Positions 1-64,000 of a stretch of DNA of 64,000 nt are shown piece by piece. A model generated the notes under the pieces. That model searched no databases. It was given only the letters and a program-made list of their open reading frames with translations, and had not been told where the DNA came from. Each line of letters opens with the position of its first letter. Position 1 is the stretch's first letter. A program made the position numbers and the translations under genes. Location: NCBI GenBank assembly GCA_023511995.1, contig JAIMAL010000002.1, positions 1 through 64,000 of the forward strand. The letters run 5' to 3'. Source of the DNA: Burkholderiales bacterium. GTDB lineage: Bacteria; Pseudomonadota; Gammaproteobacteria; Burkholderiales; Thiobacteraceae.

Positions 1-60
1 GTTGATGGGGCAAAATGCTCGCACATTCTGACCCACCTACCCGTTAATCAAAATTGCACT

Positions 61-375
61 TCAAACTTGAATCCGCGAGTGGTAGTCGCCGGCGATTTCG
101 CCAATTTGAATGGCGCGCTGGGTCTTCAGGGGGAGCACAACGAGGTCCCCCTTCTTCATTTCGTGGGCGAAAGGCCAGACCTGGCTTACCCAGTTTGCAA
201 TCGCCTTGGGCTTTGCGTCGGGATAGCGCCTGCGCATCTCCTTTGTCAGTTCGTCGCGATCACGGAGTTTGGAGAGATCGACGTCGAGGTGACTCCAGGT
301 CACATAGATGCGGCTTTCATCTATGTATTTCGGCTCGTACTCGCCATCGGGTCCCGCCCGCACCAACCAAACCGG
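61..375 (-). pseudogene. Truncated N-terminal domain of a restriction-endonuclease-like (Mrr-associated) protein
   Basis: The minus-strand frame reads VWLVRAGPDGEYE near position 370, then a DLSKLRDRDEL stretch, and ends with FAHEMKKGDLVVLPLK and an IGEIAGDY motif. This is the small N-terminal domain that in complete proteins precedes an Mrr-type nuclease domain. Here the frame stops at 61-63 about five residues after that domain, and no nuclease domain follows in the remaining 60 bases. No ATG lies close to the conserved start; the open frame runs up to 516, so the true N-terminus is unresolved. I read it as a truncated remnant, but a standalone DNA-binding domain cannot be excluded. It is the only restriction-related sequence in the window. 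Confidence 0.6.
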
Positions 376-580
376 TGGCTCCCTCCCTTCCCAGCACTTG
401 GACGTTTGCAGTCTCGTCAATTGTAGCGTCGCCGGCGCTGCGGGTGGGGGACGGGCTTGGCGCCCACCCGATGACCCGCGGACGGCTTCCCCTCTTGGCT
501 GTGCCACGGGCCACAAGGCGGTGGACCGCCCGCCGCGCGGGCCATGGTGGGGCCCGGTTTGTTTTCACCGGGCCGTGGGG

Positions 581-586
581 GATAAT
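581..586 (+). promoter_or_regulatory. Possible -10 element (GATAAT) directly before the DUF4340 gene
   Basis: GATAAT begins exactly 12 nt before the ATG at 593. If it is used, transcription would start at the ATG and give a leaderless mRNA. A weak -35 (TTGTTT at 559-564) lies 16 nt upstream. An 8-bp inverted repeat, GGCCCGGT/ACCGGGCC, sits just before it (about 551-575). Confidence 0.35.
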
Positions 587-592
587 TCGGGC

Positions 593-1459
593 ATGCGTTC
601 GCGCCTCCTGCATAACCTTCTGCTTGCGGCCGCGGTGGTGGCCCTGGCGTTGTTTCTGTTTTTCCGGCCGGAGCCGGCGGGGCCGCAGCGCTTTGCCTTA
701 TCCACGCTGCGCGCCGCCGATGTGGTGTCGCTGGAGCTTGCGCCCCGCGGGGCAGACCCCATCGTCCTCGAGCGGGGAAAAGCCGGCTGGCGGGTGCGTG
801 CGCCGCGGACTGCGCGCGCCGATGGCGCGCGGGTGGAGGCCGTGCTCAATATCCTCGGCGCGCAAAGCGAGCGCCGCCTGCCCTCCGGGAACGCAGCCAA
901 ATTCGGCCTGGCCCCACCCGCCCTGCGCCTGACGGTGCACACCGCGGAAGGGGCGCAGGTGTTCGATTTCGGTGATACGCAGCCGGTAACGGGTGAGGTG
1001 TACGTGGCCACCGGCGGCGCGGTGTATCTGGTCTCGCCGGTCTACACGGTGGATGTCTCCCGCGGCGTGGAAGCCTTCCTCGCCCGGAAACTCCTCGCCG
1101 ACGACGAGAATCCGGTGGGCTTCACCCTGCCGGGGCTGAGTCTGCTTCTGGAAAACGGCCGCTGGCGGCGGGAGCCGGACGATGGCCGTTTCAGCGCCGA
1201 CCAGTTGAACCGCTTCGCCGATGAATGGCGGCTCGCCACGGCGGCCCGGGTCGAGGCGGCGCGGGCCGGGGCGGACCGGCGTGGCCCGTCTTCGTCTATC
1301 GCGGTGCGCCTTGCCGATGGCCGCACGCTTACCTTTACGTTGTTGGCGCGGCAGCCGGAATGGGTGTTGCGCCGGGAGGACGAGGGGCTCGACTACCACT
1401 TCGCGCCGGATGTGGGCGAACGTCTGCTGGATCCGGCCAGGCTTGGCGCCCTGCCCTGA
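593..1459 (+). CDS. DUF4340 domain-containing membrane-anchored protein
   Basis: 288 residues from the ATG at 593; the open frame continues upstream, but without homology-like content. Residues 5-22 form one hydrophobic anchor, followed by a long extracytoplasmic region with the features of DUF4340: alternating short beta segments, an FGLAPPALRLTV stretch near residue 105, and a later repeat of the same fold. Function is unknown; in other bacteria DUF4340 proteins often follow gliding or ABC-transport genes, but here it precedes mutM. The stop codon lies one base before the mutM start, so the two are probably co-transcribed. Family call fairly sure, role unknown. Confidence 0.8.
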   Translation: MRSRLLHNLLLAAAVVALALFLFFRPEPAGPQRFALSTLRAADVVSLELAPRGADPIVLERGKAGWRVRAPRTARADGARVEAVLNILGAQSERRLPSGNAAKFGLAPPALRLTVHTAEGAQVFDFGDTQPVTGEVYVATGGAVYLVSPVYTVDVSRGVEAFLARKLLADDENPVGFTLPGLSLLLENGRWRREPDDGRFSADQLNRFADEWRLATAARVEAARAGADRRGPSSSIAVRLADGRTLTFTLLARQPEWVLRREDEGLDYHFAPDVGERLLDPARLGALP

Positions 1460-1460
1460 G

Positions 1461-2285
1461 ATGCCAGAACTGCCCGAGGTGGAAACCACACGGCGCGGCC
1501 TTGCGCCCCACTTGACCGGCCGCGTGATCACGGGCCTTCTGGTGCGGCAGCCGCGCCTGCGCTGGCCCGTCCCCAAGGATCTGCCCCATCGGCTGCAGGG
1601 CGGCCGCATCGTGGCCCTCGACCGCCGGGGCAAATATCTGCTTTTCCATGTGGAGGGCCGCCAGGGGGGCTTTCTCATCTGGCATTTGGGCATGTCCGGC
1701 AGCCTGCGCCTGGTGCCGGCGGATTTTCCCGTCGACCGCCACGATCACGTGGACCTGCTTGTGGAAAGCGGCGCCTGTGTCCGGCTGCGCGATCCCCGGC
1801 GGTTCGGCGCCCTGCTGTGGCAGACGGGCCCGGCGGAGGCGCATCCGCTGCTCGCCCATCTCGGCATCGAGCCCCTCTCCCCCGCCTTCACCGGGGAGTG
1901 GCTCCACGGGGCATTGCGGAATCGCCACGGGGCCATCAAGACGGTGCTCATGGATGCCGGCCTCATCGTCGGCGTGGGCAACATCTACGCCAGCGAGGCC
2001 CTCTTCGCCGCGGGGATCGATCCCCGCCGGCCCGCCCGATCGTTGAGCCCCGCCCGCTGTGGCCGTCTTGTGGCCGCCGTGCGGGAAACCCTGGAACGCG
2101 CCATCGCGGCGGGCGGCAGCAGCCTGCGCGATTTCGTCGGCGCCGATGGCCACCCGGGCTATTTCCAGCAGGAATACGCGGTGTACGGGCGTGCGGGGGA
2201 GGCCTGCCGGCGCTGCGGTGCGCGCATCCGCCTGCTGCGCCTAAACGGCCATTCCACTTTTTTCTGCGGCCGCTGCCAGCGCTGA
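1461..2285 (+). CDS. mutM: Formamidopyrimidine-DNA glycosylase (Fpg/MutM)
   Basis: 274 residues, normal family length. This base-excision repair enzyme removes 8-oxoguanine and formamidopyrimidines and nicks the abasic site. The catalytic N-terminus MPELPEVE supplies P2 and E3, and K58 in RRGKYLL matches the conserved lysine. A C-terminal zinc finger with C249, C252, C269 and C272 has the standard C-x2-C-x16-C-x2-C spacing. Odd point: the finger reads NGHSTFFC, so the position of the conserved DNA-contacting arginine (Arg258 in the E. coli enzyme) is His264. The start is one base after the DUF4340 stop. Confidence 0.97.
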   Translation: MPELPEVETTRRGLAPHLTGRVITGLLVRQPRLRWPVPKDLPHRLQGGRIVALDRRGKYLLFHVEGRQGGFLIWHLGMSGSLRLVPADFPVDRHDHVDLLVESGACVRLRDPRRFGALLWQTGPAEAHPLLAHLGIEPLSPAFTGEWLHGALRNRHGAIKTVLMDAGLIVGVGNIYASEALFAAGIDPRRPARSLSPARCGRLVAAVRETLERAIAAGGSSLRDFVGADGHPGYFQQEYAVYGRAGEACRRCGARIRLLRLNGHSTFFCGRCQR

Positions 2286-2554
2286 GGATCACGCGAGGCG
2301 CGCATTTCGCCAAACTGCTTCAGGAAAAGCGCGTAAGCCTGTTGTTTGCAAGCGCTTTCTGCTACATTAGGCAGCAGAGGGCCAAGCCTTCCCGCCCCTT
2401 TAGTGGCGTGGGCGGGGGGCAAAGGAGCCTGGCGAAGCGCCATGACCAGCCCCTGCGGCAGGCGGCCCTTTGCCCCGCGGGGCGGAGAAGCCCAGGCAGG
2501 TGTCCCGCAGGCGCCCGGGGTGAGGCGCCATCGGCAATGAACGGGGAGATTCCC
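2286..2554 (+). promoter_or_regulatory. Structured leader region before the dynamin-like gene
   Basis: About 270 bases without a gene. An extended -10-like TGCTACATT lies at 2360-2368, with a weak TTGTTT 15 nt before it. Downstream is a long imperfect hairpin (2381-2433): outer GCCA/TGGC, CCTT/AAGG, and a perfect 7-bp core CCCGCCC (2391-2397) with GGGCGGG (2410-2416). A GC-only palindrome, GCCCCGCGGGGC, follows at 2472-2483. I recognise no known riboswitch. It could be a structured 5' leader of roughly 180 nt or a small RNA. Confidence 0.35.
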
Positions 2555-4513
2555 ATGAGCAATGACAATCTCGTCGCCCATTTCCAGGCCTATAGCGACT
2601 GGCGGGAACGCCTGACCGAGGACGTGAGCAGCCTGCGCAAATGGCTGTCGGAGCAGGAGCTCATCGATGCGCAGATCGATCTTCGCCTGCAGCACGTTTT
2701 GGAACGGCTCAAGGACGACAAGCTCAACGTCGCCTTCGTGGCGGAGTTCTCCCGCGGCAAGTCCGAGCTCATCAACGCCATTTTCTTCGCCGACTACAAG
2801 CAGCGGCTTTTGCCCTCCAGTGCCGGACGCACCACCATGTGCCCGACGGAGCTCCTCTACGATCCTTCGCGGGAGCCCTGCATCATGCTGCTGCCCATCG
2901 AGACGCGCGCCACCGACACCACCACCACCGAATACAAGCGCTACCCGGAGGAGTGGACGGTGATCCCCCTCGACACCGCCTCCGGCGAGGGCATGATCGA
3001 GGCGCTGCAAAGGGTGTCGGAGACGCGCCGGGTGCCGGTGGAGGAGGCGGAACGCTACGGCCTCTATGACCGCGAAGACCAGGACAATGCCCTCACCGTG
3101 CACGAGGACGGGACGGTGGACATCCCCGCCTGGCGCCATGCCATCATCAACTTTCCCCATCCCCTGTTGGAACGGGGGCTGGTGATCCTCGACACCCCGG
3201 GCCTCAATGCCATCGGTACCGAGCCCGAGCTCACCCTCAACCTGCTGCCCAATGCCCACGCCATCCTTTTCATTCTGGCGGCGGACACGGGGGTGACCAA
3301 GAGCGACATCGAAGTCTGGCGCAATCACATCGGCAACACCCAGGGGCGGCAAAAGGGACGCCTGGTGGTGCTGAACAAGATCGATGCCATGTGGGATGAG
3401 CTCAAGGGCGAGGAAGTGGTGGAACGGGAAATCCAGCGCCAGGTGGAGACCACCGCCCATCTGCTGGGGCTCGACCCCGCCCAGGTCTTCCCCGTCTCGG
3501 CGCAGAAGGGGCTGCTGGCCAAGGTCACCCATGACGAGGCGCTGCTCTGGAGAAGCCGACTGCCCCGCCTGGAGCGGGCGTTATCGGACGAGCTCATCCC
3601 CTCCAAGCAGGAGATCGTGCGGGATGCGACCCAAAGCGAGCTGGAGGACATGATCCAGCAGAGCAGCGAGATCCTGCGCGGCAGGCTCGCCGGTGTGCGC
3701 GAACAGTTGACGGAACTCAGGAACCTGCGCGGCAAGAACCAGGACGTGATCGAACACATGATGGCCAAGGTGCAGCAGGACAAGCAGGATTTCGAACGCG
3801 GCCTGCAGCGCTTCCAGGCCCTGCGCTCGGTGTTTTCCCATCACACCAATGTCCTCTTCAGCCACCTGGGCATGGAGGCGTTGAAGCAGGAAATCCGCAA
3901 CGTCCGCATCCAGATGGCGAAGAGCAAGTTCACCAAGGGCATCCGCGATGCCATGAACCAGTTCTTCCGCGACACCCATGCCAACATCGCCAAGGCCACG
4001 GAGCAGATCGAGGAAATCAAGGCGATGATGGATGCCATGTACAAAAAATTCGCCGAAGAGCACGGCCTCAAGGCGACCACCCCGGCGCCCTTCTCCACGC
4101 TGAAGTACAGCAAGGAACTGGCCAAACTGGAAAAGGCCTACAACGATCACTTCGGCACCATGACCGTTTATGCCACCGAACGCTTCAGTCTCATGGCCAA
4201 GTTTTTCGAGACGGTGGCCGCGCGGGTGGTGCACGTCTATGAGATCGCCAACCGCGATGTGGAGAACTGGCTGAAGGCGGTGATGGCACCCATGGAAACC
4301 CAGGTGCGGGAACACCAGTTGCAGTTGCGCCGCCGGTTGGAGAGCATCAAGCGCATCCACAAGGCCACGGACACCCTGGAAGACCGCATCGCCGAGCTGG
4401 AACAAATGGAAACCACCCTCCTCGACCAGCTTGCCGAGCTCAACGACCTGCACAGCCGCCTTATGGAAAGCCTCGCCTTCGATGCCAACCGCGAGCAGGT
4501 GGCCTGGGCATGA
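2555..4513 (+). CDS. Bacterial dynamin-like GTPase
   Basis: 652 residues from the ATG at 2555, chosen because GGGGAG lies about 7 nt upstream; an in-frame ATG at 2537 lacks a site. G-domain motifs are in order: P-loop AEFSRGKS at residues 63-70 (Ala63 where the consensus has Gly), DTPG near 213 and NKID at 274. The second half is almost entirely helical with long heptad-like charged stretches, as expected of a dynamin stalk, ending in a coiled coil. Family members remodel membranes or act in envelope stress; the substrate here is unknown. It is followed 34 nt later by a small unknown gene that may be a partner. Confidence 0.88.
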   Translation: MSNDNLVAHFQAYSDWRERLTEDVSSLRKWLSEQELIDAQIDLRLQHVLERLKDDKLNVAFVAEFSRGKSELINAIFFADYKQRLLPSSAGRTTMCPTELLYDPSREPCIMLLPIETRATDTTTTEYKRYPEEWTVIPLDTASGEGMIEALQRVSETRRVPVEEAERYGLYDREDQDNALTVHEDGTVDIPAWRHAIINFPHPLLERGLVILDTPGLNAIGTEPELTLNLLPNAHAILFILAADTGVTKSDIEVWRNHIGNTQGRQKGRLVVLNKIDAMWDELKGEEVVEREIQRQVETTAHLLGLDPAQVFPVSAQKGLLAKVTHDEALLWRSRLPRLERALSDELIPSKQEIVRDATQSELEDMIQQSSEILRGRLAGVREQLTELRNLRGKNQDVIEHMMAKVQQDKQDFERGLQRFQALRSVFSHHTNVLFSHLGMEALKQEIRNVRIQMAKSKFTKGIRDAMNQFFRDTHANIAKATEQIEEIKAMMDAMYKKFAEEHGLKATTPAPFSTLKYSKELAKLEKAYNDHFGTMTVYATERFSLMAKFFETVAARVVHVYEIANRDVENWLKAVMAPMETQVREHQLQLRRRLESIKRIHKATDTLEDRIAELEQMETTLLDQLAELNDLHSRLMESLAFDANREQVAWA

Positions 4514-4547
4514 GGCGGGCGAAGGGAAAAGGAAACGGGAGTCGGGC

Positions 4548-4916
4548 GTGAAGCTGGAATATCACTACCGGATCGGGCCGGCGGGCATCGAGTTCTCCCT
4601 GGTGGAGGATGCCGATGCGGGCATCGAAATGGAAGGCACGCGGGAAGAGCGCATGACCGTCGAGCGCTATGTCATGCTGGCCTGGCAGGAAGCCATCAAC
4701 AAGACTTTCCGCCCGGAGGAAATCCGCGAACTCATGGCCACACCGGAAGGCCAGCGGCGGCTGCAGGAAGGGGCCGAGGTCTATCTCGCCCGGCTCCTGG
4801 AAAACTTCCCGCCGGAACTCGACCGGCGCAAAACCCCGGACCGCCGCGACTGGTCGAAGCGCCCCCGGGACGGCTCCACTGACCGGCGGCGCATAGGTCG
4901 CAAGTCGGCCCACTGA
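4548..4916 (+). CDS. Hypothetical small protein downstream of the dynamin-like GTPase
   Basis: 122 residues from a GTG at 4548, with GGAAACGGGAG upstream. The N-terminal third is acidic (YHYRIGPAGIEFSLVEDAD). The middle is helical, with MTVERYVMLAWQEAIN and a RELMATPEGQRRLQEGAE stretch. The C-terminus is strongly basic (RRKTPDRRDWSKRPRD). It has no signal peptide, membrane segment or cysteine. I do not recognise the family. Position and strand suggest co-expression with the GTPase. Confidence 0.7.
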   Translation: MKLEYHYRIGPAGIEFSLVEDADAGIEMEGTREERMTVERYVMLAWQEAINKTFRPEEIRELMATPEGQRRLQEGAEVYLARLLENFPPELDRRKTPDRRDWSKRPRDGSTDRRRIGRKSAH

Positions 4917-4952
4917 ACCAACCCCCGGCAGCCGACAGACGCAGCCTGCGCG

Positions 4953-4958
4953 TATAAT
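4953..4958 (+). promoter_or_regulatory. -10 element of the metX promoter
   Basis: A perfect TATAAT begins 32 nt before the metX ATG. The best -35 (CCGACA, 4932-4937) is only 15 nt away and weak. Confidence 0.6.
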
Positions 4959-4984
4959 CCCGGCTGTTTTTTCCTTTCGTTCCC

Positions 4985-6130
4985 ATGAAGAGCCATTCGG
5001 CCCACGCCACCGGTTCCGTCGGTATCGTCTCGCCGCAGACGGCGCACTTCGACACGCCCATCACGCTGCGCAGCGGCGCGGTGATCCCCAGCTACCAGCT
5101 CGTCTATGAAACCTATGGCACGCTCAACGCCGCGCGTTCCAACGCCGTCCTGGTCTGCCATGCCCTCTCCGGCAACCATCACGTGGCGGGGCGTTACACC
5201 GAACACGACAAATATCCCGGCTGGTGGGACAACATGGTGGGGCCGGGCAAGCCCATCGACACCAACCGCTTCTTCGTCATCGGTGTCAACAACCTGGGCG
5301 GCTGCCATGGTTCCACCGGCCCTTCCAGCATCGACCCGGCCACGGGCAAGCCTTGGGGTTCGCGCTTTCCCGTGGTGACTGTGGACGACTGGGTGAAAAC
5401 TCAGGCGCTGCTTGCCGACCGGCTGGGCATCACCCAGTTCGCCGCTGTGGTGGGCGGCAGCCTGGGCGGCATGCAGGCCCTGCAGTGGAGCATCACCTAC
5501 CCCGACCGTCTGCGCCATTGCCTGGTCATCGCCGCCGCTCCCAAGCTCACGGCGCAGAACATCGCCTTCAACGACGTGGCACGCCAGGCCATCCTCAGCG
5601 ACCCGGATTTCCACGGCGGGGATTACTACGCCTATGGGGTGACGCCGAAACGGGGTCTGCGCCTGGCCCGCATGCTGGGGCACATCACCTATCTTTCAGA
5701 TGACGTGATGGGCACCAAGTTTGGCCGTATCCTGCGCTCCGGGGCCTTCCAGTTCGGCTACGACGTGGAGTTCGAGATCGAATCCTACCTCCGCTACCAG
5801 GGCGATAAGTTCGCGGCCAGCTTCGATGCCAACACCTATCTGCTGATGACCAAGGCGCTGGACTATTTCGATCCCACCCACCATTACGCAAGCGGGCATC
5901 TGTCGGAGGCGCTGGCACCGGCAAAGGCCGATTTCCTGGTCATCTCCTTCACCAGTGACTGGCGCTTCGCCCCGGAGCGTTCCCGGGAGATCGTCAAGGC
6001 CCTGCTGGACAACGAGCGCAACGTCACCTATGCGGAGGTGAAGTCCACCCATGGCCACGACGCCTTCCTCATGGTGGACCCCTATTACCACGAAGTGGTC
6101 CGCACCTACATGAGCAATATTGTCCTATGA
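4985..6130 (+). CDS. metX: Homoserine O-acyltransferase (MetX family, probably succinyl-specific)
   Basis: 381 residues, an alpha/beta-hydrolase that activates homoserine for methionine synthesis. The nucleophile elbow GGSLGGMQ puts the catalytic Ser at 159; Asp325 ([10 protein letters not shown]) and His358 (THGHDAF) complete the triad. Proteobacterial MetX proteins paired with metW usually use succinyl-CoA, and the Trp-Arg after Asp325 is in keeping with that group; this specificity is inference. The gene has its own TATAAT promoter and overlaps metW by ATGA. No SAM or SAH riboswitch fits in the leader of about 20 nt. Confidence 0.95.
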
Positions 6131-6720
6131 ACCAGAGCGTCCGTCCGGATTTCGCCATCATCGCCGAGCGGGTGCACGCGGGGGCGAAGGTGCTCGACCT
6201 GGGCTGCGGTGATGGCAGCCTGCTCAAATATCTGCGCGAGACGCGCAACACCCTGGGCTACGGGGTGGAGATCGACGATGAAAAGGTCGCCGCCTGCGTC
6301 AGAAATGCCGTCAACGTGATCCAGAGCGACCTGGAAAGCGGGCTGTCCACCTTCGCCTCCCATTCCTTCGATTACGTCATTCTGTCGCAGACGCTGCAGG
6401 CCATGCGCCACACGGAGGCAATCATCCGCGAGATGCTGCGCGTGGGGCGGGAAGCCATCGTCACCTTCCCCAACTTCGGCCACGTGAGCCACCGCCTGCA
6501 GGTGCTTTTCGGACGCATGCCCGTCTCCCCGGAGCTCCCCTACCAATGGTATGACACCCCCAACATCCACCTGTGCACGCTGAAGGATTTCGAGGAGTTC
6601 TGCGCCACCCACGGCGTGGAAATCCTGGAACGGGTGGTCATGCACCGGGGCCGACGGGTGAGCCTCTTCCCCAATCTGCTGGGCAGTCTTGCCGTCTATC
6701 GGCTGCAGGCACGCCAATGA
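6127..6720 (+). CDS. metW: Methionine biosynthesis protein MetW
   Basis: 197 residues, with a SAM-dependent methyltransferase fold. Motif I is [12 protein letters not shown] near residues 23-34, followed by the acidic end of strand 2 (YGVEIDD). MetW proteins are encoded next to metX and are thought to assist homoserine acylation; a methyl-transfer reaction has not been established for the family. The start overlaps the metX stop (ATGA), which implies coupled translation. Length is normal for the family. Confidence 0.95.
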
Positions 6721-6766
6721 GCAGCCCGTGGTCTATATTGGGTGTGTAGCCTGGAGGAGACGAAAA

Positions 6767-7198
6767 ATGAAAAAACTCTTTGCCTGCCTCACCTTCCTTT
6801 GCCTCGCCCTGCCTGTGCAAGCCGAGCAGGCGGCGCGCTTCGGCGACGTGGAGGTGCACTACAACGCCATGCCAACCGATGAGCTGCTGCCCGAGGTGGC
6901 CAAGAATTACAAGATCGAGCGCTCCCGCAACCGGGGCATGGTCACCCTGTCCGTGCTGAAGAAGACGCCGTTGGGGGTGAGCCAGCCGGTGAAGGCGTCG
7001 GTCAAGGTGACGATCCCCACCCTCACCGGGCAGAGCATCGACGTGCCGCTGCGGGAGATCGTCGAGGGCACGGCCATCTACTATATCGGTGAGTTCCGGG
7101 TGAATCCCCCGCAAACCCTGAAGTTCAAGGTGAGCGCGCAGCCGGAAGGAACCACCCAGCCCCTGGCCTTCGAGTTCGAGAAGGCCTTCTACAAATAG
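6767..7198 (+). CDS. DUF4426 domain-containing periplasmic protein
   Basis: 143 residues; the start at 6767 has GGAGGA 8-13 nt upstream. Residues 1-19 are a Sec signal peptide ending PVQA. The mature part is a compact beta-rich domain with FGDVEVHYNAMPTDEL at its N-terminus, typical of DUF4426. The same metX-metW-DUF4426 order is found in pseudomonads, so co-function with methionine metabolism is suggested by context only. Convergent with the next gene, 24 nt away. Confidence 0.85.
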   Translation: MKKLFACLTFLCLALPVQAEQAARFGDVEVHYNAMPTDELLPEVAKNYKIERSRNRGMVTLSVLKKTPLGVSQPVKASVKVTIPTLTGQSIDVPLREIVEGTAIYYIGEFRVNPPQTLKFKVSAQPEGTTQPLAFEFEKAFYK

Positions 7199-7222
7199 AG
7201 CGGCGGGCTTGCGCCAGGCGCA

Positions 7223-7888
7223 CTAGAAGAAGGCACGCGCCAGGCCCCAAAGACCCAGCGCGGTCACGCCCATGCCGGCGGCCACGCGAAAGCCGCGTGC
7301 CTTGACCAGCACCGCCAGGCGCTCGGCAAGCCACCCCATGGCGAGGAGATTGGGCAGGGTGCCGACCCCGAAGGCGAACATGGTGAGGGCGCCCGTTGCC
7401 GGACTGCCGCTCGCCAGCGCGGTGACCAGCACACTGTAGACCAGGCCGCAGGGCAGCCACCCCCACATGAGCCCCGCGGCAAAGGCCTGCGCGGGGGTGC
7501 GGATGGGCAGGCAGCGGGCCAGGAGCGGCTGCAGCCGCCGCCAGAGCCAGGCCCCGGCGCGCTCGATGTGGGTGACCCAGCGATTGAGGCCCATGAGGTA
7601 AAGCCCGAGGAGCACCAGCATGCCGTTGGCCACCCCATAGAGCACCAGCTCCACCGGAAAAAGACGGCGCAGGAAGAGGCTCCCCGCCCCCAGCAGACCG
7701 GCCAGGGCGCCGGCGACGGTGTAGGAAGCAAGCCGCCCCAGATTGGCGGCAAGGTACAGGGAGAAGCGCGGCGGAAGCGGCGAGCGCTGCAGGGAAAAAG
7801 CCGCCACCAGCGGGCCGCACATGCCCACGCAGTGGACCCCGCCCAAGAGGCCCACCAGGGCCGCGGCAAGCAGGGTCTGCTCAGGCAT
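7223..7888 (-). CDS. TauE/SafE-like membrane protein (UreH/DsbD_2-type)
   Basis: 221 residues with about six hydrophobic segments. The first contains GGVHCVGMCGPLVA, the H-C-x-G-M-C-G signature of the DsbD-like transmembrane family annotated as sulfite exporter TauE/SafE. A second conserved segment, WGWLPCGLVYS, carries another Cys-Pro-like motif (PCG). Homologues lie in copper/cytochrome oxidase assembly loci, where metal or thiol transport is suspected; the substrate here cannot be read from sequence. The ATG overlaps the end of the upstream permease gene by 8 nt, so they are co-translated. Confidence 0.85.
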   Translation of the reverse strand: MPEQTLLAAALVGLLGGVHCVGMCGPLVAAFSLQRSPLPPRFSLYLAANLGRLASYTVAGALAGLLGAGSLFLRRLFPVELVLYGVANGMLVLLGLYLMGLNRWVTHIERAGAWLWRRLQPLLARCLPIRTPAQAFAAGLMWGWLPCGLVYSVLVTALASGSPATGALTMFAFGVGTLPNLLAMGWLAERLAVLVKARGFRVAAGMGVTALGLWGLARAFF

Positions 7889-9197
7889 GGCGCTTTTCCA
7901 TCCTGGCCGCGAGCCACACCAGGAGCAGCACCGGCACGCCGAGGGCGGCCGTGCCGGTGAAGAACGCCGCCCAGCCGAAGGCATCCACCACATCCCCGGA
8001 AAGACCAGCGAGCGCCTTGGGCAAAAGCAGCATCACCGAGGTGAACAGGGCATACTGGGTGGCGGAATAGGCCTGGTTCACCAGCCCCGAGAGATAGGCG
8101 ACGAAGCCACTGGAGGCGATGCCGGCGGAAAGGTTGTCGGCGGAGACGGTGAATACCAGCGCCCCCACGTCATGGCCCCGGCCGTAGAGCCAGACAAAGA
8201 GCAGATTGCTGGCGGCGGAAGCGAGCGCCCCGAGGAACAGCGTGCGCATGAGACCGAGGCGGACCACCAGCAGGCCGCCCAGTCCGGCACCGACGAGGGT
8301 CATGATCACGCCATAGACCTTGGACACGCTGGCCACCTCGTCTTTGGTAAAGCCCATCTCCTGATAGAAAGGATTGCTCATCACCCCCAGCACCACGTCC
8401 GAAATGCGGTAGAAGGCAATGAGGGCGAGAATCAGCACGGCCTGCCAGCGCAGCCGCTGGAATAGCTCCAGGAAGGGTTGGACGAAACTTTCGAAAAGCC
8501 ACGCCTTCACCCCCAGCTTGGCAACGGGGGGCGGGGTGGCGAGGCCTTCGGGTTCAGGGATGAGCAGGGTGGTGAGGATGCCCACGCCCATCAACGCCGC
8601 CATGACCGTATAGGCCACCTGCCAGGGGCGGAAATCATAGGTCGCTTCGGAAGGATCGAAGAGGGCGGCGATCCACAAGGCCCCCGCGCCGGCGGTGATC
8701 ATCGCCACCCGGTACCCCACTTGATAGGCAGCCGCCATGGCGCCTTGGCGCGTCACCTCCACCGCCTCGATGCGCCAGGCATCCACCGCGATGTCCTGGG
8801 TGGCGGAGGCGAAGGCCACGAGCAGCGCGAAAAAGACCGTATGGGAAAGCTCCCGCGCCGGATCGGCATGGGCCATGCCCAACAGCCCCAGCACGATGGT
8901 CCCCTGCGCCAGCAAAAGCCAGGCGCGCCGGCGTCCGAGGTGCGCGGTAAGCCAGGGCAAGCGCAGGCGGTCCACCAGGGGCGCCCAGGCGAATTTCGTT
9001 CCGTAGGCAAGCCCCACCCAGGAGAGGTGGCCGATGGTGGCCCGGGCAACGCCCGCTTCCGACAGCCAAAAGGAAAGCGTGCCCAACACGAGGAGCAGGG
9101 GCAGTCCGGCGGAAAAGCCCAGAAAGAGCATGGCCGCCACCCGCGGATGGGCATAGACGGCCAGGGCATCGCGCCAGCGCGCTTCCTTCACGGCCAT
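7881..9197 (-). CDS. AmpG-type MFS permease (muropeptide transporter family)
   Basis: 438 residues with about 12-14 membrane segments. The N-terminal region (LFLGFSAGLPLLLVLGTLSF, then YGTKFAWAPLVDRL) and the loop ATQDIAVDAWRIE are typical of AmpG, which imports GlcNAc-anhydromuropeptides during cell-wall recycling. Substrate is inferred from family only; no ampD or ampC lies nearby. The ATG at 9197 lies inside the end of the upstream exonuclease gene (10-nt overlap), which indicates one minus-strand operon xth-ampG-tauE. Confidence 0.85.
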   Translation of the reverse strand: MAVKEARWRDALAVYAHPRVAAMLFLGFSAGLPLLLVLGTLSFWLSEAGVARATIGHLSWVGLAYGTKFAWAPLVDRLRLPWLTAHLGRRRAWLLLAQGTIVLGLLGMAHADPARELSHTVFFALLVAFASATQDIAVDAWRIEAVEVTRQGAMAAAYQVGYRVAMITAGAGALWIAALFDPSEATYDFRPWQVAYTVMAALMGVGILTTLLIPEPEGLATPPPVAKLGVKAWLFESFVQPFLELFQRLRWQAVLILALIAFYRISDVVLGVMSNPFYQEMGFTKDEVASVSKVYGVIMTLVGAGLGGLLVVRLGLMRTLFLGALASAASNLLFVWLYGRGHDVGALVFTVSADNLSAGIASSGFVAYLSGLVNQAYSATQYALFTSVMLLLPKALAGLSGDVVDAFGWAAFFTGTAALGVPVLLLVWLAARMEKRHA

Positions 9198-9964
9198 TCG
9201 GCGTAATCCACGATGAGGGGCGCATGGTCGGAGAAACGTTGCGCCTTGTACACCTTCGCCGAGCGGGCGCGGGCGGCGATACCTGGCGTTGCGATCTGAT
9301 AGTCGATGCGCCAACCCACGTTCTTCGCAAAGGCCTGACCGCGATTGCTCCACCAGGTGTAACCCTCGCCTTCCGCCTCGGGATAAAGCGCCCGGTACAC
9401 ATCCACCCAACCGAGGGCCAGAACCTGTCCCAGCCAGGCCCGCTCCTCGGGCAGGAAGCCGGAATTTTTCTGGTTGGATCTCCAGTTGCGCAGGTCTTTT
9501 GCCGTGTGGGCGATGTTCCAGTCGCCGCAGAGGATCACTTCCCGGCCGCTTTTCCGCAGGGCGGAAAGATGCGGCAGAAACCGCGCCATGAAATCGAACT
9601 TCGCCGCCTGCCGGGCCTCCGAGGCCGAACCCGAGGGAAGATAGAGGGAGACCACGCTGAGCTGGCCGAAACGCGCCTCGAGATAACGCCCCTCGGCGTC
9701 GATGTCGGCCATGCCCAGCCCCTCGATGATTTCATCGGGCTGCCGGCGGCTATAGAGACCCACGCCGCTATAGCCCTTTTTTTCCGCGTAGTGGAAGTAG
9801 CCCAACAGCCGGCCCGGCTGCAGCATCTCCCGCGTGAGATCGGCGGCCTGGGCTTTGAGCTCCTGGACACACACCACATCCGCCCGCTGATGTCTCAGCC
9901 AGTCGAAGAAACCCTTGTTGGCAGCGGACCGGATGCCGTTGAGGTTGACCGTTATAATGCGCAA
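9188..9964 (-). CDS. xth: Exodeoxyribonuclease III family AP endonuclease
   Basis: 258 residues. It cleaves DNA at abasic sites during base-excision repair. It shows the EEP-fold motifs: VNLNGIRSA at the N-terminus, CVQELKA (metal-binding Glu35), GDWNIAH, and DHAPLIVDY at the C-terminus. The only start consistent with the conserved N-terminus ([10 protein letters not shown]) is TTG at 9962-9964. It is head to head with pyrE, with 20 nt between the coding regions, so the pyrE -10 element lies inside this gene. With mutM in the same window it adds to oxidative DNA repair capacity. Confidence 0.93.
9953..9958 (+). promoter_or_regulatory. -10 element of the pyrE promoter, inside the xth coding start
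   Basis: TATAAT starts 32 nt before the pyrE ATG, the same distance as for metX. It overlaps codons 3-4 of xth on the other strand. No good -35 is visible (GATGCC at the right distance). Confidence 0.5.
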
Positions 9965-9984
9965 AACGTACTCGGCTTTCGTCT

Positions 9985-10641
9985 ATGGAAAACTTCCGCC
10001 AGGAATTCATCGAATTCGCCCTGGAGCGGCAGGTTCTGCTCTTTGGCGAGTTCAAAACCAAGGCGGGGCGGACAAGCCCCTATTTCTTCAATGCCGGCCT
10101 TTTCAACGACGGCGCTTCCCTGGGCAGGCTGGCGCGATTTTACGCGAAAGCCCTCCTCGCGTCGCAGCTTGCCTTCGACATGGTCTTCGGCCCCGCCTAC
10201 AAGGGTATTCCCCTGGTGGCGGCGCTGGCCGTGGTGCTGGCGGAGATGGGGCGCAACGTGCCCTTCGCCTTCAACCGCAAGGAGGCCAAGGACCACGGCG
10301 AAGGCGGCAGCACCATTGGGGCCCCCCTCAAGGGAAGGGTGCTGATTGCCGATGATGTGATCTCGGCAGGCACTTCGGTGCGCGAGTCGGTGAACCTCAT
10401 CCGCGCCCATGGCGCCACCCCCTGCGGCGTGGTGATCGCCCTGGACCGGCAGGAAAAGGGACAGGGCGAGCTTTCCGCAGTGGAGGAGGTGGAAAGGGAA
10501 TACGGTATGCCGGTGATCGCCATTGCCACCCTTGACGACCTCATCGCCTACCTGCGGCAGCGGCCGGCCTATGCGGCGGCGCTTGAACGCATGCTTGCCT
10601 ATCGGGAACGCTACGGTATTGGCAACAGGCAGACACCATGA
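9985..10641 (+). CDS. pyrE: Orotate phosphoribosyltransferase
   Basis: 218 residues. It converts orotate and PRPP to orotidine 5'-phosphate in pyrimidine synthesis. The N-terminal [17 protein letters not shown] is the orotate-binding region. The loop [15 protein letters not shown] carries the catalytic lysine and histidine, and [14 protein letters not shown] is the PRPP-binding motif. The length matches the enterobacterial type. It overlaps the next gene by ATGA. Confidence 0.97.
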
Positions 10642-11270
10642 ACCTTCATCGCACGGCAGTTTCTCTCCTTGTGGCAGGGCTCCTGCTCCCCGGCGCGGCG
10701 GGCGCGGGCAAACAGCTCTACCGCTGGGTGGATGCCCAGGGCAAGGTGCACTACAGCGACACCCTGCCCCCCGAGTCTGTCCGCCAGGGTCATGCGGAGA
10801 TGACCAAGAGCGGGCGCGTGGTGAAGGAGGCGCCGCCGGCACCCACAGCGGAGCAGCTCAAGGCGCGCCAGGAAGCGGAAGCGCGCGACCGGGAAGCACG
10901 GGAGAAGGCGGAGGAACAGCGCCGGCGGGACAAGGCACTGCTTGCCAGCTACACCACCGTGGGCGAGCTCGATCTGGCCGAACGCCGCAACCTAGAGGCG
11001 GTGGACCTGCAGATCAAAAGCTATGAACTGCGCATCAAGTCGGTGGAGGGGCGGCTTGCCGGGCTGAAAAAACAGCGGGATAGCTTTGCCGCCCGCAACC
11101 GGCCCGCCCCCGCCGACCTCAACGACGACATCCGGGAAGCGCAGGAGGAAGTCCGGCAGTTGCAAAGCCGCATCCAGGAAGCGGTGCAGGAGAAGGAACG
11201 CATCCGCGCCCGCTTCGCCGAAGACCGCCGCCGCTTCCTCGAACTCAAGGGCCTGCCCGCCTCGCCGTGA
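10638..11270 (+). CDS. DUF4124 domain-containing secreted protein with coiled coil
   Basis: 210 residues: a signal peptide (about residues 1-23, ending GAAGAG), then the DUF4124 motif [20 protein letters not shown], then a long charged helical region from about residue 65 to the end with strong heptad character (repeated EAEAR, REKAEEQ and similar). DUF4124 proteins are periplasmic and mostly uncharacterised. The start overlaps the pyrE stop. Convergent with gatB, with a 12-nt gap. Confidence 0.85.
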
Positions 11271-11282
11271 CGCGCCGGCGGG

Positions 11283-12719
11283 CTACTGCGCTAGCTTCCT
11301 TTTCAGAAGCTCGCTCACCTGCTGGGGGTTGGCCTTGCCCTGGCTGCGCTTCATCACCTGCCCCACCAGGGCATTCAAGGCGCGCTCCTTGCCGGCGCGG
11401 TATTCCTCCACGGACTTGGGATGGGCCGCGATCACCTCCTCCACCAGGCGCTCGATGGCGCTGGAATCGGTGATCTGGCGCAGGCCCCGCGCTTCGATGA
11501 TCTCATCGGCGCTGCCTTCGCCCGCCCACATGGCCTCGAACACTTCCTTGGCGATCTTGCCGGAAATGGTGTTGTCGAGGATGCGCCGGATGAGGCCGGC
11601 CAGCGCCTGCGCCCCGATGGGACTTTCGCTGATATCGCGCCCTTCCCGGTTCAGTGCTCCGGCGAGATCGCCCATCACCCAGTTGGCGGCGACCTTGGCA
11701 TGGGCCGCGCCCACGGCGGCCACCACTTCCTCGTAGTAGGCCGCCATGGCCCGGCTGGCGGTGAGCACCCCCGCATCATAGGCCGACAAGCCATACTGGC
11801 TCATGAAACGGTGGCGCTTGGCATGGGGCAGTTCCGGCAGGCTGGCGCGGATGGCCTCGATCATCTCTTCCGGAATGCAAAGCGGCAAAAGATCCGGATC
11901 AGGGAAATAGCGGTAGTCGAAGGCCTCCTCCTTGGAGCGCATGGAGCGGGTCTCGTTACGCTCGGCATCGTAAAGCCGCGTCTCCTGCTCGACGTAGCCG
12001 CCGGCTTCCAGGATTTCGATCTGCCGATTCGCCTCGTATTCGATGGCCTTTTCCAGGAAGCGGAAGGAATTGAGGTTCTTGATTTCGCAGCGGGTGCCGA
12101 AGCTGTCTGCCCCCTTTGGCCGCACCGAGACATTGGCATCGCAACGGAAGGAGCCCTCCTGCATGTTGCCATCGCAGATGTCGAGATACTGGACCAGGGA
12201 ATGCAGGGTCTTGGCATAGGCCACGGCCTCCTGCGCGCTGCGCATGTCCGGCTCGGAAACGATTTCCAGAAGCGGCGTGCCGGCCCGGTTGAGGTCGATG
12301 CCGGTCATGCCGTGGAAATCCTCGTGCAGGGACTTGCCGGCATCCTCCTCCAGATGGGCGCGGGTGATGCGGATGATTTTTTCCTCCTCCCCCACCTGGA
12401 TGACAATCTCGCCCCCTTCCACGATGGGCAGCTCATACTGGCTGATCTGATAGCCCTTGGGCAGATCGGGGTAGAAATAATTCTTGCGCGCGAACACCGA
12501 CTCCCGATTGATGCGCGCACCGATGGCAAGACCGAATTTGATGGCCTGCTCCGCCGCCGCCTTGTTGAACACCGGCAGCACCCCAGGCAAGGCGATGTCC
12601 ACCGCACAGGCCTGGGTGTTGGGCGCCGCGCCGTAACGGGTGGAGGCGCCGGAGAAGATCTTGCTGCGGGTGGAAAGCTGGGCATGGACCTCGAGCCCGA
12701 TGACGATTTCCCATTCCAT
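11283..12719 (-). CDS. gatB: Aspartyl/glutamyl-tRNA amidotransferase subunit B
   Basis: 478 residues. It is the kinase/transamidase subunit that, with GatA and GatC, converts Glu-tRNA(Gln) or Asp-tRNA(Asn) to the amidated form. It starts with [17 protein letters not shown] and contains the family signature [17 protein letters not shown] and the [10 protein letters not shown] stretch. The C-terminal YqeY-like tail ends in [20 protein letters not shown], as expected. Last gene of gatC-gatA-gatB. The 140-nt gap before it holds no convincing gene. Confidence 0.97.
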
Positions 12720-12859
12720 GATGACTCATCCGTTGTGCGTCACGGTCACCCCGCCGGCAGAGGCCGTCCCGGGCCCGTGTTGGGTGATGAACGAAGCGGA
12801 GGCGAAGGGGGCGGCAGGGGACCGCCGCCAGCACCGGCACTGCCCCATCAGCCTGTCCT

Positions 12860-14314
12860 TCAGAGACCTTCGGGAAGCCGGGTGTGCCAATCCGTCACCT
12901 GTTGGTACTGGTGGGCGACGTTGAGCATGCGGGCTTCCGCGAAATAATTGCCGATGATCTGTAACCCCACCGGCCGCCCCTTGGCGCCGAAGCCCACGGG
13001 AATCGACATGCCGGGCAGCCCGGCCAGATTGACCGCGATAGTATAGATGTCGGAAAGATACATGGCCACCGGGTCGTCTGCTTTTTCCCCCAGATCGAAG
13101 GCGACAGTGGGCGAGGTGGGCCCCATGATCACGTCGCACTGGCGGAATGCATCGGCGAAATCCTGGGCGATCAGGCGTCTGAGTTTCTGCGCCTTGAGGT
13201 AATAGGCATCGTAATAGCCGGCGGAGAGCACATAGGTGCCGATCAGGATGCGCCGCTTCACCTCTGCGCCAAAGCCCTGGGCGCGGGTCTTCTTGTACAT
13301 GTCGGTGAGATCGGTGTATTCCGGCGCGCGATAGCCATAGCGCACACCGTCGTAGCGCGCCAGATTGCTGGAGGCTTCCGCCGGCGCCAGCACGTAATAA
13401 ACGGGGATGGACAGGCGCGTGTTGGGCAGGGAAACCTCCACCACCTGCGCGCCGAGCTTGCGGAATTCGTCAATCGCGGTCTCCACCGCCTGGGCCACGT
13501 CAGGTGCGAGCCCCTCGGCGAAGTACTCCTTGGGCAGGCCGATCTTGAGGCCAGTCAGGGGCTCTGAAAGCTGCCGCGTGTAATCCTCCGCCGGGCGTTG
13601 CAGACTGGTGGAATCCCGGGCATCGAACCCCGCCATGACGTTGAGCAGCAGGGCGCAATCCTCGGCGCTTTTGGCCATGGGTCCGCCCTGATCGAGGGAG
13701 GAGGCGAAAGCGATCATCCCATAGCGGGAGACCACGCCATAGGTGGGCTTGATCCCGGTGATGCCACACAGGGCGGCGGGTTGGCGGATGGAGCCGCCGG
13801 TGTCGGTGCCGGTGGCCGCCGGGGCAAGCCGCGCCGCGACCGCGGCCGCCGAACCCCCCGAAGAGCCGCCGGGCACCGCCGTCCGGTCCCAGGGATTTTT
13901 CACTTTGCCGAAATAGGAGGTCTCGTTGGACGAGCCCATGGCGAACTCGTCCATGTTGGTCTTGCCCAGATTGACGATGCCCGCCGCGTTCATTTTTTCC
14001 ACCACATGGGCATCGTAGGGGGCGACGAAGTTGTGGAGCATCTTCGAGCCGCAGGTGGTCAGCCACCCCTTGGCGCAGAAGATGTCCTTCTGCGCCACGG
14101 GAATGCCGGTAAGCGGCCCGGCCCGGCCCTCAGCCCGCAGCCGGTCCGCGGCCTCGGCCTGGGCGAGGGATTTTTCCGGGTCGACGGTGATGAAGGCATT
14201 GAGCTCGGGATTGAATTTTTCGATGCGCGCAAGAAAAGCTTCGGTGAGCTCGCGGCTGGAAATCTTCCTTGCCGCAAGCAACGCGGAAAGTTCTTTGAGG
14301 GAGCTGTTGATCAT
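12860..14314 (-). CDS. gatA: Aspartyl/glutamyl-tRNA amidotransferase subunit A
   Basis: 484 residues. Amidase-signature enzyme that releases ammonia from glutamine for GatB. The Ser-Ser-Lys triad region is visible: the catalytic Lys in [10 protein letters not shown], the glycine/serine loop [13 protein letters not shown] and [13 protein letters not shown] with the nucleophile serine. Full length. The gap to gatC is 71 nt on the same strand. Confidence 0.97.
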
Positions 14315-14385
14315 GACGGGTCCGTTTTCGCCTCACGGCACCGGCGGCAAGGCAGTCTGGCCCCGCCGCCTGCGACGTGGAAAAG

Positions 14386-14673
14386 TCACTCGATCACCTT
14401 GGGCACCAGGTACAACCCGGCTTCCACCTGGGGGGCGATGGATTGGAAAAGCTCGTGCTGGTCGGTCTCGGTGACCTCGTCCTCGCGCATGCGCAAGGGG
14501 ATGTCCTGCGCATGGGCCATGGGCTTGATGCCTTCGGTGTTGACCGCCTGCATCTGTTCCACGAGCTTGAGGATGTTGGACAACTGCGCCAGCACGGGCC
14601 CGATCTCGACATCCGTGATTTCGATGCGGGCGAGGTGGGCGATGCGCTTCACGTCGGCTGCGGAAAATGACAT
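14386..14673 (-). CDS. gatC: Aspartyl/glutamyl-tRNA amidotransferase subunit C
   Basis: 95 residues, the usual family length. It is the small subunit that stabilises the GatAB contact. It starts [18 protein letters not shown] and ends LYLVPKVIE. The ATG at 14673 is preferred over the in-frame GTG at 14682 because GGTGA lies 5 nt before it and the length fits. First gene of the gat operon; it diverges from mreB. Confidence 0.95.
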
Positions 14674-14691
14674 GGATTTCACCGGCTTCCG

Positions 14692-14720
14692 TTAACGAAA
14701 CGAGCCCTATAGGGTATCAT
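14692..14720 (+). promoter_or_regulatory. Probable sigma-70 promoter of the mre operon
   Basis: TTAACG (14692-14697), 17-nt spacer, TATCAT (14715-14720), located 79 nt before the mreB start and pointing into the mre cluster. Confidence 0.55.
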
Positions 14721-14735
14721 AAGCCGTTTATTTGA

Positions 14736-15842
<1,107 letters not shown>

Positions 15843-15896
15843 GGGCATGGCAGGCGTCCTTTCGGGGCAATGTCCTGCGCCCCTTGAGCGCGCGCC

Positions 15897-16778
15897 ATGA
15901 ACGACCCCACTCCCCCACCCTTTTTCAAGACCGGGCTGCCGCCCCACCTCCGCTTCACCATCTTCGTCCTGCTGTCCGCCGTCCTCATGCTGGCCGACGC
16001 ACGCCTCACTTATCTTGGCGCCCTGCGTCAGGCGCTGGCCGTCTTCGTCAACCCCCTGCAACACGCGGTCAATGCGCCGGTGCGACTGGCTGGCCAGGTG
16101 GCGGATTTCTTCGTCACCCACAGCCGGCTGCGGTTGGAAAACGAGGAACTGCGGCAAACCCGGCTGCGCCTGTCGGCGCAGTTGCTGGAGCTGGAGGCGC
16201 TGCGGGCGGAAAACGCCCATCTGCGCGCCCTGCTCGACGCCCGGCCCCGCTATGGGCACACCGCTCAGCTTGCGCAAATCCTCTATGCCGAACGCGATCC
16301 CTTCTCGCGCAAAATCATCATCGACCGCGGCAGTCTCCACCATGTCGAGGCCGGTCAGGTGGTGGTGGACGAGACGGGCGTGGTGGGACAGGTCACCCGC
16401 GCCTATCCGGCCGTCGCCGAAGTCACCCTGATCACCGACAAGAACCAGGCGGTGCCGGTGCAGAATCTACGCAATGGTCTGCGCGCGGTGGTCTTCGGCA
16501 GCGGCCAGGATGGCACCCTCAACGTGCCTTTCATGCCCACCAACGCCGATCTCGTGCCCGGCGATCAACTGGTCACCTCGGGCCTCGATGGCATCTACCC
16601 GCCGGGGCTGCCGGTGGCGACCGTGGTGCGCGTGGAGCGCAATGCCGCCTATCCCTTCGCCCGCATTGCCTGCCTGCCCGCGGCCGGCGTCGACCGCCAC
16701 CGTCACGTGCTGGTGTTGCGTTCCACCGCGCCCCCTCCACCCCGTCCCCCTGCAGAGGTCGCCCGTGGCAAACGCTGA
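15897..16778 (+). CDS. mreC: Rod shape-determining protein MreC
   Basis: 293 residues. One membrane segment near residues 18-38, then a coiled coil (RLRLENEELRQTRLRLSAQL) and the periplasmic beta-barrel MreC domain containing VVVDETGVVGQVTRAYP. It links MreB to PBP2/RodA. The C-terminal tail is short and proline-rich. It overlaps mreD by 14 nt. Confidence 0.95.
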   Translation: MNDPTPPPFFKTGLPPHLRFTIFVLLSAVLMLADARLTYLGALRQALAVFVNPLQHAVNAPVRLAGQVADFFVTHSRLRLENEELRQTRLRLSAQLLELEALRAENAHLRALLDARPRYGHTAQLAQILYAERDPFSRKIIIDRGSLHHVEAGQVVVDETGVVGQVTRAYPAVAEVTLITDKNQAVPVQNLRNGLRAVVFGSGQDGTLNVPFMPTNADLVPGDQLVTSGLDGIYPPGLPVATVVRVERNAAYPFARIACLPAAGVDRHRHVLVLRSTAPPPPRPPAEVARGKR

Positions 16779-17298
16779 TCCCCGCCCCTCGGTGCTGACG
16801 CGACCGCCCAGCAGCCGCTTCATCGTCGGCTCGCTCCTTGCCGCCCTGATCGCCAACCTGCTGCCGGGCACGGGCCTCGCCATTTTGCTGTGGCCGGATC
16901 TGGTGGCGCTGGCGCTCCTCTACTGGGTGATCCATGCCCCGCGGCGGGTGGGCTTCGGCAGCGCCTGGTTGCTGGGCCTGCTGATGGACATCGCCGATGG
17001 GGTGCTCTTCGGCCAGCATGCCTTCGCCTACGTCATCACCACCTATGCCGCCTGGCGCCTGCACCGCCGGCTGCAGACCTTCAATCTATGGCAGCAGGCC
17101 CTCTATGTGCTGGGGCTTTTGCTTCTGCTCGATGTCTCCATGCTGCTCGTGCGCCTTGCCTTCGGCGCCGCTTTCCCCGGTCCCCTCTATTTCGCCGGCA
17201 GCGCGACGGGCGCGCTGCTGTGGCCGCTTTTGTCCACCCTGCTGGCGCTGCCCCAGCGCAAACCGGTGAGCCCGCCCTACGGCACCGCCTCCCGATGA
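16765..17298 (+). CDS. mreD: Rod shape-determining protein MreD
   Basis: 177 residues from a GTG at 16765, with GAGG 6 nt upstream, inside the mreC end. It has about five hydrophobic segments; the conserved loop FGSAWLLGLLMDIADGVLFG is characteristic. It is a membrane partner of MreC in the elongasome. The stop overlaps the mrdA start (ATGA). Confidence 0.93.
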   Translation: MANADPRPSVLTRPPSSRFIVGSLLAALIANLLPGTGLAILLWPDLVALALLYWVIHAPRRVGFGSAWLLGLLMDIADGVLFGQHAFAYVITTYAAWRLHRRLQTFNLWQQALYVLGLLLLLDVSMLLVRLAFGAAFPGPLYFAGSATGALLWPLLSTLLALPQRKPVSPPYGTASR

Positions 17299-19202
17299 CA
17301 CAACGACCGGAGATTCGCAACCACCAGCGCGAGCTCTACTACTTCCGCCTGCGCCTGACGGTGGCGGCGAGTGTCGTGTTGCTGCTGTTTGCCATTCTCC
17401 TGGCGCGGGCCTTCTGGCTGCAGGTGCTGCAATACGAGCACTACCACACTCTGGCGGAGGAGAACCGCATTTCCATCGTGCCCATCGTGCCCAACCGCGG
17501 CTTGATCCTGGACCGCAACGGCGCCGTGCTCGCCCACAACTACTCCGCCTATACCCTGGAGATCACGCCCACCCGGGTGGAAGGCGGACTGGAAAAGACC
17601 ATCGATGCGCTGGCGGAGCTCATCGAAATCACGCCGAAGGACCGCAAACGCTTCCGCAAGCTTTTGGAGGAAAGCCGCAACTTCGAGACGCTACCCATCC
17701 GGACGCGGCTCAATGACGTGGAGATCGCCCGTTTCGCCGCCAACCGCTACCGCTTTCCGGGGGTGGAGATCCGTGCCCGGCTGTTCCGCCATTATCCCCA
17801 GGGGGAAATCACCTCCCACGTGGTGGGCTACATCGGACGCATCACCGATGCGGACCTCAAGCGTCTGGAGGAGGCGGAGCTGGCTGCCAACTACCGCGGT
17901 TCGGACTACATCGGCAAGGCGGGCCTGGAACAAAGCTACGAGCAGGAGCTGCATGGTACGACCGGCTTCGAGCGGGTGGAAACCGATGCCAGTGGCCGCG
18001 CCGTGCGCACCCTGTCGCGCACCCCGCCGGTTTCCGGCAACAATCTCACCCTGCACCTGGATCTGGAGCTGCAACGGGTGGCGGAACAGGCCTTCGGCCG
18101 CTTCCGCGGCGCCCTGGTGGCCATCGACCCCCGCACCGGCGGCATCCTCGCCTTTCTCTCCAAGCCCGGTTACGACACCAATCTCTTCATCGACGGCATC
18201 GATCCGCAAAACTGGCAGGCCCTCAACGAGTCACCCGACAAGCCCCTCATCAACCGCGTCATCCATGGCATGTATCCGCCGGGCTCCACCTTCAAACCCT
18301 TCATGGCACTGGCTGCGCTGGAGCTCAAGAAACGCACTCCCAGCTACACCATCGCCGACCCCGGCTATTACAGCCTGCCCGGCAGCAGCCACCGCTACCG
18401 CGACTGGAAGCCCGGTGGTCACGGCATGGTGGACCTGCACAAGTCCATCGTCATTTCCTGCGATACGTATTACTACGGCCTGGCGGTGGACATGGGCATC
18501 GACGCCATCCACGACTTCATGGGTCATTTCGGTTTCGGCCGTAAGACGGGCATCGACATCGAAGGGGAGCGTGCGGGCAACCTGCCTTCCCCGGAATGGA
18601 AATGGAAGCGCTTCAAACAGAAGTGGTTCCTCGGTGACACGGTGAGTGTGGGCATCGGCCAGGGCTACATGCTGGCCACCCCCCTGCAGCTTGCCGTGGC
18701 CACGGCAACCCTGGCCAACGGAGGCCGGGAAATGCGGCCGCGCTTCGTGCGGGAAATCCAGAATGCGAGGACCGGAGCCGTCACCCCCGTGGAGCCTGAG
18801 CTCGTGTCCAACCTGCCGGTGGCGCCGGAAAACCTCGCCCGCGTCAAGGCGGCGATGGTGGACGTGACCCGCCCCGGCGGCACGGCGGGCCGCGCCGGTG
18901 CCGGGGCCCCCTACGCCATGGCGGGCAAGACCGGCACCGCCCAGGTGATCGGCATGAAGCAGGGGGAGAAATATGTGGAAAGCCGGGTGGCGGAACGCTT
19001 CCGCGACCATGCCCTGTTCATCGCCTTCGCCCCGGCGGAAGATCCCACCATCGCCGTCGCCGTGCTGGTGGAAAACGGCGGGCACGGCGGTTCCACGGCC
19101 GCCCCCATCGCCCGCGCCCTTTTCGACTATTACCTGCTCGGCAAGCGTCCGACGGCGGCCGCCGCCACCGACGCCGACGCGGAGGGAGGCGAACATGACT
19201 GA
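17295..19202 (+). CDS. mrdA: Penicillin-binding protein 2 (elongasome transpeptidase)
   Basis: 635 residues. A short N-terminal anchor (about residues 22-44) is followed by the dimerisation domain and then the transpeptidase. The active-site SxxK is PPGSTFKPFM (Ser331, Lys334), the second motif is SCD (ISCDTYYYGL), and the KTG box is AGKTGTAQV with Lys545. It cross-links peptidoglycan during rod elongation together with RodA. Start by ATGA overlap with mreD. Confidence 0.97.
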   Translation: MTQRPEIRNHQRELYYFRLRLTVAASVVLLLFAILLARAFWLQVLQYEHYHTLAEENRISIVPIVPNRGLILDRNGAVLAHNYSAYTLEITPTRVEGGLEKTIDALAELIEITPKDRKRFRKLLEESRNFETLPIRTRLNDVEIARFAANRYRFPGVEIRARLFRHYPQGEITSHVVGYIGRITDADLKRLEEAELAANYRGSDYIGKAGLEQSYEQELHGTTGFERVETDASGRAVRTLSRTPPVSGNNLTLHLDLELQRVAEQAFGRFRGALVAIDPRTGGILAFLSKPGYDTNLFIDGIDPQNWQALNESPDKPLINRVIHGMYPPGSTFKPFMALAALELKKRTPSYTIADPGYYSLPGSSHRYRDWKPGGHGMVDLHKSIVISCDTYYYGLAVDMGIDAIHDFMGHFGFGRKTGIDIEGERAGNLPSPEWKWKRFKQKWFLGDTVSVGIGQGYMLATPLQLAVATATLANGGREMRPRFVREIQNARTGAVTPVEPELVSNLPVAPENLARVKAAMVDVTRPGGTAGRAGAGAPYAMAGKTGTAQVIGMKQGEKYVESRVAERFRDHALFIAFAPAEDPTIAVAVLVENGGHGGSTAAPIARALFDYYLLGKRPTAAAATDADAEGGEHD

Positions 19203-19250
19203 ATCCGGGGCGAGGCCCATGGGTGCCAAAACTTTGCGTGAGGGGAAGCC

Positions 19251-20348
19251 ATGAACTGGAGACGCTGGATTTTCCGTGCCGCCCGTCACCTCGACTACGT
19301 GCTGCTTTCCCTGCTCCTCGTCACCCTGGCCGCTGGACTGGTCGTGCTCTATAGCGCTTCGGGGCAGGACGCCGGGCGGGTGCTGGGCCAGGCCTTGAAC
19401 ATCCTCCTCGCGCTGGGCCTCATGTGGGCGGTGGCCAACGTGCCGCCCCAGCATCTGCACCGCTTCGCCCTGCCCGCCTATGTGGCTGGGTTGGTTCTTC
19501 TCTTTGGCGTCGCCCTCTTCGGCGAGGTGGCCAAGGGGGCGCGCCGCTGGCTCAATCTGGGGTTCATGCGCATCCAACCCTCCGAACTCATGAAAGTGGC
19601 GGTGCCCCTGATGCTCGCCTGGTACCTGGACCGCCACGAAAAGCGCCTCAGACTTCGGGATTTCGCCATCGCCGGCGTGATCCTCGCCGTGCCCGTCGGC
19701 CTCATCGCCAAGCAGCCCGATCTGGGCACGGCGTTGCTGATCGCCGCCTCCGGTTTCTATGTGCTCTTCCTCGCCGGGTTGAGCTGGCGCGTCCTCCTCG
19801 GGCTTGTCGTGGCGGCAGCGGCGGCAATGCCCATCGTCTGGTCGGCTTTGCACGATTACCAGCGACAGCGGGTGCTCACCTTGCTCGATCCCAGTCAGGA
19901 CCCCCTGGGCGCCGGCTACCACATCATCCAGTCCACCATCGCGCTCGGCTCCGGCGGGGTGCTGGGTAAGGGTTGGCTCAAGGGCACCCAGGCACACCTG
20001 GATTTCCTGCCCGAGCGCCACACGGATTTCATTTTCGCCGTCCTGGGCGAGGAATTCGGCCTCCTGGGTGTCCTGGTCCTCCTCCTCCTCTACTCCGCCA
20101 TCATCGCCCGCGGCCTCATCATTGCCGCTCATGCGCCCTCCCTCTTCGGGCGGCTGATGGCGGGCGCCCTCACCCTCACCTTCGCCACCTATGCGGTGGT
20201 GAACATGGGCATGGTGTCGGGACTGCTGCCCGTGGTGGGGGTGCCGCTGCCCCTCATCAGCTACGGCGGCACGGCCATGGTGACGCTGCTTTTGGGCTTT
20301 GGTATTTTGATGAGCATCGCCACCCACCGGAAACTAATCAAAACGTGA
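19251..20348 (+). CDS. rodA: Peptidoglycan glycosyltransferase RodA (SEDS family)
   Basis: 365 residues, about ten membrane segments. SEDS motifs are present: GARRWLNLGFMRIQPSE, AKQPDLGTALLIA, and PLPLISYGGTAMVTLL near the end. It polymerises glycan strands for lateral growth with PBP2. The gap after mrdA is 48 nt; the stop overlaps the GTG of the lipoprotein gene. Confidence 0.97.
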   Translation: MNWRRWIFRAARHLDYVLLSLLLVTLAAGLVVLYSASGQDAGRVLGQALNILLALGLMWAVANVPPQHLHRFALPAYVAGLVLLFGVALFGEVAKGARRWLNLGFMRIQPSELMKVAVPLMLAWYLDRHEKRLRLRDFAIAGVILAVPVGLIAKQPDLGTALLIAASGFYVLFLAGLSWRVLLGLVVAAAAAMPIVWSALHDYQRQRVLTLLDPSQDPLGAGYHIIQSTIALGSGGVLGKGWLKGTQAHLDFLPERHTDFIFAVLGEEFGLLGVLVLLLLYSAIIARGLIIAAHAPSLFGRLMAGALTLTFATYAVVNMGMVSGLLPVVGVPLPLISYGGTAMVTLLLGFGILMSIATHRKLIKT

Positions 20349-21214
20349 GGCAGGAACGCCGGATTTCCACCCTTGGCCGCGGCTTGGCGGTGACACTGCT
20401 TTTGCTTACCGGCTGCGCCACCGCCCCCAGGCCCTCGCCATCCGCGGACGCGGTCTTTCGCGCCGAAAAACCGGTCTCCCTCCCGCAACGGGGTGGCTAT
20501 TACCAGGATGATGGCCCCGGCGACAATCCGCCGGCGGATCTGGAGCGCATCCCGGATGCGGAACCGAAACCGGAACCCCTGCACCGCTTCGCCAACAACC
20601 CCTACGTTGTTCTGGGCCGCACCTATGTGCCGGATGTGAGCGGCCGGCCGTACGTGGCGGAGGGCATCGCCTCCTGGTATGGCCGCAAATTCCACGGCAA
20701 GCCCACCTCCAGCGGCGAACCCTACGACATGTATGCCATGACCGCCGCCCATCCCACCCTGCCCATCCCCAGTTATGCCCGGGTGACCAATCTGCAGAAC
20801 GGCAAGTCGGTGATCGTGCGCATCAATGACCGCGGCCCTTTCCACAGCGACCGCCTCATCGATCTGTCCTACACCGCCGCCTACAAGCTGGGGTTGGTGC
20901 AAAGCGGCAGCGGCCGCGTGCGGGTAGAAAGCATCGATGCCACCACTCCCACGCAGGTGGCCGGCAAAACCACAGCCGAGCCGGAAGGCGCCTTCTGGGT
21001 CCAGCTCGGCGCCTTCAGCGTGGCGGCCAATGCCGAACAGATGCTGGGACGGCTTAAGCTTGAGCTTGCCCAACTTGCCGACCGGCTGCGCCTGGTGGAT
21101 GGGGAAGGTGTGGTGCGCCTGCGCGCCGGGCCCTATGCCAGCCGCGCCGAGGCGGAGGAAGCCGCAGCCCTCGTGCGCCGGCTCACCGATCTCGCCCCCA
21201 TGGTGATCCGTTAG
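20345..21214 (+). CDS. rlpA: Septal ring lytic transglycosylase RlpA (lipoprotein with SPOR domain)
   Basis: 289 residues from a GTG overlapping the rodA stop (GTGA). The lipobox LLTGC places the lipid-modified Cys at 24. The double-psi beta-barrel RlpA domain follows (EGIASWYGRKFHGKPTSSGE, then VRINDRGPFHSDRLIDLS). A C-terminal SPOR domain (FWVQLGAFSVAANAEQML through RLRAGPYASRAEAE) binds denuded glycans at division sites. Last gene of the mre cluster. Confidence 0.93.
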   Translation: MRQERRISTLGRGLAVTLLLLTGCATAPRPSPSADAVFRAEKPVSLPQRGGYYQDDGPGDNPPADLERIPDAEPKPEPLHRFANNPYVVLGRTYVPDVSGRPYVAEGIASWYGRKFHGKPTSSGEPYDMYAMTAAHPTLPIPSYARVTNLQNGKSVIVRINDRGPFHSDRLIDLSYTAAYKLGLVQSGSGRVRVESIDATTPTQVAGKTTAEPEGAFWVQLGAFSVAANAEQMLGRLKLELAQLADRLRLVDGEGVVRLRAGPYASRAEAEEAAALVRRLTDLAPMVIR

Positions 21215-21269
21215 GGGCTTTTCCTCCCCGTTTTCCCGCAGGATCACCCCTTGGCCGCAACAATCCCGG

Positions 21270-21275
21270 TACAAT
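21270..21275 (+). promoter_or_regulatory. Possible -10 element of the mgtE promoter
   Basis: TACAAT begins 33 nt before the mgtE ATG, matching the spacing at metX and pyrE. The nearest -35-like TTGGCC is only 13 nt away, so the -35 is unclear. Confidence 0.4.
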
Positions 21276-21302
21276 CCGGGCTTTGTTTTGTCGCGATCCC
21301 CC

Positions 21303-22745
21303 ATGACCGTCGTCCAGGAAGGCAAACCCCACGAGCGCGTGCAGGAAGCGTTGCACGAAGTGCAGGAGCTTCTGCGCAAGGCCGAGCTCGTGGAGGGGCT
21401 CGTCCACAAACAGGACATGCGACGGCATGAGCTGGTGGAATCCCTCGTCCACAAGCAGAACCTCGCCGCCCTACAGAAAAAGCTGGACGAGCTCCACCCC
21501 GCGGATGTGGCCTATATCCTGGAGGCGCTGCCGCTTCCCCAGCGGCTCAAGGTCTGGGACCTGGTCAAGGCCGAGCGGGACGGCGAAATCCTGCTCGAGG
21601 TTTCCGATGCGGTCCGTGAAAGCCTCATCAAGCACATGGACGCGGACGAGCTGCTCGCCGCCGCGGAAACCCTGGACACGGACGAGATCGCCGATCTGGC
21701 GCCGGACCTGCCGCAGGATGTCATCGATGAGCTGCTCGCCTCCCTCGACGTCCAGAACCGGGCCCGGCTGCAGTCGGCCCTCTCCTATGAGGAGGACCGG
21801 GTTGGCGCCCTCATGGACTTCGACATGGTGCCCATCCGCGAGGATGTCACCTTGGAGACCGCGTTACGCTACCTGCGCCGGCTGAAGGAACTGCCGGACC
21901 AGACGGACAAGCTCTTCGTGGTGAACCGGGCCAATGTGCTCAAGGGGGTGTTGCCCTTGAAACGCCTGCTCACCGAAGACCCGGAAAAAACCGTCGCCGA
22001 AGTGATGGCCGAGGATGTGGTGGTCTTCCATCCGGAGGACGATGCCCGTGAGGCGGCCCAGGCCTTCGAACGCTATGACCTGGTGACGGCGCCGGTAGTG
22101 GATGCCGAGGGCCATCTCATCGGCCGCCTGACGGTGGATGCGGTGCTCGACTTCATCCGCGAGGAATCGGAAGCCGAGAAACTCAGCCTGGCCGGTCTGC
22201 GCGAGGAGGAGGACCTGTTCGCGCCGGTGTGGAAGAGCGTGCAGAACCGCTGGACGTGGCTTGCCATCAATCTCGTCACCGCCTTCGTCGCCTCCCGCGT
22301 GATCGGGCTGTTCGAGGGCACCATCGAGAAGCTGGTGGCCCTGGCCACCTTGATGCCCATCGTCGCCGGCATCGGCGGCAATTCCGGCAACCAGACCATC
22401 ACCATGATCGTGCGCGCCATCGCCCTCGGTCAGGTCCAGGAGGAGAGCGCACGCAAACTCCTCTTCAAGGAACTGGGGGTGGCGCTGGTCAACGGCCTGT
22501 TGTGGGGATCGGTGATCGGGCTGATCGCCTGGTGGCTCTACGACAACGTGGCCCTGGGGCTGGTGATGACCGCGGCCATGACCTTGAACCTGCTGCTTGC
22601 CGCCACCATGGGCGTGCTCATCCCCCTGGTGATGCAGAAGCTGGGGCGTGACCCGGCGGTGGGATCCAGCGTCATGATCACCGCCATCACCGACAGCGGC
22701 GGCTTTTTCATTTTCCTCGGCCTCGCCACGCTCTTTTTGTTGTAA
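21303..22745 (+). CDS. mgtE: Magnesium transporter MgtE
   Basis: 480 residues. Order: N-terminal helical MgtE_N domain (LDELHPADVAYILEALPL), two CBS domains (around residues 165-285), a plug helix, then five membrane segments with the conserved IAGIGGNSGNQ-type filter sequence (here IVAGIGGNSGNQTITMIVRA) and a C-terminal AITDSGGFFIFLGLA. It is a Mg2+-gated channel/transporter of the inner membrane. The N-terminus holds a tandem internal repeat (LVEGLVHKQ then LVESLVHKQ). The start at 21303 is the first ATG after the -10 element. Confidence 0.96.
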   Translation: MTVVQEGKPHERVQEALHEVQELLRKAELVEGLVHKQDMRRHELVESLVHKQNLAALQKKLDELHPADVAYILEALPLPQRLKVWDLVKAERDGEILLEVSDAVRESLIKHMDADELLAAAETLDTDEIADLAPDLPQDVIDELLASLDVQNRARLQSALSYEEDRVGALMDFDMVPIREDVTLETALRYLRRLKELPDQTDKLFVVNRANVLKGVLPLKRLLTEDPEKTVAEVMAEDVVVFHPEDDAREAAQAFERYDLVTAPVVDAEGHLIGRLTVDAVLDFIREESEAEKLSLAGLREEEDLFAPVWKSVQNRWTWLAINLVTAFVASRVIGLFEGTIEKLVALATLMPIVAGIGGNSGNQTITMIVRAIALGQVQEESARKLLFKELGVALVNGLLWGSVIGLIAWWLYDNVALGLVMTAAMTLNLLLAATMGVLIPLVMQKLGRDPAVGSSVMITAITDSGGFFIFLGLATLFLL

Positions 22746-22798
22746 AGTCAGACAATCCGCAACAGGCAGAAGGGGACCCCCGGGGGCGGCATCGAACC

Positions 22799-24199
22799 AT
22801 GCACTACGACCTGATCGTGATCGGCTCCGGGCCGGGGGGATACCGGTCCGCCATGCTCGCCGCCCATCACGGCCTCAAGGTCGGTATCGTGGAAAAAGGG
22901 GAATGGGGCGGTTGCGGCCTCAACCGCGGCTGTCTGCCCAAAAACGACTGGCACCACACCGCCAAACTCATCGCCGCCGCCCGCGGCTTCGCCCGCCGGG
23001 GCATTCAGGGCTCCCTCTCCATCGATCTCGCCGGCGCCTGGGAGCACCAGAAAAAACTCACCCGCGCCGTGCGCGAAACCTACATCGGCCAGATGAAGCG
23101 GCTGGGCATCGACGGCTTCGCCGCCACCGCCTCCTTCGTCGATCCCCACACCATCAGCCTGGATGGGCGCGACCGCCTCACCGCGCGTCATTTCGTCATC
23201 GCCACCGGTTCCACCCCTTACGTTCCCAAACCCTTCTTCATCACCGAACAGCGGGTGCTCACCACAGACGAACTCTTCAGCCAGCCTCCGCCGCCGGGGC
23301 GCCGGGTGGCCATCGTCGGTTCCGGGGCGGTGGCCACCGAATTCGCCTTCATCCTCAGCATGCTGGGCCGCGAAGTGGTGTGGGTGGCGCAGAACAAGCC
23401 CCTCGTCAACTCTCGTTTTTCCGCCGAAGCCCTGCAGCAGCTCTACGATCGTCTGCGGCGACACGGCATTGAAGCCCGGGTGGGGGCACGACCGGAAGCG
23501 GTGGAGATGCCTCCGGAAGGTGTGCGGCTGATCCTGGAGGGGGGTAACGATTCCGTGGTGGCGGACTGGGTGCTGCTGGGCACCGGGCGCCGTCCCCACA
23601 CCTCGGGACTGGCGCTGGATGCCGCCGGTGTCAGCACCGACAGCAAGGGTTTCATCAAGACCAACGAGTTCCTCGAAAGCTCGCAGCCCCACATCTATGC
23701 CGTCGGCGATGTGGTCAATCCCCGGATGAGTGCCAATCAGGCCCTGGCCGATGCGGCAGTGGCCGTTGCCAACATCTTAAGCCCCCGCTCGCGGACCCAG
23801 GATCGGCGCGCCGTGCCGGAGGTGATTCATTCGGCCCTGGAGCTGGGGCGCATCGGCCATACCGTGGGGAATGGAGAGGGTACGATGACTGCCACTTCCG
23901 CCTTTGCCGTCAACGTGCGGGCCATGAGCGAGGATGATGGCGACGGCTTCGTGCGTCTCATCGTCGATGCGAGGACGGGTGCCCTGACCGGCGCCGAGGT
24001 GGTGGGGGCGGAGGCGGCAGAACTCATTCACCTGCTGGCCGGCCGCTTGCACGAGCCCAATGCCCTGCGCGCTTTCGCCACCACCTTCTATGGCTACCCG
24101 ACGCGGGCGGAGAGCATCTACCAGGCGGCGCAAAGCCTCATGGCCCAGCTCAAGGCGGCGGATTGCAGCGGCCGCGAGGCCAACTCCCCCCGGGAATAA
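22799..24199 (+). CDS. Dihydrolipoamide-dehydrogenase-like flavoprotein with non-canonical redox residues
   Basis: 466 residues with the full pyridine nucleotide-disulfide oxidoreductase layout: FAD motif IVIGSGPGGYRSA, NAD(P) motif VAIVGSGAVATEFAF, second FAD motif IYAVGDVV, and a C-terminal dimerisation domain. The redox motif is GGCGLNRGCLPK (Cys39, Cys45), C-x5-C instead of the usual C-x4-C (GGTCxxxGC). The catalytic His of the C-terminal H-P-x3-E motif is replaced by Tyr433 (Y-P-T-R-A-E438). It is therefore probably not an ordinary lipoamide or glutathione reductase. No pyruvate or 2-oxoglutarate dehydrogenase genes lie nearby. Substrate unknown. Confidence 0.85.
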   Translation: MHYDLIVIGSGPGGYRSAMLAAHHGLKVGIVEKGEWGGCGLNRGCLPKNDWHHTAKLIAAARGFARRGIQGSLSIDLAGAWEHQKKLTRAVRETYIGQMKRLGIDGFAATASFVDPHTISLDGRDRLTARHFVIATGSTPYVPKPFFITEQRVLTTDELFSQPPPPGRRVAIVGSGAVATEFAFILSMLGREVVWVAQNKPLVNSRFSAEALQQLYDRLRRHGIEARVGARPEAVEMPPEGVRLILEGGNDSVVADWVLLGTGRRPHTSGLALDAAGVSTDSKGFIKTNEFLESSQPHIYAVGDVVNPRMSANQALADAAVAVANILSPRSRTQDRRAVPEVIHSALELGRIGHTVGNGEGTMTATSAFAVNVRAMSEDDGDGFVRLIVDARTGALTGAEVVGAEAAELIHLLAGRLHEPNALRAFATTFYGYPTRAESIYQAAQSLMAQLKAADCSGREANSPRE

Positions 24200-24254
24200 A
24201 ACCCCGCCTCGCCCTGTTTGCTCCGGTGTCACCCACCCGAAAAGGAGCAATGCC

Positions 24255-24686
24255 ATGAGACACACCCTTCCTCTCGTTTTCTTTGGCGTCTTTTCGCTTA
24301 CCGCCCACGCCGGGCCGGCGGATGATGCGCGCGCCCACTTCGAGGCCATTGGAGCCGGCCAAGTGGAGACCCTCATGGCCCACTACGCGCCGGAGGCCAC
24401 TTTCCAGTGGGTGGGCGGTCCCCTGGACGGCGCCTACAGGGGCGTTGAGCCCATCCGCGAGGTCTGGTCCAAATTCGTGAAAAACGGGCCCTACGCGGTG
24501 CGGGTTGCCCAGGTGGAGGAATCGGCCAATGACAAAGGGGCGACCGTCACCGCCAATGTAGAGTTTTCCGGCAAGAATACGGTCAAGGTGCGCTACGTCC
24601 TCGTCTTCCGGGGCGGTAAGGTGGTCAACGAAGTATGGCAGATCGATCCGCGGCTCAGTTTCGGCAGCGGCTACAAGCCCTATTGA
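24255..24686 (+). CDS. Secreted NTF2-like (SnoaL-type) protein
   Basis: 143 residues from the ATG at 24255, with AAGGAG 8 nt upstream. Residues 1-19 are a signal peptide ending TAHA. The rest is an NTF2-like fold: helix with ARAHFEAIGAG, then HYAPEATFQWVGG, a GVEPIREVWSKFV helix and a terminal beta sheet ending VNEVWQIDPRL. No catalytic residues can be assigned. It lies 9 nt upstream of an ECF sigma gene and probably opens that operon. It contains only two methionines, so it is not a Met-rich bait peptide. Confidence 0.8.
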   Translation: MRHTLPLVFFGVFSLTAHAGPADDARAHFEAIGAGQVETLMAHYAPEATFQWVGGPLDGAYRGVEPIREVWSKFVKNGPYAVRVAQVEESANDKGATVTANVEFSGKNTVKVRYVLVFRGGKVVNEVWQIDPRLSFGSGYKPY

Positions 24687-24695
24687 GAGGGGGCG

Positions 24696-25211
24696 GTGGA
24701 GCTTGGCGCGCGCCTCGCGGAACACATCCCCCGTCTGCGCCGCTATGCGCGGGCGCTCACGGGGGATGCGGCGCGCGCGGACGATCTGGTGCAGGACACC
24801 CTGGAGCGGGCGCTGCGTAAACTCGCCCTCTGGCGCCCCGGCTCTGATCTGCGGGCGTGGTTGTTCACCCTCATGCACAACGTGTACATGAACCAGGTGG
24901 CAGCCGGCCGGTATCCCCTTGAGGAGTGGAATGGGGAGGCCAGCGAAGGGCCGCAGCCCGGCATCCCTCCCGCAAGCCCCCAGGAGGAAGCGCTGAGACT
25001 GCGGGATCTTGCCCGGGGTCTGGCGCGTCTTCCCCCGGAGCAGAGGGAGGTGCTGCTGCTGGTGGGCCTGGAAGGGCTGCGCTACGAGGAGGTGGCGAAA
25101 ATTCTTGGCATACCCACGGGCACGGTGATGTCCCGCCTGAGCCGGGCACGGCAGCGGTTGCAAAGTCTCATGGAAGGCGAGCGCGGGTTGAACTTGCGCC
25201 GCGTCAAGTGA
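24696..25211 (+). CDS. ECF-type RNA polymerase sigma factor
   Basis: 171 residues from a GTG with GAGAGGGGG upstream. Region 2 includes YARALTGDAARADDLVQDTL and LRAWLFTLMHN. Region 4 has LPPEQREVLLLVGLEGLRYE and the helix-turn-helix VAKILGIPTGTVMSRLSRAR. The stop overlaps the anti-sigma start (TGATG). Together with msrPQ downstream this suggests control of periplasmic protein repair by an oxidant signal; that is inferred from order. Confidence 0.93.
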   Translation: MELGARLAEHIPRLRRYARALTGDAARADDLVQDTLERALRKLALWRPGSDLRAWLFTLMHNVYMNQVAAGRYPLEEWNGEASEGPQPGIPPASPQEEALRLRDLARGLARLPPEQREVLLLVGLEGLRYEEVAKILGIPTGTVMSRLSRARQRLQSLMEGERGLNLRRVK

Positions 25212-25954
25212 TGGACGACATCAGCGAAGCGGATCTGCACGCCTACGTGGATGGGGAGCTCGATCGGCACCGGCGCCGCGAGGTGGAAGCCCATCTCGCC
25301 CGCCACCCGGAGGCCGCCCGCCGCGTGGCCACCTGGCAGGCCCAGAAAGAAGGGTTGCACGCCCTCTTCGATGGCGTGTTGGCGGAACCCCTGCCCCCCG
25401 CCCTGGAGTTCGCTTGCCGCAGGAACAGGGAAAAGCGACTTTGGGGGGCGATCGCTGCGGGCCTGTGGCTTGCGCTGGGTGTCCTTGTCGGCTGGTTTGC
25501 CCGGGGCGAAAGCCCCACGCCAAGCCTGGCAAGCCTCCCCCAGGAGGCCGCCGTGGCCCACGTGGTGTATGCGCCGGAGGTCATGCATCCGGTGGAAGTA
25601 GGCGCCGCGGAAGAGGCGCATCTTGAGAAATGGCTCTCCCGGCGCCTCAACACCCCCCTCAAGGTGCCCGATCTCACCGCCACCGGCTTCAAGCTTTTGG
25701 GCGGGCGGCTGCTGCCGGCGACGGAAGGACCGGCGGCCCAGTTCATGTACCAGGATGCGCAGGGCAGACGCCTGACCCTCTATGTGCGGGTGCTGGCGGC
25801 CGCGGCCAAGGAGACGGCCTTCCGCTACGATCATCGGGATGGCGTCGGTGTCTTCTACTGGGTGGATGGGGGTCTGGGCTTCGCCCTCTCGGGGGAACTG
25901 GAGCGGCCCCAGCTGCTCGCGGTCGCCGAGGCCGTCTACAAGCAACTCGATTGA
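25211..25954 (+). CDS. Membrane anti-sigma factor
   Basis: 247 residues: a cytoplasmic domain starting MDDISEADLHAYVDGELD and containing RREVEAHLARHPEAARRVA, one membrane segment (LWGAIAAGLWLALGVLVGWF, about residues 77-96), and a periplasmic domain of about 145 residues. It lacks the H-x3-C-x2-C zinc motif of ZAS-type anti-sigmas. The periplasmic part probably senses the signal. Translation is coupled to the sigma gene by a 1-nt overlap. Confidence 0.88.
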   Translation: MDDISEADLHAYVDGELDRHRRREVEAHLARHPEAARRVATWQAQKEGLHALFDGVLAEPLPPALEFACRRNREKRLWGAIAAGLWLALGVLVGWFARGESPTPSLASLPQEAAVAHVVYAPEVMHPVEVGAAEEAHLEKWLSRRLNTPLKVPDLTATGFKLLGGRLLPATEGPAAQFMYQDAQGRRLTLYVRVLAAAAKETAFRYDHRDGVGVFYWVDGGLGFALSGELERPQLLAVAEAVYKQLD

Positions 25955-25963
25955 AGGATCGCC

Positions 25964-26866
25964 ATGGGACACGACATTCCCCCCTCGGAAATCACCCCAC
26001 CCGATGTCTTCCGCAACCGGCGCCGTTTCCTCCTCGCCGGGGCGGCGACGCTGGCCGGTCTCGCGACGTCCGCGCAGGCAAGGCTTGCCGCCCGCCCCAG
26101 CAGTTATTCGACGACGGAGCCCCTCACCCCCTATCGGGAGGTGACCACCTACAACAACTTTTATGAGTTCGGCACGGGGAAGGAGGACCCCGCCGCGCGC
26201 GCCCACACCTTGATCACCCGCCCCTGGACGGTGAGTGTGGAGGGCCTGGTGCACAAACCGCGCATCTGGGACGTGGAAGCGCTTTTGCGCTTTCCCCTGG
26301 AGGAGCGCATCTATCGGCTGCGTTGTGTCGAGGGCTGGTCCATGGTCATCCCCTGGATCGGCTTTCCCCTTGCCCGTCTCATCCGGGAAGCGGAACCCAT
26401 GGGCTCCGCCCGCTATGTGGAGTTCATCAGTCTCCACGACCCGCGGCAGATGCCGGGTCAGCGTCTGCCCCTCCTCGACTGGCCATATCGCGAGGGGCTG
26501 CGCCTCGACGAGGCCCTGCATCCCCTCACCCTGCTGGCGGTGGGCCTGTACGGGGAGCTTTTGCCCAACCAGAACGGCGCGCCCATCCGCCTCGTGGTGC
26601 CGTGGAAATACGGTTTCAAGAGCGCCAAGTCCATCGTCCGCATCCGTCTTCAGGAACATCAGCCGGTCACCACTTGGATGCGTGCCGCCCCGGACGAATA
26701 CGGTTTCTATTCCAATGTGAATCCGGCGGTGGATCATCCCCGCTGGAGCCAGGCGCGGGAACGGCGCATCGGGGAATTCCACAAACGGCCCACCCTCCCC
26801 TTCAACGGCTATGGGGAGCAGGTGGCCCACCTCTATGCGGGCATGGACCTGCGGAAGTTTTTCTGA
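25964..26866 (+). CDS. msrP: Periplasmic methionine-sulfoxide reductase catalytic subunit MsrP (YedY)
   Basis: 300 residues. A Tat signal ([15 protein letters not shown], residues 18-32) exports the folded molybdopterin protein. The Mo-ligating cysteine is in [13 protein letters not shown], and [14 protein letters not shown] is a further family motif. It reduces oxidised methionine in periplasmic proteins, receiving electrons from MsrQ. The ribosome site AAGGA is 6 nt before the ATG. The tatABC genes needed for its export are at the other end of this window. Confidence 0.96.
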
Positions 26867-27475
26867 ATGGGCGTGCCCGCGTCGGCAGCGGCGCTGGTCG
26901 CCGCTTCCTGGTTCAAGCCCCTGGTCTTCTGCGCCACCCTGCTGCCCCTGGCAAGGCTCGTGGTGCTCGCCAAGCTGGACCGCCTGGGAGCCAACCCCAT
27001 CGAGTTCGTCACCCACTCCACCGGCACCTGGACACTGGTGTGGCTGCTGGCCACCCTCGCCCTCACGCCCCTGGCCCGGCTCACGGGTATGGCCCAGTGG
27101 CTGCGCCTGCGCCGCCTGCTGGGTCTTACGGCCTTCTTTTACGCCAGCCTCCACCTGCTCACCTATCTGTGGTGGGATCAGTTCTTCGACTGGCGGGAAA
27201 TCTGGCGGGATGTGGGCAAAAGGCCCTTCATCACCGCCGGCATGACCGCCTACGCCCTGATGCTGCCCCTGGCCGCCACTTCCACGGACGCCATGATGCG
27301 TTGCCTGGGCCGCCAGTGGCGGCGGCTGCACCGCCTCGTCTATGTCGTGGCCGCGGCGGGCTGCCTCCATTACCTGTGGCTGGTGAAAAAGGACGCAACC
27401 CAACCCCTCTTCTATAGCGCGCTGCTCGCCCTGCTTCTCGCCGCGCGCCTGTTGCCCCCGCGCCGGAGGGGGTAA
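26867..27475 (+). CDS. msrQ: Heme-binding membrane subunit MsrQ (YedZ)
   Basis: 202 residues, about five to six membrane helices. The conserved histidines lie in EFVTHSTGTWTL, FFYASLHLLTYLWW and RRLHRLVYVVAAAGCLHYLW. It passes electrons from the respiratory chain to MsrP. It starts immediately after the msrP stop. Last gene of the sigma/anti-sigma/msrPQ operon. Confidence 0.95.
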   Translation: MGVPASAAALVAASWFKPLVFCATLLPLARLVVLAKLDRLGANPIEFVTHSTGTWTLVWLLATLALTPLARLTGMAQWLRLRRLLGLTAFFYASLHLLTYLWWDQFFDWREIWRDVGKRPFITAGMTAYALMLPLAATSTDAMMRCLGRQWRRLHRLVYVVAAAGCLHYLWLVKKDATQPLFYSALLALLLAARLLPPRRRG

Positions 27476-27493
27476 GCAGCCGGGAGCCTGAAT

Positions 27494-27522
27494 AAAAAAG
27501 CGGGTGGGGAAACCCCACCCGC
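27494..27522 (-). terminator. Rho-independent terminator of the H1-like gene
   Basis: A perfect 10-bp stem, GCGGGTGGGG/CCCCACCCGC (27500-27509 with 27513-27522), has an AAA loop. Read on the minus strand it is followed by TTTTTTATT, a classic terminator 19 nt after the stop of the H1-like gene. On the plus strand there is no T-run, so it does not obviously end msrQ transcription. Confidence 0.9.
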
Positions 27523-27541
27523 CGGAGGGACAGAATGCCGC

Positions 27542-28180
27542 TTACTTGAGCAGCGAAGCCACCGTGGCCATCGGCTTCGGGATCACCGGAGCGATGGGCG
27601 CCGCAGGAGCCGCAGCAGGCGCCGGAGCGGGCGCTGCAGGTTTCGGCGCGGCTTTCTTGGCGGCGGGTTTCTTCGCCGCCGGCTTCTTGGCGGCCGGCTT
27701 CTTGGCGACCGCCTTCTTCGCCGCGGGTTTCTTCGCCGCCGCTTTCTTCGCGGCCGGCTTCTTGGCGACCGCCTTCTTCGCCGCGGGTTTCTTCGCCGCC
27801 GCTTTCTTGGCGGCCGGCTTCTTCGCCGCGGCTTTCTTGGCGGGTTTCTTTGCCGCGGCCTTCTTCGCCGCGGGTTTCTTCGCCGCCGCTTTCTTCGCGG
27901 CCGGTTTCTTGGCAGCCGCCTTCTTCGCCGCTGGCTTCTTCGCGGCCGGTTTCTTGGCAGCCGCTTTCTTGGCGGCGGGTTTCTTCGCGGCGGCCTTCTT
28001 CACCGCAGGTTTCTTGGCGGCCGGTTTCTTGGCAGCAGCTTTCTTGGCTGCGGGCTTCTTGGCGGTCGCCTTCTTCGCTGCGGGTTTCTTGGCTGCCGCT
28101 TTCTTGGCGGCGGGTTTCTTGGCCGCAGGCTTGGCAGACGAACCACCCGCTGACGCCGCGGCCATTTCCAGTGTTGCCAT
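27542..28180 (-). CDS. Histone H1-like DNA-binding protein with Lys/Ala/Pro pentapeptide repeats
   Basis: 212 residues from the ATG at 28180, with AAGGAG 9 nt upstream. After a short N-terminus ([18 protein letters not shown]) nearly all of residues 16-180 is a five-residue repeat of KKPAA or KKAAA units, with a few variants (AT, AV) and one unit shortened by a residue. A C-terminal tail rich in Ala/Pro ends [13 protein letters not shown]. Such tails resemble the C-terminus of eukaryotic H1, bacterial HctB/AlgP and PhaF, and bind DNA non-specifically. The tail ending could anchor a partner. Strong own terminator; single-gene transcript. Confidence 0.9.
27641..28135 (-). repeat. Degenerate 15-bp tandem repeat array coding for [10 protein letters not shown] units
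   Basis: About 33 consecutive 15-bp units inside the H1-like gene, alternating sequences such as GGCTTCTTCGCCGCC on the plus strand. Synonymous differences between units suggest an old array under protein-level selection. One unit is 3 bp short near the middle (KKPAKK). Confidence 0.9.
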
Positions 28181-28546
28181 GGTCGAACTCCTTTCCATAA
28201 CGTTAAGGGTTGAAACCGGCGAGGCCTCGCGACCACGCCACCCGGCGGCCGACGGCTCCCAATTGACTCACGCGCAACTCTTTCCTTTCGTGACTCAGTT
28301 GAAAGTTTCGCCACCGCCTGGTGACGCGAAATTTAGGGCAGCCCTCCCCCACACACAAGCGTTGTCAACGCAAAGCCGCGTTTTTTCGCGGTATTCTCCG
28401 GGGTCCAAATCATTTGGTCGCGACTCGAAACCAATTTCCGGAGCCCCGCGTCTTGTGCAAAGCAAGCACTGGCGCGGCTTCTGGCGATTGGTATCGAGTC
28501 GATTCTTTTATCGCCAGAAAAAATAATTTTCGCGGGTGCAGCGGGG
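28181..28546. other. Gene-free stretch between H1-like gene and lysA
   Basis: 366 bases without a convincing gene. It holds the ribosome site of the H1-like gene, two TGACTCA heptamers 27 nt apart (28264-28270 and 28291-28297), a small CCGCG/CGCGG hairpin with a T6 loop (about 28376-28391), and a nested inverted repeat at 28481-28517. I could not pick a clear promoter for the H1-like gene or a terminator for lysA. Confidence 0.6.
28481..28517. repeat. Nested inverted repeat downstream of lysA
   Basis: CTGGCGAT (28481-28488) pairs with ATCGCCAG (28510-28517); inside it ATCG (28493-28496) pairs with CGAT (28500-28503) around a 3-nt loop. No T-run follows on either strand, so it is not a standard terminator. 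Confidence 0.5.
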
Positions 28547-29812
28547 TCAACCGGCATCCGCCCCATCCGCGGGCAGCCGGTGTTCCAGGGCGTAGAGTGA
28601 AGGGACGGTCTCCCGCTCCCGGATGAGGAAGACCCGCTGGCCGCTCACCATGACCTCGGCGGGCCGGGGGCGGCTGTTGTAATTGGACGCCATGCTCATG
28701 CCGTAAGCCCCTGCCGACATGATGGCGAGGAGATCGCCGGCCTTGAGGGCGAGGCTGCGCTCCCGCCCCAGGAAGTCGCCGCTTTCGCAGACGGGGCCGA
28801 CAATGTCCCAAGTGCAAGGCGGCCCATCCCCCGGCACCACGGGGAGGATGTCATGCCAGGCATCATAGAGGGCGGGGCGCATGAGGTCGTTCATGCCCGC
28901 ATCGACGATGGCGAAATTGCGCGCCGGACCCGGCTTGAGATACTCCACCCGGGTGAGCAGGACACCGGCATTGCCCACCAGCGCCCGCCCCGGCTCCAGA
29001 AGCAGCTTGAGCCGGCGGCCGGCGAGGCGTTCGGCCACACGCTGCGCGTATTCCCGGGGATCGGGCGGCGTTTCGTCGCGATAGCGGATACCTAGGCCGC
29101 CGCCCAGGTCCAGGTGTTCCGGGTGAATGCCTTCCGCCGCCAGTTGGTCCACGAGTTGCAGCACGCGGTCGAGGGCATCGAGGAAGGGCCCAAGTTCGGT
29201 GATCTGGGAGCCGATGTGGCAGTCGATGCCCCGCACCTCCAGATGGGGCAGCCCTGCTGCCCGGCGGTAGAGGTGGAGGGCCTGCCCGTAGGGGATGCCG
29301 AATTTGTTTTCCCTAAGGCCGGTGGAAATGTAGGGGTGGGTTTTCGGGTCCACGTCCGGGTTGACCCGCAGGGACACCGGCGCCCGCCGTCCCATCGTCC
29401 CCGCCACGGCATTCAGGCGATCGAGCTCGGCTTCCGATTCCACGTTGAAGCAGAAAATGCCGCAGGAAAGCGCCAGCCGCATTTCCGCTTCCGTCTTGCC
29501 CACCCCGGAGAAGACGACCTTGGCCGGGTCTGCCCCGGCGGCGCGCAGCCGCTGAAGTTCACCCCCGGAAACGATGTCGAAGCCCGCACCCCGGCGGGCA
29601 AGAAGGTCGAGGATGGCCAGATTCGGGTTGGCCTTGACGGCGTAACAGATGAGATGGGGCAGGGCGGCGAAGGCATCCTCGAAGCTCTCCCAGGCGGATT
29701 CGAGGGCGGCGCGGGAATAGACGTAACAGGGTGTGCCGTACTGGGCGGCGATGCGGGCAAGGGGCACGTCTTCCACGCAGAGCCCCTCCTCCCGGTACTG
29801 AAACGGATTCAC
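28547..29812 (-). CDS. lysA: Diaminopimelate decarboxylase
   Basis: 421 residues from a GTG (VNPFQYREEG) with AGGAAA upstream; the GTG overlaps the lptM stop (GTGA). It makes lysine from meso-diaminopimelate. The PLP lysine is Lys60 in CYAVKANPN. The glycine loop is LDLGGGLGI, and the second-subunit active-site motif is VCESGDFLGR. Complete length. The lptM-lysA pair diverging from cyaY is a common proteobacterial arrangement. Confidence 0.96.
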   Translation of the reverse strand: MNPFQYREEGLCVEDVPLARIAAQYGTPCYVYSRAALESAWESFEDAFAALPHLICYAVKANPNLAILDLLARRGAGFDIVSGGELQRLRAAGADPAKVVFSGVGKTEAEMRLALSCGIFCFNVESEAELDRLNAVAGTMGRRAPVSLRVNPDVDPKTHPYISTGLRENKFGIPYGQALHLYRRAAGLPHLEVRGIDCHIGSQITELGPFLDALDRVLQLVDQLAAEGIHPEHLDLGGGLGIRYRDETPPDPREYAQRVAERLAGRRLKLLLEPGRALVGNAGVLLTRVEYLKPGPARNFAIVDAGMNDLMRPALYDAWHDILPVVPGDGPPCTWDIVGPVCESGDFLGRERSLALKAGDLLAIMSAGAYGMSMASNYNSRPRPAEVMVSGQRVFLIRERETVPSLYALEHRLPADGADAG

Positions 29813-29952
29813 TTGGTTTCCTGGGAAGACGACTTGCGGGAATCGGTGGCGGGTTTGTCCGGCAGATAGAGGGGACCCTTCACGCCACACCCTTGCAGGG
29901 CGAAGGCGAGCACCAATATCATGGGGACAAGCCGGAAAACGAATGGCGACAT
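29809..29952 (-). CDS. lptM: LptM-type small lipoprotein (YifL)
   Basis: 47 residues. Signal sequence with lipobox FALQGCG; the lipid-modified Cys is 22, followed by the family hallmark GVKGPLYLP. In E. coli LptM assists maturation of the LPS translocon LptD/E. The ATG at 29952 gives a standard short lipoprotein. Its stop overlaps the lysA start by four bases. Confidence 0.88.
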   Translation of the reverse strand: MSPFVFRLVPMILVLAFALQGCGVKGPLYLPDKPATDSRKSSSQETK

Positions 29953-30070
29953 GGTCAAAGCCCGGGCAGGCGCGGGCATCTTAGCATGAAAGCGCGCGAT
30001 GCGTTCCTCCTGCCCCACACGGGGCCTTGCGCAACCTGGCCGCGCCTGCCCCCAAGAACGGGGAAAAACA

Positions 30071-30385
30071 ATGACGGAGACGGAATTCAATCAACTGGTG
30101 GATGAGACCCTGCGCCGCATCGAGGCGGCAATCGAGGCAAGCGGCGCCGACATCGAATATGAAACCACGGCCGGCATCCTCACCCTGGAATTCGCCGACG
30201 GCAGCAAAATCGTCATCAACCGCCAGAGTGCCCATCAGGAGCTGTGGGTGGCGGCCCGCGCCGGGGGCTTTCATTACCGCTGGCAGGATGGGGCCTGGCG
30301 CAATACCCGGGATGGCTCCGAGCTCTTTACTGGTCTTTCCGAGTGGGTGAGTCAGCAGGCGGGTGAGAGGGTACACCTCGCCTGA
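30071..30385 (+). CDS. cyaY: Iron donor/frataxin-like protein CyaY
   Basis: 104 residues. Single frataxin domain: acidic N-terminal helix (MTETEFNQLVDETLRRIEAA), then TAGILTLEFADGSKIVINRQ and ELWVAARAGGFHYRW. It regulates iron-sulfur cluster assembly by binding IscS and iron. The ATG has GGGGAAA about 6 nt upstream. Diverges from lptM-lysA. Confidence 0.95.
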   Translation: MTETEFNQLVDETLRRIEAAIEASGADIEYETTAGILTLEFADGSKIVINRQSAHQELWVAARAGGFHYRWQDGAWRNTRDGSELFTGLSEWVSQQAGERVHLA

Positions 30386-30393
30386 AGGCCTTC

Positions 30394-30966
30394 ATGCGCC
30401 GCAGCGCCTTCAATCTCCTCGAACTCACGGAGCGGCTTGGCAACCTCATCCGCGCCGAGATGCGTCGCCTGGGCGCCGCCTACAAGCTCCATCCCGTCCA
30501 CCTGCAGGCATTGAGCTATCTGCGCCAGGCCAACCGCTACAGCAACACGCCCCAGGCCATCAGCGAATATCTGGGGCTCACCAAGGGCACCGTGTCCCAG
30601 AGCCTGCTGCTCCTCTACCGCAAGGGGCTGGTGACCCGTTACGTGGACCAGCACGACAAGCGGGTGGTGCGCCTCAAGCTCTCGGCGGCAGGCCGCCGGC
30701 TGATGAAGGAGGCCCAGCTCGCGCCGGTCTGGCAGAGCGCGGCGGCCAACATCAGCCCCGCCCGCACCCGCACCACGGTGCTGGTTTTGCAGGAGACCTT
30801 ACGCAATCTGCAGGCCATGCACCAGGAACGCACCTTCGGTGTGTGCAACACCTGCCGTCACCTGCAGCGGGAAAGCGCCCGTATCTACCACTGCGGGCTC
30901 ACCGGCGACCGTCTTAGCGTGCCGGAAACGCGTCAGATTTGCCGCCTGCACGTGCCCCACGCCTGA
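30394..30966 (+). CDS. MarR-type regulator with C-terminal four-cysteine module
   Basis: 190 residues. A winged helix-turn-helix spans about residues 10-145: ISEYLGLTKGTVSQSLLLL is the recognition region and DKRVVRLKLSAAGRRL the wing. Unlike plain MarR proteins it continues with a Cys/His-rich tail: C151-x2-C154, C167 (YHCGLTGDRLS) and C183, plus H156, H166 and H186. That pattern could bind zinc or an iron-sulfur cluster, or sense oxidants. It lies 8 nt after cyaY, which makes an iron link attractive but unproven. Targets unknown. Confidence 0.85.
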   Translation: MRRSAFNLLELTERLGNLIRAEMRRLGAAYKLHPVHLQALSYLRQANRYSNTPQAISEYLGLTKGTVSQSLLLLYRKGLVTRYVDQHDKRVVRLKLSAAGRRLMKEAQLAPVWQSAAANISPARTRTTVLVLQETLRNLQAMHQERTFGVCNTCRHLQRESARIYHCGLTGDRLSVPETRQICRLHVPHA

Positions 30967-30970
30967 CGGC

Positions 30971-32089
30971 TCAACTGCCCGCCATGAGGGTGACCTGCAC
31001 CTCCACCGGTTTGCCCTGTCGCAGCAGACGCAGGGTGACCACCTCGCCCACCTGGTGATCGTCGAGTCGGGAGAAGAGCTCGCCCACGCTGCGCACCGGC
31101 TTGCCGTTCACCGCCTGGATCACATCCCCTGGAATGAGGCTGCCGTCCGGCGCGATGCGGGCGGGTTGCAGTCCCGCCTGGGCGGCGGGGGAGTCCGGCA
31201 GCACCTGCAGGATCACCACGCCCTCCACCCCCAGAAGCCGCGCAAGCCGCGCATTGAGCGCTTCATCCACGGCGATGCCCAGCGCCGGCCGGATGTAGCG
31301 TCCCTTGGCGATGAGCTGGGGCACCACCCGGTTGACGGTATCCACCGGCACGGCAAAACCAATCCCGGCAAAAGCCCCGCTGGGGCTAAAGATGGCGGTG
31401 TTGATGCCGATCAGGCGGCCCGCCGAATCCAGGAGGGGCCCGCCGGAATTGCCCGGGTTGATGGCCGCATCGGTCTGGATGAGATGGTCGATGGTGCGCC
31501 CGCTTTCCGTCCCCAGGGAACGGTCGAGGGCGGAAACGATGCCGGTGGTGAGTGTCCAGTCCAGGCCGAAGGGATTGCCGATGGCAAACACCTTCTGCCC
31601 CACCTTCAGGTCATGGCTGGTGCCAATGGGCACCGGCGGCGGCCGCTTGAAGCCGACACCGATACGCAGCACGGCGATGTCGTGGGGCGGGGAAGCACCC
31701 ACCAGGGCGGCGCGGAAGCTGCGCCCGTCGGCGAGCCGTACGGTGGCCTCGGAGGCCCCCTCGATGACATGGAAATTGGTGATCACGTGCCCGGCATCAT
31801 CCCAGATGAAGCCGGAGCCGGTACCCCGCGGCACGGTGAACACATTGCGGGTCCAGGCATCCATGACGGTGGCGCGGGTGCTGATGTACACCACGCTGTC
31901 CTTGGCCCGTTCGAAAATCTCGATGGTAGCCTTCTCGTCCGCGGCGAGGTCGCCGCGCGCCGTCACCGCGCGGGGCCTGGCATCGGGACTGGGGGTGGCT
32001 ACCCATGGCGGACCGCCCTGCCAGAGGGTGAAGAGGAGCAGCACGCCCACGGCGATCCACAGCAGCGTGCCAAGACTACGCAAGGACAT
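30971..32089 (-). CDS. Membrane-anchored HtrA/DegS-type serine protease
   Basis: 372 residues. One N-terminal membrane anchor (about 8-23), then a trypsin-like domain with His107 (TNFHVIEG), Asp137 (PHDIAVL) and Ser215 (GNSGGPLL), then one PDZ domain (about 280-365, LLGVEGVVILQVLPDSPAA). One anchor and one PDZ match DegS architecture rather than DegP. It is the last gene of the minus-strand proteostasis cluster, after psiE; the same psiE-degP ending occurs in heat-resistance islands. The ATG at 32089 has AAAGGAG upstream. Confidence 0.92.
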   Translation of the reverse strand: MSLRSLGTLLWIAVGVLLLFTLWQGGPPWVATPSPDARPRAVTARGDLAADEKATIEIFERAKDSVVYISTRATVMDAWTRNVFTVPRGTGSGFIWDDAGHVITNFHVIEGASEATVRLADGRSFRAALVGASPPHDIAVLRIGVGFKRPPPVPIGTSHDLKVGQKVFAIGNPFGLDWTLTTGIVSALDRSLGTESGRTIDHLIQTDAAINPGNSGGPLLDSAGRLIGINTAIFSPSGAFAGIGFAVPVDTVNRVVPQLIAKGRYIRPALGIAVDEALNARLARLLGVEGVVILQVLPDSPAAQAGLQPARIAPDGSLIPGDVIQAVNGKPVRSVGELFSRLDDHQVGEVVTLRLLRQGKPVEVQVTLMAGS

Positions 32090-32105
32090 GGGGACTCCTT
32101 TCTCT

Positions 32106-32594
32106 TCAGCGCGCGTTGGCCGATGTAGCCCGCGCCGCGGCCTCGTCCCGCTCCCGCATGAGCCAGTAGACGATACCCAAAGCCAGCGTGGCACCGGCCA
32201 GCGCCGCGATCTTGCCTGGGCTCGCCTCGGGGTCGAGGATGACGAACTTGCGGGAAAGGGCGATGAGACCGATGAGCACCACCGTCTTCACCTGGATGAT
32301 GCTGTCCCGGCGCAAGGCCACCTTGATGATGGAATGCTTGAATTCCATGGCGATGAGCAAGGTCATGATGGCGCCGAAGACGGTCTGGAAAACGGCGTGG
32401 TCCAAGGGATTGAAGGCATCCACCCACAAGAGGGTGAACACCAGGCGGATGAGCTGGATCATGGAGATGACCACGATCACGGCGATCACAGCGGAAAGAA
32501 TGAGGGCGATCACCTCCTCGAAGCGCTCGTAAAAACTCATCACCGCCCAGTTCTCGCGCAGGGTCTGGAACATGCGGGGTCGTCGCGGCGTCAT
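32106..32594 (-). CDS. psiE: PsiE family membrane protein
   Basis: 162 residues with four predicted membrane segments: ILSAVIAVIVVISMIQLIRL, VFGAIMTLLIAMEF, IQVKTVVLIGLIALSRKFVI and ALAGATLALGIVYWL. It matches the phosphate-starvation-inducible PsiE family, function unknown. Linked versions (psiE-GI) are part of transmissible heat-resistance loci. Its ATG overlaps the TGA of an upstream open frame that has no obvious start. A TACAAT (minus strand, 32629-32634) could be an internal promoter. Confidence 0.85.
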   Translation of the reverse strand: MTPRRPRMFQTLRENWAVMSFYERFEEVIALILSAVIAVIVVISMIQLIRLVFTLLWVDAFNPLDHAVFQTVFGAIMTLLIAMEFKHSIIKVALRRDSIIQVKTVVLIGLIALSRKFVILDPEASPGKIAALAGATLALGIVYWLMRERDEAAARATSANAR

Positions 32595-32776
32595 GCAACC
32601 TCCATGGGGGAAGAAGGGTGAAGGGGCGATTGTAGCGCCTCCCGGAGGGTGGTGATGATGCCATCGGTGCCTTCGGCATCGATGCCGCTGGTGAGCAGGG
32701 CCCGCTCGGCGAGCGCCAGCCCCGCCGCCAGCAGGACGAGGGAGAAGGAAAAGAGATCCTGCAGAAAGGGCGCCGC
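32591..32776 (-). other. Coding-like open frame without a standard start, between trxC and psiE
   Basis: Directly after the trxC stop, in the same frame, 61 sense codons run to a TGA that overlaps the psiE ATG (ATGA). Codon choice is that of a real gene here (GCG, CTG, CTC, GCC, ATC) and the translation has a membrane-like stretch, LFSFSLVLLAAGLALAERAL. There is no ATG, GTG or TTG before the last few codons. It may start at a rare CTG, be a remnant of a longer gene, or be chance. Confidence 0.4.
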
Positions 32777-33214
32777 TCAACCCAGGTGCGCCCTGACCCA
32801 GCGCACGATGTCCTGCGCCCCCATGGCCCCTGCCTGTCGCGCCACTTCCCGCCCGCCGCGGAAGAGGGCCAGGGTGGGGATGCTGCGAATGCCAAATTGG
32901 GCGGCAAGCGCAGGTTCGGCTTCGGTATCCACCTTGGCTACACGCACGTGGGGCTCCAGAAGCCGCGCGGCCTGTTCGAACTGGGGGGCCATCATCCGGC
33001 AAGGCCCACACCAGGGCGCCCAGAAATCCACCAGCACCGGGATGTCGCTGCGCTCGATGTGCTTGGCGAAGGTCGCGGTGGTGAGGGCCACGGGATGCCC
33101 CGTGAAAAGGAATTGGTGACACTTGCCGCAATGGGGCTGCTCGGACAGGCGGGCGCCGGGCACACGGTTGACGGCCTGGCAGTGGGGACAGACGATGTTC
33201 AGGGTTTCACTCAC
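32777..33214 (-). CDS. trxC: Thioredoxin 2 (TrxC) with N-terminal zinc finger
   Basis: 145 residues. Zinc-binding cysteines C9, C12, C29 and C32 precede a thioredoxin domain with active site WCGPC (Cys69, Cys72). TrxC is an oxidative-stress thioredoxin; the Zn site can act as a redox switch. It lies 27 nt after the ftsH paralogue within the proteostasis cluster and corresponds in position to the trx gene of LHR-type islands. Confidence 0.95.
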   Translation of the reverse strand: MSETLNIVCPHCQAVNRVPGARLSEQPHCGKCHQFLFTGHPVALTTATFAKHIERSDIPVLVDFWAPWCGPCRMMAPQFEQAARLLEPHVRVAKVDTEAEPALAAQFGIRSIPTLALFRGGREVARQAGAMGAQDIVRWVRAHLG

Positions 33215-33241
33215 GATGATTCTCCAAAGCCAAAAACTTCC

Positions 33242-35071
33242 TCAAGCGGAGGCCGCGGGTTTTTTCAGATCCCGGGTGAGCTCCCGGATGGCGGCTTCAT
33301 CCAGGGTCTCCCGACCAAGTAATTCCTGGGCGCAGCGGTCCAGCACCGCCCGGTTGTCGGCGAGGATGCCGTAGGCCCTGGCGAACACCCCCATGATGAT
33401 GGCGCGCACCGCGGCATCGATGCGCGCCTGGGTGGATTCCGCCACCCGGCAACCGCCAGCGGCCATCTCCGGCACATCGAGGAAACGGGGCCGTTGGGCT
33501 TCGAAGGCGATGTAGCCCAGATCCTCGTCCATGCCATAGCGGGTAATCATGTCGCGGGCGATGTCGGTAGCCTTGGCCAGGTCGTCGGCGGCACCCGTGG
33601 ACAGTTCCCCGAAGACGAGCTTCTCCGCCGCCCGCCCCCCCAGCAGAACGGCGATCTTGTTTTCCAGCTCCTGGCGGGTCATGAGATAGCGGTCCTCCGT
33701 GGGGCGCTGGATGGTGTAGCCGAGGGCCCCCACACCGCGGGGAATGATGGAGACCTTGTGCACCGGATCGGTCCCCGGCAGCGCCAGCGCCACCAGGGCA
33801 TGGCCCATTTCGTGATAGGCGACGGTCTTGCGCTCCCGTTCGTTGAGGACACGGTTTTTCTTTTCCAGCCCCGCCACGATGCGCTCGATGGCAGCGGTGA
33901 AATCGGCAAGCTCCACCGCTTCGGCCTTGCGCCGGGTGGCCATCAGGGCCGCCTCATTGACCAGGTTGGCGAGATCGGCCCCGGAAAACCCGGTGGTCAG
34001 CGCCGCCACCTGCTCCAGATCCACATTGGGGGCGAGCTTGATTTTCTTCACGTGCACCTTGAGGATGTCAAGGCGCCCCTTCTTGTCCGGGCGATCCACC
34101 AGCACCTGCCGATCGAAGCGGCCGGCGCGCAACAGCGCCGGATCGAGAATCTCGGGCCGGTTGGTGGCAGCGAGGATGACCAGTCCCACCGAGGAGTCGA
34201 AACCATCCATTTCCGTGAGGAGCTGGTTGAGGGTCTGCTCCCGCTCGTCATGGCCGCCGATGGGCCCCGCCACACCCCGCGCCCGCCCCAGGGCGTCGAG
34301 CTCGTCAATGAAGATGATGGCCGGCGCCTTCTCCCGCGCCTGTTCGAAGAGGTCACGCACCCGCGCCGCCCCCACGCCGACGAACAGCTCCACGAACTCG
34401 GAGCCGGAGATGGAAAAGAAGGGCACCCCCGCCTCGCCCGCCACCGCCTTGGCCAGCAAAGTCTTGCCCGTGCCCGGCGGGCCGACGAGGAGCACTCCCT
34501 TGGGAACCCGCGCCCCCAGCCGGCCGTATTCTTGGGGGTTCTTGAGGAAAGCCACCACCTCGGCGAGCTCCGCCTTGGCCTCGTCCACCCCGGCCACGTC
34601 ATCGAAGGTCACCCCGGTGTTCTTCTCCACGTAGACGCGGGCGCGGCTCTTGCCAATGGTCATGAAGCCCCCCATGCCCTGCTTTTCCGCAAACTTGCGG
34701 AAAAGGAAGAACCACACGGCGAAGAAAATCACCGCCGGCAGCACCCAGGACAGCAAATCCCGCAGGAAAGTGCTCTCCACCACGCGGGTGTAGGGCACAC
34801 CGAAGCGGGAAAGCCGCTCCGCCAGCTCGGGCTCCACGCGGTTGGCGACGATGATGGTCTTGCCCCTGGCGTCCGGCGCCTTCAGGCGGCCGGTGAGCAG
34901 CTTGTCGGTGATGGTCACCTCGGCCACCCGCCCTTCCTTCAGGGCCTGCTCGAATTCGCTGTAGGGAACGGGCTCCACCGTGCGCGCGGTCTGCCACCAG
35001 CTTTGCAGCATCAGCAGCAGAAAAACGGCGGTGATCCAGTAGATGAGGTTCCACTGCGTCTTCTGTTCCAT
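33242..35071 (-). CDS. ftsH: ATP-dependent zinc metalloprotease FtsH (stress-cluster paralogue)
   Basis: 609 residues. Two N-terminal membrane segments (about 8-26 and 107-127) flank a periplasmic domain. Then AAA+ ATPase: Walker [14 protein letters not shown], pore loop [13 protein letters not shown], Walker [12 protein letters not shown], second region of homology [20 protein letters not shown]. The protease site is HEMGH (His420, Glu421, His424). It degrades membrane and unfolded proteins. Most betaproteobacteria have the essential ftsH next to rrmJ/folP; this copy sits among chaperones instead, so it is probably a second FtsH. Confidence 0.94.
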
Positions 35072-35080
35072 GACGTGCTC

Positions 35081-36010
35081 CTAGTACCAGAATCCCAGAG
35101 GGTGCCAGCGGGGACGGCGGTCCAGGGCCTGCGGCCCCTGCCAGGGCGCCTCGCCCCCTTGCGCGTGGGCGTCCAAGGCCCGCAGGCGGGCAATGCGTTC
35201 CTCCGTGGCGGGATGGGTGCGCAACCAGGAAGGTTCCGGATTGCCCCAGCCCGGCATGAGCCACGCCCGCCAGCTTCGGCTCACCCGCTCGATCTTCGCC
35301 AGCGCTAAGGCAAGCCCCGCGGGATCCCCCGTCAGCTGCGCCGCCACCCTGTCCGCATCGAACTCCCGCACCCGCGACAAACCGAGCTGCGCCAGAAGGG
35401 CAAGCTGCGGCGAGATAAGGAGCAGGAGCAGTCCCCCCCAGCGAATCTCCGTCACGCCCATCAGCCACGCCGGCAGGGAAAAGAGAAGCAGCATCTGCGC
35501 CACCAGCGCAAAGAGGGCGGTGAGCCGGCTCACGTAATCGGCAAGCCCCATCACCCGCAGATCATCCTGGGTGATGTGGGCGATCTCGTGGGCCAGCACC
35601 CCCCTCAGCTCCCGGGGGGATAGGTTTTGCAAAAGCCCATCGGTGAGGACGATGGCCGACTCGCTGCGACTGCCCACGGCAAACGCGTTGACGAGCGGAC
35701 TTGCCACCCGGTAGAGCCGGGGCGGGGCGGGCAATCCCGCCCGCCGGGCCAACTCGTTGGCAAGCGCAGTAGCCGCCGGGATTCCCTCCAGGGGCCGCGC
35801 ACCATAAAGGCGCAGGGTCAGCCGCGCGGTGGCCGCCGGCTCCATGGCCAGCGCCACGACAGAGGCCACGAGGGCAGTGATGAGGCCATCCCGCCCCAAG
35901 AGGAGCCAGCCGGCGCCGCCGGCAATGGCGAAAAGGACGCAAACCAGCAGCAGACTCTGCAGCCGGTTGACCGCGGCGTGGCGGCGCCAGAGGTCGTCCT
36001 CTCCCCTCAC
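35081..36010 (-). CDS. M48 family membrane zinc metalloprotease (HtpX-like)
   Basis: 309 residues from a GTG that overlaps the cbpM stop (GTGA). Two N-terminal membrane segments are followed by the zincin motif HEIAH (His141, Glu142, His145), two more hydrophobic segments and the third zinc ligand region REFDADRVAA. The C-terminus has the RTHPATEERIARL motif. HtpX-type proteases remove damaged membrane proteins together with FtsH; the neighbouring ftsH supports that. The upstream GTG at 36013 is an alternative start. Confidence 0.9.
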   Translation of the reverse strand: MRGEDDLWRRHAAVNRLQSLLLVCVLFAIAGGAGWLLLGRDGLITALVASVVALAMEPAATARLTLRLYGARPLEGIPAATALANELARRAGLPAPPRLYRVASPLVNAFAVGSRSESAIVLTDGLLQNLSPRELRGVLAHEIAHITQDDLRVMGLADYVSRLTALFALVAQMLLLFSLPAWLMGVTEIRWGGLLLLLISPQLALLAQLGLSRVREFDADRVAAQLTGDPAGLALALAKIERVSRSWRAWLMPGWGNPEPSWLRTHPATEERIARLRALDAHAQGGEAPWQGPQALDRRPRWHPLGFWY

Positions 36011-36315
36011 CACTCGCCCAGGCAACGCAAGCGGCGGCGTAGCTGGTCCGTTTCCTCGAGAAGGTCGGCCACCAGCGCAGCCAGCTCCGGCACCGCATCG
36101 AAGTCCCGCTCCAGTTGGCGCATGCGCCGGGCGCGCAGGACCGCCTCTTCCGTGAAGCGCCACACCCCGCCCACGCTTTCGGCATGGGGGAAAAGCCCGG
36201 CCTCCAGGTGGGCGAGCAGCCAGTCGGTTTCCACGTCGCAGGCAGCGGCCACCTGTTCCAGGGTCAGCCAGCTTTCGGAAAGCAAGGTTCCGATCAGCAC
36301 GTCCTCATCGCTCAT
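36007..36315 (-). CDS. cbpM: Chaperone modulator CbpM
   Basis: 102 residues from the ATG at 36315 (GGAGG 5 nt upstream); two more in-frame starts lie within 6 nt. It is a MerR-like winged-helix protein (LTLEQVAAACDVETDWLLAHLE, then VWRFTEEAVLRARRMRQLERD) that inhibits CbpA in E. coli. It follows cbpA directly, as usual, and overlaps the protease gene. Confidence 0.88.
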   Translation of the reverse strand: MSDEDVLIGTLLSESWLTLEQVAAACDVETDWLLAHLEAGLFPHAESVGGVWRFTEEAVLRARRMRQLERDFDAVPELAALVADLLEETDQLRRRLRCLGEW

Positions 36316-36317
36316 CA

Positions 36318-37244
36318 TCACCTCCCGGCTCGCGGGTCGAAGTGGAGCTCCCGCGCCATGGTTTCATAAAGTTCCTTCGCCCGCGGCGTATCCGCCGGCG
36401 GCAGCACGACCTGCAGGTTGAGGAGCAAATCCCCGGGCGGCTCGGAGGGAATGCCCTTGCCCCGCACCCGCAACTGTCTGCCCGATTGCGCGCCCGGGGG
36501 GATGCGCACTTTCACCACGCCATCGGGGAGAGCAACGGGAATCACCGCGCCCAATGCGGCCTCCCAGGGCGCCACCGGCAGTTGCATGATGAGGTCGCGC
36601 CCCTGCACCTGGAAGCGGGGGTCCGGATGGAAATGGACCTCCAGCAAAAGGTCGCCCGGGGGCCCACCGGCGAGCCCCGGCGCCCCCTGACCCGCGAGGC
36701 GGATGATCTGCCCCTCGCGCACCCCCTTGGGAATCTTCACATTGAGGGTGCGGGTGTCGAGGGTGAGCCGGCCGTGGGCATCGAGGCGCGGCACGCGCAG
36801 GGTGAGGGTGCGCGTTGCCCCGGTGAAGGCGTCGCGCAAATCCAGATAAACCTTGGCGTAGTGGTCCTCGCCATGGCTGCGGAAGCCGCGGGCACGCCCG
36901 CCCAGGCCGCCAAACAGCTGGGAGAAGAAGTCGGAAAACTCCGCAGCCTCGTGGGGCGAAAACCCATGGGCGGAAAACTCGAAGCCCGCATCCCAGCCGG
37001 GCGGGGGACGAAATTCCTCACCGGGGCGGAAGCCTTTGGCAAGCTCATCATAGGCAGCCCGCTTTTCCGGATCGGAGAGCACCGCGTAGGCCTCGTTGAT
37101 TTCCTTCATGCGCTGCTCGGCGTCGGGCTCCTTCGACACGTCCGGGTGATACTTGCGGGCGAGCTTGCGGAAGGCCTTCTTGATTTCATCCGCCGTGGCA
37201 TCGCGGGATACGCCAAGCACCTCGTAGTAGTTCTTGAATTCCAT
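36318..37244 (-). CDS. cbpA: DnaJ-type co-chaperone CbpA
   Basis: 308 residues. J domain at 1-70 with H33-P34-D35 (KYHPDVS), a Gly/Phe-rich linker with [14 protein letters not shown], and two C-terminal substrate-binding domains (from about residue 120); no zinc-finger domain, which separates it from DnaJ. It activates DnaK and also binds curved DNA. First gene of the minus-strand cluster, 38 nt downstream of a good sigma-32-type promoter. Confidence 0.94.
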
Positions 37245-37282
37245 GCCTTGTCCTTATGGGATGGCGTCGCGGCAGTGATGGG

Positions 37283-37310
37283 AATTGGGGGCGAAATGGC
37301 AGCGATCAAG
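37283..37310 (-). promoter_or_regulatory. Sigma-32 (heat-shock) type promoter for the cbpA cluster
   Basis: On the minus strand CTTGAT (37310-37305), a 14-nt spacer and CCCCAATT (37290-37283) match the E. coli heat-shock consensus CTTGAA-N13-15-CCCCATNT at 5/6 and 6/7 positions. It lies 38 nt before the cbpA ATG. Confidence 0.65.
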
Positions 37311-37323
37311 GGGAAGCCGGATA

Positions 37324-37351
37324 CTTGAAGCTGACACGCGGTGCCCGCAAC
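37324..37351 (+). promoter_or_regulatory. Weak sigma-32-like promoter for hsp20
   Basis: CTTGAA (37324-37329) matches the -35 perfectly. After 14 nt comes CCCGCAAC, which matches the -10 poorly. It points to hsp20, about 70 nt away. Confidence 0.35.
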
Positions 37352-37421
37352 TATTTTTTACAGCCTTCGCCATTTCCTGCTTTAATTCAGCATAGGATAC
37401 TTGCAAACAAGGGGATCGGCC

Positions 37422-37925
37422 ATGAAACTCGCAAGCCTCAAAGACGTGGGGAATCTCTGGGACAGCGTCACCGAAGGGTGGCGGCATCTGTGGGAATCGG
37501 CGCGGGGGGCGCTCACGCGCTTCCGGCCGGGGGAGAAGACCAATCTGCCCAAGCCGGAGGAGGTGGACGACGAGTCCTTTGCCCTCGGCTTCGGCTGGGC
37601 CATGCTGGGCGGCGAAGTGTTCGAGGACGACACACGGCTCGTGGTGCGGCTCGAGTTGCCGGGCATGGACAAAAACGACATCAATCTCGAGGTGGAGGGG
37701 GACAGCCTCATTGTCTCCGGCGAGAAACGCTTCGAGCGCGAGTCCACCGAGGGCCGCTGGCACACCCTGCAATGCGCCTATGGCAGCTTCCGCCGCGTCA
37801 TCCCTCTGCCAGTGCCCGTGAAGACGGAAGAGGCGCGGGCGAGCTACCGCAATGGCGTGCTGCGGGTGGAGCTGCCCAAACGGGAGCCCGGCCGGCGCAG
37901 CGGACGATCCATCCCCGTTGAATGA
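37422..37925 (+). CDS. Small heat-shock protein Hsp20
   Basis: 167 residues from the ATG at 37422. A helical N-terminus (MKLASLKDVGNLWDSVTEGW) precedes an alpha-crystallin domain from about residue 70: LVVRLELPGMDKNDINLEVE and the ending NGVLRVELPKREP. It holds unfolding proteins in solution for DnaK/CbpA. It diverges from the cbpA cluster across a 177-nt region with heat-shock-type promoters, and is followed 29 nt later by a DsrC-family gene. Confidence 0.93.
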   Translation: MKLASLKDVGNLWDSVTEGWRHLWESARGALTRFRPGEKTNLPKPEEVDDESFALGFGWAMLGGEVFEDDTRLVVRLELPGMDKNDINLEVEGDSLIVSGEKRFERESTEGRWHTLQCAYGSFRRVIPLPVPVKTEEARASYRNGVLRVELPKREPGRRSGRSIPVE

Positions 37926-37954
37926 TTCCTGCAACCCGGAAGAAGGAGCTTGCC

Positions 37955-38326
37955 ATGACCCACAACCCCATCCTGGATGCCGTGCAAGGCAAAGTGATCG
38001 TGCGCAACCATTACGGCGAACTGGTGGAGCTCGACGAATGGTCCCCCGACATCGCGCGCAAAATCGCCGCGGAGGAGGGGCTCACCCTGACCGATGAGCA
38101 CTTCCAGGTCCTCAACTTCCTGCGCGATTACTTCATCAACCAGAACGGCAGCACCGAGGATGCCCATCAGATCCTGCGTTCCACGGAGGAATACTTCGCC
38201 GACAAAGGGGGACGGCGCTGGCTCTATCAGCTCTTCCCCCGCGGCCCCATGGTGCAGGGGATGAAAATCGCGGGACTGCCCGTACCACCCCACGCCACCG
38301 ACCCGTCCTTCGGCTCCGTGAGCTGA
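37955..38326 (+). CDS. DsrC/TusE family protein lacking the conserved cysteines
   Basis: 123 residues from an ATG with AAGGAG 7 nt upstream. The fold is clear: ELDEWSPDIARKIAAEEGL, DEHFQVLNFLRDYF, then RWLYQLFPRGPMVQGMKIAG. In DsrC the tail carries two redox cysteines and in TusE one. Here the inner one is Met, the tail reads LPVPPHATDPSFGSVS, and there is no cysteine in the whole protein. It cannot carry sulfur by the known chemistry. Cys-less DsrC homologues have been proposed to be regulatory. Probably co-transcribed with hsp20. Confidence 0.88.
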   Translation: MTHNPILDAVQGKVIVRNHYGELVELDEWSPDIARKIAAEEGLTLTDEHFQVLNFLRDYFINQNGSTEDAHQILRSTEEYFADKGGRRWLYQLFPRGPMVQGMKIAGLPVPPHATDPSFGSVS

Positions 38327-38338
38327 AGAGGCTAACGC

Positions 38339-39736
38339 TCAAGCGCCGGCGAGGCGTGAACGGGCGCGGGCGATGGCGCGCCGCACCGCTTCCGGTGCGG
38401 TGCCGCCAATGTGATTGCGTGCGGCGAGTGACCCTTCCAGGGTCAGCACCCCATAGACGTCTTCGCCAATCAAGGGGGAGAACTGCCTGAGTTCGGCAAG
38501 GCTGAGATCAGCGAGATCGCAGCCCTTCGCCTCCGCATGGCGCACTGCGCGCGCCACCGCCTCGTGGGCATCGCGGAAGGGCATGCCCTTTTTCACCAGA
38601 TAGTCGGCAAGATCGGTGGCGGTGGCGAACCCCTCCCGCGCGGCCTTGCGCATGGCGTCCCGGTTGACGGTGATGCCCCCCATCATGTCGGCAAAGAGGG
38701 TGAGCGCATCCAAAAGCGTGTCCACCGTGTCGAAAAGGGGCTCCTTGTCCTCCTGGTTGTCCTTGTTGTAGGCGAGGGGCTGCGCCTTCATCAGGGTAAG
38801 GAGGGCCATCAGATGGCCATAGACGCGCCCCGCCTTGCCGCGCACGAGTTCCGGCACGTCCGGGTTTTTCTTCTGGGGCATGATGCTGGAGCCGGTGCAG
38901 AAACGGTCGGCCAGGCGGATGAAGCCGAAGCGGGGGCTCATCCAGAGGATGAGCTCTTCCGCAAGCCGCGACAAATGCATCATGACGAGGGCGGCGGCGG
39001 CCGTGAATTCGATGGCGAAATCGCGGTCCGACACCGCGTCCAGGGAGTTCTCGCACACACCCTCGAAGCCCAGCAGTTCCGCCACCCGTTCCCGCCGGAT
39101 GGGATAGGTGGTGCCGGCAAGCGCCGCCGCGCCCAGAGGCAGCCGGTTGACCCGCCGTCGGCAATCGGTGAGGCGCTCGGCATCCCGCGCAAACATCTCC
39201 TGGTAAGCCAGCAGATGATGGGCAAAGGAAACGGGCTGCGCCACCTGCAGGTGGGTGAAGCCCGGCATGATGGTCTCCGTGTGTCCTTCGGCGAGATCGA
39301 GGAGGGCGCCCTGCAGCCGGCGCAGAGCGGCAAGCAGCCGGTCTATGGCATCCCGCAGGTAGAGGCGGACATCGGTGGCCACCTGATCGTTGCGGGAACG
39401 GGCGGTATGCAGCCGTTTGCCCGCCTCGCCGATGAGATCGGTAAGCCGGCGCTCGATGTTCATGTGCACGTCTTCCAGGTCCACCGACCAGGGGAAGGTG
39501 CCGGCCTCGACCTCTTCTCGGATGCGCGCCATCCCCGTCTCGATGGCGGCCAGATCGGCAGCGGAAAGCACCCCCACTTCATGGAGCATGCGCGCGTGGG
39601 CGAGGGAGCCCTGGATGTCGAAGGGGGCCAGCCGGCGGTCGAAGTGGACCGAAGCGGTGAACCGTTTCACCAGCTCGTCCACCGGCTCGGAAAACCTGCC
39701 GGACCAGCCGCCGGTGGGGGATTTTTCTTCTTGCAT
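38339..39736 (-). CDS. argH: Argininosuccinate lyase
   Basis: 465 residues from the ATG at 39736; a TTG one codon earlier is possible. It splits argininosuccinate to arginine and fumarate. The signature loop [15 protein letters not shown] carries the catalytic serine, with [13 protein letters not shown] and [13 protein letters not shown] upstream. It diverges from the algZR-like pair, the order also seen in pseudomonads. Confidence 0.97.
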
Positions 39737-39762
39737 CAAGGATATGCCTTAACCACAATAGG

Positions 39763-40797
39763 ATGGTGGCAAGTATAAATCATCCGCCTGCGGTCACGCT
39801 GCCCAATTTCGCCAACCTGGGCGTGATCCTGCGCATTCTTGTGCTCAGCAATCTCATGGGGCTGGGCGCTGCCCTGATCATGGCACCGACCCTGGACAAG
39901 ACCGGCCAGACGCTGCAGGAGGTGGCCGTGCATCTGCAGCCGGTGGTGCTGGCCGCCATCGGTTTGTTGTGGGCTGCCCACTCCCTCCTTGAGCGTCTGC
40001 CCTACCGCTGGGGGCTTGTTGTCGTGACGGCGCTCGTCATGCTGCTCAGCCTCGCCAACGAAGCACTGCTTGCCCATCTCTTTCCCTCGAGCGAGCCTGC
40101 CTTCGGCCGCGCCCTGGTTCTGGCCCTCATGGGGATCATCCCCGTTCTCGTTTATTTCCACATGCGCGCGCGCATCCTCTCGCCGGCGGTGACCGAGGCG
40201 CGACTTGCCGCGCTGCAGGCGCGCATCCGTCCCCATTTCCTCTTCAACAGCATCAATGCGGTGGCAAGCCTGCTGCGCTCCGACCCCAAACGTGCGGAAC
40301 GGGCGTTGCTGGACATGGCCGACATGTTCCGCGTCCTCATGGGCAATAACCGGGAACTCGTGCCCCTGGAGCGGGAGCTTAACCTGAGCTGGCAGTATCT
40401 GGAACTGGAGCAGTTGCGTTTGGGCGACCGCCTCAAGGTCATCTGGCACATCGACAAGATGCCCAAGGATGCCCTGGTACCGCCCCTGATCCTGCAGCCC
40501 CTCCTGGAAAACGCCGTCTATCATGGGGTGGAACCGGTGGCCGAGCCCGGCGAGATCGTCGTGAACATCTACCGCCACCGGGATCAGGTACACCTGGTGG
40601 TGAAAAACCCCTGCCCGCCTTCCGGCAGCCAGCATGCGGGTAACCGCATGGCCACCCAGAACATCCGCGAACGCCTGGCGCTGCACTTCGACGCCGAGGC
40701 CAGCATGAAGGCGGAACGGGTGGGCGACACCTATCTGGTGCACATCATCATGCCCTACACCCGGGCGAAGGCGCAGGGCAGGGTGCGGCGATCATGA
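39763..40797 (+). CDS. algZ: LytS/AlgZ-type sensor histidine kinase
   Basis: 344 residues. Four membrane segments in the first 135 residues, then the short His-kinase domain: phospho-accepting His158 in ARIRPHFLFNSINA, and ATP site ILQPLLENAVYHGVEP. No separate sensor domain. Such kinases pair with LytTR regulators; in Pseudomonas AlgZ/AlgR controls alginate, pili and virulence. Its stop overlaps the next gene (ATGA). The symbol is by homology and position next to argH and hemC. Confidence 0.88.
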   Translation: MVASINHPPAVTLPNFANLGVILRILVLSNLMGLGAALIMAPTLDKTGQTLQEVAVHLQPVVLAAIGLLWAAHSLLERLPYRWGLVVVTALVMLLSLANEALLAHLFPSSEPAFGRALVLALMGIIPVLVYFHMRARILSPAVTEARLAALQARIRPHFLFNSINAVASLLRSDPKRAERALLDMADMFRVLMGNNRELVPLERELNLSWQYLELEQLRLGDRLKVIWHIDKMPKDALVPPLILQPLLENAVYHGVEPVAEPGEIVVNIYRHRDQVHLVVKNPCPPSGSQHAGNRMATQNIRERLALHFDAEASMKAERVGDTYLVHIIMPYTRAKAQGRVRRS

Positions 40798-41627
40798 TCG
40801 CAACTTCAACCGCGCCCCCGGCACAAGGGGCAGGGGACGCGGAAGACAAAGGGAGCACAAGGCGGATGCGGGTGCTGCTGGTGGATGACGAGGCGCCGGC
40901 GCGGGCGCGGCTCAAGGACCTCATCGCCGACCTGGCCGCCACCCTGCCCGTGGAGGTGGCGGGGGAGGCGGCGACCGGCCGCGAGGCGCTCGCCGCCGTC
41001 TGCGCCCTCAAGCCGGATGTGGTGCTCCTCGACATCCGCATGCCGGATATCGATGGCATCGAAACGGCGGAGCATCTCCTCAAACTGGAACAGCCGCCGG
41101 CGGTGATCTTCACCACCGCGTACGATGGCTATGCCTTACGCGCCTTCGAGGTGAATGCCATCGACTATCTGCTCAAGCCCGTGCGCGAGGAACGCCTCGC
41201 TGCTGCGCTGCAAAAGGCCCGGGCCCTCACCACCCATCGCCTCGAGGCCCTGAAGGCGGCAGCAGGACATGCGCGCACCCATCTCGCCATCACCGACCGC
41301 GGCCGCATCATCCTCGTGCCCCTAACGGAAGTGATCTACCTCAAGGCGGAGCTCAAATACGTCACCGTGCGCACCGCTGCCAAGGAATATCTCCTCGAGG
41401 AATCGCTGACGCGCCTCGAGCAGGAATTTTCCGGCCGCTTTATTCGCATCCATCGTAACTGCCTGGTGGCGCGGGACCACGTGGCCGGCTTCAAACGGGT
41501 GCACGGCGGCGAGGAGGAGGGCGAGCACGCCGGCAGTGGCTGGGTGGTGATGTTGACGGGCGTGCCGGAAACGCTGCCGGTCTCCCGCCGGCAGCAGCAC
41601 GTGATCCGGGAATTCAAGAACGGCTAA
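40794..41627 (+). CDS. algR: LytTR-family response regulator (AlgR-like)
   Basis: 277 residues if started at the ATGA overlap. The receiver domain starts at residue 25 (MRVLLVDDEAPARA), so an ATG at 40866 is an equally possible start. The phospho-acceptor is Asp80 (VVLLDIRMPDIDG). The C-terminal LytTR DNA-binding domain includes EVIYLKAELKYVTVRT and RFIRIHRNCLVARDHV. It acts with the upstream kinase. Confidence 0.9.
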   Translation: MIATSTAPPAQGAGDAEDKGSTRRMRVLLVDDEAPARARLKDLIADLAATLPVEVAGEAATGREALAAVCALKPDVVLLDIRMPDIDGIETAEHLLKLEQPPAVIFTTAYDGYALRAFEVNAIDYLLKPVREERLAAALQKARALTTHRLEALKAAAGHARTHLAITDRGRIILVPLTEVIYLKAELKYVTVRTAAKEYLLEESLTRLEQEFSGRFIRIHRNCLVARDHVAGFKRVHGGEEEGEHAGSGWVVMLTGVPETLPVSRRQQHVIREFKNG

Positions 41628-41638
41628 AGCGCCTGGGT

Positions 41639-42160
41639 TCAGTTGGCGGCGGTGCGGCCTTCCGCCCGGACGCGGGCGGCCGCGGAATGGATGGCTTCGT
41701 CCAGGGGTCCGCCGTAGAAATCCGGATTGGCGATGCCCACCAGGGGCAGCGCAATCTCGCGACCGCGGGGGTCGAGGAACTTCACCGTTGGTGTGACGCT
41801 CACCTGGTGGCGGGCGGCGAATTCGGCATGGGTGGTGGGACGGCCATCGAAATCGACAAGCCGCATGGCGCTGCCGGCGTCGATTTCCACCATCACCACC
41901 TTGTCGTCGTAGTCGGCGTTGCGGGTGGTGGGGATGAGAAAATCCTGCCGCACCTGGGCGCAGTAATGACAACCCGCCGAGCTGAAAAGAATGAGGATGG
42001 CGGCGCGGCGGCTCGCCGCCTCGCGCGCCACCTTGGTGAGGTCGCGCGCCATCGGCAGAACACCCCGCTCCACTGCTGCGGCCGGGCCCGCCAGCCATGC
42101 TAGAATGCCGGCCAGAAGGATCAGCCGGAACGTGTCGACGCGCGTTCCCCAGGTCTTCAT
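41639..42160 (-). CDS. Secreted thioredoxin-fold protein (SoxW-like)
   Basis: 173 residues from the ATG at 42160 (GGAG 8 nt upstream; an in-frame ATG at 42178 lacks a site). Signal peptide about 1-29 ([14 protein letters not shown]), then a thioredoxin fold with the active site GCHYC (Cys64, Cys67) and cis-Pro region [14 protein letters not shown]. It resembles SoxW/DsbE-like periplasmic thioredoxins. It stands alone, convergent with algR and divergent from hemC, so the partner is unknown. Confidence 0.82.
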
Positions 42161-42240
42161 CTGCTTGTCTCCGTTCATCGCCCGTTGTCCTGAGTCTCTC
42201 TTTTTTCGGTATTGTTCCGTCGCGCCCCAAGGAGACCATC

Positions 42241-43167
42241 ATCAGCGAACTGATCATCGCCTCCCGGGAAAGCCCCCTTGCCCTCTGGCAGGCCCGCCAT
42301 ATCCAGGCGCAACTTGCGGCATTATACCCGGATTGCCGGATTTCCATCCTGGGCATGACCACCACCGGCGACCAGATCCTCAACGCCCCCCTGGCCAAAA
42401 TCGGCGGCAAGGGTCTGTTCGTGAAGGAGCTGGAGGTGGCCATGCAGGAGGGGCGGGCGCATCTTGCGGTGCATTCCATGAAGGACGTCCCCATGGTGCT
42501 GCCGCAAGGCTTCGTGCTCGCCGCCATCGGCGCCCGCGAAGACCCCCGGGATGCCTTCGTCTCCAATGACTATGGGCACCTGCGGGAGCTGCCCCCCGGC
42601 GCGCGGGTGGGCACCTCCAGCCTGCGCCGGCAGGTGCAGCTCAAGGCCCGCTATCCCCATCTGGCGATCGAGCCGCTGCGGGGCAACGTGCAGACGCGCC
42701 TGAAGAAGCTGGACGAAGGGCGCTATGCCGCCATCATCCTCGCCGCGGCGGGCCTGAAGCGGCTGGGGCTTGCCCACCGCATCACCGCCTTCCTCGCCCC
42801 GGAGGAAAGCCTGCCGGCGGTGGGACAGGGTGCGCTGGGGATCGAGTGTCTGGCGGCGCGCCAGGATGTGGTGGAGAAAATGCTGCCCCTCAACGATCCG
42901 GCCAGCGCCGCCTGCGTGACGGCGGAGCGGGCGGTCAGCCGCCGCCTTGCCGGCAGTTGCCAGACCCCCCTGGGCGCCTACGCCACCCTCGCCGGCGACC
43001 GGCTGACCCTCACCGCCTTCGTCGCAGACCTGGAAGGGCAGCGCTTCGTCGAGGACAGACTCGAAGGCGCCGTCGAAGACGCCGAGCGGCTGGGGGTCGC
43101 CCTCGCAGAAAATCTGCTGGCCCGCGGCGCCGACCGCATCCTCGCGGAACTCGGAGTGCTGCCGTGA
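42241..43167 (+). CDS. hemC: Hydroxymethylbilane synthase (porphobilinogen deaminase)
   Basis: About 308 residues. It polymerises four porphobilinogens in heme synthesis. Motifs: [15 protein letters not shown] at the N-terminus, [27 protein letters not shown], and the cofactor-binding Cys near 240 in [13 protein letters not shown]. No ATG, GTG or TTG fits the N-terminus. A strong AAGGAG (42229-42234) is followed by ACC ATC ATC AGC, so the start is probably one of the ATC codons at 42238 or 42241. The next in-frame ATG upstream (42097) lies deep in the divergent gene. The stop overlaps hemD (GTGA). Confidence 0.9.
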
Positions 43168-43955
43168 GCACGCCCCCCCTGGCCGGCCTGGGCATCCTGG
43201 TCACACGCCCGGCCCATCAGGCGAAAAATCTCGCCCGTCTCATCCGCGAGGCCGGGGGACGTCCCATTCTCTTTCCCGTGCTGGAAATCGTGGACGTGCC
43301 GGAGCTGGGGCCGCTGCTTTCGCTCATCGACCGTCTCGCCACTTTCGATCTGGCCATCTTCATCAGCCCCAATGCGGTGGCCAAGGCCATGAACCTCATC
43401 GCCGCGCGGGGTGGACTGCCGCCGGGCCTTGCCGTCGCGGCGGTGGGCCAGGGCAGCGCCCGGGCGCTCCGGGAGCGGGGCGTGACCTCGGTCATCGCCC
43501 CCAGCGGACGTTTCGACAGTGAGGCCCTGCTCGCTCTGCCGGAATTGGCGCAGATGCAGGGTCGCCGCGTGGTGATCTTCCGCGGCGAAGGGGGAAGGGA
43601 ACACCTGGCCGAAGTCCTGCGCCAGCGGGGCGCCCAGGTGGAATACGCGGAATGCTACCGCCGCAGCCGGCCCAACGCGGACAGCACACCGCTTTTGCAC
43701 CTGTGGGCACGCAACGAACTCAATGCCATCACCGTCACCAGTGCCGAAAGCCTGCACAACCTCTTCGAGATGGTGGGTCGTCTGGGCCAGCAATGGATGA
43801 AAAACACCCCCCTCTTCGCGCCGCACCCGCGCATCGTCGAGGCCGCGCGCGCCCTGGGACTCAGCCGGACATTCGTCACCCCCCCGGGCGATGAGGGTCT
43901 CGTCGCCGGGCTCATCGCCTGGCGCCGGAGCGAAGCGGATGCCCCCGCCCCTTGA
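43164..43955 (+). CDS. hemD: Uroporphyrinogen-III synthase
   Basis: 263 residues from a GTG overlapping the hemC stop. It closes the tetrapyrrole ring. Two-domain HemD fold: [49 protein letters not shown] and the late [16 protein letters not shown]. Sequence conservation in this family is low, but position after hemC and before hemX makes the call secure. Confidence 0.95.
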
Positions 43956-43997
43956 AGATCCGCTGCCCGCTCTGCCACCATCCAGTAGAATGCCCCG

Positions 43998-45026
43998 ATG
44001 AGCGAAATGCCCGATAGTCTCCCCGTCTCGCCTCCCCGCCGGCGGCTTTTCACGGCCTCCCGGCTCCTTGCGCTGCTGGCCATCCTGGCGGCGCTTGGCG
44101 TATGGCTCTACACCATGCGCCAGGTGCATAGCTTGGAAGCCGAGCTCGCCAAGCGGCTGTCCGAATTCGACACCCGCAGCAGCGAAAGCCGGCTCCTCGC
44201 CCGTCAGGCCCAGGAAGCCATGCGGGAGCTGACGGTGCGCCTCGGCGTGCTGGAACAGAAACTCCAGGAATCCCAGGACCAACAGCTCGCCCTGGAAGCC
44301 CTCTACCAACAACTGGCGCGGGGCCAGGACGAGGCTACCCTGGCGGAAATCGAGCAGCTCGTCTATTTCGCCAGCCAGCAACTGCAACTGTCGGGCAACG
44401 TCAAGGCGGCGCTCATCGCCCTGCAGACCGCGGAAAGCCGCTTGAGCCGCGCCGACAAACCCCAGTTCCACAATCTGCGCAAGGCGATCGCCAAGGACAT
44501 CGACCGTCTGCGCGCCTCGCCCGCGGTGGATGTCACCAGCCTCGCCCTGCGCCTTGACGAGCTCATCGAAGCCGTGGATCGCCTGCCCCTCTTCCCGGCA
44601 CCGGCGAAAACCCCGGCAGCAGGGGCGAAGACGCAGAAGGTGGAGGAGGTGTGGTGGAAGCGCATCGCCGCGGAAGCATGGTCGGATTTCACCCAGCTCA
44701 TCCGCATCCAGGACACCGGCCGCATGGAGGTTCCCCTGCTGCCCCCGGAGCAGGCCTACTATGCGCGGGAAAACCTGAAACTGCGCCTGCTCACGGCGCG
44801 CCTTGCCCTCTTCCACCATGATGAAGCCAGCTACCGCCGCGACCTGAAAGCCGCCCAGGCGTGGCTTGCGCGCTATTTCGATACCCAGGACAAGGAAGTG
44901 CGGGCGACCGCGGCACTTTTGCGCCAGTTGGCGGAAAGCCCGGTGCGCGTGGACGTGCCGGACATCGCCACAAGCCTTGCCGCGGTGCGCAACTTCAGAC
45001 TGACGCAGGAACGGGGCGCGCGGTGA
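43998..45026 (+). CDS. hemX: HemX-type membrane protein of the heme cluster
   Basis: 342 residues. A short basic N-terminus, one membrane segment (about 20-38, LLALLAILAALGVWLYTM), then a coiled coil and a helical periplasmic domain. It is often annotated as uroporphyrinogen-III C-methyltransferase but lacks the SAM-binding domain of CysG/CobA, so it is not expected to be catalytic. A TAGAAT at 43986 begins 12 nt before the ATG and could give a leaderless transcript. It overlaps hemY by GTGA. Confidence 0.92.
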   Translation: MSEMPDSLPVSPPRRRLFTASRLLALLAILAALGVWLYTMRQVHSLEAELAKRLSEFDTRSSESRLLARQAQEAMRELTVRLGVLEQKLQESQDQQLALEALYQQLARGQDEATLAEIEQLVYFASQQLQLSGNVKAALIALQTAESRLSRADKPQFHNLRKAIAKDIDRLRASPAVDVTSLALRLDELIEAVDRLPLFPAPAKTPAAGAKTQKVEEVWWKRIAAEAWSDFTQLIRIQDTGRMEVPLLPPEQAYYARENLKLRLLTARLALFHHDEASYRRDLKAAQAWLARYFDTQDKEVRATAALLRQLAESPVRVDVPDIATSLAAVRNFRLTQERGAR

Positions 45027-46192
45027 AGGCTCTGACCTGGTTTCTGGCGGTCGTCGGGCTGGCCATCGCCCTCGTGCTGGCCATCAAAACCAACGTGGGC
45101 TATGTGGTGGTGGTCTATCCCCCCTACCGCATCGACTTCTCCCTCAATTTCCTCATCCTCGCCCTCGTCGTGGGCTTCGTCCTCCTCTACGCTGCGGTGC
45201 GGGTGGCGGTGCACACCTGGCGGCTGCCGGCCTATGTCCGCCGCTTCCGGCGGGAGCGGCAGCGGGAGAAGGCGCGCCGCGCCACCTTGGAGGCGCAGCT
45301 TGCCTTCGCCGAGGGTCAATGGGCCAAAGCGGAACGCCTTGCCGTGCAGGCCATGGAAATGGGCGAGGCCTTGCTCCTCAATGCCCTCCTCGCCGCACGC
45401 GCCGCCCATGCCCAACGCAACTTCCAGGCCCGGGATGTCTATCTCGCCCGCGCCGCCGAGGTAAGCCCCAAGGAGGCCACCGCGCGGCTCATGACCCAGG
45501 TGGAACTGCTCTTGGATGCGCGGCAGGCGGAGGCCGCCTTGCCCCTCATCGAAGAGCTGAAGGCCCTCGCCCCCCGCCACCTTGGTGTGCTGCGGCTTGA
45601 CCTCAAGGCGCAGCAGCTCATGAAGAACTGGGACCAGGTGCTGGTCCTGGTGAGCCATCTGGAAAAACGGGGCGCCATGGAGGCCACCCAGGCACAACAG
45701 CTCGCCCTCCATGCCCACCTGGAAAATCTGAAGCGCAAAGCCCACAACCCCGACGCCCTGCAGAGCTACTGGGCCCGCATGGCGCCGGAATTCCAGCAGC
45801 ATCCCCAGATCGCCGCCTCCGCGGCGCGCCTTTTCCTCGCCCTCGGCGGCAGTCGCCAGGCACGGGAGATCATCGAACAGAGCCTGGAAAAACAGTGGGA
45901 CAGCGCCCTCGTCGCCCTCTATGCCGAGTGCGCAGACCGCGACGTCATCAGGCAAATCGAACAGGCAGAGAAATGGCTGCCCGCGCACCCCCACGACCCC
46001 GCCCTCCTCCTCACCCTGGGCCGTCTGTGCGCGGCGCAGGAACTGTGGGGCAAGGCGCGTTCCTACATCGAAGCCAGCCTCGCCGTGGAACCCACCCGGG
46101 AAGCCCACCTCGCCCTCGCGGAACTCCTGGAACGCATGAACCTGCCGGACGAAGCCTGCCGCCACTACCGCGAAAGCCTCAAGCTCCCGTAA
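45023..46192 (+). CDS. hemY: HemY protein (membrane-anchored TPR protein of the heme cluster)
   Basis: 389 residues from a GTG. Two membrane segments at the N-terminus (about 4-20 and 40-62), the HemY_N motif TNVGYVVVVYPPYRIDFSLN, then TPR repeats to the end (for example LGRLCAAQELWGKARSYIEA). It is thought to organise late heme synthesis at the membrane. Not related to the protoporphyrinogen oxidase also called HemY. Confidence 0.93.
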   Translation: MKALTWFLAVVGLAIALVLAIKTNVGYVVVVYPPYRIDFSLNFLILALVVGFVLLYAAVRVAVHTWRLPAYVRRFRRERQREKARRATLEAQLAFAEGQWAKAERLAVQAMEMGEALLLNALLAARAAHAQRNFQARDVYLARAAEVSPKEATARLMTQVELLLDARQAEAALPLIEELKALAPRHLGVLRLDLKAQQLMKNWDQVLVLVSHLEKRGAMEATQAQQLALHAHLENLKRKAHNPDALQSYWARMAPEFQQHPQIAASAARLFLALGGSRQAREIIEQSLEKQWDSALVALYAECADRDVIRQIEQAEKWLPAHPHDPALLLTLGRLCAAQELWGKARSYIEASLAVEPTREAHLALAELLERMNLPDEACRHYRESLKLP

Positions 46193-46239
46193 GGCGCAAA
46201 AGCCTCACCCCATTCCTGATCTCTGATCCCTATCACCCC

Positions 46240-47256
46240 CTACTTGTCCTTCGCCGGCGTGAAGGCGTCGGAGAAGAACGCCTCTTCCGGCAGGCCGGCT
46301 TTCACCAGCAGCCGGTGCGCGTCATTCACCATGGCAGGGGAACCGCAGGCATAGACTTCGAAGCCCGCGATGTCCGGATGATCGGCGAGGGCGCAATCCT
46401 GCACATGGCCGGTGCGGCCGGTCCACTGGTCTTCCGGCGCGGGCTGGGAGAGCACGGGCACGAAGCGGAAATTGGCGTGGCTTTGCTCCCACTGGCGGGG
46501 CAGTTCCAGCATGTAGAGGTCCTGCCGGTGACGGCCGCCCCAATAGAGGGTGATGGGCCGCGTGATGCCCACGTGGAAGGCGTGTTCCAGCATGCTTTTG
46601 ATGGGGGCGAAGCCGGTACCCGTGGCCAGCATGATGATGGGCTTGTCGCTGTCCTCCCGCAGGAAGAAGGTGCCCAGCGGTCCCTCGAAACGGAGAATGG
46701 TTTTCTCCTGCATGGAGGTGAAGACGTACTCGGTGAAGGCCCCGCCGGGCACGTGGCGCACGTGGAGCTGCAGCAGGGCGTCGTCGTGGGGGGCGTTGGC
46801 CAGGGAGAAACTGCGCCGCTTGCCGTCCTTGAGGAGGATGTCGATGTACTGGCCGGCGAGGAACTGCAGACGTTCGCTGGCGGGCAGTTTGAGATAGAGC
46901 ACGGCCACATCCGGGGAGGGCTTCTCGATGCGCTGCACCCGGCAGGGAATGGTCTTCACCTGGATGTCCCCGGCGACGGCCACCTCTCTGGATTCAATAA
47001 CCAGGTCGGACAGGGGCCGGGCGCAGCAGAAGAGGGCAAAGCCGGCGGCCTTCTCCTCGTCGGTGAGCGCCGTGCTCTGGTAATCGCCATAATCCACGCG
47101 GCCGGAGAGGACTTTGCCCTTGCAGGAACCGCATGCCCCGTTGCGGCACCCATAGGGCAGGGTGAAGCCGTGACGCAGGGCCGATTCGAGGATGGTTTCC
47201 CCCTCCCCCGCCTCGAAGCTGTGACCGCTGGGTTGAATGGTGATATGAAACGGCAT
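46240..47256 (-). CDS. 2Fe-2S ferredoxin/FAD/NAD reductase (CDP-6-deoxyglucoseen reductase-like)
   Basis: 338 residues. An N-terminal plant-type ferredoxin domain has Cys37, Cys42, Cys45 (YGCRNGACGSC) and Cys77 or 78. Then an FAD domain (RSFSLANAPHDDALLQLHVR) and an NAD domain with IIMLATGTGFAPIKSML and ending EVYACGSPAMVNDA. Homologues in betaproteobacteria are annotated as CDP-6-deoxy-delta-3,4-glucoseen reductase without evidence of that sugar pathway. Here it probably passes electrons from NAD(P)H to an unknown oxygenase or reductase. Confidence 0.9.
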   Translation of the reverse strand: MPFHITIQPSGHSFEAGEGETILESALRHGFTLPYGCRNGACGSCKGKVLSGRVDYGDYQSTALTDEEKAAGFALFCCARPLSDLVIESREVAVAGDIQVKTIPCRVQRIEKPSPDVAVLYLKLPASERLQFLAGQYIDILLKDGKRRSFSLANAPHDDALLQLHVRHVPGGAFTEYVFTSMQEKTILRFEGPLGTFFLREDSDKPIIMLATGTGFAPIKSMLEHAFHVGITRPITLYWGGRHRQDLYMLELPRQWEQSHANFRFVPVLSQPAPEDQWTGRTGHVQDCALADHPDIAGFEVYACGSPAMVNDAHRLLVKAGLPEEAFFSDAFTPAKDK

Positions 47257-47266
47257 GGCGATTCCT

Positions 47267-47272
47267 TATAAT
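47267..47272 (+). promoter_or_regulatory. -10 element before the epimerase-like gene
   Basis: TATAAT begins 33 nt before the GTG at 47300, the same distance as at metX, pyrE and mgtE. This is why the GTG is preferred over the ATG at 47255. The -35 is unclear. Confidence 0.5.
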
Positions 47273-47299
47273 CCGGAGCCCTTTTGCTCCGGGTCGAAA

Positions 47300-48190
47300 G
47301 TGAGACGGTTGCTGATCATCGGCTGCGGCGACGTGGGCCTGCGCGCAGCGAAGCGGCTTTTGCCGGCGTTTCGCCTCTACGCGCTGACGCGCAGTGCGGC
47401 GCGGGCCGCCACCCTGCGCGCCCTGGGCATCACACCCATCGTCGGTGACCTGGATCACCCGGCAACCCTTGCGCGGCTCGCAGGGCTGGCCCATTGCGTG
47501 CTGCATTTCGCGCCGCCGCAAAACGAGGGCGAGGAGGACAGGCGCACGCGTCACCTGCTGGCTGCTCTGGGCAGGGGCGAGATGTTACCACAGCGCCTCG
47601 TCTATATCAGCACCACCGGCGTGTATGGGAATTGCGCCGGCGAGTGGGTGACGGAAACCCATCCGGCGCGCCCCGCCACCCCCCGCGCCCGGCGCCGGCT
47701 TTCCGCGGAAAACCAGTTGCGCGCCTGGGGCCGGCGTCAGAAGGTGACGGTGAGCATTCTGCGCGTGCCCGGCATCTATGCCCAGGACCGCTTGCCCTTA
47801 AAGCGTCTAGAGGCGGGGCTGCCCACCCTGGTGCCGGAGGAGGACAGCTACACCAATCACATCCATGCTGAGGATCTGGCCCGCATTGCGGTTGCCGCCC
47901 TCTTCCGCGGCCGCCCCGGCCGCCTCTACAACGCGGTGGACGACTCGCGGATCAAGATGGGTGACTGGTTCGATCTTCTGGCGGAGCGCCACGCCCTGCC
48001 CAAGCCCCGGCGAGTGACGCGGGCGGAGGCACAAACGGCGCTGCCGGCCAATCTCCTCTCCTTCCTCAATGAATCGCGCCGGGTCTCCAACCGGCGCATG
48101 AAAAAGGAGCTGCGCATCACCCTGCTCTATCCCGACGTGGAGGCCGGCACCCGCCCCATCATTCCTCCCGCCGCCACTGTCCCTCGATGA
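47300..48190 (+). CDS. NAD-dependent epimerase/SDR family protein
   Basis: 296 residues from a GTG at 47300. Rossmann motif RRLLIIGCGDVGLRAAKRL at the start; the SDR middle motif is VYISTTGVYGN with Tyr, then RRRLSAENQL where the usual lysine of YxxxK is not conserved. This resembles the YeeZ-like or GDP-sugar-reductase group of extended SDRs. Substrate unknown. Tail to tail with fxsA, overlapping it by 32 nt. Confidence 0.85.
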   Translation: MRRLLIIGCGDVGLRAAKRLLPAFRLYALTRSAARAATLRALGITPIVGDLDHPATLARLAGLAHCVLHFAPPQNEGEEDRRTRHLLAALGRGEMLPQRLVYISTTGVYGNCAGEWVTETHPARPATPRARRRLSAENQLRAWGRRQKVTVSILRVPGIYAQDRLPLKRLEAGLPTLVPEEDSYTNHIHAEDLARIAVAALFRGRPGRLYNAVDDSRIKMGDWFDLLAERHALPKPRRVTRAEAQTALPANLLSFLNESRRVSNRRMKKELRITLLYPDVEAGTRPIIPPAATVPR

Positions 48191-48524
48191 TGCCTCCGGC
48201 CGGCGGCCTGCCACGCGGGTAGAAAAGCAAGGCGAAGGCGAGGACATCGGAGAGGAGACCGGGGAAGATGAGCAAAAGCCCCGCCAGCATCAGCCGGCCG
48301 GAGACGAACAGCCCTTCCAGGGGGTCGCGCCCCTCGATGACCGCGGCCGCGATGCGTCCCAGCACCGCCAGACGCTCTTCGCGGATGAGGAAAAGCCCGA
48401 GAAAAAAGGCGAAAAGCAGCCAGAGCAAAAGCCACCAGCCCAGATGGTGGGCGGCTATGACGAGGCCCACCGCTTCGATCACGGGAAAAGCCAGTAAAAT
48501 GAGCGGGATGAGAAAATAACGCAT
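48159..48524 (-). CDS. fxsA: FxsA family membrane protein
   Basis: 121 residues with three hydrophobic segments (LIPLILLAFPVIEAVGLVIA, LGWWLLLWLLFAFFLGLFLI, LMLAGLLLIFPGLLSDVLAF); the last, with PGLLSD, is the FxsA signature. In E. coli FxsA overproduction relieves T7 exclusion by F plasmid; the cellular role is unknown. Only 12 nt separate its start from cutA on the other strand. Confidence 0.92.
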   Translation of the reverse strand: MRYFLIPLILLAFPVIEAVGLVIAAHHLGWWLLLWLLFAFFLGLFLIREERLAVLGRIAAAVIEGRDPLEGLFVSGRLMLAGLLLIFPGLLSDVLAFALLFYPRGRPPAGGIIEGQWRREE

Positions 48525-48536
48525 GGAGGCCCGGGG

Positions 48537-48851
48537 ATGGAGACGATGCTGGTGATTTCGAACCTGCCCGATGGGGAAAGTGCCGAAGCCCTGGCGCAGG
48601 CGGCGGTGGAAGCGCGTCTGGCCGCCTGTGTGAACGTGATGGCGCCGTGCACCTCAGTCTATCGGTGGGCCGGCAAACTGGAAAGGGCCAGCGAAGTGCC
48701 GGTTCTTTTCAAGACCACCCGGGCGCGCTATGGGGAACTCGAGGCCCTGATCCGCGCCCGGCATCCCTACGAACTTCCGGAAATCGTGGCAGTCCCAATC
48801 GAAACGGGTCTTGCCGCTTATCTCCAATGGCTGGCGGCGGAAACGGCGTAG
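48537..48851 (+). CDS. cutA: Divalent-cation tolerance protein CutA
   Basis: 104 residues, a trimeric ferredoxin-like protein. Motifs: LVISNLPDGESAEALAQAAV, LAACVNVMAPCTSVYRWAG, FKTTRARYGELEALI and HPYELPEIVAVPI. Linked with copper tolerance in E. coli, largely through dsbD next to it. It starts the cutA-dsbD-tlpA-aroQ-acc block. Confidence 0.95.
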   Translation: METMLVISNLPDGESAEALAQAAVEARLAACVNVMAPCTSVYRWAGKLERASEVPVLFKTTRARYGELEALIRARHPYELPEIVAVPIETGLAAYLQWLAAETA

Positions 48852-48892
48852 GCCGCCCAACCCCCTCAACGACAAAAGCAACAGGATTAGCC

Positions 48893-51175
48893 ATGCGACA
48901 CTTGCCCGCCCTTGCGTTTTTCGTAAGCCTCCTTCTCCTTTGGCCGCTTGCCCACGCCGCCGAGGAAGGGGAGCTTTTGGAGCCGGAAAAAGCCTTTGCC
49001 TTTTCCGCCCGCGCCCTGGATCCCTCCACCCTGGAAATCCGCTACCAAGTGGCGGACGGCTATTACCTCTACCGGGACAAGTTCCGCTTCGAGGTCGAGC
49101 CCAAGAGCATCGGCGTTGGCACGCCGCAGCTCCCCCCAGGCAAGGTGAAACAGGACGAATTCTTCGGTCGGGTGGAAACTTACCGGGGCAATCTCACCTT
49201 CAAGCTGCCCCTCACCCGTTCGGCTGCCGGCCAGACCCTCACCCTCAAGGCCACCTCCCAGGGCTGCGCCGACGTGGGGGTGTGCTATCCGCCCCTCACC
49301 CAGAGCGTCACCCTCACCCTGCCCGCGGCGCGATCCGGCGGTGGCCTTGCGGCCCTGCAAAGCCTGGGCCGGGAGCTCGGCGGGGAATCCGATCTCCTCC
49401 CCCCCGAGCAGGCGTTCCAGGTTTCGGCGGCGGTGCGGGACGGGAAAACCGTTCTCGTCACCTTCCAGCCGGCGGCGGGCTATTACCTCTATCGCGACAA
49501 GCTGAAATTCCGCGTCGTGGAAGGGTCGGCCACCCTGGCCCGGGTCCTCCTCCCCAAGGGCGAGGTGAAGGAAGATCCCAACTTCGGCAGCACCGAGGTC
49601 TACCACAACCGGGTGGTGGCGGAACTCAGCTTCGAGCGCAAGGATACGGCCGGCCAAACCCTCGTCCTGGAGGTGGGCTGGCAGGGTTGCAGTGAAAAGG
49701 GGGTCTGCTACCTGCCCGCCAGCCGTCGCTTCACCCTCACCCTGCCGGCACTGGCGGAAGGGGGCAAGGCCCCCGCGTCAGGTGCAGCCGCCACCGCCGC
49801 GCCCCCTGCTATCGAGGAAGCCGCGCCGGCGAAGGCGGAAGCAGCAAGCCCCACCCCGGCGGCCCCTGCCGCCACTCCGGGGGCCGAAGACGAAACCTCG
49901 GTGATTGCCAGGATGCTGGAAAAAGGCGGCTTCTGGCTCATCGTCGTAAGCTTCTTCGGCTTTGGCCTGCTGCTCTCCCTCACCCCCTGTGTCTTCCCCA
50001 TGATTCCCATCCTGTCGGGCATCATCGTCGGCCAGGGCAAAGAAATCACCAAGATGCAGGGCTTCATCCTTTCCGCCGCCTATGTACTGGGCATGGCCGT
50101 CACCTATGCGGCGGCGGGTGTGGTGGCGGGCCTGTCCGGCGCCCTCATCTCCTCCGCTTTGCAAAACCCGTGGGTGCTGGGCACCTTCGCCTTGATTTTC
50201 GTGCTGCTTGCCCTCTCCATGTTCGGCTTCTACGAGCTGCAGATGCCAAGCTTCATCCAAAGCCGTTTCACCGAGCGGGCGAACCGCATGAAGGGCGGTA
50301 ATCTCGCCGGTGTCTTCGTCATGGGGGTGTTGTCGGCGGTGGTGGTGGGCCCCTGTGTGGCCGCGCCCCTGGCCGGCGCCCTCCTCTACATCGGCCAGAC
50401 GCGGGATGTGTGGCTCGGCGGCTCCGCCCTCTTCGCCATGGCCCTGGGCATGGGGGTGCCCCTGCTTCTGGTGGGGGTGGCCGGCGGCGCCCTGCTGCCC
50501 CGGGCCGGGGCGTGGATGAATGCGGTGAAGGCGTTCTTCGGCGTCATGCTGCTGGGGGTGGCCATCTGGCTCATCTCCCCCGTCATCCCGCCGGTGGCGC
50601 ACATGCTTCTGTGGGCGGCGCTCCTCATCGTCTCCGCAATCTACCTGCACGCCATCGATCCCCTGCCCCCCAATGCCAGCGGCTTCCGCAAGTTCTGGAA
50701 GGGGGTGGGTGTCATCGCCCTCCTCGTCGGGGCGGCCCTCCTCATCGGCGCGCTGTCCGGCAGCCGCGACATCCTGCAGCCCCTGGCGGGGCTGCGGCCC
50801 GCGGCGGCCACGCCCGCGGCCACCGGCCTGCAATTCGAGAAGGTGCCCGCTGCCCAGTTCGATGCGCGCCTCGCCGCCGCGCGGGGCACGCCGGTCATGG
50901 TGGACTTCTACGCCGACTGGTGTGTGTCGTGCAAGGAGATGGAACGCTTCACCTTCTCCGACCCCCGCGTCGTCGAACGCCTGAAAGGCGTTACCCTGCT
51001 CAAGATCGACGTGACCGCCAACACCGACGCGGACAAGGCGGCGCTCAAGCGCTTCCGGCTGTTCGGCCCGCCGGGCATCATCTTCCTCGACACCCAGGGC
51101 ATCGAGCGTTACCGGGTGGTGGGCTACCAGCCGCCGGAAAAATTCCTGGCCAGCATTGACGCCGCCTTCAAGTGA
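48893..51175 (+). CDS. dsbD: Thiol:disulfide interchange protein DsbD with two N-terminal alpha domains
   Basis: 760 residues, about 190 longer than the E. coli protein. Signal peptide 1-22, then two copies of the nDsbD domain: copy 1 (about 27-145) with Cys125/Cys131 (QGCADVGVCYPP), copy 2 (about 165-290) with Cys266/Cys272 (QGCSEKGVCYLP). An Ala/Pro linker leads to an eight-helix membrane domain with Cys366 (LTPCVFPM) and Cys488 (VGPCVAAPL), and a C-terminal thioredoxin domain with Cys677/Cys680 (DWCVSCKEME). It carries electrons from cytoplasmic thioredoxin to periplasmic thiol proteins. Its GTGA overlaps a possible start of the next gene. Confidence 0.95.
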   Translation: MRHLPALAFFVSLLLLWPLAHAAEEGELLEPEKAFAFSARALDPSTLEIRYQVADGYYLYRDKFRFEVEPKSIGVGTPQLPPGKVKQDEFFGRVETYRGNLTFKLPLTRSAAGQTLTLKATSQGCADVGVCYPPLTQSVTLTLPAARSGGGLAALQSLGRELGGESDLLPPEQAFQVSAAVRDGKTVLVTFQPAAGYYLYRDKLKFRVVEGSATLARVLLPKGEVKEDPNFGSTEVYHNRVVAELSFERKDTAGQTLVLEVGWQGCSEKGVCYLPASRRFTLTLPALAEGGKAPASGAAATAAPPAIEEAAPAKAEAASPTPAAPAATPGAEDETSVIARMLEKGGFWLIVVSFFGFGLLLSLTPCVFPMIPILSGIIVGQGKEITKMQGFILSAAYVLGMAVTYAAAGVVAGLSGALISSALQNPWVLGTFALIFVLLALSMFGFYELQMPSFIQSRFTERANRMKGGNLAGVFVMGVLSAVVVGPCVAAPLAGALLYIGQTRDVWLGGSALFAMALGMGVPLLLVGVAGGALLPRAGAWMNAVKAFFGVMLLGVAIWLISPVIPPVAHMLLWAALLIVSAIYLHAIDPLPPNASGFRKFWKGVGVIALLVGAALLIGALSGSRDILQPLAGLRPAAATPAATGLQFEKVPAAQFDARLAAARGTPVMVDFYADWCVSCKEMERFTFSDPRVVERLKGVTLLKIDVTANTDADKAALKRFRLFGPPGIIFLDTQGIERYRVVGYQPPEKFLASIDAAFK

Positions 51176-51177
51176 AG

Positions 51178-51705
51178 ATGGCTATCTCGGGAGGGAGGTT
51201 GTGGATCCTCGCCGCGGCCGCAGCGGCGCTCGCCCTCGGGCTTTGGGCAGGCGTGCGCCATTGGGAGACTGGCCCCGTCGCGGCGGTGAGTGCCGAACGC
51301 CTCTTCGGGGTGGAGTTCCCGGATCTTGCGGGCACGCCCCAGCGCCTTTCCCGCTGGCGGGGACAAGTGCTCCTCATCAACTTCTGGGCCACCTGGTGCC
51401 CCCCCTGCCGCGCCGAGATGCCGGAGTTCGTCCGCCTCCAGGCGCGCTACGGGGACCGGGGCTTCACCCTGGTGGGCATTGCCCTGGATGAGGCAGAGGC
51501 GGTGCGTGCCTTTGCGGCCGAGCTCGGCGTCAACTATCCGCTGCTTCTGGGCGGGGCTGCGGGCTCCGCCCTGGCCCGGGAGCTGGGCAGCCGTGGCGCG
51601 CTGCCCTTCAGTGTGCTCGTGGATCGAGAGGGGCGGGTGGTCGTGAGGCATCTTGGCACCTTGAGTGAGGCGGAAGCGGCAGAGCTCATCACGCCCCTGC
51701 TCTGA
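51178..51705 (+). CDS. TlpA/ResA-type membrane-anchored disulfide reductase
   Basis: 175 residues from the ATG at 51178 (a GTG at 51172 would overlap dsbD). N-terminal anchor ([19 protein letters not shown]), then a thioredoxin fold with WCPPC (Cys74, Cys77) and cis-Pro [13 protein letters not shown]. Probably takes electrons from DsbD, its neighbour, to reduce periplasmic targets such as apocytochromes; the target is not visible from sequence. Confidence 0.88.
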
Positions 51706-51775
51706 GCCACCCTCCTTCCGTCATCTTCGGCGAAGATATAGACAAATTCCCCACAAATGGGGCAAACTTGCGGCC

Positions 51776-52276
51776 ATGAAAAAGCAAGCCCCCGCCGCAA
51801 CCGCGGCCGCTCCGGGGCCAGGACGCGCAGCGCAGGCCAAGAAGAAGAAAAAAATCCTGGTTCTCCATGGGCCGAATCTCAATCTCCTGGGCAGCCGCGA
51901 ACCGGAACACTATGGCCGCGACACCCTGGAGGAGATCGATGCACGGCTCATGCGGCAGGCGCAGGCCGCCGGCGCAAGCCTTTCCACCTTTCAAAGCAAC
52001 GGGGAAGCCGCGCTCATCGAGCGCATCCACGCCGCACGGGGCGAAGGGGTGGATTTCATCCTCATCAACCCCGCCGCCTTCACCCACACCAGCATCGCCC
52101 TGCGGGATGCCCTGATTGCGGTGGGCATTCCCTTCATCGAAGTGCATTTGTCCAACGTGTTCGCGCGGGAGCCCTTCCGCCATCACTCCTACCTTTCCGA
52201 CCGGGCGGTGGGAGTCATCAGCGGCTTGGGGGCGCTGGGCTATGAACTGGCGCTACAGTACGCGCTCAAGGCTTGA
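51776..52276 (+). CDS. aroQ: 3-dehydroquinate dehydratase type II, with Lys/Ala N-terminal extension
   Basis: 166 residues from the ATG at 51776. The catalytic core starts at about residue 24: [21 protein letters not shown] with the conserved Tyr, [17 protein letters not shown], and [17 protein letters not shown]. It acts in the shikimate pathway. The extra 23 residues are Lys/Ala/Pro-rich ([18 protein letters not shown] then KKKKK), unusual for this compact enzyme. The leader holds a small CCCCA/TGGGG hairpin (51749-51762). Confidence 0.95.
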
Positions 52277-52288
52277 GGAACCCTTTTC

Positions 52289-52738
52289 ATGGATTTGCGC
52301 AAACTGAAGAAGCTCATCGATCTGGTGCAGGAATCCGGCATCGCCGAGCTGGAAATCACGGAGGGGGAGGAAAAGGTGCGCATCACCCGCACGCAGGCTG
52401 CCCCCAGCATGGCCTATGCGCCGCCGCCCGCCCCGCAGGTGGTGAATGTCCCGCCTCCCCCCGAGCCCGCCCCGCCTGCTCCCCAGGAGCCGGCGTTGCC
52501 CGAAGGACACGTGGTGAAATCGCCCATGGTGGGGACCTTCTACCGCGCTCCCTCGCCGGGTGCCAAACCCTTCGTGGAGGTGGGCCAGACGGTGAATGCC
52601 GGCGATACCCTGTGCATCATCGAGGCGATGAAACTCCTCAACGAAATCGAAGCCGACCGCGGCGGGGTGATCAAGGCCATCCTCGTGGAAAACGGCCAGC
52701 CCGTCGAGTACGGCGAACCGCTGTTCATCATTGGCTGA
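52289..52738 (+). CDS. accB: Acetyl-CoA carboxylase biotin carboxyl carrier protein
   Basis: 149 residues. N-terminal dimerisation helix ([20 protein letters not shown]), a Pro/Ala linker, then the biotinyl domain with the biotinylated Lys115 in [11 protein letters not shown] and [13 protein letters not shown]. Carries CO2 from AccC to the transcarboxylase for fatty-acid synthesis. 84 nt before accC in the same operon. Confidence 0.97.
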
Positions 52739-52822
52739 AGTCCTCGCCCCACTCGCGCCAAAGGCGGGGGCCGAAAGTCAGTCTTCCACGGCCGCCTGCC
52801 GGGGGAGGGAAAAAGGTTTCTC

Positions 52823-54172
52823 ATGTTCGAAAAAATCCTCATTGCCAACCGTGGTGAAATCGCCCTGCGCGTGTTGCGCGCCTGCCGGGAAATGGGCATC
52901 AAGACCGTGGCCGTCCATTCCGAGGCCGATTCCGAGGCGAAATACGTGAAACTCGCCGACGAGTCGGTGTGCATCGGCCCGGCGCCCTCCCATCTTAGCT
53001 ATCTCAACGTGCCCGCCATCATCGCCGCCGCGGAGGTCACCGACGCGGAAGCGATCCACCCGGGCTATGGCTTTCTTTCGGAGAACGCCGATTTCGCCGA
53101 GCGGGTGGAGTCCAGCGGCTTCACCTTCATCGGTCCGCGCCCGGAAACCATCCGCCTGATGGGCGACAAAGTGAACGCCAAGCGCGCCATGATGGAAGCG
53201 GGTGTGCCCTGTGTGCCCGGCTCCGACGGCGCCCTGCCGGAAGACCCGGAAGAAATCCTGCGCATCGCCCGGGAGGTGGGTTATCCGGTGATCATCAAGG
53301 CGGCGGGGGGCGGCGGCGGGCGCGGCATGCGCGTGGTGCACACGGAGGCCCATCTGCTCAACGCGGTGAACATGACACGCAACGAGGCGCAGTCCGCCTT
53401 CGGCAACCCGGAGGTGTATCTGGAGCGTTTCCTGGAAAATCCCCGTCACATCGAAATCCAGGTGCTTGCCGACCAGTATGGCAATGCCATTCACCTGGGG
53501 GAGCGGGATTGCTCCATGCAGCGGCGCCATCAGAAGATCATCGAGGAGGCGCCCGCCCCCGGCCTCGATCCGAAGCTACGGGACAAAATCGCCGAGCGCT
53601 GCGCCGCCGCCTGCCGCCGTATCGGCTACCGCGGCGCGGGAACCTTCGAATTCCTCTACGAGAACGGCGAATTCTTCTTCATCGAGATGAACACCCGGGT
53701 GCAGGTGGAACACCCTGTGACCGAAATGATCACCGGCGTGGACATCATCCAGGAACAGATCCGCATCGCCGCGGGGGAGAAACTGCGCTACCGGCAACGG
53801 GACATCCGCTTCCGCGGCCATGCCATCGAATGCCGCATCAACGCCGAAGACCCCTACACCTTCGTGCCCTCACCGGGGCGCATCACCCAATACCACCAGC
53901 CGGGTGGCCCGGGTATCCGCGTCGATTCCCACGTCTATCAGAACTACTATGTGCCGCCCCATTACGATTCCATGATCGGCAAGCTCATCGCCTATGGCGA
54001 TACGCGACAGCAGGCCATCGCGCGCATGCGCATCGCCCTCACGGAAATGGTGGTGGAAGGGGTGAAGACCAACATCCCGTTGCACATGGATCTCATGCAG
54101 GATGCCGCCTTCCTCGCCGGTGGCGCCAGCATCCACTATCTCACCCAGAAACTGGAAGCCCTGAAAAAGTGA
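52823..54172 (+). CDS. accC: Acetyl-CoA carboxylase biotin carboxylase subunit
   Basis: 449 residues. [20 protein letters not shown] starts the pre-ATP domain; the ATP-grasp domain has the glycine loop [15 protein letters not shown], the HIEIQVLAD strand and catalytic [17 protein letters not shown]. Carboxylates the biotin of AccB. Complete and canonical. Confidence 0.98.
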
Positions 54173-54179
54173 GCGGGCC

Positions 54180-55076
54180 ATGAGCTGGCTGCTGCTGCGC
54201 ATCCCAGCGAGCGCCGCCGAAGCGGAACGCCTGGCCGACGCTCTCCTCAAGCAGGGTGCCCTCTCTTCCGCCATCGAGGATGCCAACGCCGGCACGGAGC
54301 GGGAAGAAGCCGTCTTCGGCGAGCCGGGTGCAGCAAACTCGCCCGCCCTCTGGACCGACAGCCTCGTCACCGCGCTCTTTCCCGCCGCAACGGAAATCGC
54401 CACGGTGGTCCAAGAGGCGGCGCGGCAGGCGCAACTGGCGCGGCTGCCTTCCTATGGGGTGGAGGAAGTGCCGGATCAGGACTGGGTGCGGACCACCCAG
54501 TCCCAGTTCGAACCCATCCCCATTTCGCCGCGGCTGTGGATCGTGCCTTCCTGGCATACGCCGCCTGATCCCGGCGCCATCAACATCCAGGTGGACCCGG
54601 GGCTTGCCTTCGGCACCGGCAGCCACCCCACCACCCGCCTGTGCCTGCGCTGGCTGGATGATGAGCTTGAAGCGGGTGAGTCGGTGCTGGATTATGGCTG
54701 TGGCTCTGGCATCCTTGCCATCGCCGCGAAGAAACTTGGCGCGGGGGAAGTCATGGGCGTGGACATCGACCCGCAGGCCGTGGCGGCAGCGCGGGAAAAC
54801 GCCGCCCGCAATGGAGTGGCCATTGCCTTCGCTTTGCCCGGTCAACTGCCTGCGGCACAATACGATGTCGTGCTGGCCAACATCCTCGCCAATCCCCTGA
54901 AGGTGCTCGCTCCCGCCCTCGCCGCGCGCGTGAAGGCGGGCGGCCGCATCGTGCTCTCCGGGCTGCTCGCGGAACAGGTGGAAGCGCTCTCGCGCCTCTA
55001 CAACCAGTGGTTCACCCTGGCGCCGCCCGTCTTCGACGAAGGCTGGGCAAGGCTTGTGGGAGTCAGACGGCCATGA
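54180..55076 (+). CDS. prmA: Ribosomal protein L11 methyltransferase
   Basis: 298 residues. N-terminal substrate-recognition domain (MSWLLLRIPASAAEAERLAD), then a SAM-methyltransferase domain with VLDYGCGSGILAIAAKKLGA, and DVVLANILANPL carrying the catalytic motif. Trimethylates L11. It follows accC by 7 nt and overlaps the next gene by ATGA. Confidence 0.96.
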   Translation: MSWLLLRIPASAAEAERLADALLKQGALSSAIEDANAGTEREEAVFGEPGAANSPALWTDSLVTALFPAATEIATVVQEAARQAQLARLPSYGVEEVPDQDWVRTTQSQFEPIPISPRLWIVPSWHTPPDPGAINIQVDPGLAFGTGSHPTTRLCLRWLDDELEAGESVLDYGCGSGILAIAAKKLGAGEVMGVDIDPQAVAAARENAARNGVAIAFALPGQLPAAQYDVVLANILANPLKVLAPALAARVKAGGRIVLSGLLAEQVEALSRLYNQWFTLAPPVFDEGWARLVGVRRP

Positions 55077-56026
55077 GTGGCATGCACACCACCTGTCCTT
55101 CCTGCCAGACGGTATTCCGCATCAGCGTCGAGCAGCTTCAGGTGCGGGATGGCAAGGTGCGTTGCGGCAAGTGCGCCTTCGTCTTCAATGCCTATGACAC
55201 CCTGGTCACGCCCATCGAGACGGTGAGCCTCATCGCCCCACCGGAGGAGGCAGACCTCGAGGAGGAAGCGGAGCACATCACCCTTAAGCCGGCGCCCCCC
55301 AGCATGGCCGAGCCCATCACCGGCTCCTTCCCCCTGCCCACGGACGAACAAATCCAGCGGGAGACGGAGGAGATCAACCGCAGCATCGCCGAATCGGAGC
55401 AGCTCGAAAACCAGCGACCCCCGCGACGCCGGGGGGAAGGCAAAGGCGAGCGCCCCCGGCTCGAGATCACGCCGGAGCTTAAGGAAAAACTGCACAACCT
55501 CCAGGTGGAACTCTCCAGCCAGGAGCGCCGGGCGCGGCTCAAACGTCTGGCCTGGGCGGCGGGGAGTCTCCTGCTCATCGCTTTGCTCGCCGCACAAGTT
55601 GCCTATTTCCGCCGCGATTGGCTGGCGGCCCATTACCCCGCAAGCCGGCCGGCGCTGGAAGCCTTCTGCCGCCTGCTGGGCTGCCGCATCGAGCCGCTCG
55701 CCGAGGTGGAGCGCATCCGCCTGGAAGCTTCAGAACTCACCAACGATCCCGAACGGCCTGGCGGCGTGGTGCTGGCCGCCAGTCTGCGCAACCTCGCCCC
55801 CTGGCCCCAGCGCTATCCCCATCTGGAACTCACCCTCACCGACAGCAGCGGCCGCCCTGTGGCGCGCAGACACTTTGCGCCGCGGGATTACCTGGCGAAA
55901 GAAAGCCGCCTCGAAGAGGGCTTCCCGGCCAACGGCGAGCTTGCCATCCGGCTGCCCCTGGAACTGGTGGGCATCGATGCGGTGGGTTACAGACTGCTGG
56001 TCTATTACCCCAAAGATTCCGGCTGA
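55073..56026 (+). CDS. Zinc-ribbon and DUF3426 domain-containing membrane protein
   Basis: 317 residues. MJ0042-type zinc ribbon at the N-terminus (Cys8, Cys11, Cys31, Cys34), an acidic, proline-rich spacer, one membrane segment (about 163-180, LAWAAGSLLLIALLAAQVAY), then the periplasmic DUF3426 domain ending LLVYYPKDSG. Function unknown; very often next to prmA in betaproteobacteria. The gene is convergent with the DUF255 gene. Confidence 0.9.
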   Translation: MSGMHTTCPSCQTVFRISVEQLQVRDGKVRCGKCAFVFNAYDTLVTPIETVSLIAPPEEADLEEEAEHITLKPAPPSMAEPITGSFPLPTDEQIQRETEEINRSIAESEQLENQRPPRRRGEGKGERPRLEITPELKEKLHNLQVELSSQERRARLKRLAWAAGSLLLIALLAAQVAYFRRDWLAAHYPASRPALEAFCRLLGCRIEPLAEVERIRLEASELTNDPERPGGVVLAASLRNLAPWPQRYPHLELTLTDSSGRPVARRHFAPRDYLAKESRLEEGFPANGELAIRLPLELVGIDAVGYRLLVYYPKDSG

Positions 56027-56059
56027 GCGCGGCCCGGCTCCCGCGGCCGTCGCCACCTC

Positions 56060-57832
56060 TCACTGGAGGGCACCCATGGTGGCCACCTGCGTGGCATACC
56101 AGAACACGCCCTGGTCCAGGATCTCGTAACCCACGTTGAGGCCTTGCAGGGCGCGGGTGCGCAGGGCTTTGCCCCCCAGCTGCCAACTCGTTCGGATGAG
56201 CACCGCGGAAGGGGAAGGCGTGGGGCCGTCGGCCACGATGCGCTGGTAATAGGGCCGCGCAAGCAAAGGCGCAACGGTCAGGGTCCAGCCCTGCGGGCCA
56301 TGGAATTTCTCCCACGCCTCTTCCACCAGCCGCCGCGCCCGTTCGCGGTCGCCCAGGTCCTCAAGGGCGGCGAAGGCGAGCAACCCCTCCGCCACATAGG
56401 CGTAGTCCTCGAGCTCCGCCGGGCCCAGAGGCTTGCCGGCGGCCACCCCCTTGATGAGGCCCTCGGGGGTGATGAAACGGTCCACGACAAAATCCCGCAG
56501 CGCCCGCGCCGCGGGCCGGAAACGGGGTAGCTCCCGGGCGGCCTGGGATAGCGCCGTCAGGGCAAGCCCATTGAGGCTTGCCAGAAGTTTTTCATCCCGC
56601 GGAAGTCTACGCGCAAGCCGCGCCTCCTTGAGGCGCTGGTGGATGGCGGCAAGCCGCACCGCCTCCTCACGGCTGGGAGCGACCCGCAGCAGGGGAAGGT
56701 ATCCTCCCTCCAACAGGGGAGGCTCATCGAGCCCCCAGAAGCGGCGGAGCATGGCGAAATCCTCGGCACCCAAAAGCTTTTCCAGCTCCTCCCGCTGCCA
56801 GAGGTAGACGCCCCCCTCCCGTCCCGCTTCGTCCACCGCAGAGGTGCTGGTGATGAAGGCCCCCGAGGGATCGCGCAGCCACGCCAGCATGAAATCCAGG
56901 GTCTCTTCCGCCACCGCCCGGTATTGCGGCCGACCCAGCACCTGCGCCGCGGTGAGGTACAGCCGCGCAAGCTGCGCATTGTCGTAGAGCATTTTCTCGA
57001 AGTGGGGGATGTGCCAGTCGGGGTCCACGGTGTAACGGAAAAAGCCGCCCGCTAGGTGATCCCGCAGGCCCAGCCGCGCCATTTCGTCCAGGGTCAGGCG
57101 GAGGAAGTCAGACAGTCGCGCATCCGGTTCCCGTTGCAGCCTTTCCAGGAGGGCGGCCAGTTGCGGCGCATGGGGGAATTTGTTGGCGGTACCGAAGCCG
57201 CCGCGGAACACATCCGCCTGCGCCAGGGCCTCCTCGACAAGGCGCTTGCCATAGAGGGCGCCGATGCGGGGCGCAAACTGCGCTTCCACCTTCAGCGGCG
57301 GCGGGGCGGGCAGCGCGGCTTCGCGGGCCATCCGGGCAAGCTGCGGCCCCTCCTGCTCCCAGCGGACGCTCAGACGCTTGAGCACCTGCAGGAATTCCTC
57401 CGGCGGCGCGTAAAGCAGGGCAAGCAGGGGATAGCCTTCCGGCGTGATGAAGACATTGAGGGGCCAGCCGGACTGTCCCCGGGTGGCTTCGGCAAAGGCC
57501 TGCAGTTCCGCATCCAAAGCCGGATGGATTTCCCGATCCACCTTGACCGGGATGAAATGGGCGTTGAGGAAGGCGGCGATTTCGGGATTGCGGTAGCTCT
57601 CCCGCTGCATGACATGGCACCAGTGGCAGGAGAAATAACCCACCGAGACGAAGAGCAGTTTGTTCTCCCGCCGCGCCCGTTCCACCGCTTGCGCGTTCCA
57701 GTCCTGCCAGGCGGTGGGGTCACTCCCATGCAAGGCCAGATAGGGGGAAGGATGGTGGCGAAGCTGGTTGACCAGGGGTTCGGCGGCCGTGCCCCCGGAA
57801 ATGAGGAAAAGCAGCAGGAGAAAAAGGCGCAT
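56060..57832 (-). CDS. DUF255 (YyaL/spermatogenesis-associated 20-like) thioredoxin-domain protein, secreted form
   Basis: 590 residues. Signal peptide about 1-17, then the DUF255 thioredoxin-like domain with SVGYFSCHWCHVMQRESYRN and VDREIHPALDAE, followed by an (alpha/alpha)-barrel glycosidase-like region (FFRYTVDPDWHIPHFEKMLY, LNGLALTALSQAA). Full family members have about 690 residues; this one is shorter at the C-terminus. Function unknown; the redox motif C-x2-C suggests thiol chemistry in the periplasm. Downstream of tatABC on the same strand. Confidence 0.88.
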   Translation of the reverse strand: MRLFLLLLFLISGGTAAEPLVNQLRHHPSPYLALHGSDPTAWQDWNAQAVERARRENKLLFVSVGYFSCHWCHVMQRESYRNPEIAAFLNAHFIPVKVDREIHPALDAELQAFAEATRGQSGWPLNVFITPEGYPLLALLYAPPEEFLQVLKRLSVRWEQEGPQLARMAREAALPAPPPLKVEAQFAPRIGALYGKRLVEEALAQADVFRGGFGTANKFPHAPQLAALLERLQREPDARLSDFLRLTLDEMARLGLRDHLAGGFFRYTVDPDWHIPHFEKMLYDNAQLARLYLTAAQVLGRPQYRAVAEETLDFMLAWLRDPSGAFITSTSAVDEAGREGGVYLWQREELEKLLGAEDFAMLRRFWGLDEPPLLEGGYLPLLRVAPSREEAVRLAAIHQRLKEARLARRLPRDEKLLASLNGLALTALSQAARELPRFRPAARALRDFVVDRFITPEGLIKGVAAGKPLGPAELEDYAYVAEGLLAFAALEDLGDRERARRLVEEAWEKFHGPQGWTLTVAPLLARPYYQRIVADGPTPSPSAVLIRTSWQLGGKALRTRALQGLNVGYEILDQGVFWYATQVATMGALQ

Positions 57833-57871
57833 GGGGCTGCCCCTGGTTGGGAAGACTATAGGTGTGCGACC

Positions 57872-58678
57872 TCAGCCTTCCCGCTTTTGTTCCGCCTCGA
57901 TGCGGTCCAGTTCCGCATCCAGCTCCGATTCGGAAAGGGGCCGGTAGGGCTCCTCCTCCGGAGCGGGGCGCGCCAGCAGGTGGGCCACGAGAATACCCAG
58001 CTCGTAGAGCAGCCACAGGGGCACCGCCAGCATGAACTGGGAGATGACATCCGGCGGGGTGAAGATGGCCCCCACCACGAAAGCGCCCACCACCACGTAG
58101 GGACGGGCCTCCCGCAGTTTCTCCACACTGACGAGACCGATTTTCACCAAAAGCACCACCGCCACCGGCACCTCGAAGGTGATGCCGAAAGCGATGAAAA
58201 GGGTGATGACGAAATCCAGGTACTTGCCGATATCCGTCATCACCGCCACCCCCTCGGGGGCGACCTTGGTGATGAAGCCGAACACCACGGGGAAGACCAG
58301 GAAATAGGCAAACGCCATGCCGACGAAGAAAAGGAGGGTGCTGGTCACCAAAAGCGGCAGCGCGAAGCGCTTCTCGTGGGCATAGAGTCCCGGCGCCACG
58401 AAAGCCCAGATCTGGTAGAGGATATAAGGCAGCGCCACGAGAAAGGCCGCCATCGCCGTCACCTTCATGGGGACGAAGAAGGGGGTGGTGACCTCAGTGG
58501 CGATCATCTGCCCGCCCTTGGGCAGGCTGGCGAGAAGGGGCTTGGCAAGCAGCGTGTAAAGGGTGTTGGCGCCGGGGTAGAAAAAAAGGACGAGGAAGAT
58601 CACCAGCACCGCCAGCACCATGCGCAACAGCCGGTCGCGCAGTTCCAGCAGGTGGGCGATGAAACTCTGTTCGGTCAT
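57872..58678 (-). CDS. tatC: Twin-arginine translocase subunit TatC
   Basis: 268 residues, six membrane helices. MTEQSFIAHLLELRDRLLRM is the conserved N-terminus with the signal-binding Glu, then PALIFFAP-like region here as PYILYQIWAFVAPGLYAHEK, and FGITFEVPVAV. Recognises RR signals such as that of MsrP in this window. It overlaps tatB by ATGA. The C-terminal tail is longer than usual and highly charged. Confidence 0.96.
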   Translation of the reverse strand: MTEQSFIAHLLELRDRLLRMVLAVLVIFLVLFFYPGANTLYTLLAKPLLASLPKGGQMIATEVTTPFFVPMKVTAMAAFLVALPYILYQIWAFVAPGLYAHEKRFALPLLVTSTLLFFVGMAFAYFLVFPVVFGFITKVAPEGVAVMTDIGKYLDFVITLFIAFGITFEVPVAVVLLVKIGLVSVEKLREARPYVVVGAFVVGAIFTPPDVISQFMLAVPLWLLYELGILVAHLLARPAPEEEPYRPLSESELDAELDRIEAEQKREG

Positions 58679-59127
58679 GACCGGGCCGCGGGGGGCGGAA
58701 CCTCGCCGTCACGAGATGGCAGCGGCAGCTCCAGCTGGGGACTGGGCCCGGGCGGGGAAGCATTCTCCCCTTCCGCCGGCACCGTTCGTGAAACCTCCAC
58801 CGGCTTCGGCTCCTCGACGAATTCCAGACTGCCCACCTCTTCGGGCACGGCCTTCAAGAGGGCGCCCGTCTCCCCCATTTCCTGCCGGATGCTCTGCTCC
58901 ACCCCGGTCAGGGTCTCCTTGGCCTCCTTGAGGCTGGTTTGCAGCTTCATGATTTCCTCGTTGTGCATCTCCCGCCGGATTTCCGCCTTGACCTCCGAGA
59001 CATAGCGCTGGAAGCGGCCGAAAAGATGCCCGGCAGTGCGGGCCACCTTGGGCAGGCGTTCCGGCCCGAGCACGATCAGGGCCACCACGCCGATGACGAG
59101 GAGCTCGGAAAAGCCAACGTCGAACAT
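58675..59127 (-). CDS. tatB: Twin-arginine translocase subunit TatB
   Basis: 150 residues. MFDVGFSELLVIGVVALIVL is the membrane helix with the conserved Glu8, followed by the GPERLPKVART hinge and amphipathic helix, and a long acidic/proline C-terminus. It forms the signal-peptide receptor with TatC. Confidence 0.95.
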   Translation of the reverse strand: MFDVGFSELLVIGVVALIVLGPERLPKVARTAGHLFGRFQRYVSEVKAEIRREMHNEEIMKLQTSLKEAKETLTGVEQSIRQEMGETGALLKAVPEEVGSLEFVEEPKPVEVSRTVPAEGENASPPGPSPQLELPLPSRDGEVPPPAARS

Positions 59128-59156
59128 GACCGATGGGGGGTCAGGGAACGCAGGTC

Positions 59157-59381
59157 CTACGCGCCCTGGCTTTTATCCTTCACCTCACCCTCAACGGTCT
59201 GCCCCGCGGGCTTGGCTTCCACCTGTTTCGGGGCCTCGGCGGCGCCTTCCTTCATGGCATCCCGAAAGCCCTTCACCGCGCCGCCCAGATCCGCCCCCAG
59301 GTTGCGCAGTTTCTTCGTGCCGAACACCAGAAGGACGATGGCCAGGACGATGAGCCAGTGCCAGATGCTGAAAGAACCCAT
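59157..59381 (-). CDS. tatA: Twin-arginine translocase subunit TatA
   Basis: 74 residues from the ATG at 59381. Membrane helix [17 protein letters not shown], then the [18 protein letters not shown] amphipathic helix and a charged tail. Forms the transport pore. GGAG lies 8 nt before the start. Confidence 0.95.
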
Positions 59382-59403
59382 TTGTCGCTCCTCACTCAAA
59401 AAA

Positions 59404-59742
59404 TCAGATCTTGGGGATACGCTCGCCACCACCGAAAACGTGGAGGTGGAGGTGGAACACCTCCTGCCCGCCGCCGCGCCCGGTGTTGATCATGGTGCGA
59501 AAACCGTCAGTGAGACCATGCTCCCGGGCCAGGCGCGGCGCCAGAAGCAGCAGCTTGCCCAAGAGGGCCTGGTGTTCCGGGCCGCAGTCGGCGAGACTCG
59601 CCACGTGCGCCTTGGGAATCAGGAGCAGGTGCACCGGCGCGATGGGCCGGATGTCGTGGAAGACGAGCACCTCCTCGTCTTCATAGGCCTTGCGGCTTGG
59701 CAGTTCGCCGCGGACGATCTTGCAGAAAATGCAGTTTTCCAT
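59404..59742 (-). CDS. hinT: HIT family purine nucleoside phosphoramidase (HinT)
   Basis: 112 residues. [20 protein letters not shown] at the start and the histidine triad HLHLHVFGG near the C-terminus. Hydrolyses adenosine phosphoramidates. Located between hisE and tatA, the common betaproteobacterial order. Confidence 0.95.
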
Positions 59743-59754
59743 GAAGCCCTCCTT

Positions 59755-60072
59755 CTACTTTTGCCGGGCCGCTTTCTCCGCAAGGCCGGAGACGCCTTCC
59801 CGGCGGGCGAGTTCGGCGAGCACATCCTTAGGCCCCAGTCCCTGACTCGCCAAAAGGACCAGGGTATGGAACCACAAATCCGCCACCTCGTGCACGAGCT
59901 GCCCCTTGTCATTGCCCTTGGCCGCAATCAGGGTCTCGGCGGCCTCCTCGCCCACTTTCTTGAGGATGGCATCCAGCCCCCTGGCGTAGAGTTTGGCCAC
60001 GTAGGAGGTTTCGGGATCGGCCCCTTTGCGCGCTTCCAGGGTGGCGGCAAGTCTCTCCAGGATGTCGTTCAT
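59755..60072 (-). CDS. hisE: Phosphoribosyl-ATP pyrophosphatase
   Basis: 105 residues, all-alpha MazG-like fold: [34 protein letters not shown] and [13 protein letters not shown]. Second step of histidine synthesis. It overlaps hisI by four bases. Confidence 0.96.
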
Positions 60073-60455
60073 CGGCGATAAATCTCCGCCGGGTCCTTGA
60101 GGACGGGCAGGGCCTCGGCCCAGTGGTCCCCTTCAAGCCGCCGGTAAAAACAACTGTGCCGCCCGGTATGGCAGGCGATGCCCCCGACCTGTTCCACGGT
60201 GAGCAGGATCACGTCGCCATCGCAATCGAGGCGGATGTCCTTCACCTTCTGCACATGGCCCGATTCCTCGCCCTTGTGCCACAGCCGGCCGCGGGAGCGG
60301 GACCAGTACACGGCCTCACCCGTGGCCACCGTCTGCCGCAGGGCTTCGCGGTTCATCCAGGCAAACATCAGCACATCCCCCGTGCCTGCCTCCTGGGCAA
60401 TCACCGGCACTAGTCCCTCTTCGGTGAAACGGACTCCGTCAAGCCAGTCTGTCAT
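60069..60455 (-). CDS. hisI: Phosphoribosyl-AMP cyclohydrolase
   Basis: 128 residues from the ATG at 60455. Motifs: [51 protein letters not shown] and zinc-binding [13 protein letters not shown]. Third step of the pathway. The open frame continues upstream without homology. Confidence 0.96.
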
Positions 60456-60527
60456 GACATGCACCGCGCAACGTAAAAGACCCATTTTACACGCCGCGGC
60501 GCTGCCGCCGCGCAAGCGCCCCCGCCT

Positions 60528-61289
60528 TCAGAGCCGGACTTCGATCCCGTGGCGGGCGAGGTGTTCCTTGGCCTGGCGAATGGTGTATTCGCCGAAATGG
60601 AAAATGCTGGCGGCGAGCACCGCGTCGGCATGGCCTTCCAGGATGCCCGCCACCAGATGATCCAGATTGCCCACGCCACCGCTGGCGATGACGGGAATGT
60701 CCACCGCATCGGCCACGGTCCGGGTGAGGGCGAGGTCGAAGCCCTGCCGGGTGCCATCCCGGTCCATGGAGGTGAGCAAAATCTCGCCCGCACCGAGGGC
60801 CTCCACCTCCTTGGCCCAGGCCACCGCGTCGCGACCGGTGGGCCGGCGCCCCCCATGGGTGAAGACCTCCCACCGTCCCGGCGCCACCGCTTTGGCGTCG
60901 ATGGCGACGACGATGCACTGGTTGCCGAAACGGGCCGCCGCCTCGCCCACCAGCGCCGGGTTCTGCACCGCCGAGGTGTTCATGGACACCTTGTCGGCGC
61001 CGGCGTGGAGCAGCCGGCGCACGTCTTCCACTGACCGCACCCCGCCGCCCACGGTGAGGGGGATGAAAACCTGTGAGGCCACCGCCTCCACCACGGAAAG
61101 GAGGATGTCCCGTTGATCGGCGCTTGCGGTGATGTCGAGGAAGGTGAGCTCGTCCGCCCCCTGCTCGTCGTAACGACGGGCAATCTCCACCGGATCCCCT
61201 GCGTCCTGGAGGTTGACGAAATTGACCCCTTTCACCACACGACCGGCGGTGACATCAAGGCAGGGAATGATGCGTTTGGCAAGGGCCAT
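60528..61289 (-). CDS. hisF: Imidazole glycerol phosphate synthase cyclase subunit
   Basis: 253 residues, a TIM barrel: [20 protein letters not shown] with the catalytic Asp, [28 protein letters not shown], and [15 protein letters not shown]. Works with HisH. 57 nt after hisA. Confidence 0.97.
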
Positions 61290-61346
61290 GGGACCGAAAG
61301 TGGAAGGAATGAAAAATGGCCTTGGCTCGCGGTGAGGTTTTCTGCC

Positions 61347-62090
61347 TCAGTTGCCCGTGAGTTCGTCGGCAAGCTTCTGCGCCGCGGCGAAATCCAAAGT
61401 GCCTTCGTAGATGGCGCGGCCGGTGATGGCCCCCATGATGCCTTCCCCTTCCACGGCGCACAGGGCGCGGATGTCATCGAGATTGGTGATGCCACCACTG
61501 GCGATGACGGGGATGGTGAGTGCCCGCGCCAGCCGCACCGTGGCTTCGATGTTGACGCCGGTGAGCATGCCGTCGCGGCCAATGTCGGTATAGATCACGG
61601 CTTCCACGCCATAGCCCTCGAATTTCCGCGCCAGGTCCACCACGTCGTGGCCGGTCATCTTGGACCAGCCCTCCACCGCCACCTTGCCATCGCGGGCATC
61701 CAGGCCGACGATGATGTGGCCCGGAAAGGCATCGCAGGCCTCATGGAGGAAGCCCGGGTTTTTCACTGCGGCGGTGCCGATGATGATGTAGCTCACGCCA
61801 TCGTCCAGATAACGCTCGATGGTATCGAGATCGCGGATGCCGCCGCCCAGCTGGACGGGAATCTCGCCGCCGACCGCGTCGATGATGGCCTGGATCGCCT
61901 TTTCGTTCAACGGCCTGCCGGCGAAGGCCCCGTTGAGATCCACCAGATGCAGGCGGCGTGCGCCCTGCTCCACCCAGTGCCGGGCGACGGCGGCCGGATC
62001 GTCGGAGAACACGGTGGCGTTTTCCATCACGCCCTGCTTGAGACGGACACAGTGACCGTCCTTGAGGTCGATGGCGGGGATGATCAGCAT
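61347..62090 (-). CDS. hisA: Phosphoribosylformimino-5-aminoimidazole carboxamide ribotide isomerase
   Basis: 247 residues from the ATG at 62090. [51 protein letters not shown], and [14 protein letters not shown] with the second catalytic Asp. Complete TIM barrel. Confidence 0.97.
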
Positions 62091-62100
62091 GGCGGAACTC

Positions 62101-62781
62101 TCACAAACAGGCAGAAGAGGCGCAGGCGCCGGCATGGGTGGCACTGCCGTCCCAGGTGACGAAATTGCCGAGGAGGGTGAGACCGGCCGCCTGGCTCTTT
62201 TCCGGATGGAACTGCACGGCGAACACGTTTCCCCGGGCTACGGCACTGGTGAAAGGAAACGGATAGAGGGTGTAGCCAGCGATCAGATCGGGGCTTGCCG
62301 GCTCGCAGTAGAAGCTGTGCACGAAATAGAAGCGCGCCCCGTCATCAATGCCCGCCCACAGGGGATGGGGGGCCGCCTGATACACCTGGTTCCAGCCCAT
62401 GTGCGGCACCTTGAGCTTGCCGCCTGCCGCATCGTGCATGGCCTCCAGGGGAAACCGCCGCACCCGCCCGGGCAGCACGCCAAGCCCGGGCGTGTCGCCT
62501 TCCTCCGAGTGCTCGAAGAGCATCTGCATGCCCAGGCAGATGCCGAGGAAGGGCTTGCTGCGCGCCGCCTCCACCACCGCCTGGCGCAGCCCGCGGGCCT
62601 CGAGCTCGCGCACACAGTCGGCGGCATGCCCCACGCCGGGGAAGACGACGCGGCCGGCGCGGCCAATCACCTCCGGATCACTGGTGATGCTGACGGTGGC
62701 ATGGGGCGCCACGTGTTCCAGCGCCTTGGAGACGGAACGGAGGTTGCCCATTCCGTAGTCGATGACGGCGATGTCAGTCAT
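62101..62781 (-). CDS. hisH: Imidazole glycerol phosphate synthase glutaminase subunit
   Basis: 226 residues. [20 protein letters not shown] at the start, oxyanion [12 protein letters not shown], nucleophile Cys in [17 protein letters not shown], and the His/Glu pair in VQFHPEKSQ. Provides ammonia to HisF. The C-terminal 15 residues (after [10 protein letters not shown]) extend past the usual end. Confidence 0.97.
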
Positions 62782-62823
62782 AACATGCGATCGCTTCGCG
62801 AGCCACGACCCCGCGGTTTTGCG

Positions 62824-63411
62824 CTAGAGCGTTCCCTTGGTGGAAGGCATGATGCCCGCGGCGCGCGGGTCGGCTTCCACCGCCATGCGCAACGCCCGGC
62901 CGAAGGCCTTGAACACACTCTCCGCCTGGTGGTGGGCGTTGCTGCCGCGCAGGTTGTCCACGTGGAGGCTCAGCTGCCCGTGGTTGACGAAGCCCTGGAA
63001 AAATTCGCGGATGAGATCGACGTCGAATTCACCAATGCGGGCCCGGGTGAACGCCACCTCGTACACCAGGCCGGGACGGCCCGACAAATCCACCACTACC
63101 CGCGACAGGGCCTCGTCCAGGGGCGCATAGGCGTAGCCCATGCGCCGCAGGCCCTTCTTGTCGCCCAGGGCAGTGGCGAACACCTGACCGAGGGTGATGC
63201 CGACGTCCTCCACCGTGTGGTGGGCGTCGATATGCAAATCCCCTTGGGCCTCGACCTCGATGTCGAACAGACCATGGCGCGCCACCTGATCCAGCATGTG
63301 ATCGAGAAAGGGCACGCCGGTGTGGAGCCTGGACTGGCCACTGCCGTCCAGGTTGATGCGCGCGAAGATGCGGGTCTCGAGGGTTTCGCGTTGGGTGGTG
63401 GCTTCGCGCAT
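62824..63411 (-). CDS. hisB: Imidazoleglycerol-phosphate dehydratase
   Basis: 195 residues, single-function form. Metal motifs [15 protein letters not shown] and [19 protein letters not shown]-terminus [20 protein letters not shown]. Sixth step of histidine synthesis. Confidence 0.97.
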
Positions 63412-63416
63412 GATGT

Positions 63417-64000
63417 CTAGAGGAGCGTCTGCAGGCTTTGCAGGAACCGGCTGTTTTCCTCGGGCGTGCCCACCGTCACGCGCAGGCAGCCCGCAAGCAG
63501 GGGATGGGTGCGGTTCAGGTTCTTGATCAGGATGCCCTGTTGCTTCAATCCTTCGAAAATCCGCTCCGCGTCGGCAACGCGGAACAGGAGGAAATTCGCC
63601 TCACTCGGGTAAGGGGTCACACCGGGCAGGGCGGCAAGCGCCTTGAAAAGCCGGCCCCGTTCGTCACGGATGCGGGCTGCCTGTTCCGCAAGCACCCCCA
63701 TCTCCCCCAGCACCCGCTCCGCCACCAGTTGGCTGAGTACGTTCACATTATACGGCAGGCGCACCTTGTCAAGTTCCCCGAGCCAGGCCGGCGCCCCCAC
63801 CAGAAAACCCAGCCGCAGGCCGGCAAGCCCCAGTTTGGACAGGGTGCGCATGATGAGCAGGTTGGGGTAGCTGCCTAGGCGATCGAGGAAGCTTTTACCG
63901 GCGAAGACATGATAGGCCTCATCCACCACCACAAGCCCCGGCGCCGCCTCGAGGATGCGTAGGATATCTGCCTCGGCAAAGAGATTGCCGGTGGGATTGT
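63417..64000 (-). CDS. hisC: Histidinol-phosphate aminotransferase, 5' part beyond window
   Basis: The C-terminal ~194 residues; the gene continues past position 64000. [12 protein letters not shown] and [12 protein letters not shown] are the PLP-binding Asn and Asp/Tyr motifs, [15 protein letters not shown] contains the Schiff-base lysine, and the NFLLFRV and LRVTVGT segments are near the end. Most upstream visible gene of the his operon. Confidence 0.95.

Follow-up and report, generated by a model that had tools for sequence, protein, structure and literature searches.

The flavoprotein gene described here lies in a window of 64,000 nucleotides (the whole stretch of DNA analysed) and appears to record the stepwise dismantling or relocation of the redox disulfide of a lipoamide-dehydrogenase-like enzyme, with the steps surviving in its relatives. 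Judged from sequence, the enzyme now probably passes electrons from NAD(P)H to an acceptor other than an ordinary disulfide, and the gene remains under selection. In these enzymes, the CXXXXC motif is regarded as a fixed core. Its stepwise loss can still be read in the relatives, from Thr-Cys...Cys through Cys-Cys...Cys to Cys-Gly...Cys, after which either the second cysteine or the histidine disappears, and these states form a natural series for testing the role of each thiol. The series bears on the change from a dithiol to a thiol-independent flavoenzyme, as presumably occurred in the soluble transhydrogenases, and the analysis also draws attention to an uncharacterised family of flavoproteins whose carriers, within the samples searched, are almost all SoxB-bearing.

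Fold, class and active-site residues

The gene and its landmarks in the window are:

22799..24199, + strand: intact open reading frame of a 466-amino-acid protein with the FAD/NAD(P) disulfide-reductase fold
22823..22840, + strand: FAD dinucleotide-binding motif GSGPGG (residues 9-14), at positions at least 95% conserved in the family
22913..22933, + strand: altered redox motif C39-G40-L-N-R-G-C45, from sequence, family alignment and codons
22943..22945, + strand: N49, where Lys is conserved outside f1 (the taxonomic family of the window genome) and N or H is found in all nine f1 members read
23318..23341, + strand: NAD(P) Rossmann motif GSGAVATE (residues 174-181), with Ala197 further on replacing the acidic NAD residue of Lpd in the alignment
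24095..24112, + strand: Y433-P-T-R-A-E438 replacing H-P-x3-E, from sequence, alignment and codons

Matches to Pfam PF07992 (175.4 bits, gathering threshold 26.1) and PF02852 (47.6 bits, threshold 25.3) assign the protein to the pyridine nucleotide-disulfide oxidoreductase fold. Its AlphaFold2 model (pLDDT 90.4, pTM 0.88) finds lipoamide dehydrogenases as the best PDB matches (TM 0.88-0.90), and by tree placement the protein is a member of a lipoamide-dehydrogenase-like family. Assignment to a curated class fails, as the protein falls below the cut-off of every model among the best 25 of 61 matching NCBIfam models. The best of these, TIGR01350 (dihydrolipoamide dehydrogenase), gives 280.7 bits against a cut-off of 408.8, and both mercuric reductase (TIGR02053, 240.5 against 454.45 bits) and soluble transhydrogenase (NF003585, 232.7 against 465 bits) stay short as well. 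The same is true of the orthologues L061, L109 and L059, none of which reaches the cut-off of any of its best 25 models (292.9, 315.8 and 270.4 bits, respectively, for TIGR01350). Within the best 25 of 61 models, the curated cut-offs thus rule out an identity as E3, SthA, MerA or glutathione reductase.

In the classical enzymes, it is the first cysteine, assisted by a histidine, that attacks the substrate disulfide; the second cysteine lies at the flavin. Alignment with Lpd, Gor and SthA of E. coli places the first cysteine at position 40, the second at 45 and the residue preceding the first at 39. The GGCGLNRGC of the window protein is a C-x5-C arrangement of Cys39 and Cys45 where Gly40 fills the canonical position of the first cysteine (codons 39-45, TGC GGC ... 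TGT), and Tyr433 (codon TAC) occupies the place of the catalytic His in the same alignment. Both the shifted cysteine and the Y-P-x3-E in place of H-P-x3-E had been claimed in the original prediction, and reading frame, codons and alignment uphold them. To our knowledge, none of the characterised CXXXXC enzymes has the C-x5-C spacing. Of the motifs that mark group one of these enzymes, the protein thus has neither the C-x4-C (C39-G40...C45) nor the His-Glu pair (Y433/E438), and of those of the soluble transhydrogenases it has YXXXXE and lacks CXXXXT. Extra cysteines were considered as replacements and rejected: beyond columns 39 and 45, no cysteine column is common to most f1 rows save column 206 (5/9), in which the window protein has none. 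C456, one cysteine near the C-terminus of the window protein, recurs in none of the 51 family rows.

The NAD site had further been called perfect. This holds for GSGAVATE, which is intact, and does not extend to the end of the second strand of the NAD domain, where the acidic residue of E. coli Lpd is Ala197 in the window protein. An acidic residue at this Lpd position favours NAD; by eye, column 197 holds no Asp or Glu among the 51 family rows.

Motif states among the orthologues

Genome searches with the window protein covered 399 genomes of the order and 369 genomes of the class and gave a match in 34 (E <= 1e-95) and 22 of them, respectively, the window's own genome being included in both counts. 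Altogether 55 distinct orthologue matches were obtained and 51 were read (the unread order matches are G098, G355, G394 and G273). Two rows, L068 and L116, are truncated and end before the histidine region, which is covered by the other 49. A scan of named genomes returned 32 loci and no named orthologue, since full-length matches were only 25-32% identical to the window protein; in a plasmid collection, nothing exceeded 60% identity among the matches listed (best listed 31.8%).

In the wider family, the His-Glu pair is intact and the C-x4-C pair is ordinary, in most cases preceded by a third cysteine. The family motif can be written as GG[C/T]CLNRGC[VI]PKK...NHP...E, and the window protein is altered at C40, V46, K49, N432 and H433. 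Outside f1, 33 of the 42 rows show the three-cysteine state C39-C40-C45 (GGCCLNRGC; one truncated) and the remaining nine show T39-C40-C45 (GGTCLNRGC). All nine f1 members read combine Gly40 with Cys39 and are held by one clade with an SH-aLRT of 100, in a short tree search with no bootstrap, while a tenth f1 genome, G002 (98% complete), has a 35% identical paralogue only. Because C39/G40 recurs in the eight other f1 members, which share 62-76% identity with the window protein, a base-calling accident is excluded for this change. The simplest history of the apparent shift would be a gain of cysteine at Thr39 and a subsequent loss of Cys40 on the f1 stem, an order suggested by parsimony.

The histidine tells a different story, with Tyr433 in the window genome only (1 of the 49 rows that include the region) and His in the other 48. 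The orthologue of the congener G001 (L059 1501-2874), an intact open reading frame of 458 amino acids, has kept the catalytic His and reads GGCGGNRGY, with Tyr45 at the second redox cysteine. Within f1, six rows thus carry C45 and His, the window protein C45 and Tyr433, G001 Tyr45 and His, and a truncated one C45. From these states, the loss of the histidine appears to be a late, species-level step and not a trait of the family, and the disulfide machinery seems to erode differently in each species, by Tyr433 in the window genome and by Tyr45 in G001. A separate subfamily had been proposed from the two changes. That the protein belongs to a separate subfamily is supported, no cut-off being reached among the best 25 NCBIfam models, but this subfamily is not delimited by the two changes, as the cysteine change is f1-wide and the histidine change belongs to the window genome alone.

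Selection and the fate of the redox disulfide

The gene is under purifying selection, and constraint is weakest on the side that would meet a disulfide substrate. Between the window genome and G001 its dN/dS is 0.183 (dS 0.93), and neighbouring genes give 0.057 (mgtE), 0.083 (msrP), 0.146 (rodA), 0.186 (sigma factor) and 0.271 (msrQ) for the same pair. Among g2 genes the finite values are 0.03-0.12, with two pairs of infinite dS set aside and several dS values above 1. Divided by domain, with borders set by us, dN/dS between the window gene and G001 rises from 0.091 (NAD) through 0.187 (FAD/central) to 0.296 (interface). Departures from 120 positions conserved in 41 non-f1 rows point the same way: 27 are found in the window protein and 29 in G001 (both g1), compared with 8-18 in seven g2 proteins (8 being a truncated row) and 0-12 of 120-125 positions in a leave-one-out control on the 41 non-f1 rows. 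None of the 24 NAD-domain positions is affected in either protein; of the 57 FAD/central positions 10 depart in the window protein and 15 in G001, and of the 39 interface positions 17 and 14, respectively (Fisher test, interface against the rest, p = 0.0003 for the window protein and 0.04 for G001). That both changes strike the disulfide chemistry, as claimed in the original prediction, is borne out in the window species: both lie in that half of the active site, and the NAD(P) domain stays the most constrained.

On balance, we lean towards an NAD(P)H:acceptor flavoenzyme that would derive from a dithiol enzyme and whose acceptor would not be an ordinary disulfide. The ancestor would have been a normal dithiol enzyme that used Cys40/Cys45 together with a His-Glu pair supplied by the partner subunit. 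Cysteine would first have replaced Thr39 in the window's family, giving the three-cysteine state that is now widespread, before the interchange thiol Cys40 gave way to Gly. Erosion of the disulfide side may then have continued in the window's genus, through His433 to Tyr in the window genome and Cys45 to Tyr in the sister species, with the NAD(P)H-to-FAD half-reaction presumably retained and reduced FAD passing its electrons to a non-disulfide acceptor, either directly or via a single thiol. From this we infer a loss of dithiol turnover and a direct transfer from FAD. The acceptor could possibly be a quinone, a metal or a persulfide, and a sulfur compound or a respiratory carrier are the first candidates because of the presence of the gene in SoxB carriers and of its dsr-linked sister paralogue.

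A non-disulfide acceptor is preferred on account of the motif states and the constraint pattern given above, of the precedents of SthA, Irc15p and LpdA and of the Tyr at the His position in a MerA-like protein. SthA/UdhA resembles the window protein in its Tyr at the catalytic His (Y-x4-E), its incomplete CxxxxC and the lack of an acidic NAD residue at the aligned position; of the two cysteines, SthA retains the first and has Thr in place of the second, whereas the window protein shows the reverse. On the tree, SthA stands apart on a long branch of uncertain exact position. MerA shares the fold and, in the MerA-like protein of the window genome, the Tyr at the His position. MerA retains GGTCVNVGC and has a cysteine pair at its end, whereas the window protein has a single cysteine, C456, near its C-terminus. 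Neither of these two carriers of the Tyr, E. coli SthA and the MerA-like protein of the window genome, is a disulfide reductase by name. Compared with dihydrolipoamide dehydrogenase (E3), the window protein is alike in fold, domain order, FAD motif and C-terminal P-x3-E, and differs by the absence of the first cysteine, the catalytic His and the acidic NAD residue at 197. The gene need not serve as an E3, since the genome has an E2-E3 fusion with normal motifs as well as other homologues.

In the parts of the literature available, transhydrogenases are described with CXXXXT and YXXXXE (PMC9460512). Yeast Irc15p and M. tuberculosis LpdA, likened here by description and not by sequence, are Lpd relatives with an incomplete redox pair: they are described there as having one cysteine or no cysteine pair and as reducing quinones or artificial acceptors in place of disulfides, and Irc15p keeps the His-Glu pair, whereas the window protein has lost its His (PMC6296175). 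Within the same partial view of the literature, searches on the window protein, on similar losses and on sulfur-linked Lpd found nothing on this family.

Part of the evidence speaks against such a non-disulfide acceptor. Cys39 is kept in all nine f1 rows, Cys45 in eight of nine and His433 in seven of the eight other rows (the eighth is truncated before that region), a pattern that fits a working dithiol in most of f1, and Cys45 is still present in the window protein itself. Alternatively, and with clearly lower probability, the lineage may have moved its redox disulfide by one residue via the surviving three-cysteine intermediate, so that Cys39/Cys45 would be a working C-x5-C pair beside FAD in a disulfide (or persulfide) reductase or oxidase. 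Tyr433 would then be a tolerated, weaker acid-base residue, and two sister species would later have dismantled the pair differently and kept the enzyme. The three-cysteine relatives (33 of 42 non-f1 rows) offer a path by which Cys39 could have taken over before Cys40 was lost, and the change is fixed across a clade in which the finite g2 dN/dS values are low. However, the residue preceding the first cysteine contacts FAD in the classical enzymes, so its side chain may miss Cys45, and Cys45 has been lost in G001 and His in the window genome with both genes still constrained.

Catalytic decay under relaxed selection, with the gene losing its function in genus g1 and residual or structural constraint left, is an unlikely explanation. 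Different catalytic residues are gone in the two g1 species read, their departures are as many as 27 and 29, and their dN/dS of 0.18 exceeds the g2 values, which may mean partial decay and tells against our preferred acceptor reading, as do the 15 of 57 FAD/central departures in G001, where erosion is not confined to the interface. Yet both reading frames are intact (466 and 458 amino acids), 0.18 lies within the range of the five neighbour genes (0.057-0.271), and the NAD domain is free of departures in both species with a dN/dS of 0.09. Finally, it is most improbable that only the cysteine change is real and Tyr433 a sequencing or assembly error: TAC is one transition from a His codon and Tyr is seen in one genome only, but conserved residues nearby in the 432-442 segment differ as well (N432G and N442Q, common to the window protein and G001, and E439S, where G001 has Ala), which argues for a segment truly changed in the genus.

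Gene neighbourhood, paralogues and sulfur oxidation

Two further genes matter for the context:

21288..22745, + strand: mgtE-like magnesium transporter gene (named by eye), directly upstream with a 53 bp gap
G000:C10:24890-26251 (L157 9792-11261), window genome: Lpd-like paralogue in a dsr cluster, with canonical C-x4-C (GGNCLNLGC) and SHPSWCEE

Regions were fetched around 30 of the 55 orthologue matches, with gene calls that are rough in high-GC contigs. An mgtE-like homologue is found upstream in the same orientation in 15 of them (13/18 in the window's own order, 2/12 elsewhere in the class) and is the sole recurrent neighbour; the other regions show purM/purN/DUF3108-like or further housekeeping genes (by eye). 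Gene context was rejected as a guide to function, as the mgtE-like gene alone recurs. The proposed survey of homologues and their context thus paid off in its first half, where the relatives explain the motif, and gave no functional lead in its second.

A clearer association is found with SoxB, which is present in 33 of 34 carriers of the gene in the order sample and in 152 of the 365 other genomes (Fisher p = 3.7e-11, with no correction for kinship). The counts lack phylogenetic independence, as one genus supplies 12 of the 34 carriers, and the single order carrier that lacks SoxB, G009, is 66% complete. At class level, SoxB was found in 18 of 20 carriers tested (out of 21; the class-level test covered carriers only). 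In a comparison of tested carriers with genomes that lack the gene, SoxB occurs in 48/50 against 14/30 and dsrB in 21/50 against 6/30; dsrB was rejected as a linked trait, its association being weaker. SoxB is also common in genomes without the window gene. A role in thiosulfate oxidisers is suggested by this association but not proved.

Lpd-like genes other than the window family have been linked to sulfur-oxidation clusters in archaea and bacteria, and the accessible part of that work suggests that such enzymes could move electrons from sulfane sulfur to NAD+ (PMC4175335). The dsr-linked paralogue of the window genome adjoins dsrMK-L-JOP-N-R-like genes (by eye), with dsrB on the same contig about 10 kb off. 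It is 34% identical to the window protein and, unlike it, has normal motifs. On the tree, for which 7 of 14 such loci were used, the dsr-linked paralogues are the sister group of the window family. Neighbours resembling dsrN and dsrR also stand beside the paralogue in a g2 genome (L161). By eye, an Aquificota relative (L001) has no adjoining sulfur gene.

The homologues in the window genome, named by eye, are this paralogue, the MerA-like protein and the E2-E3 fusion. In the last (L034, G000:C5), a single open frame joins an E2-type protein, which has two lipoyl-like stretches, to a complete E3 (GGECLWRGC, HPTQTE).

Downstream of the window gene, positions 24696-27475 hold an ECF-type sigma factor, a putative anti-sigma factor and MsrP/MsrQ-like genes (by eye). 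All or part of this set also follows the orthologue in L123, L124, L125 and L151 within f1 and in L131, L136 and L137 outside it. In one class-level genome (L140), a rhodanese-like gene (by eye) lies downstream of the orthologue on the same strand.
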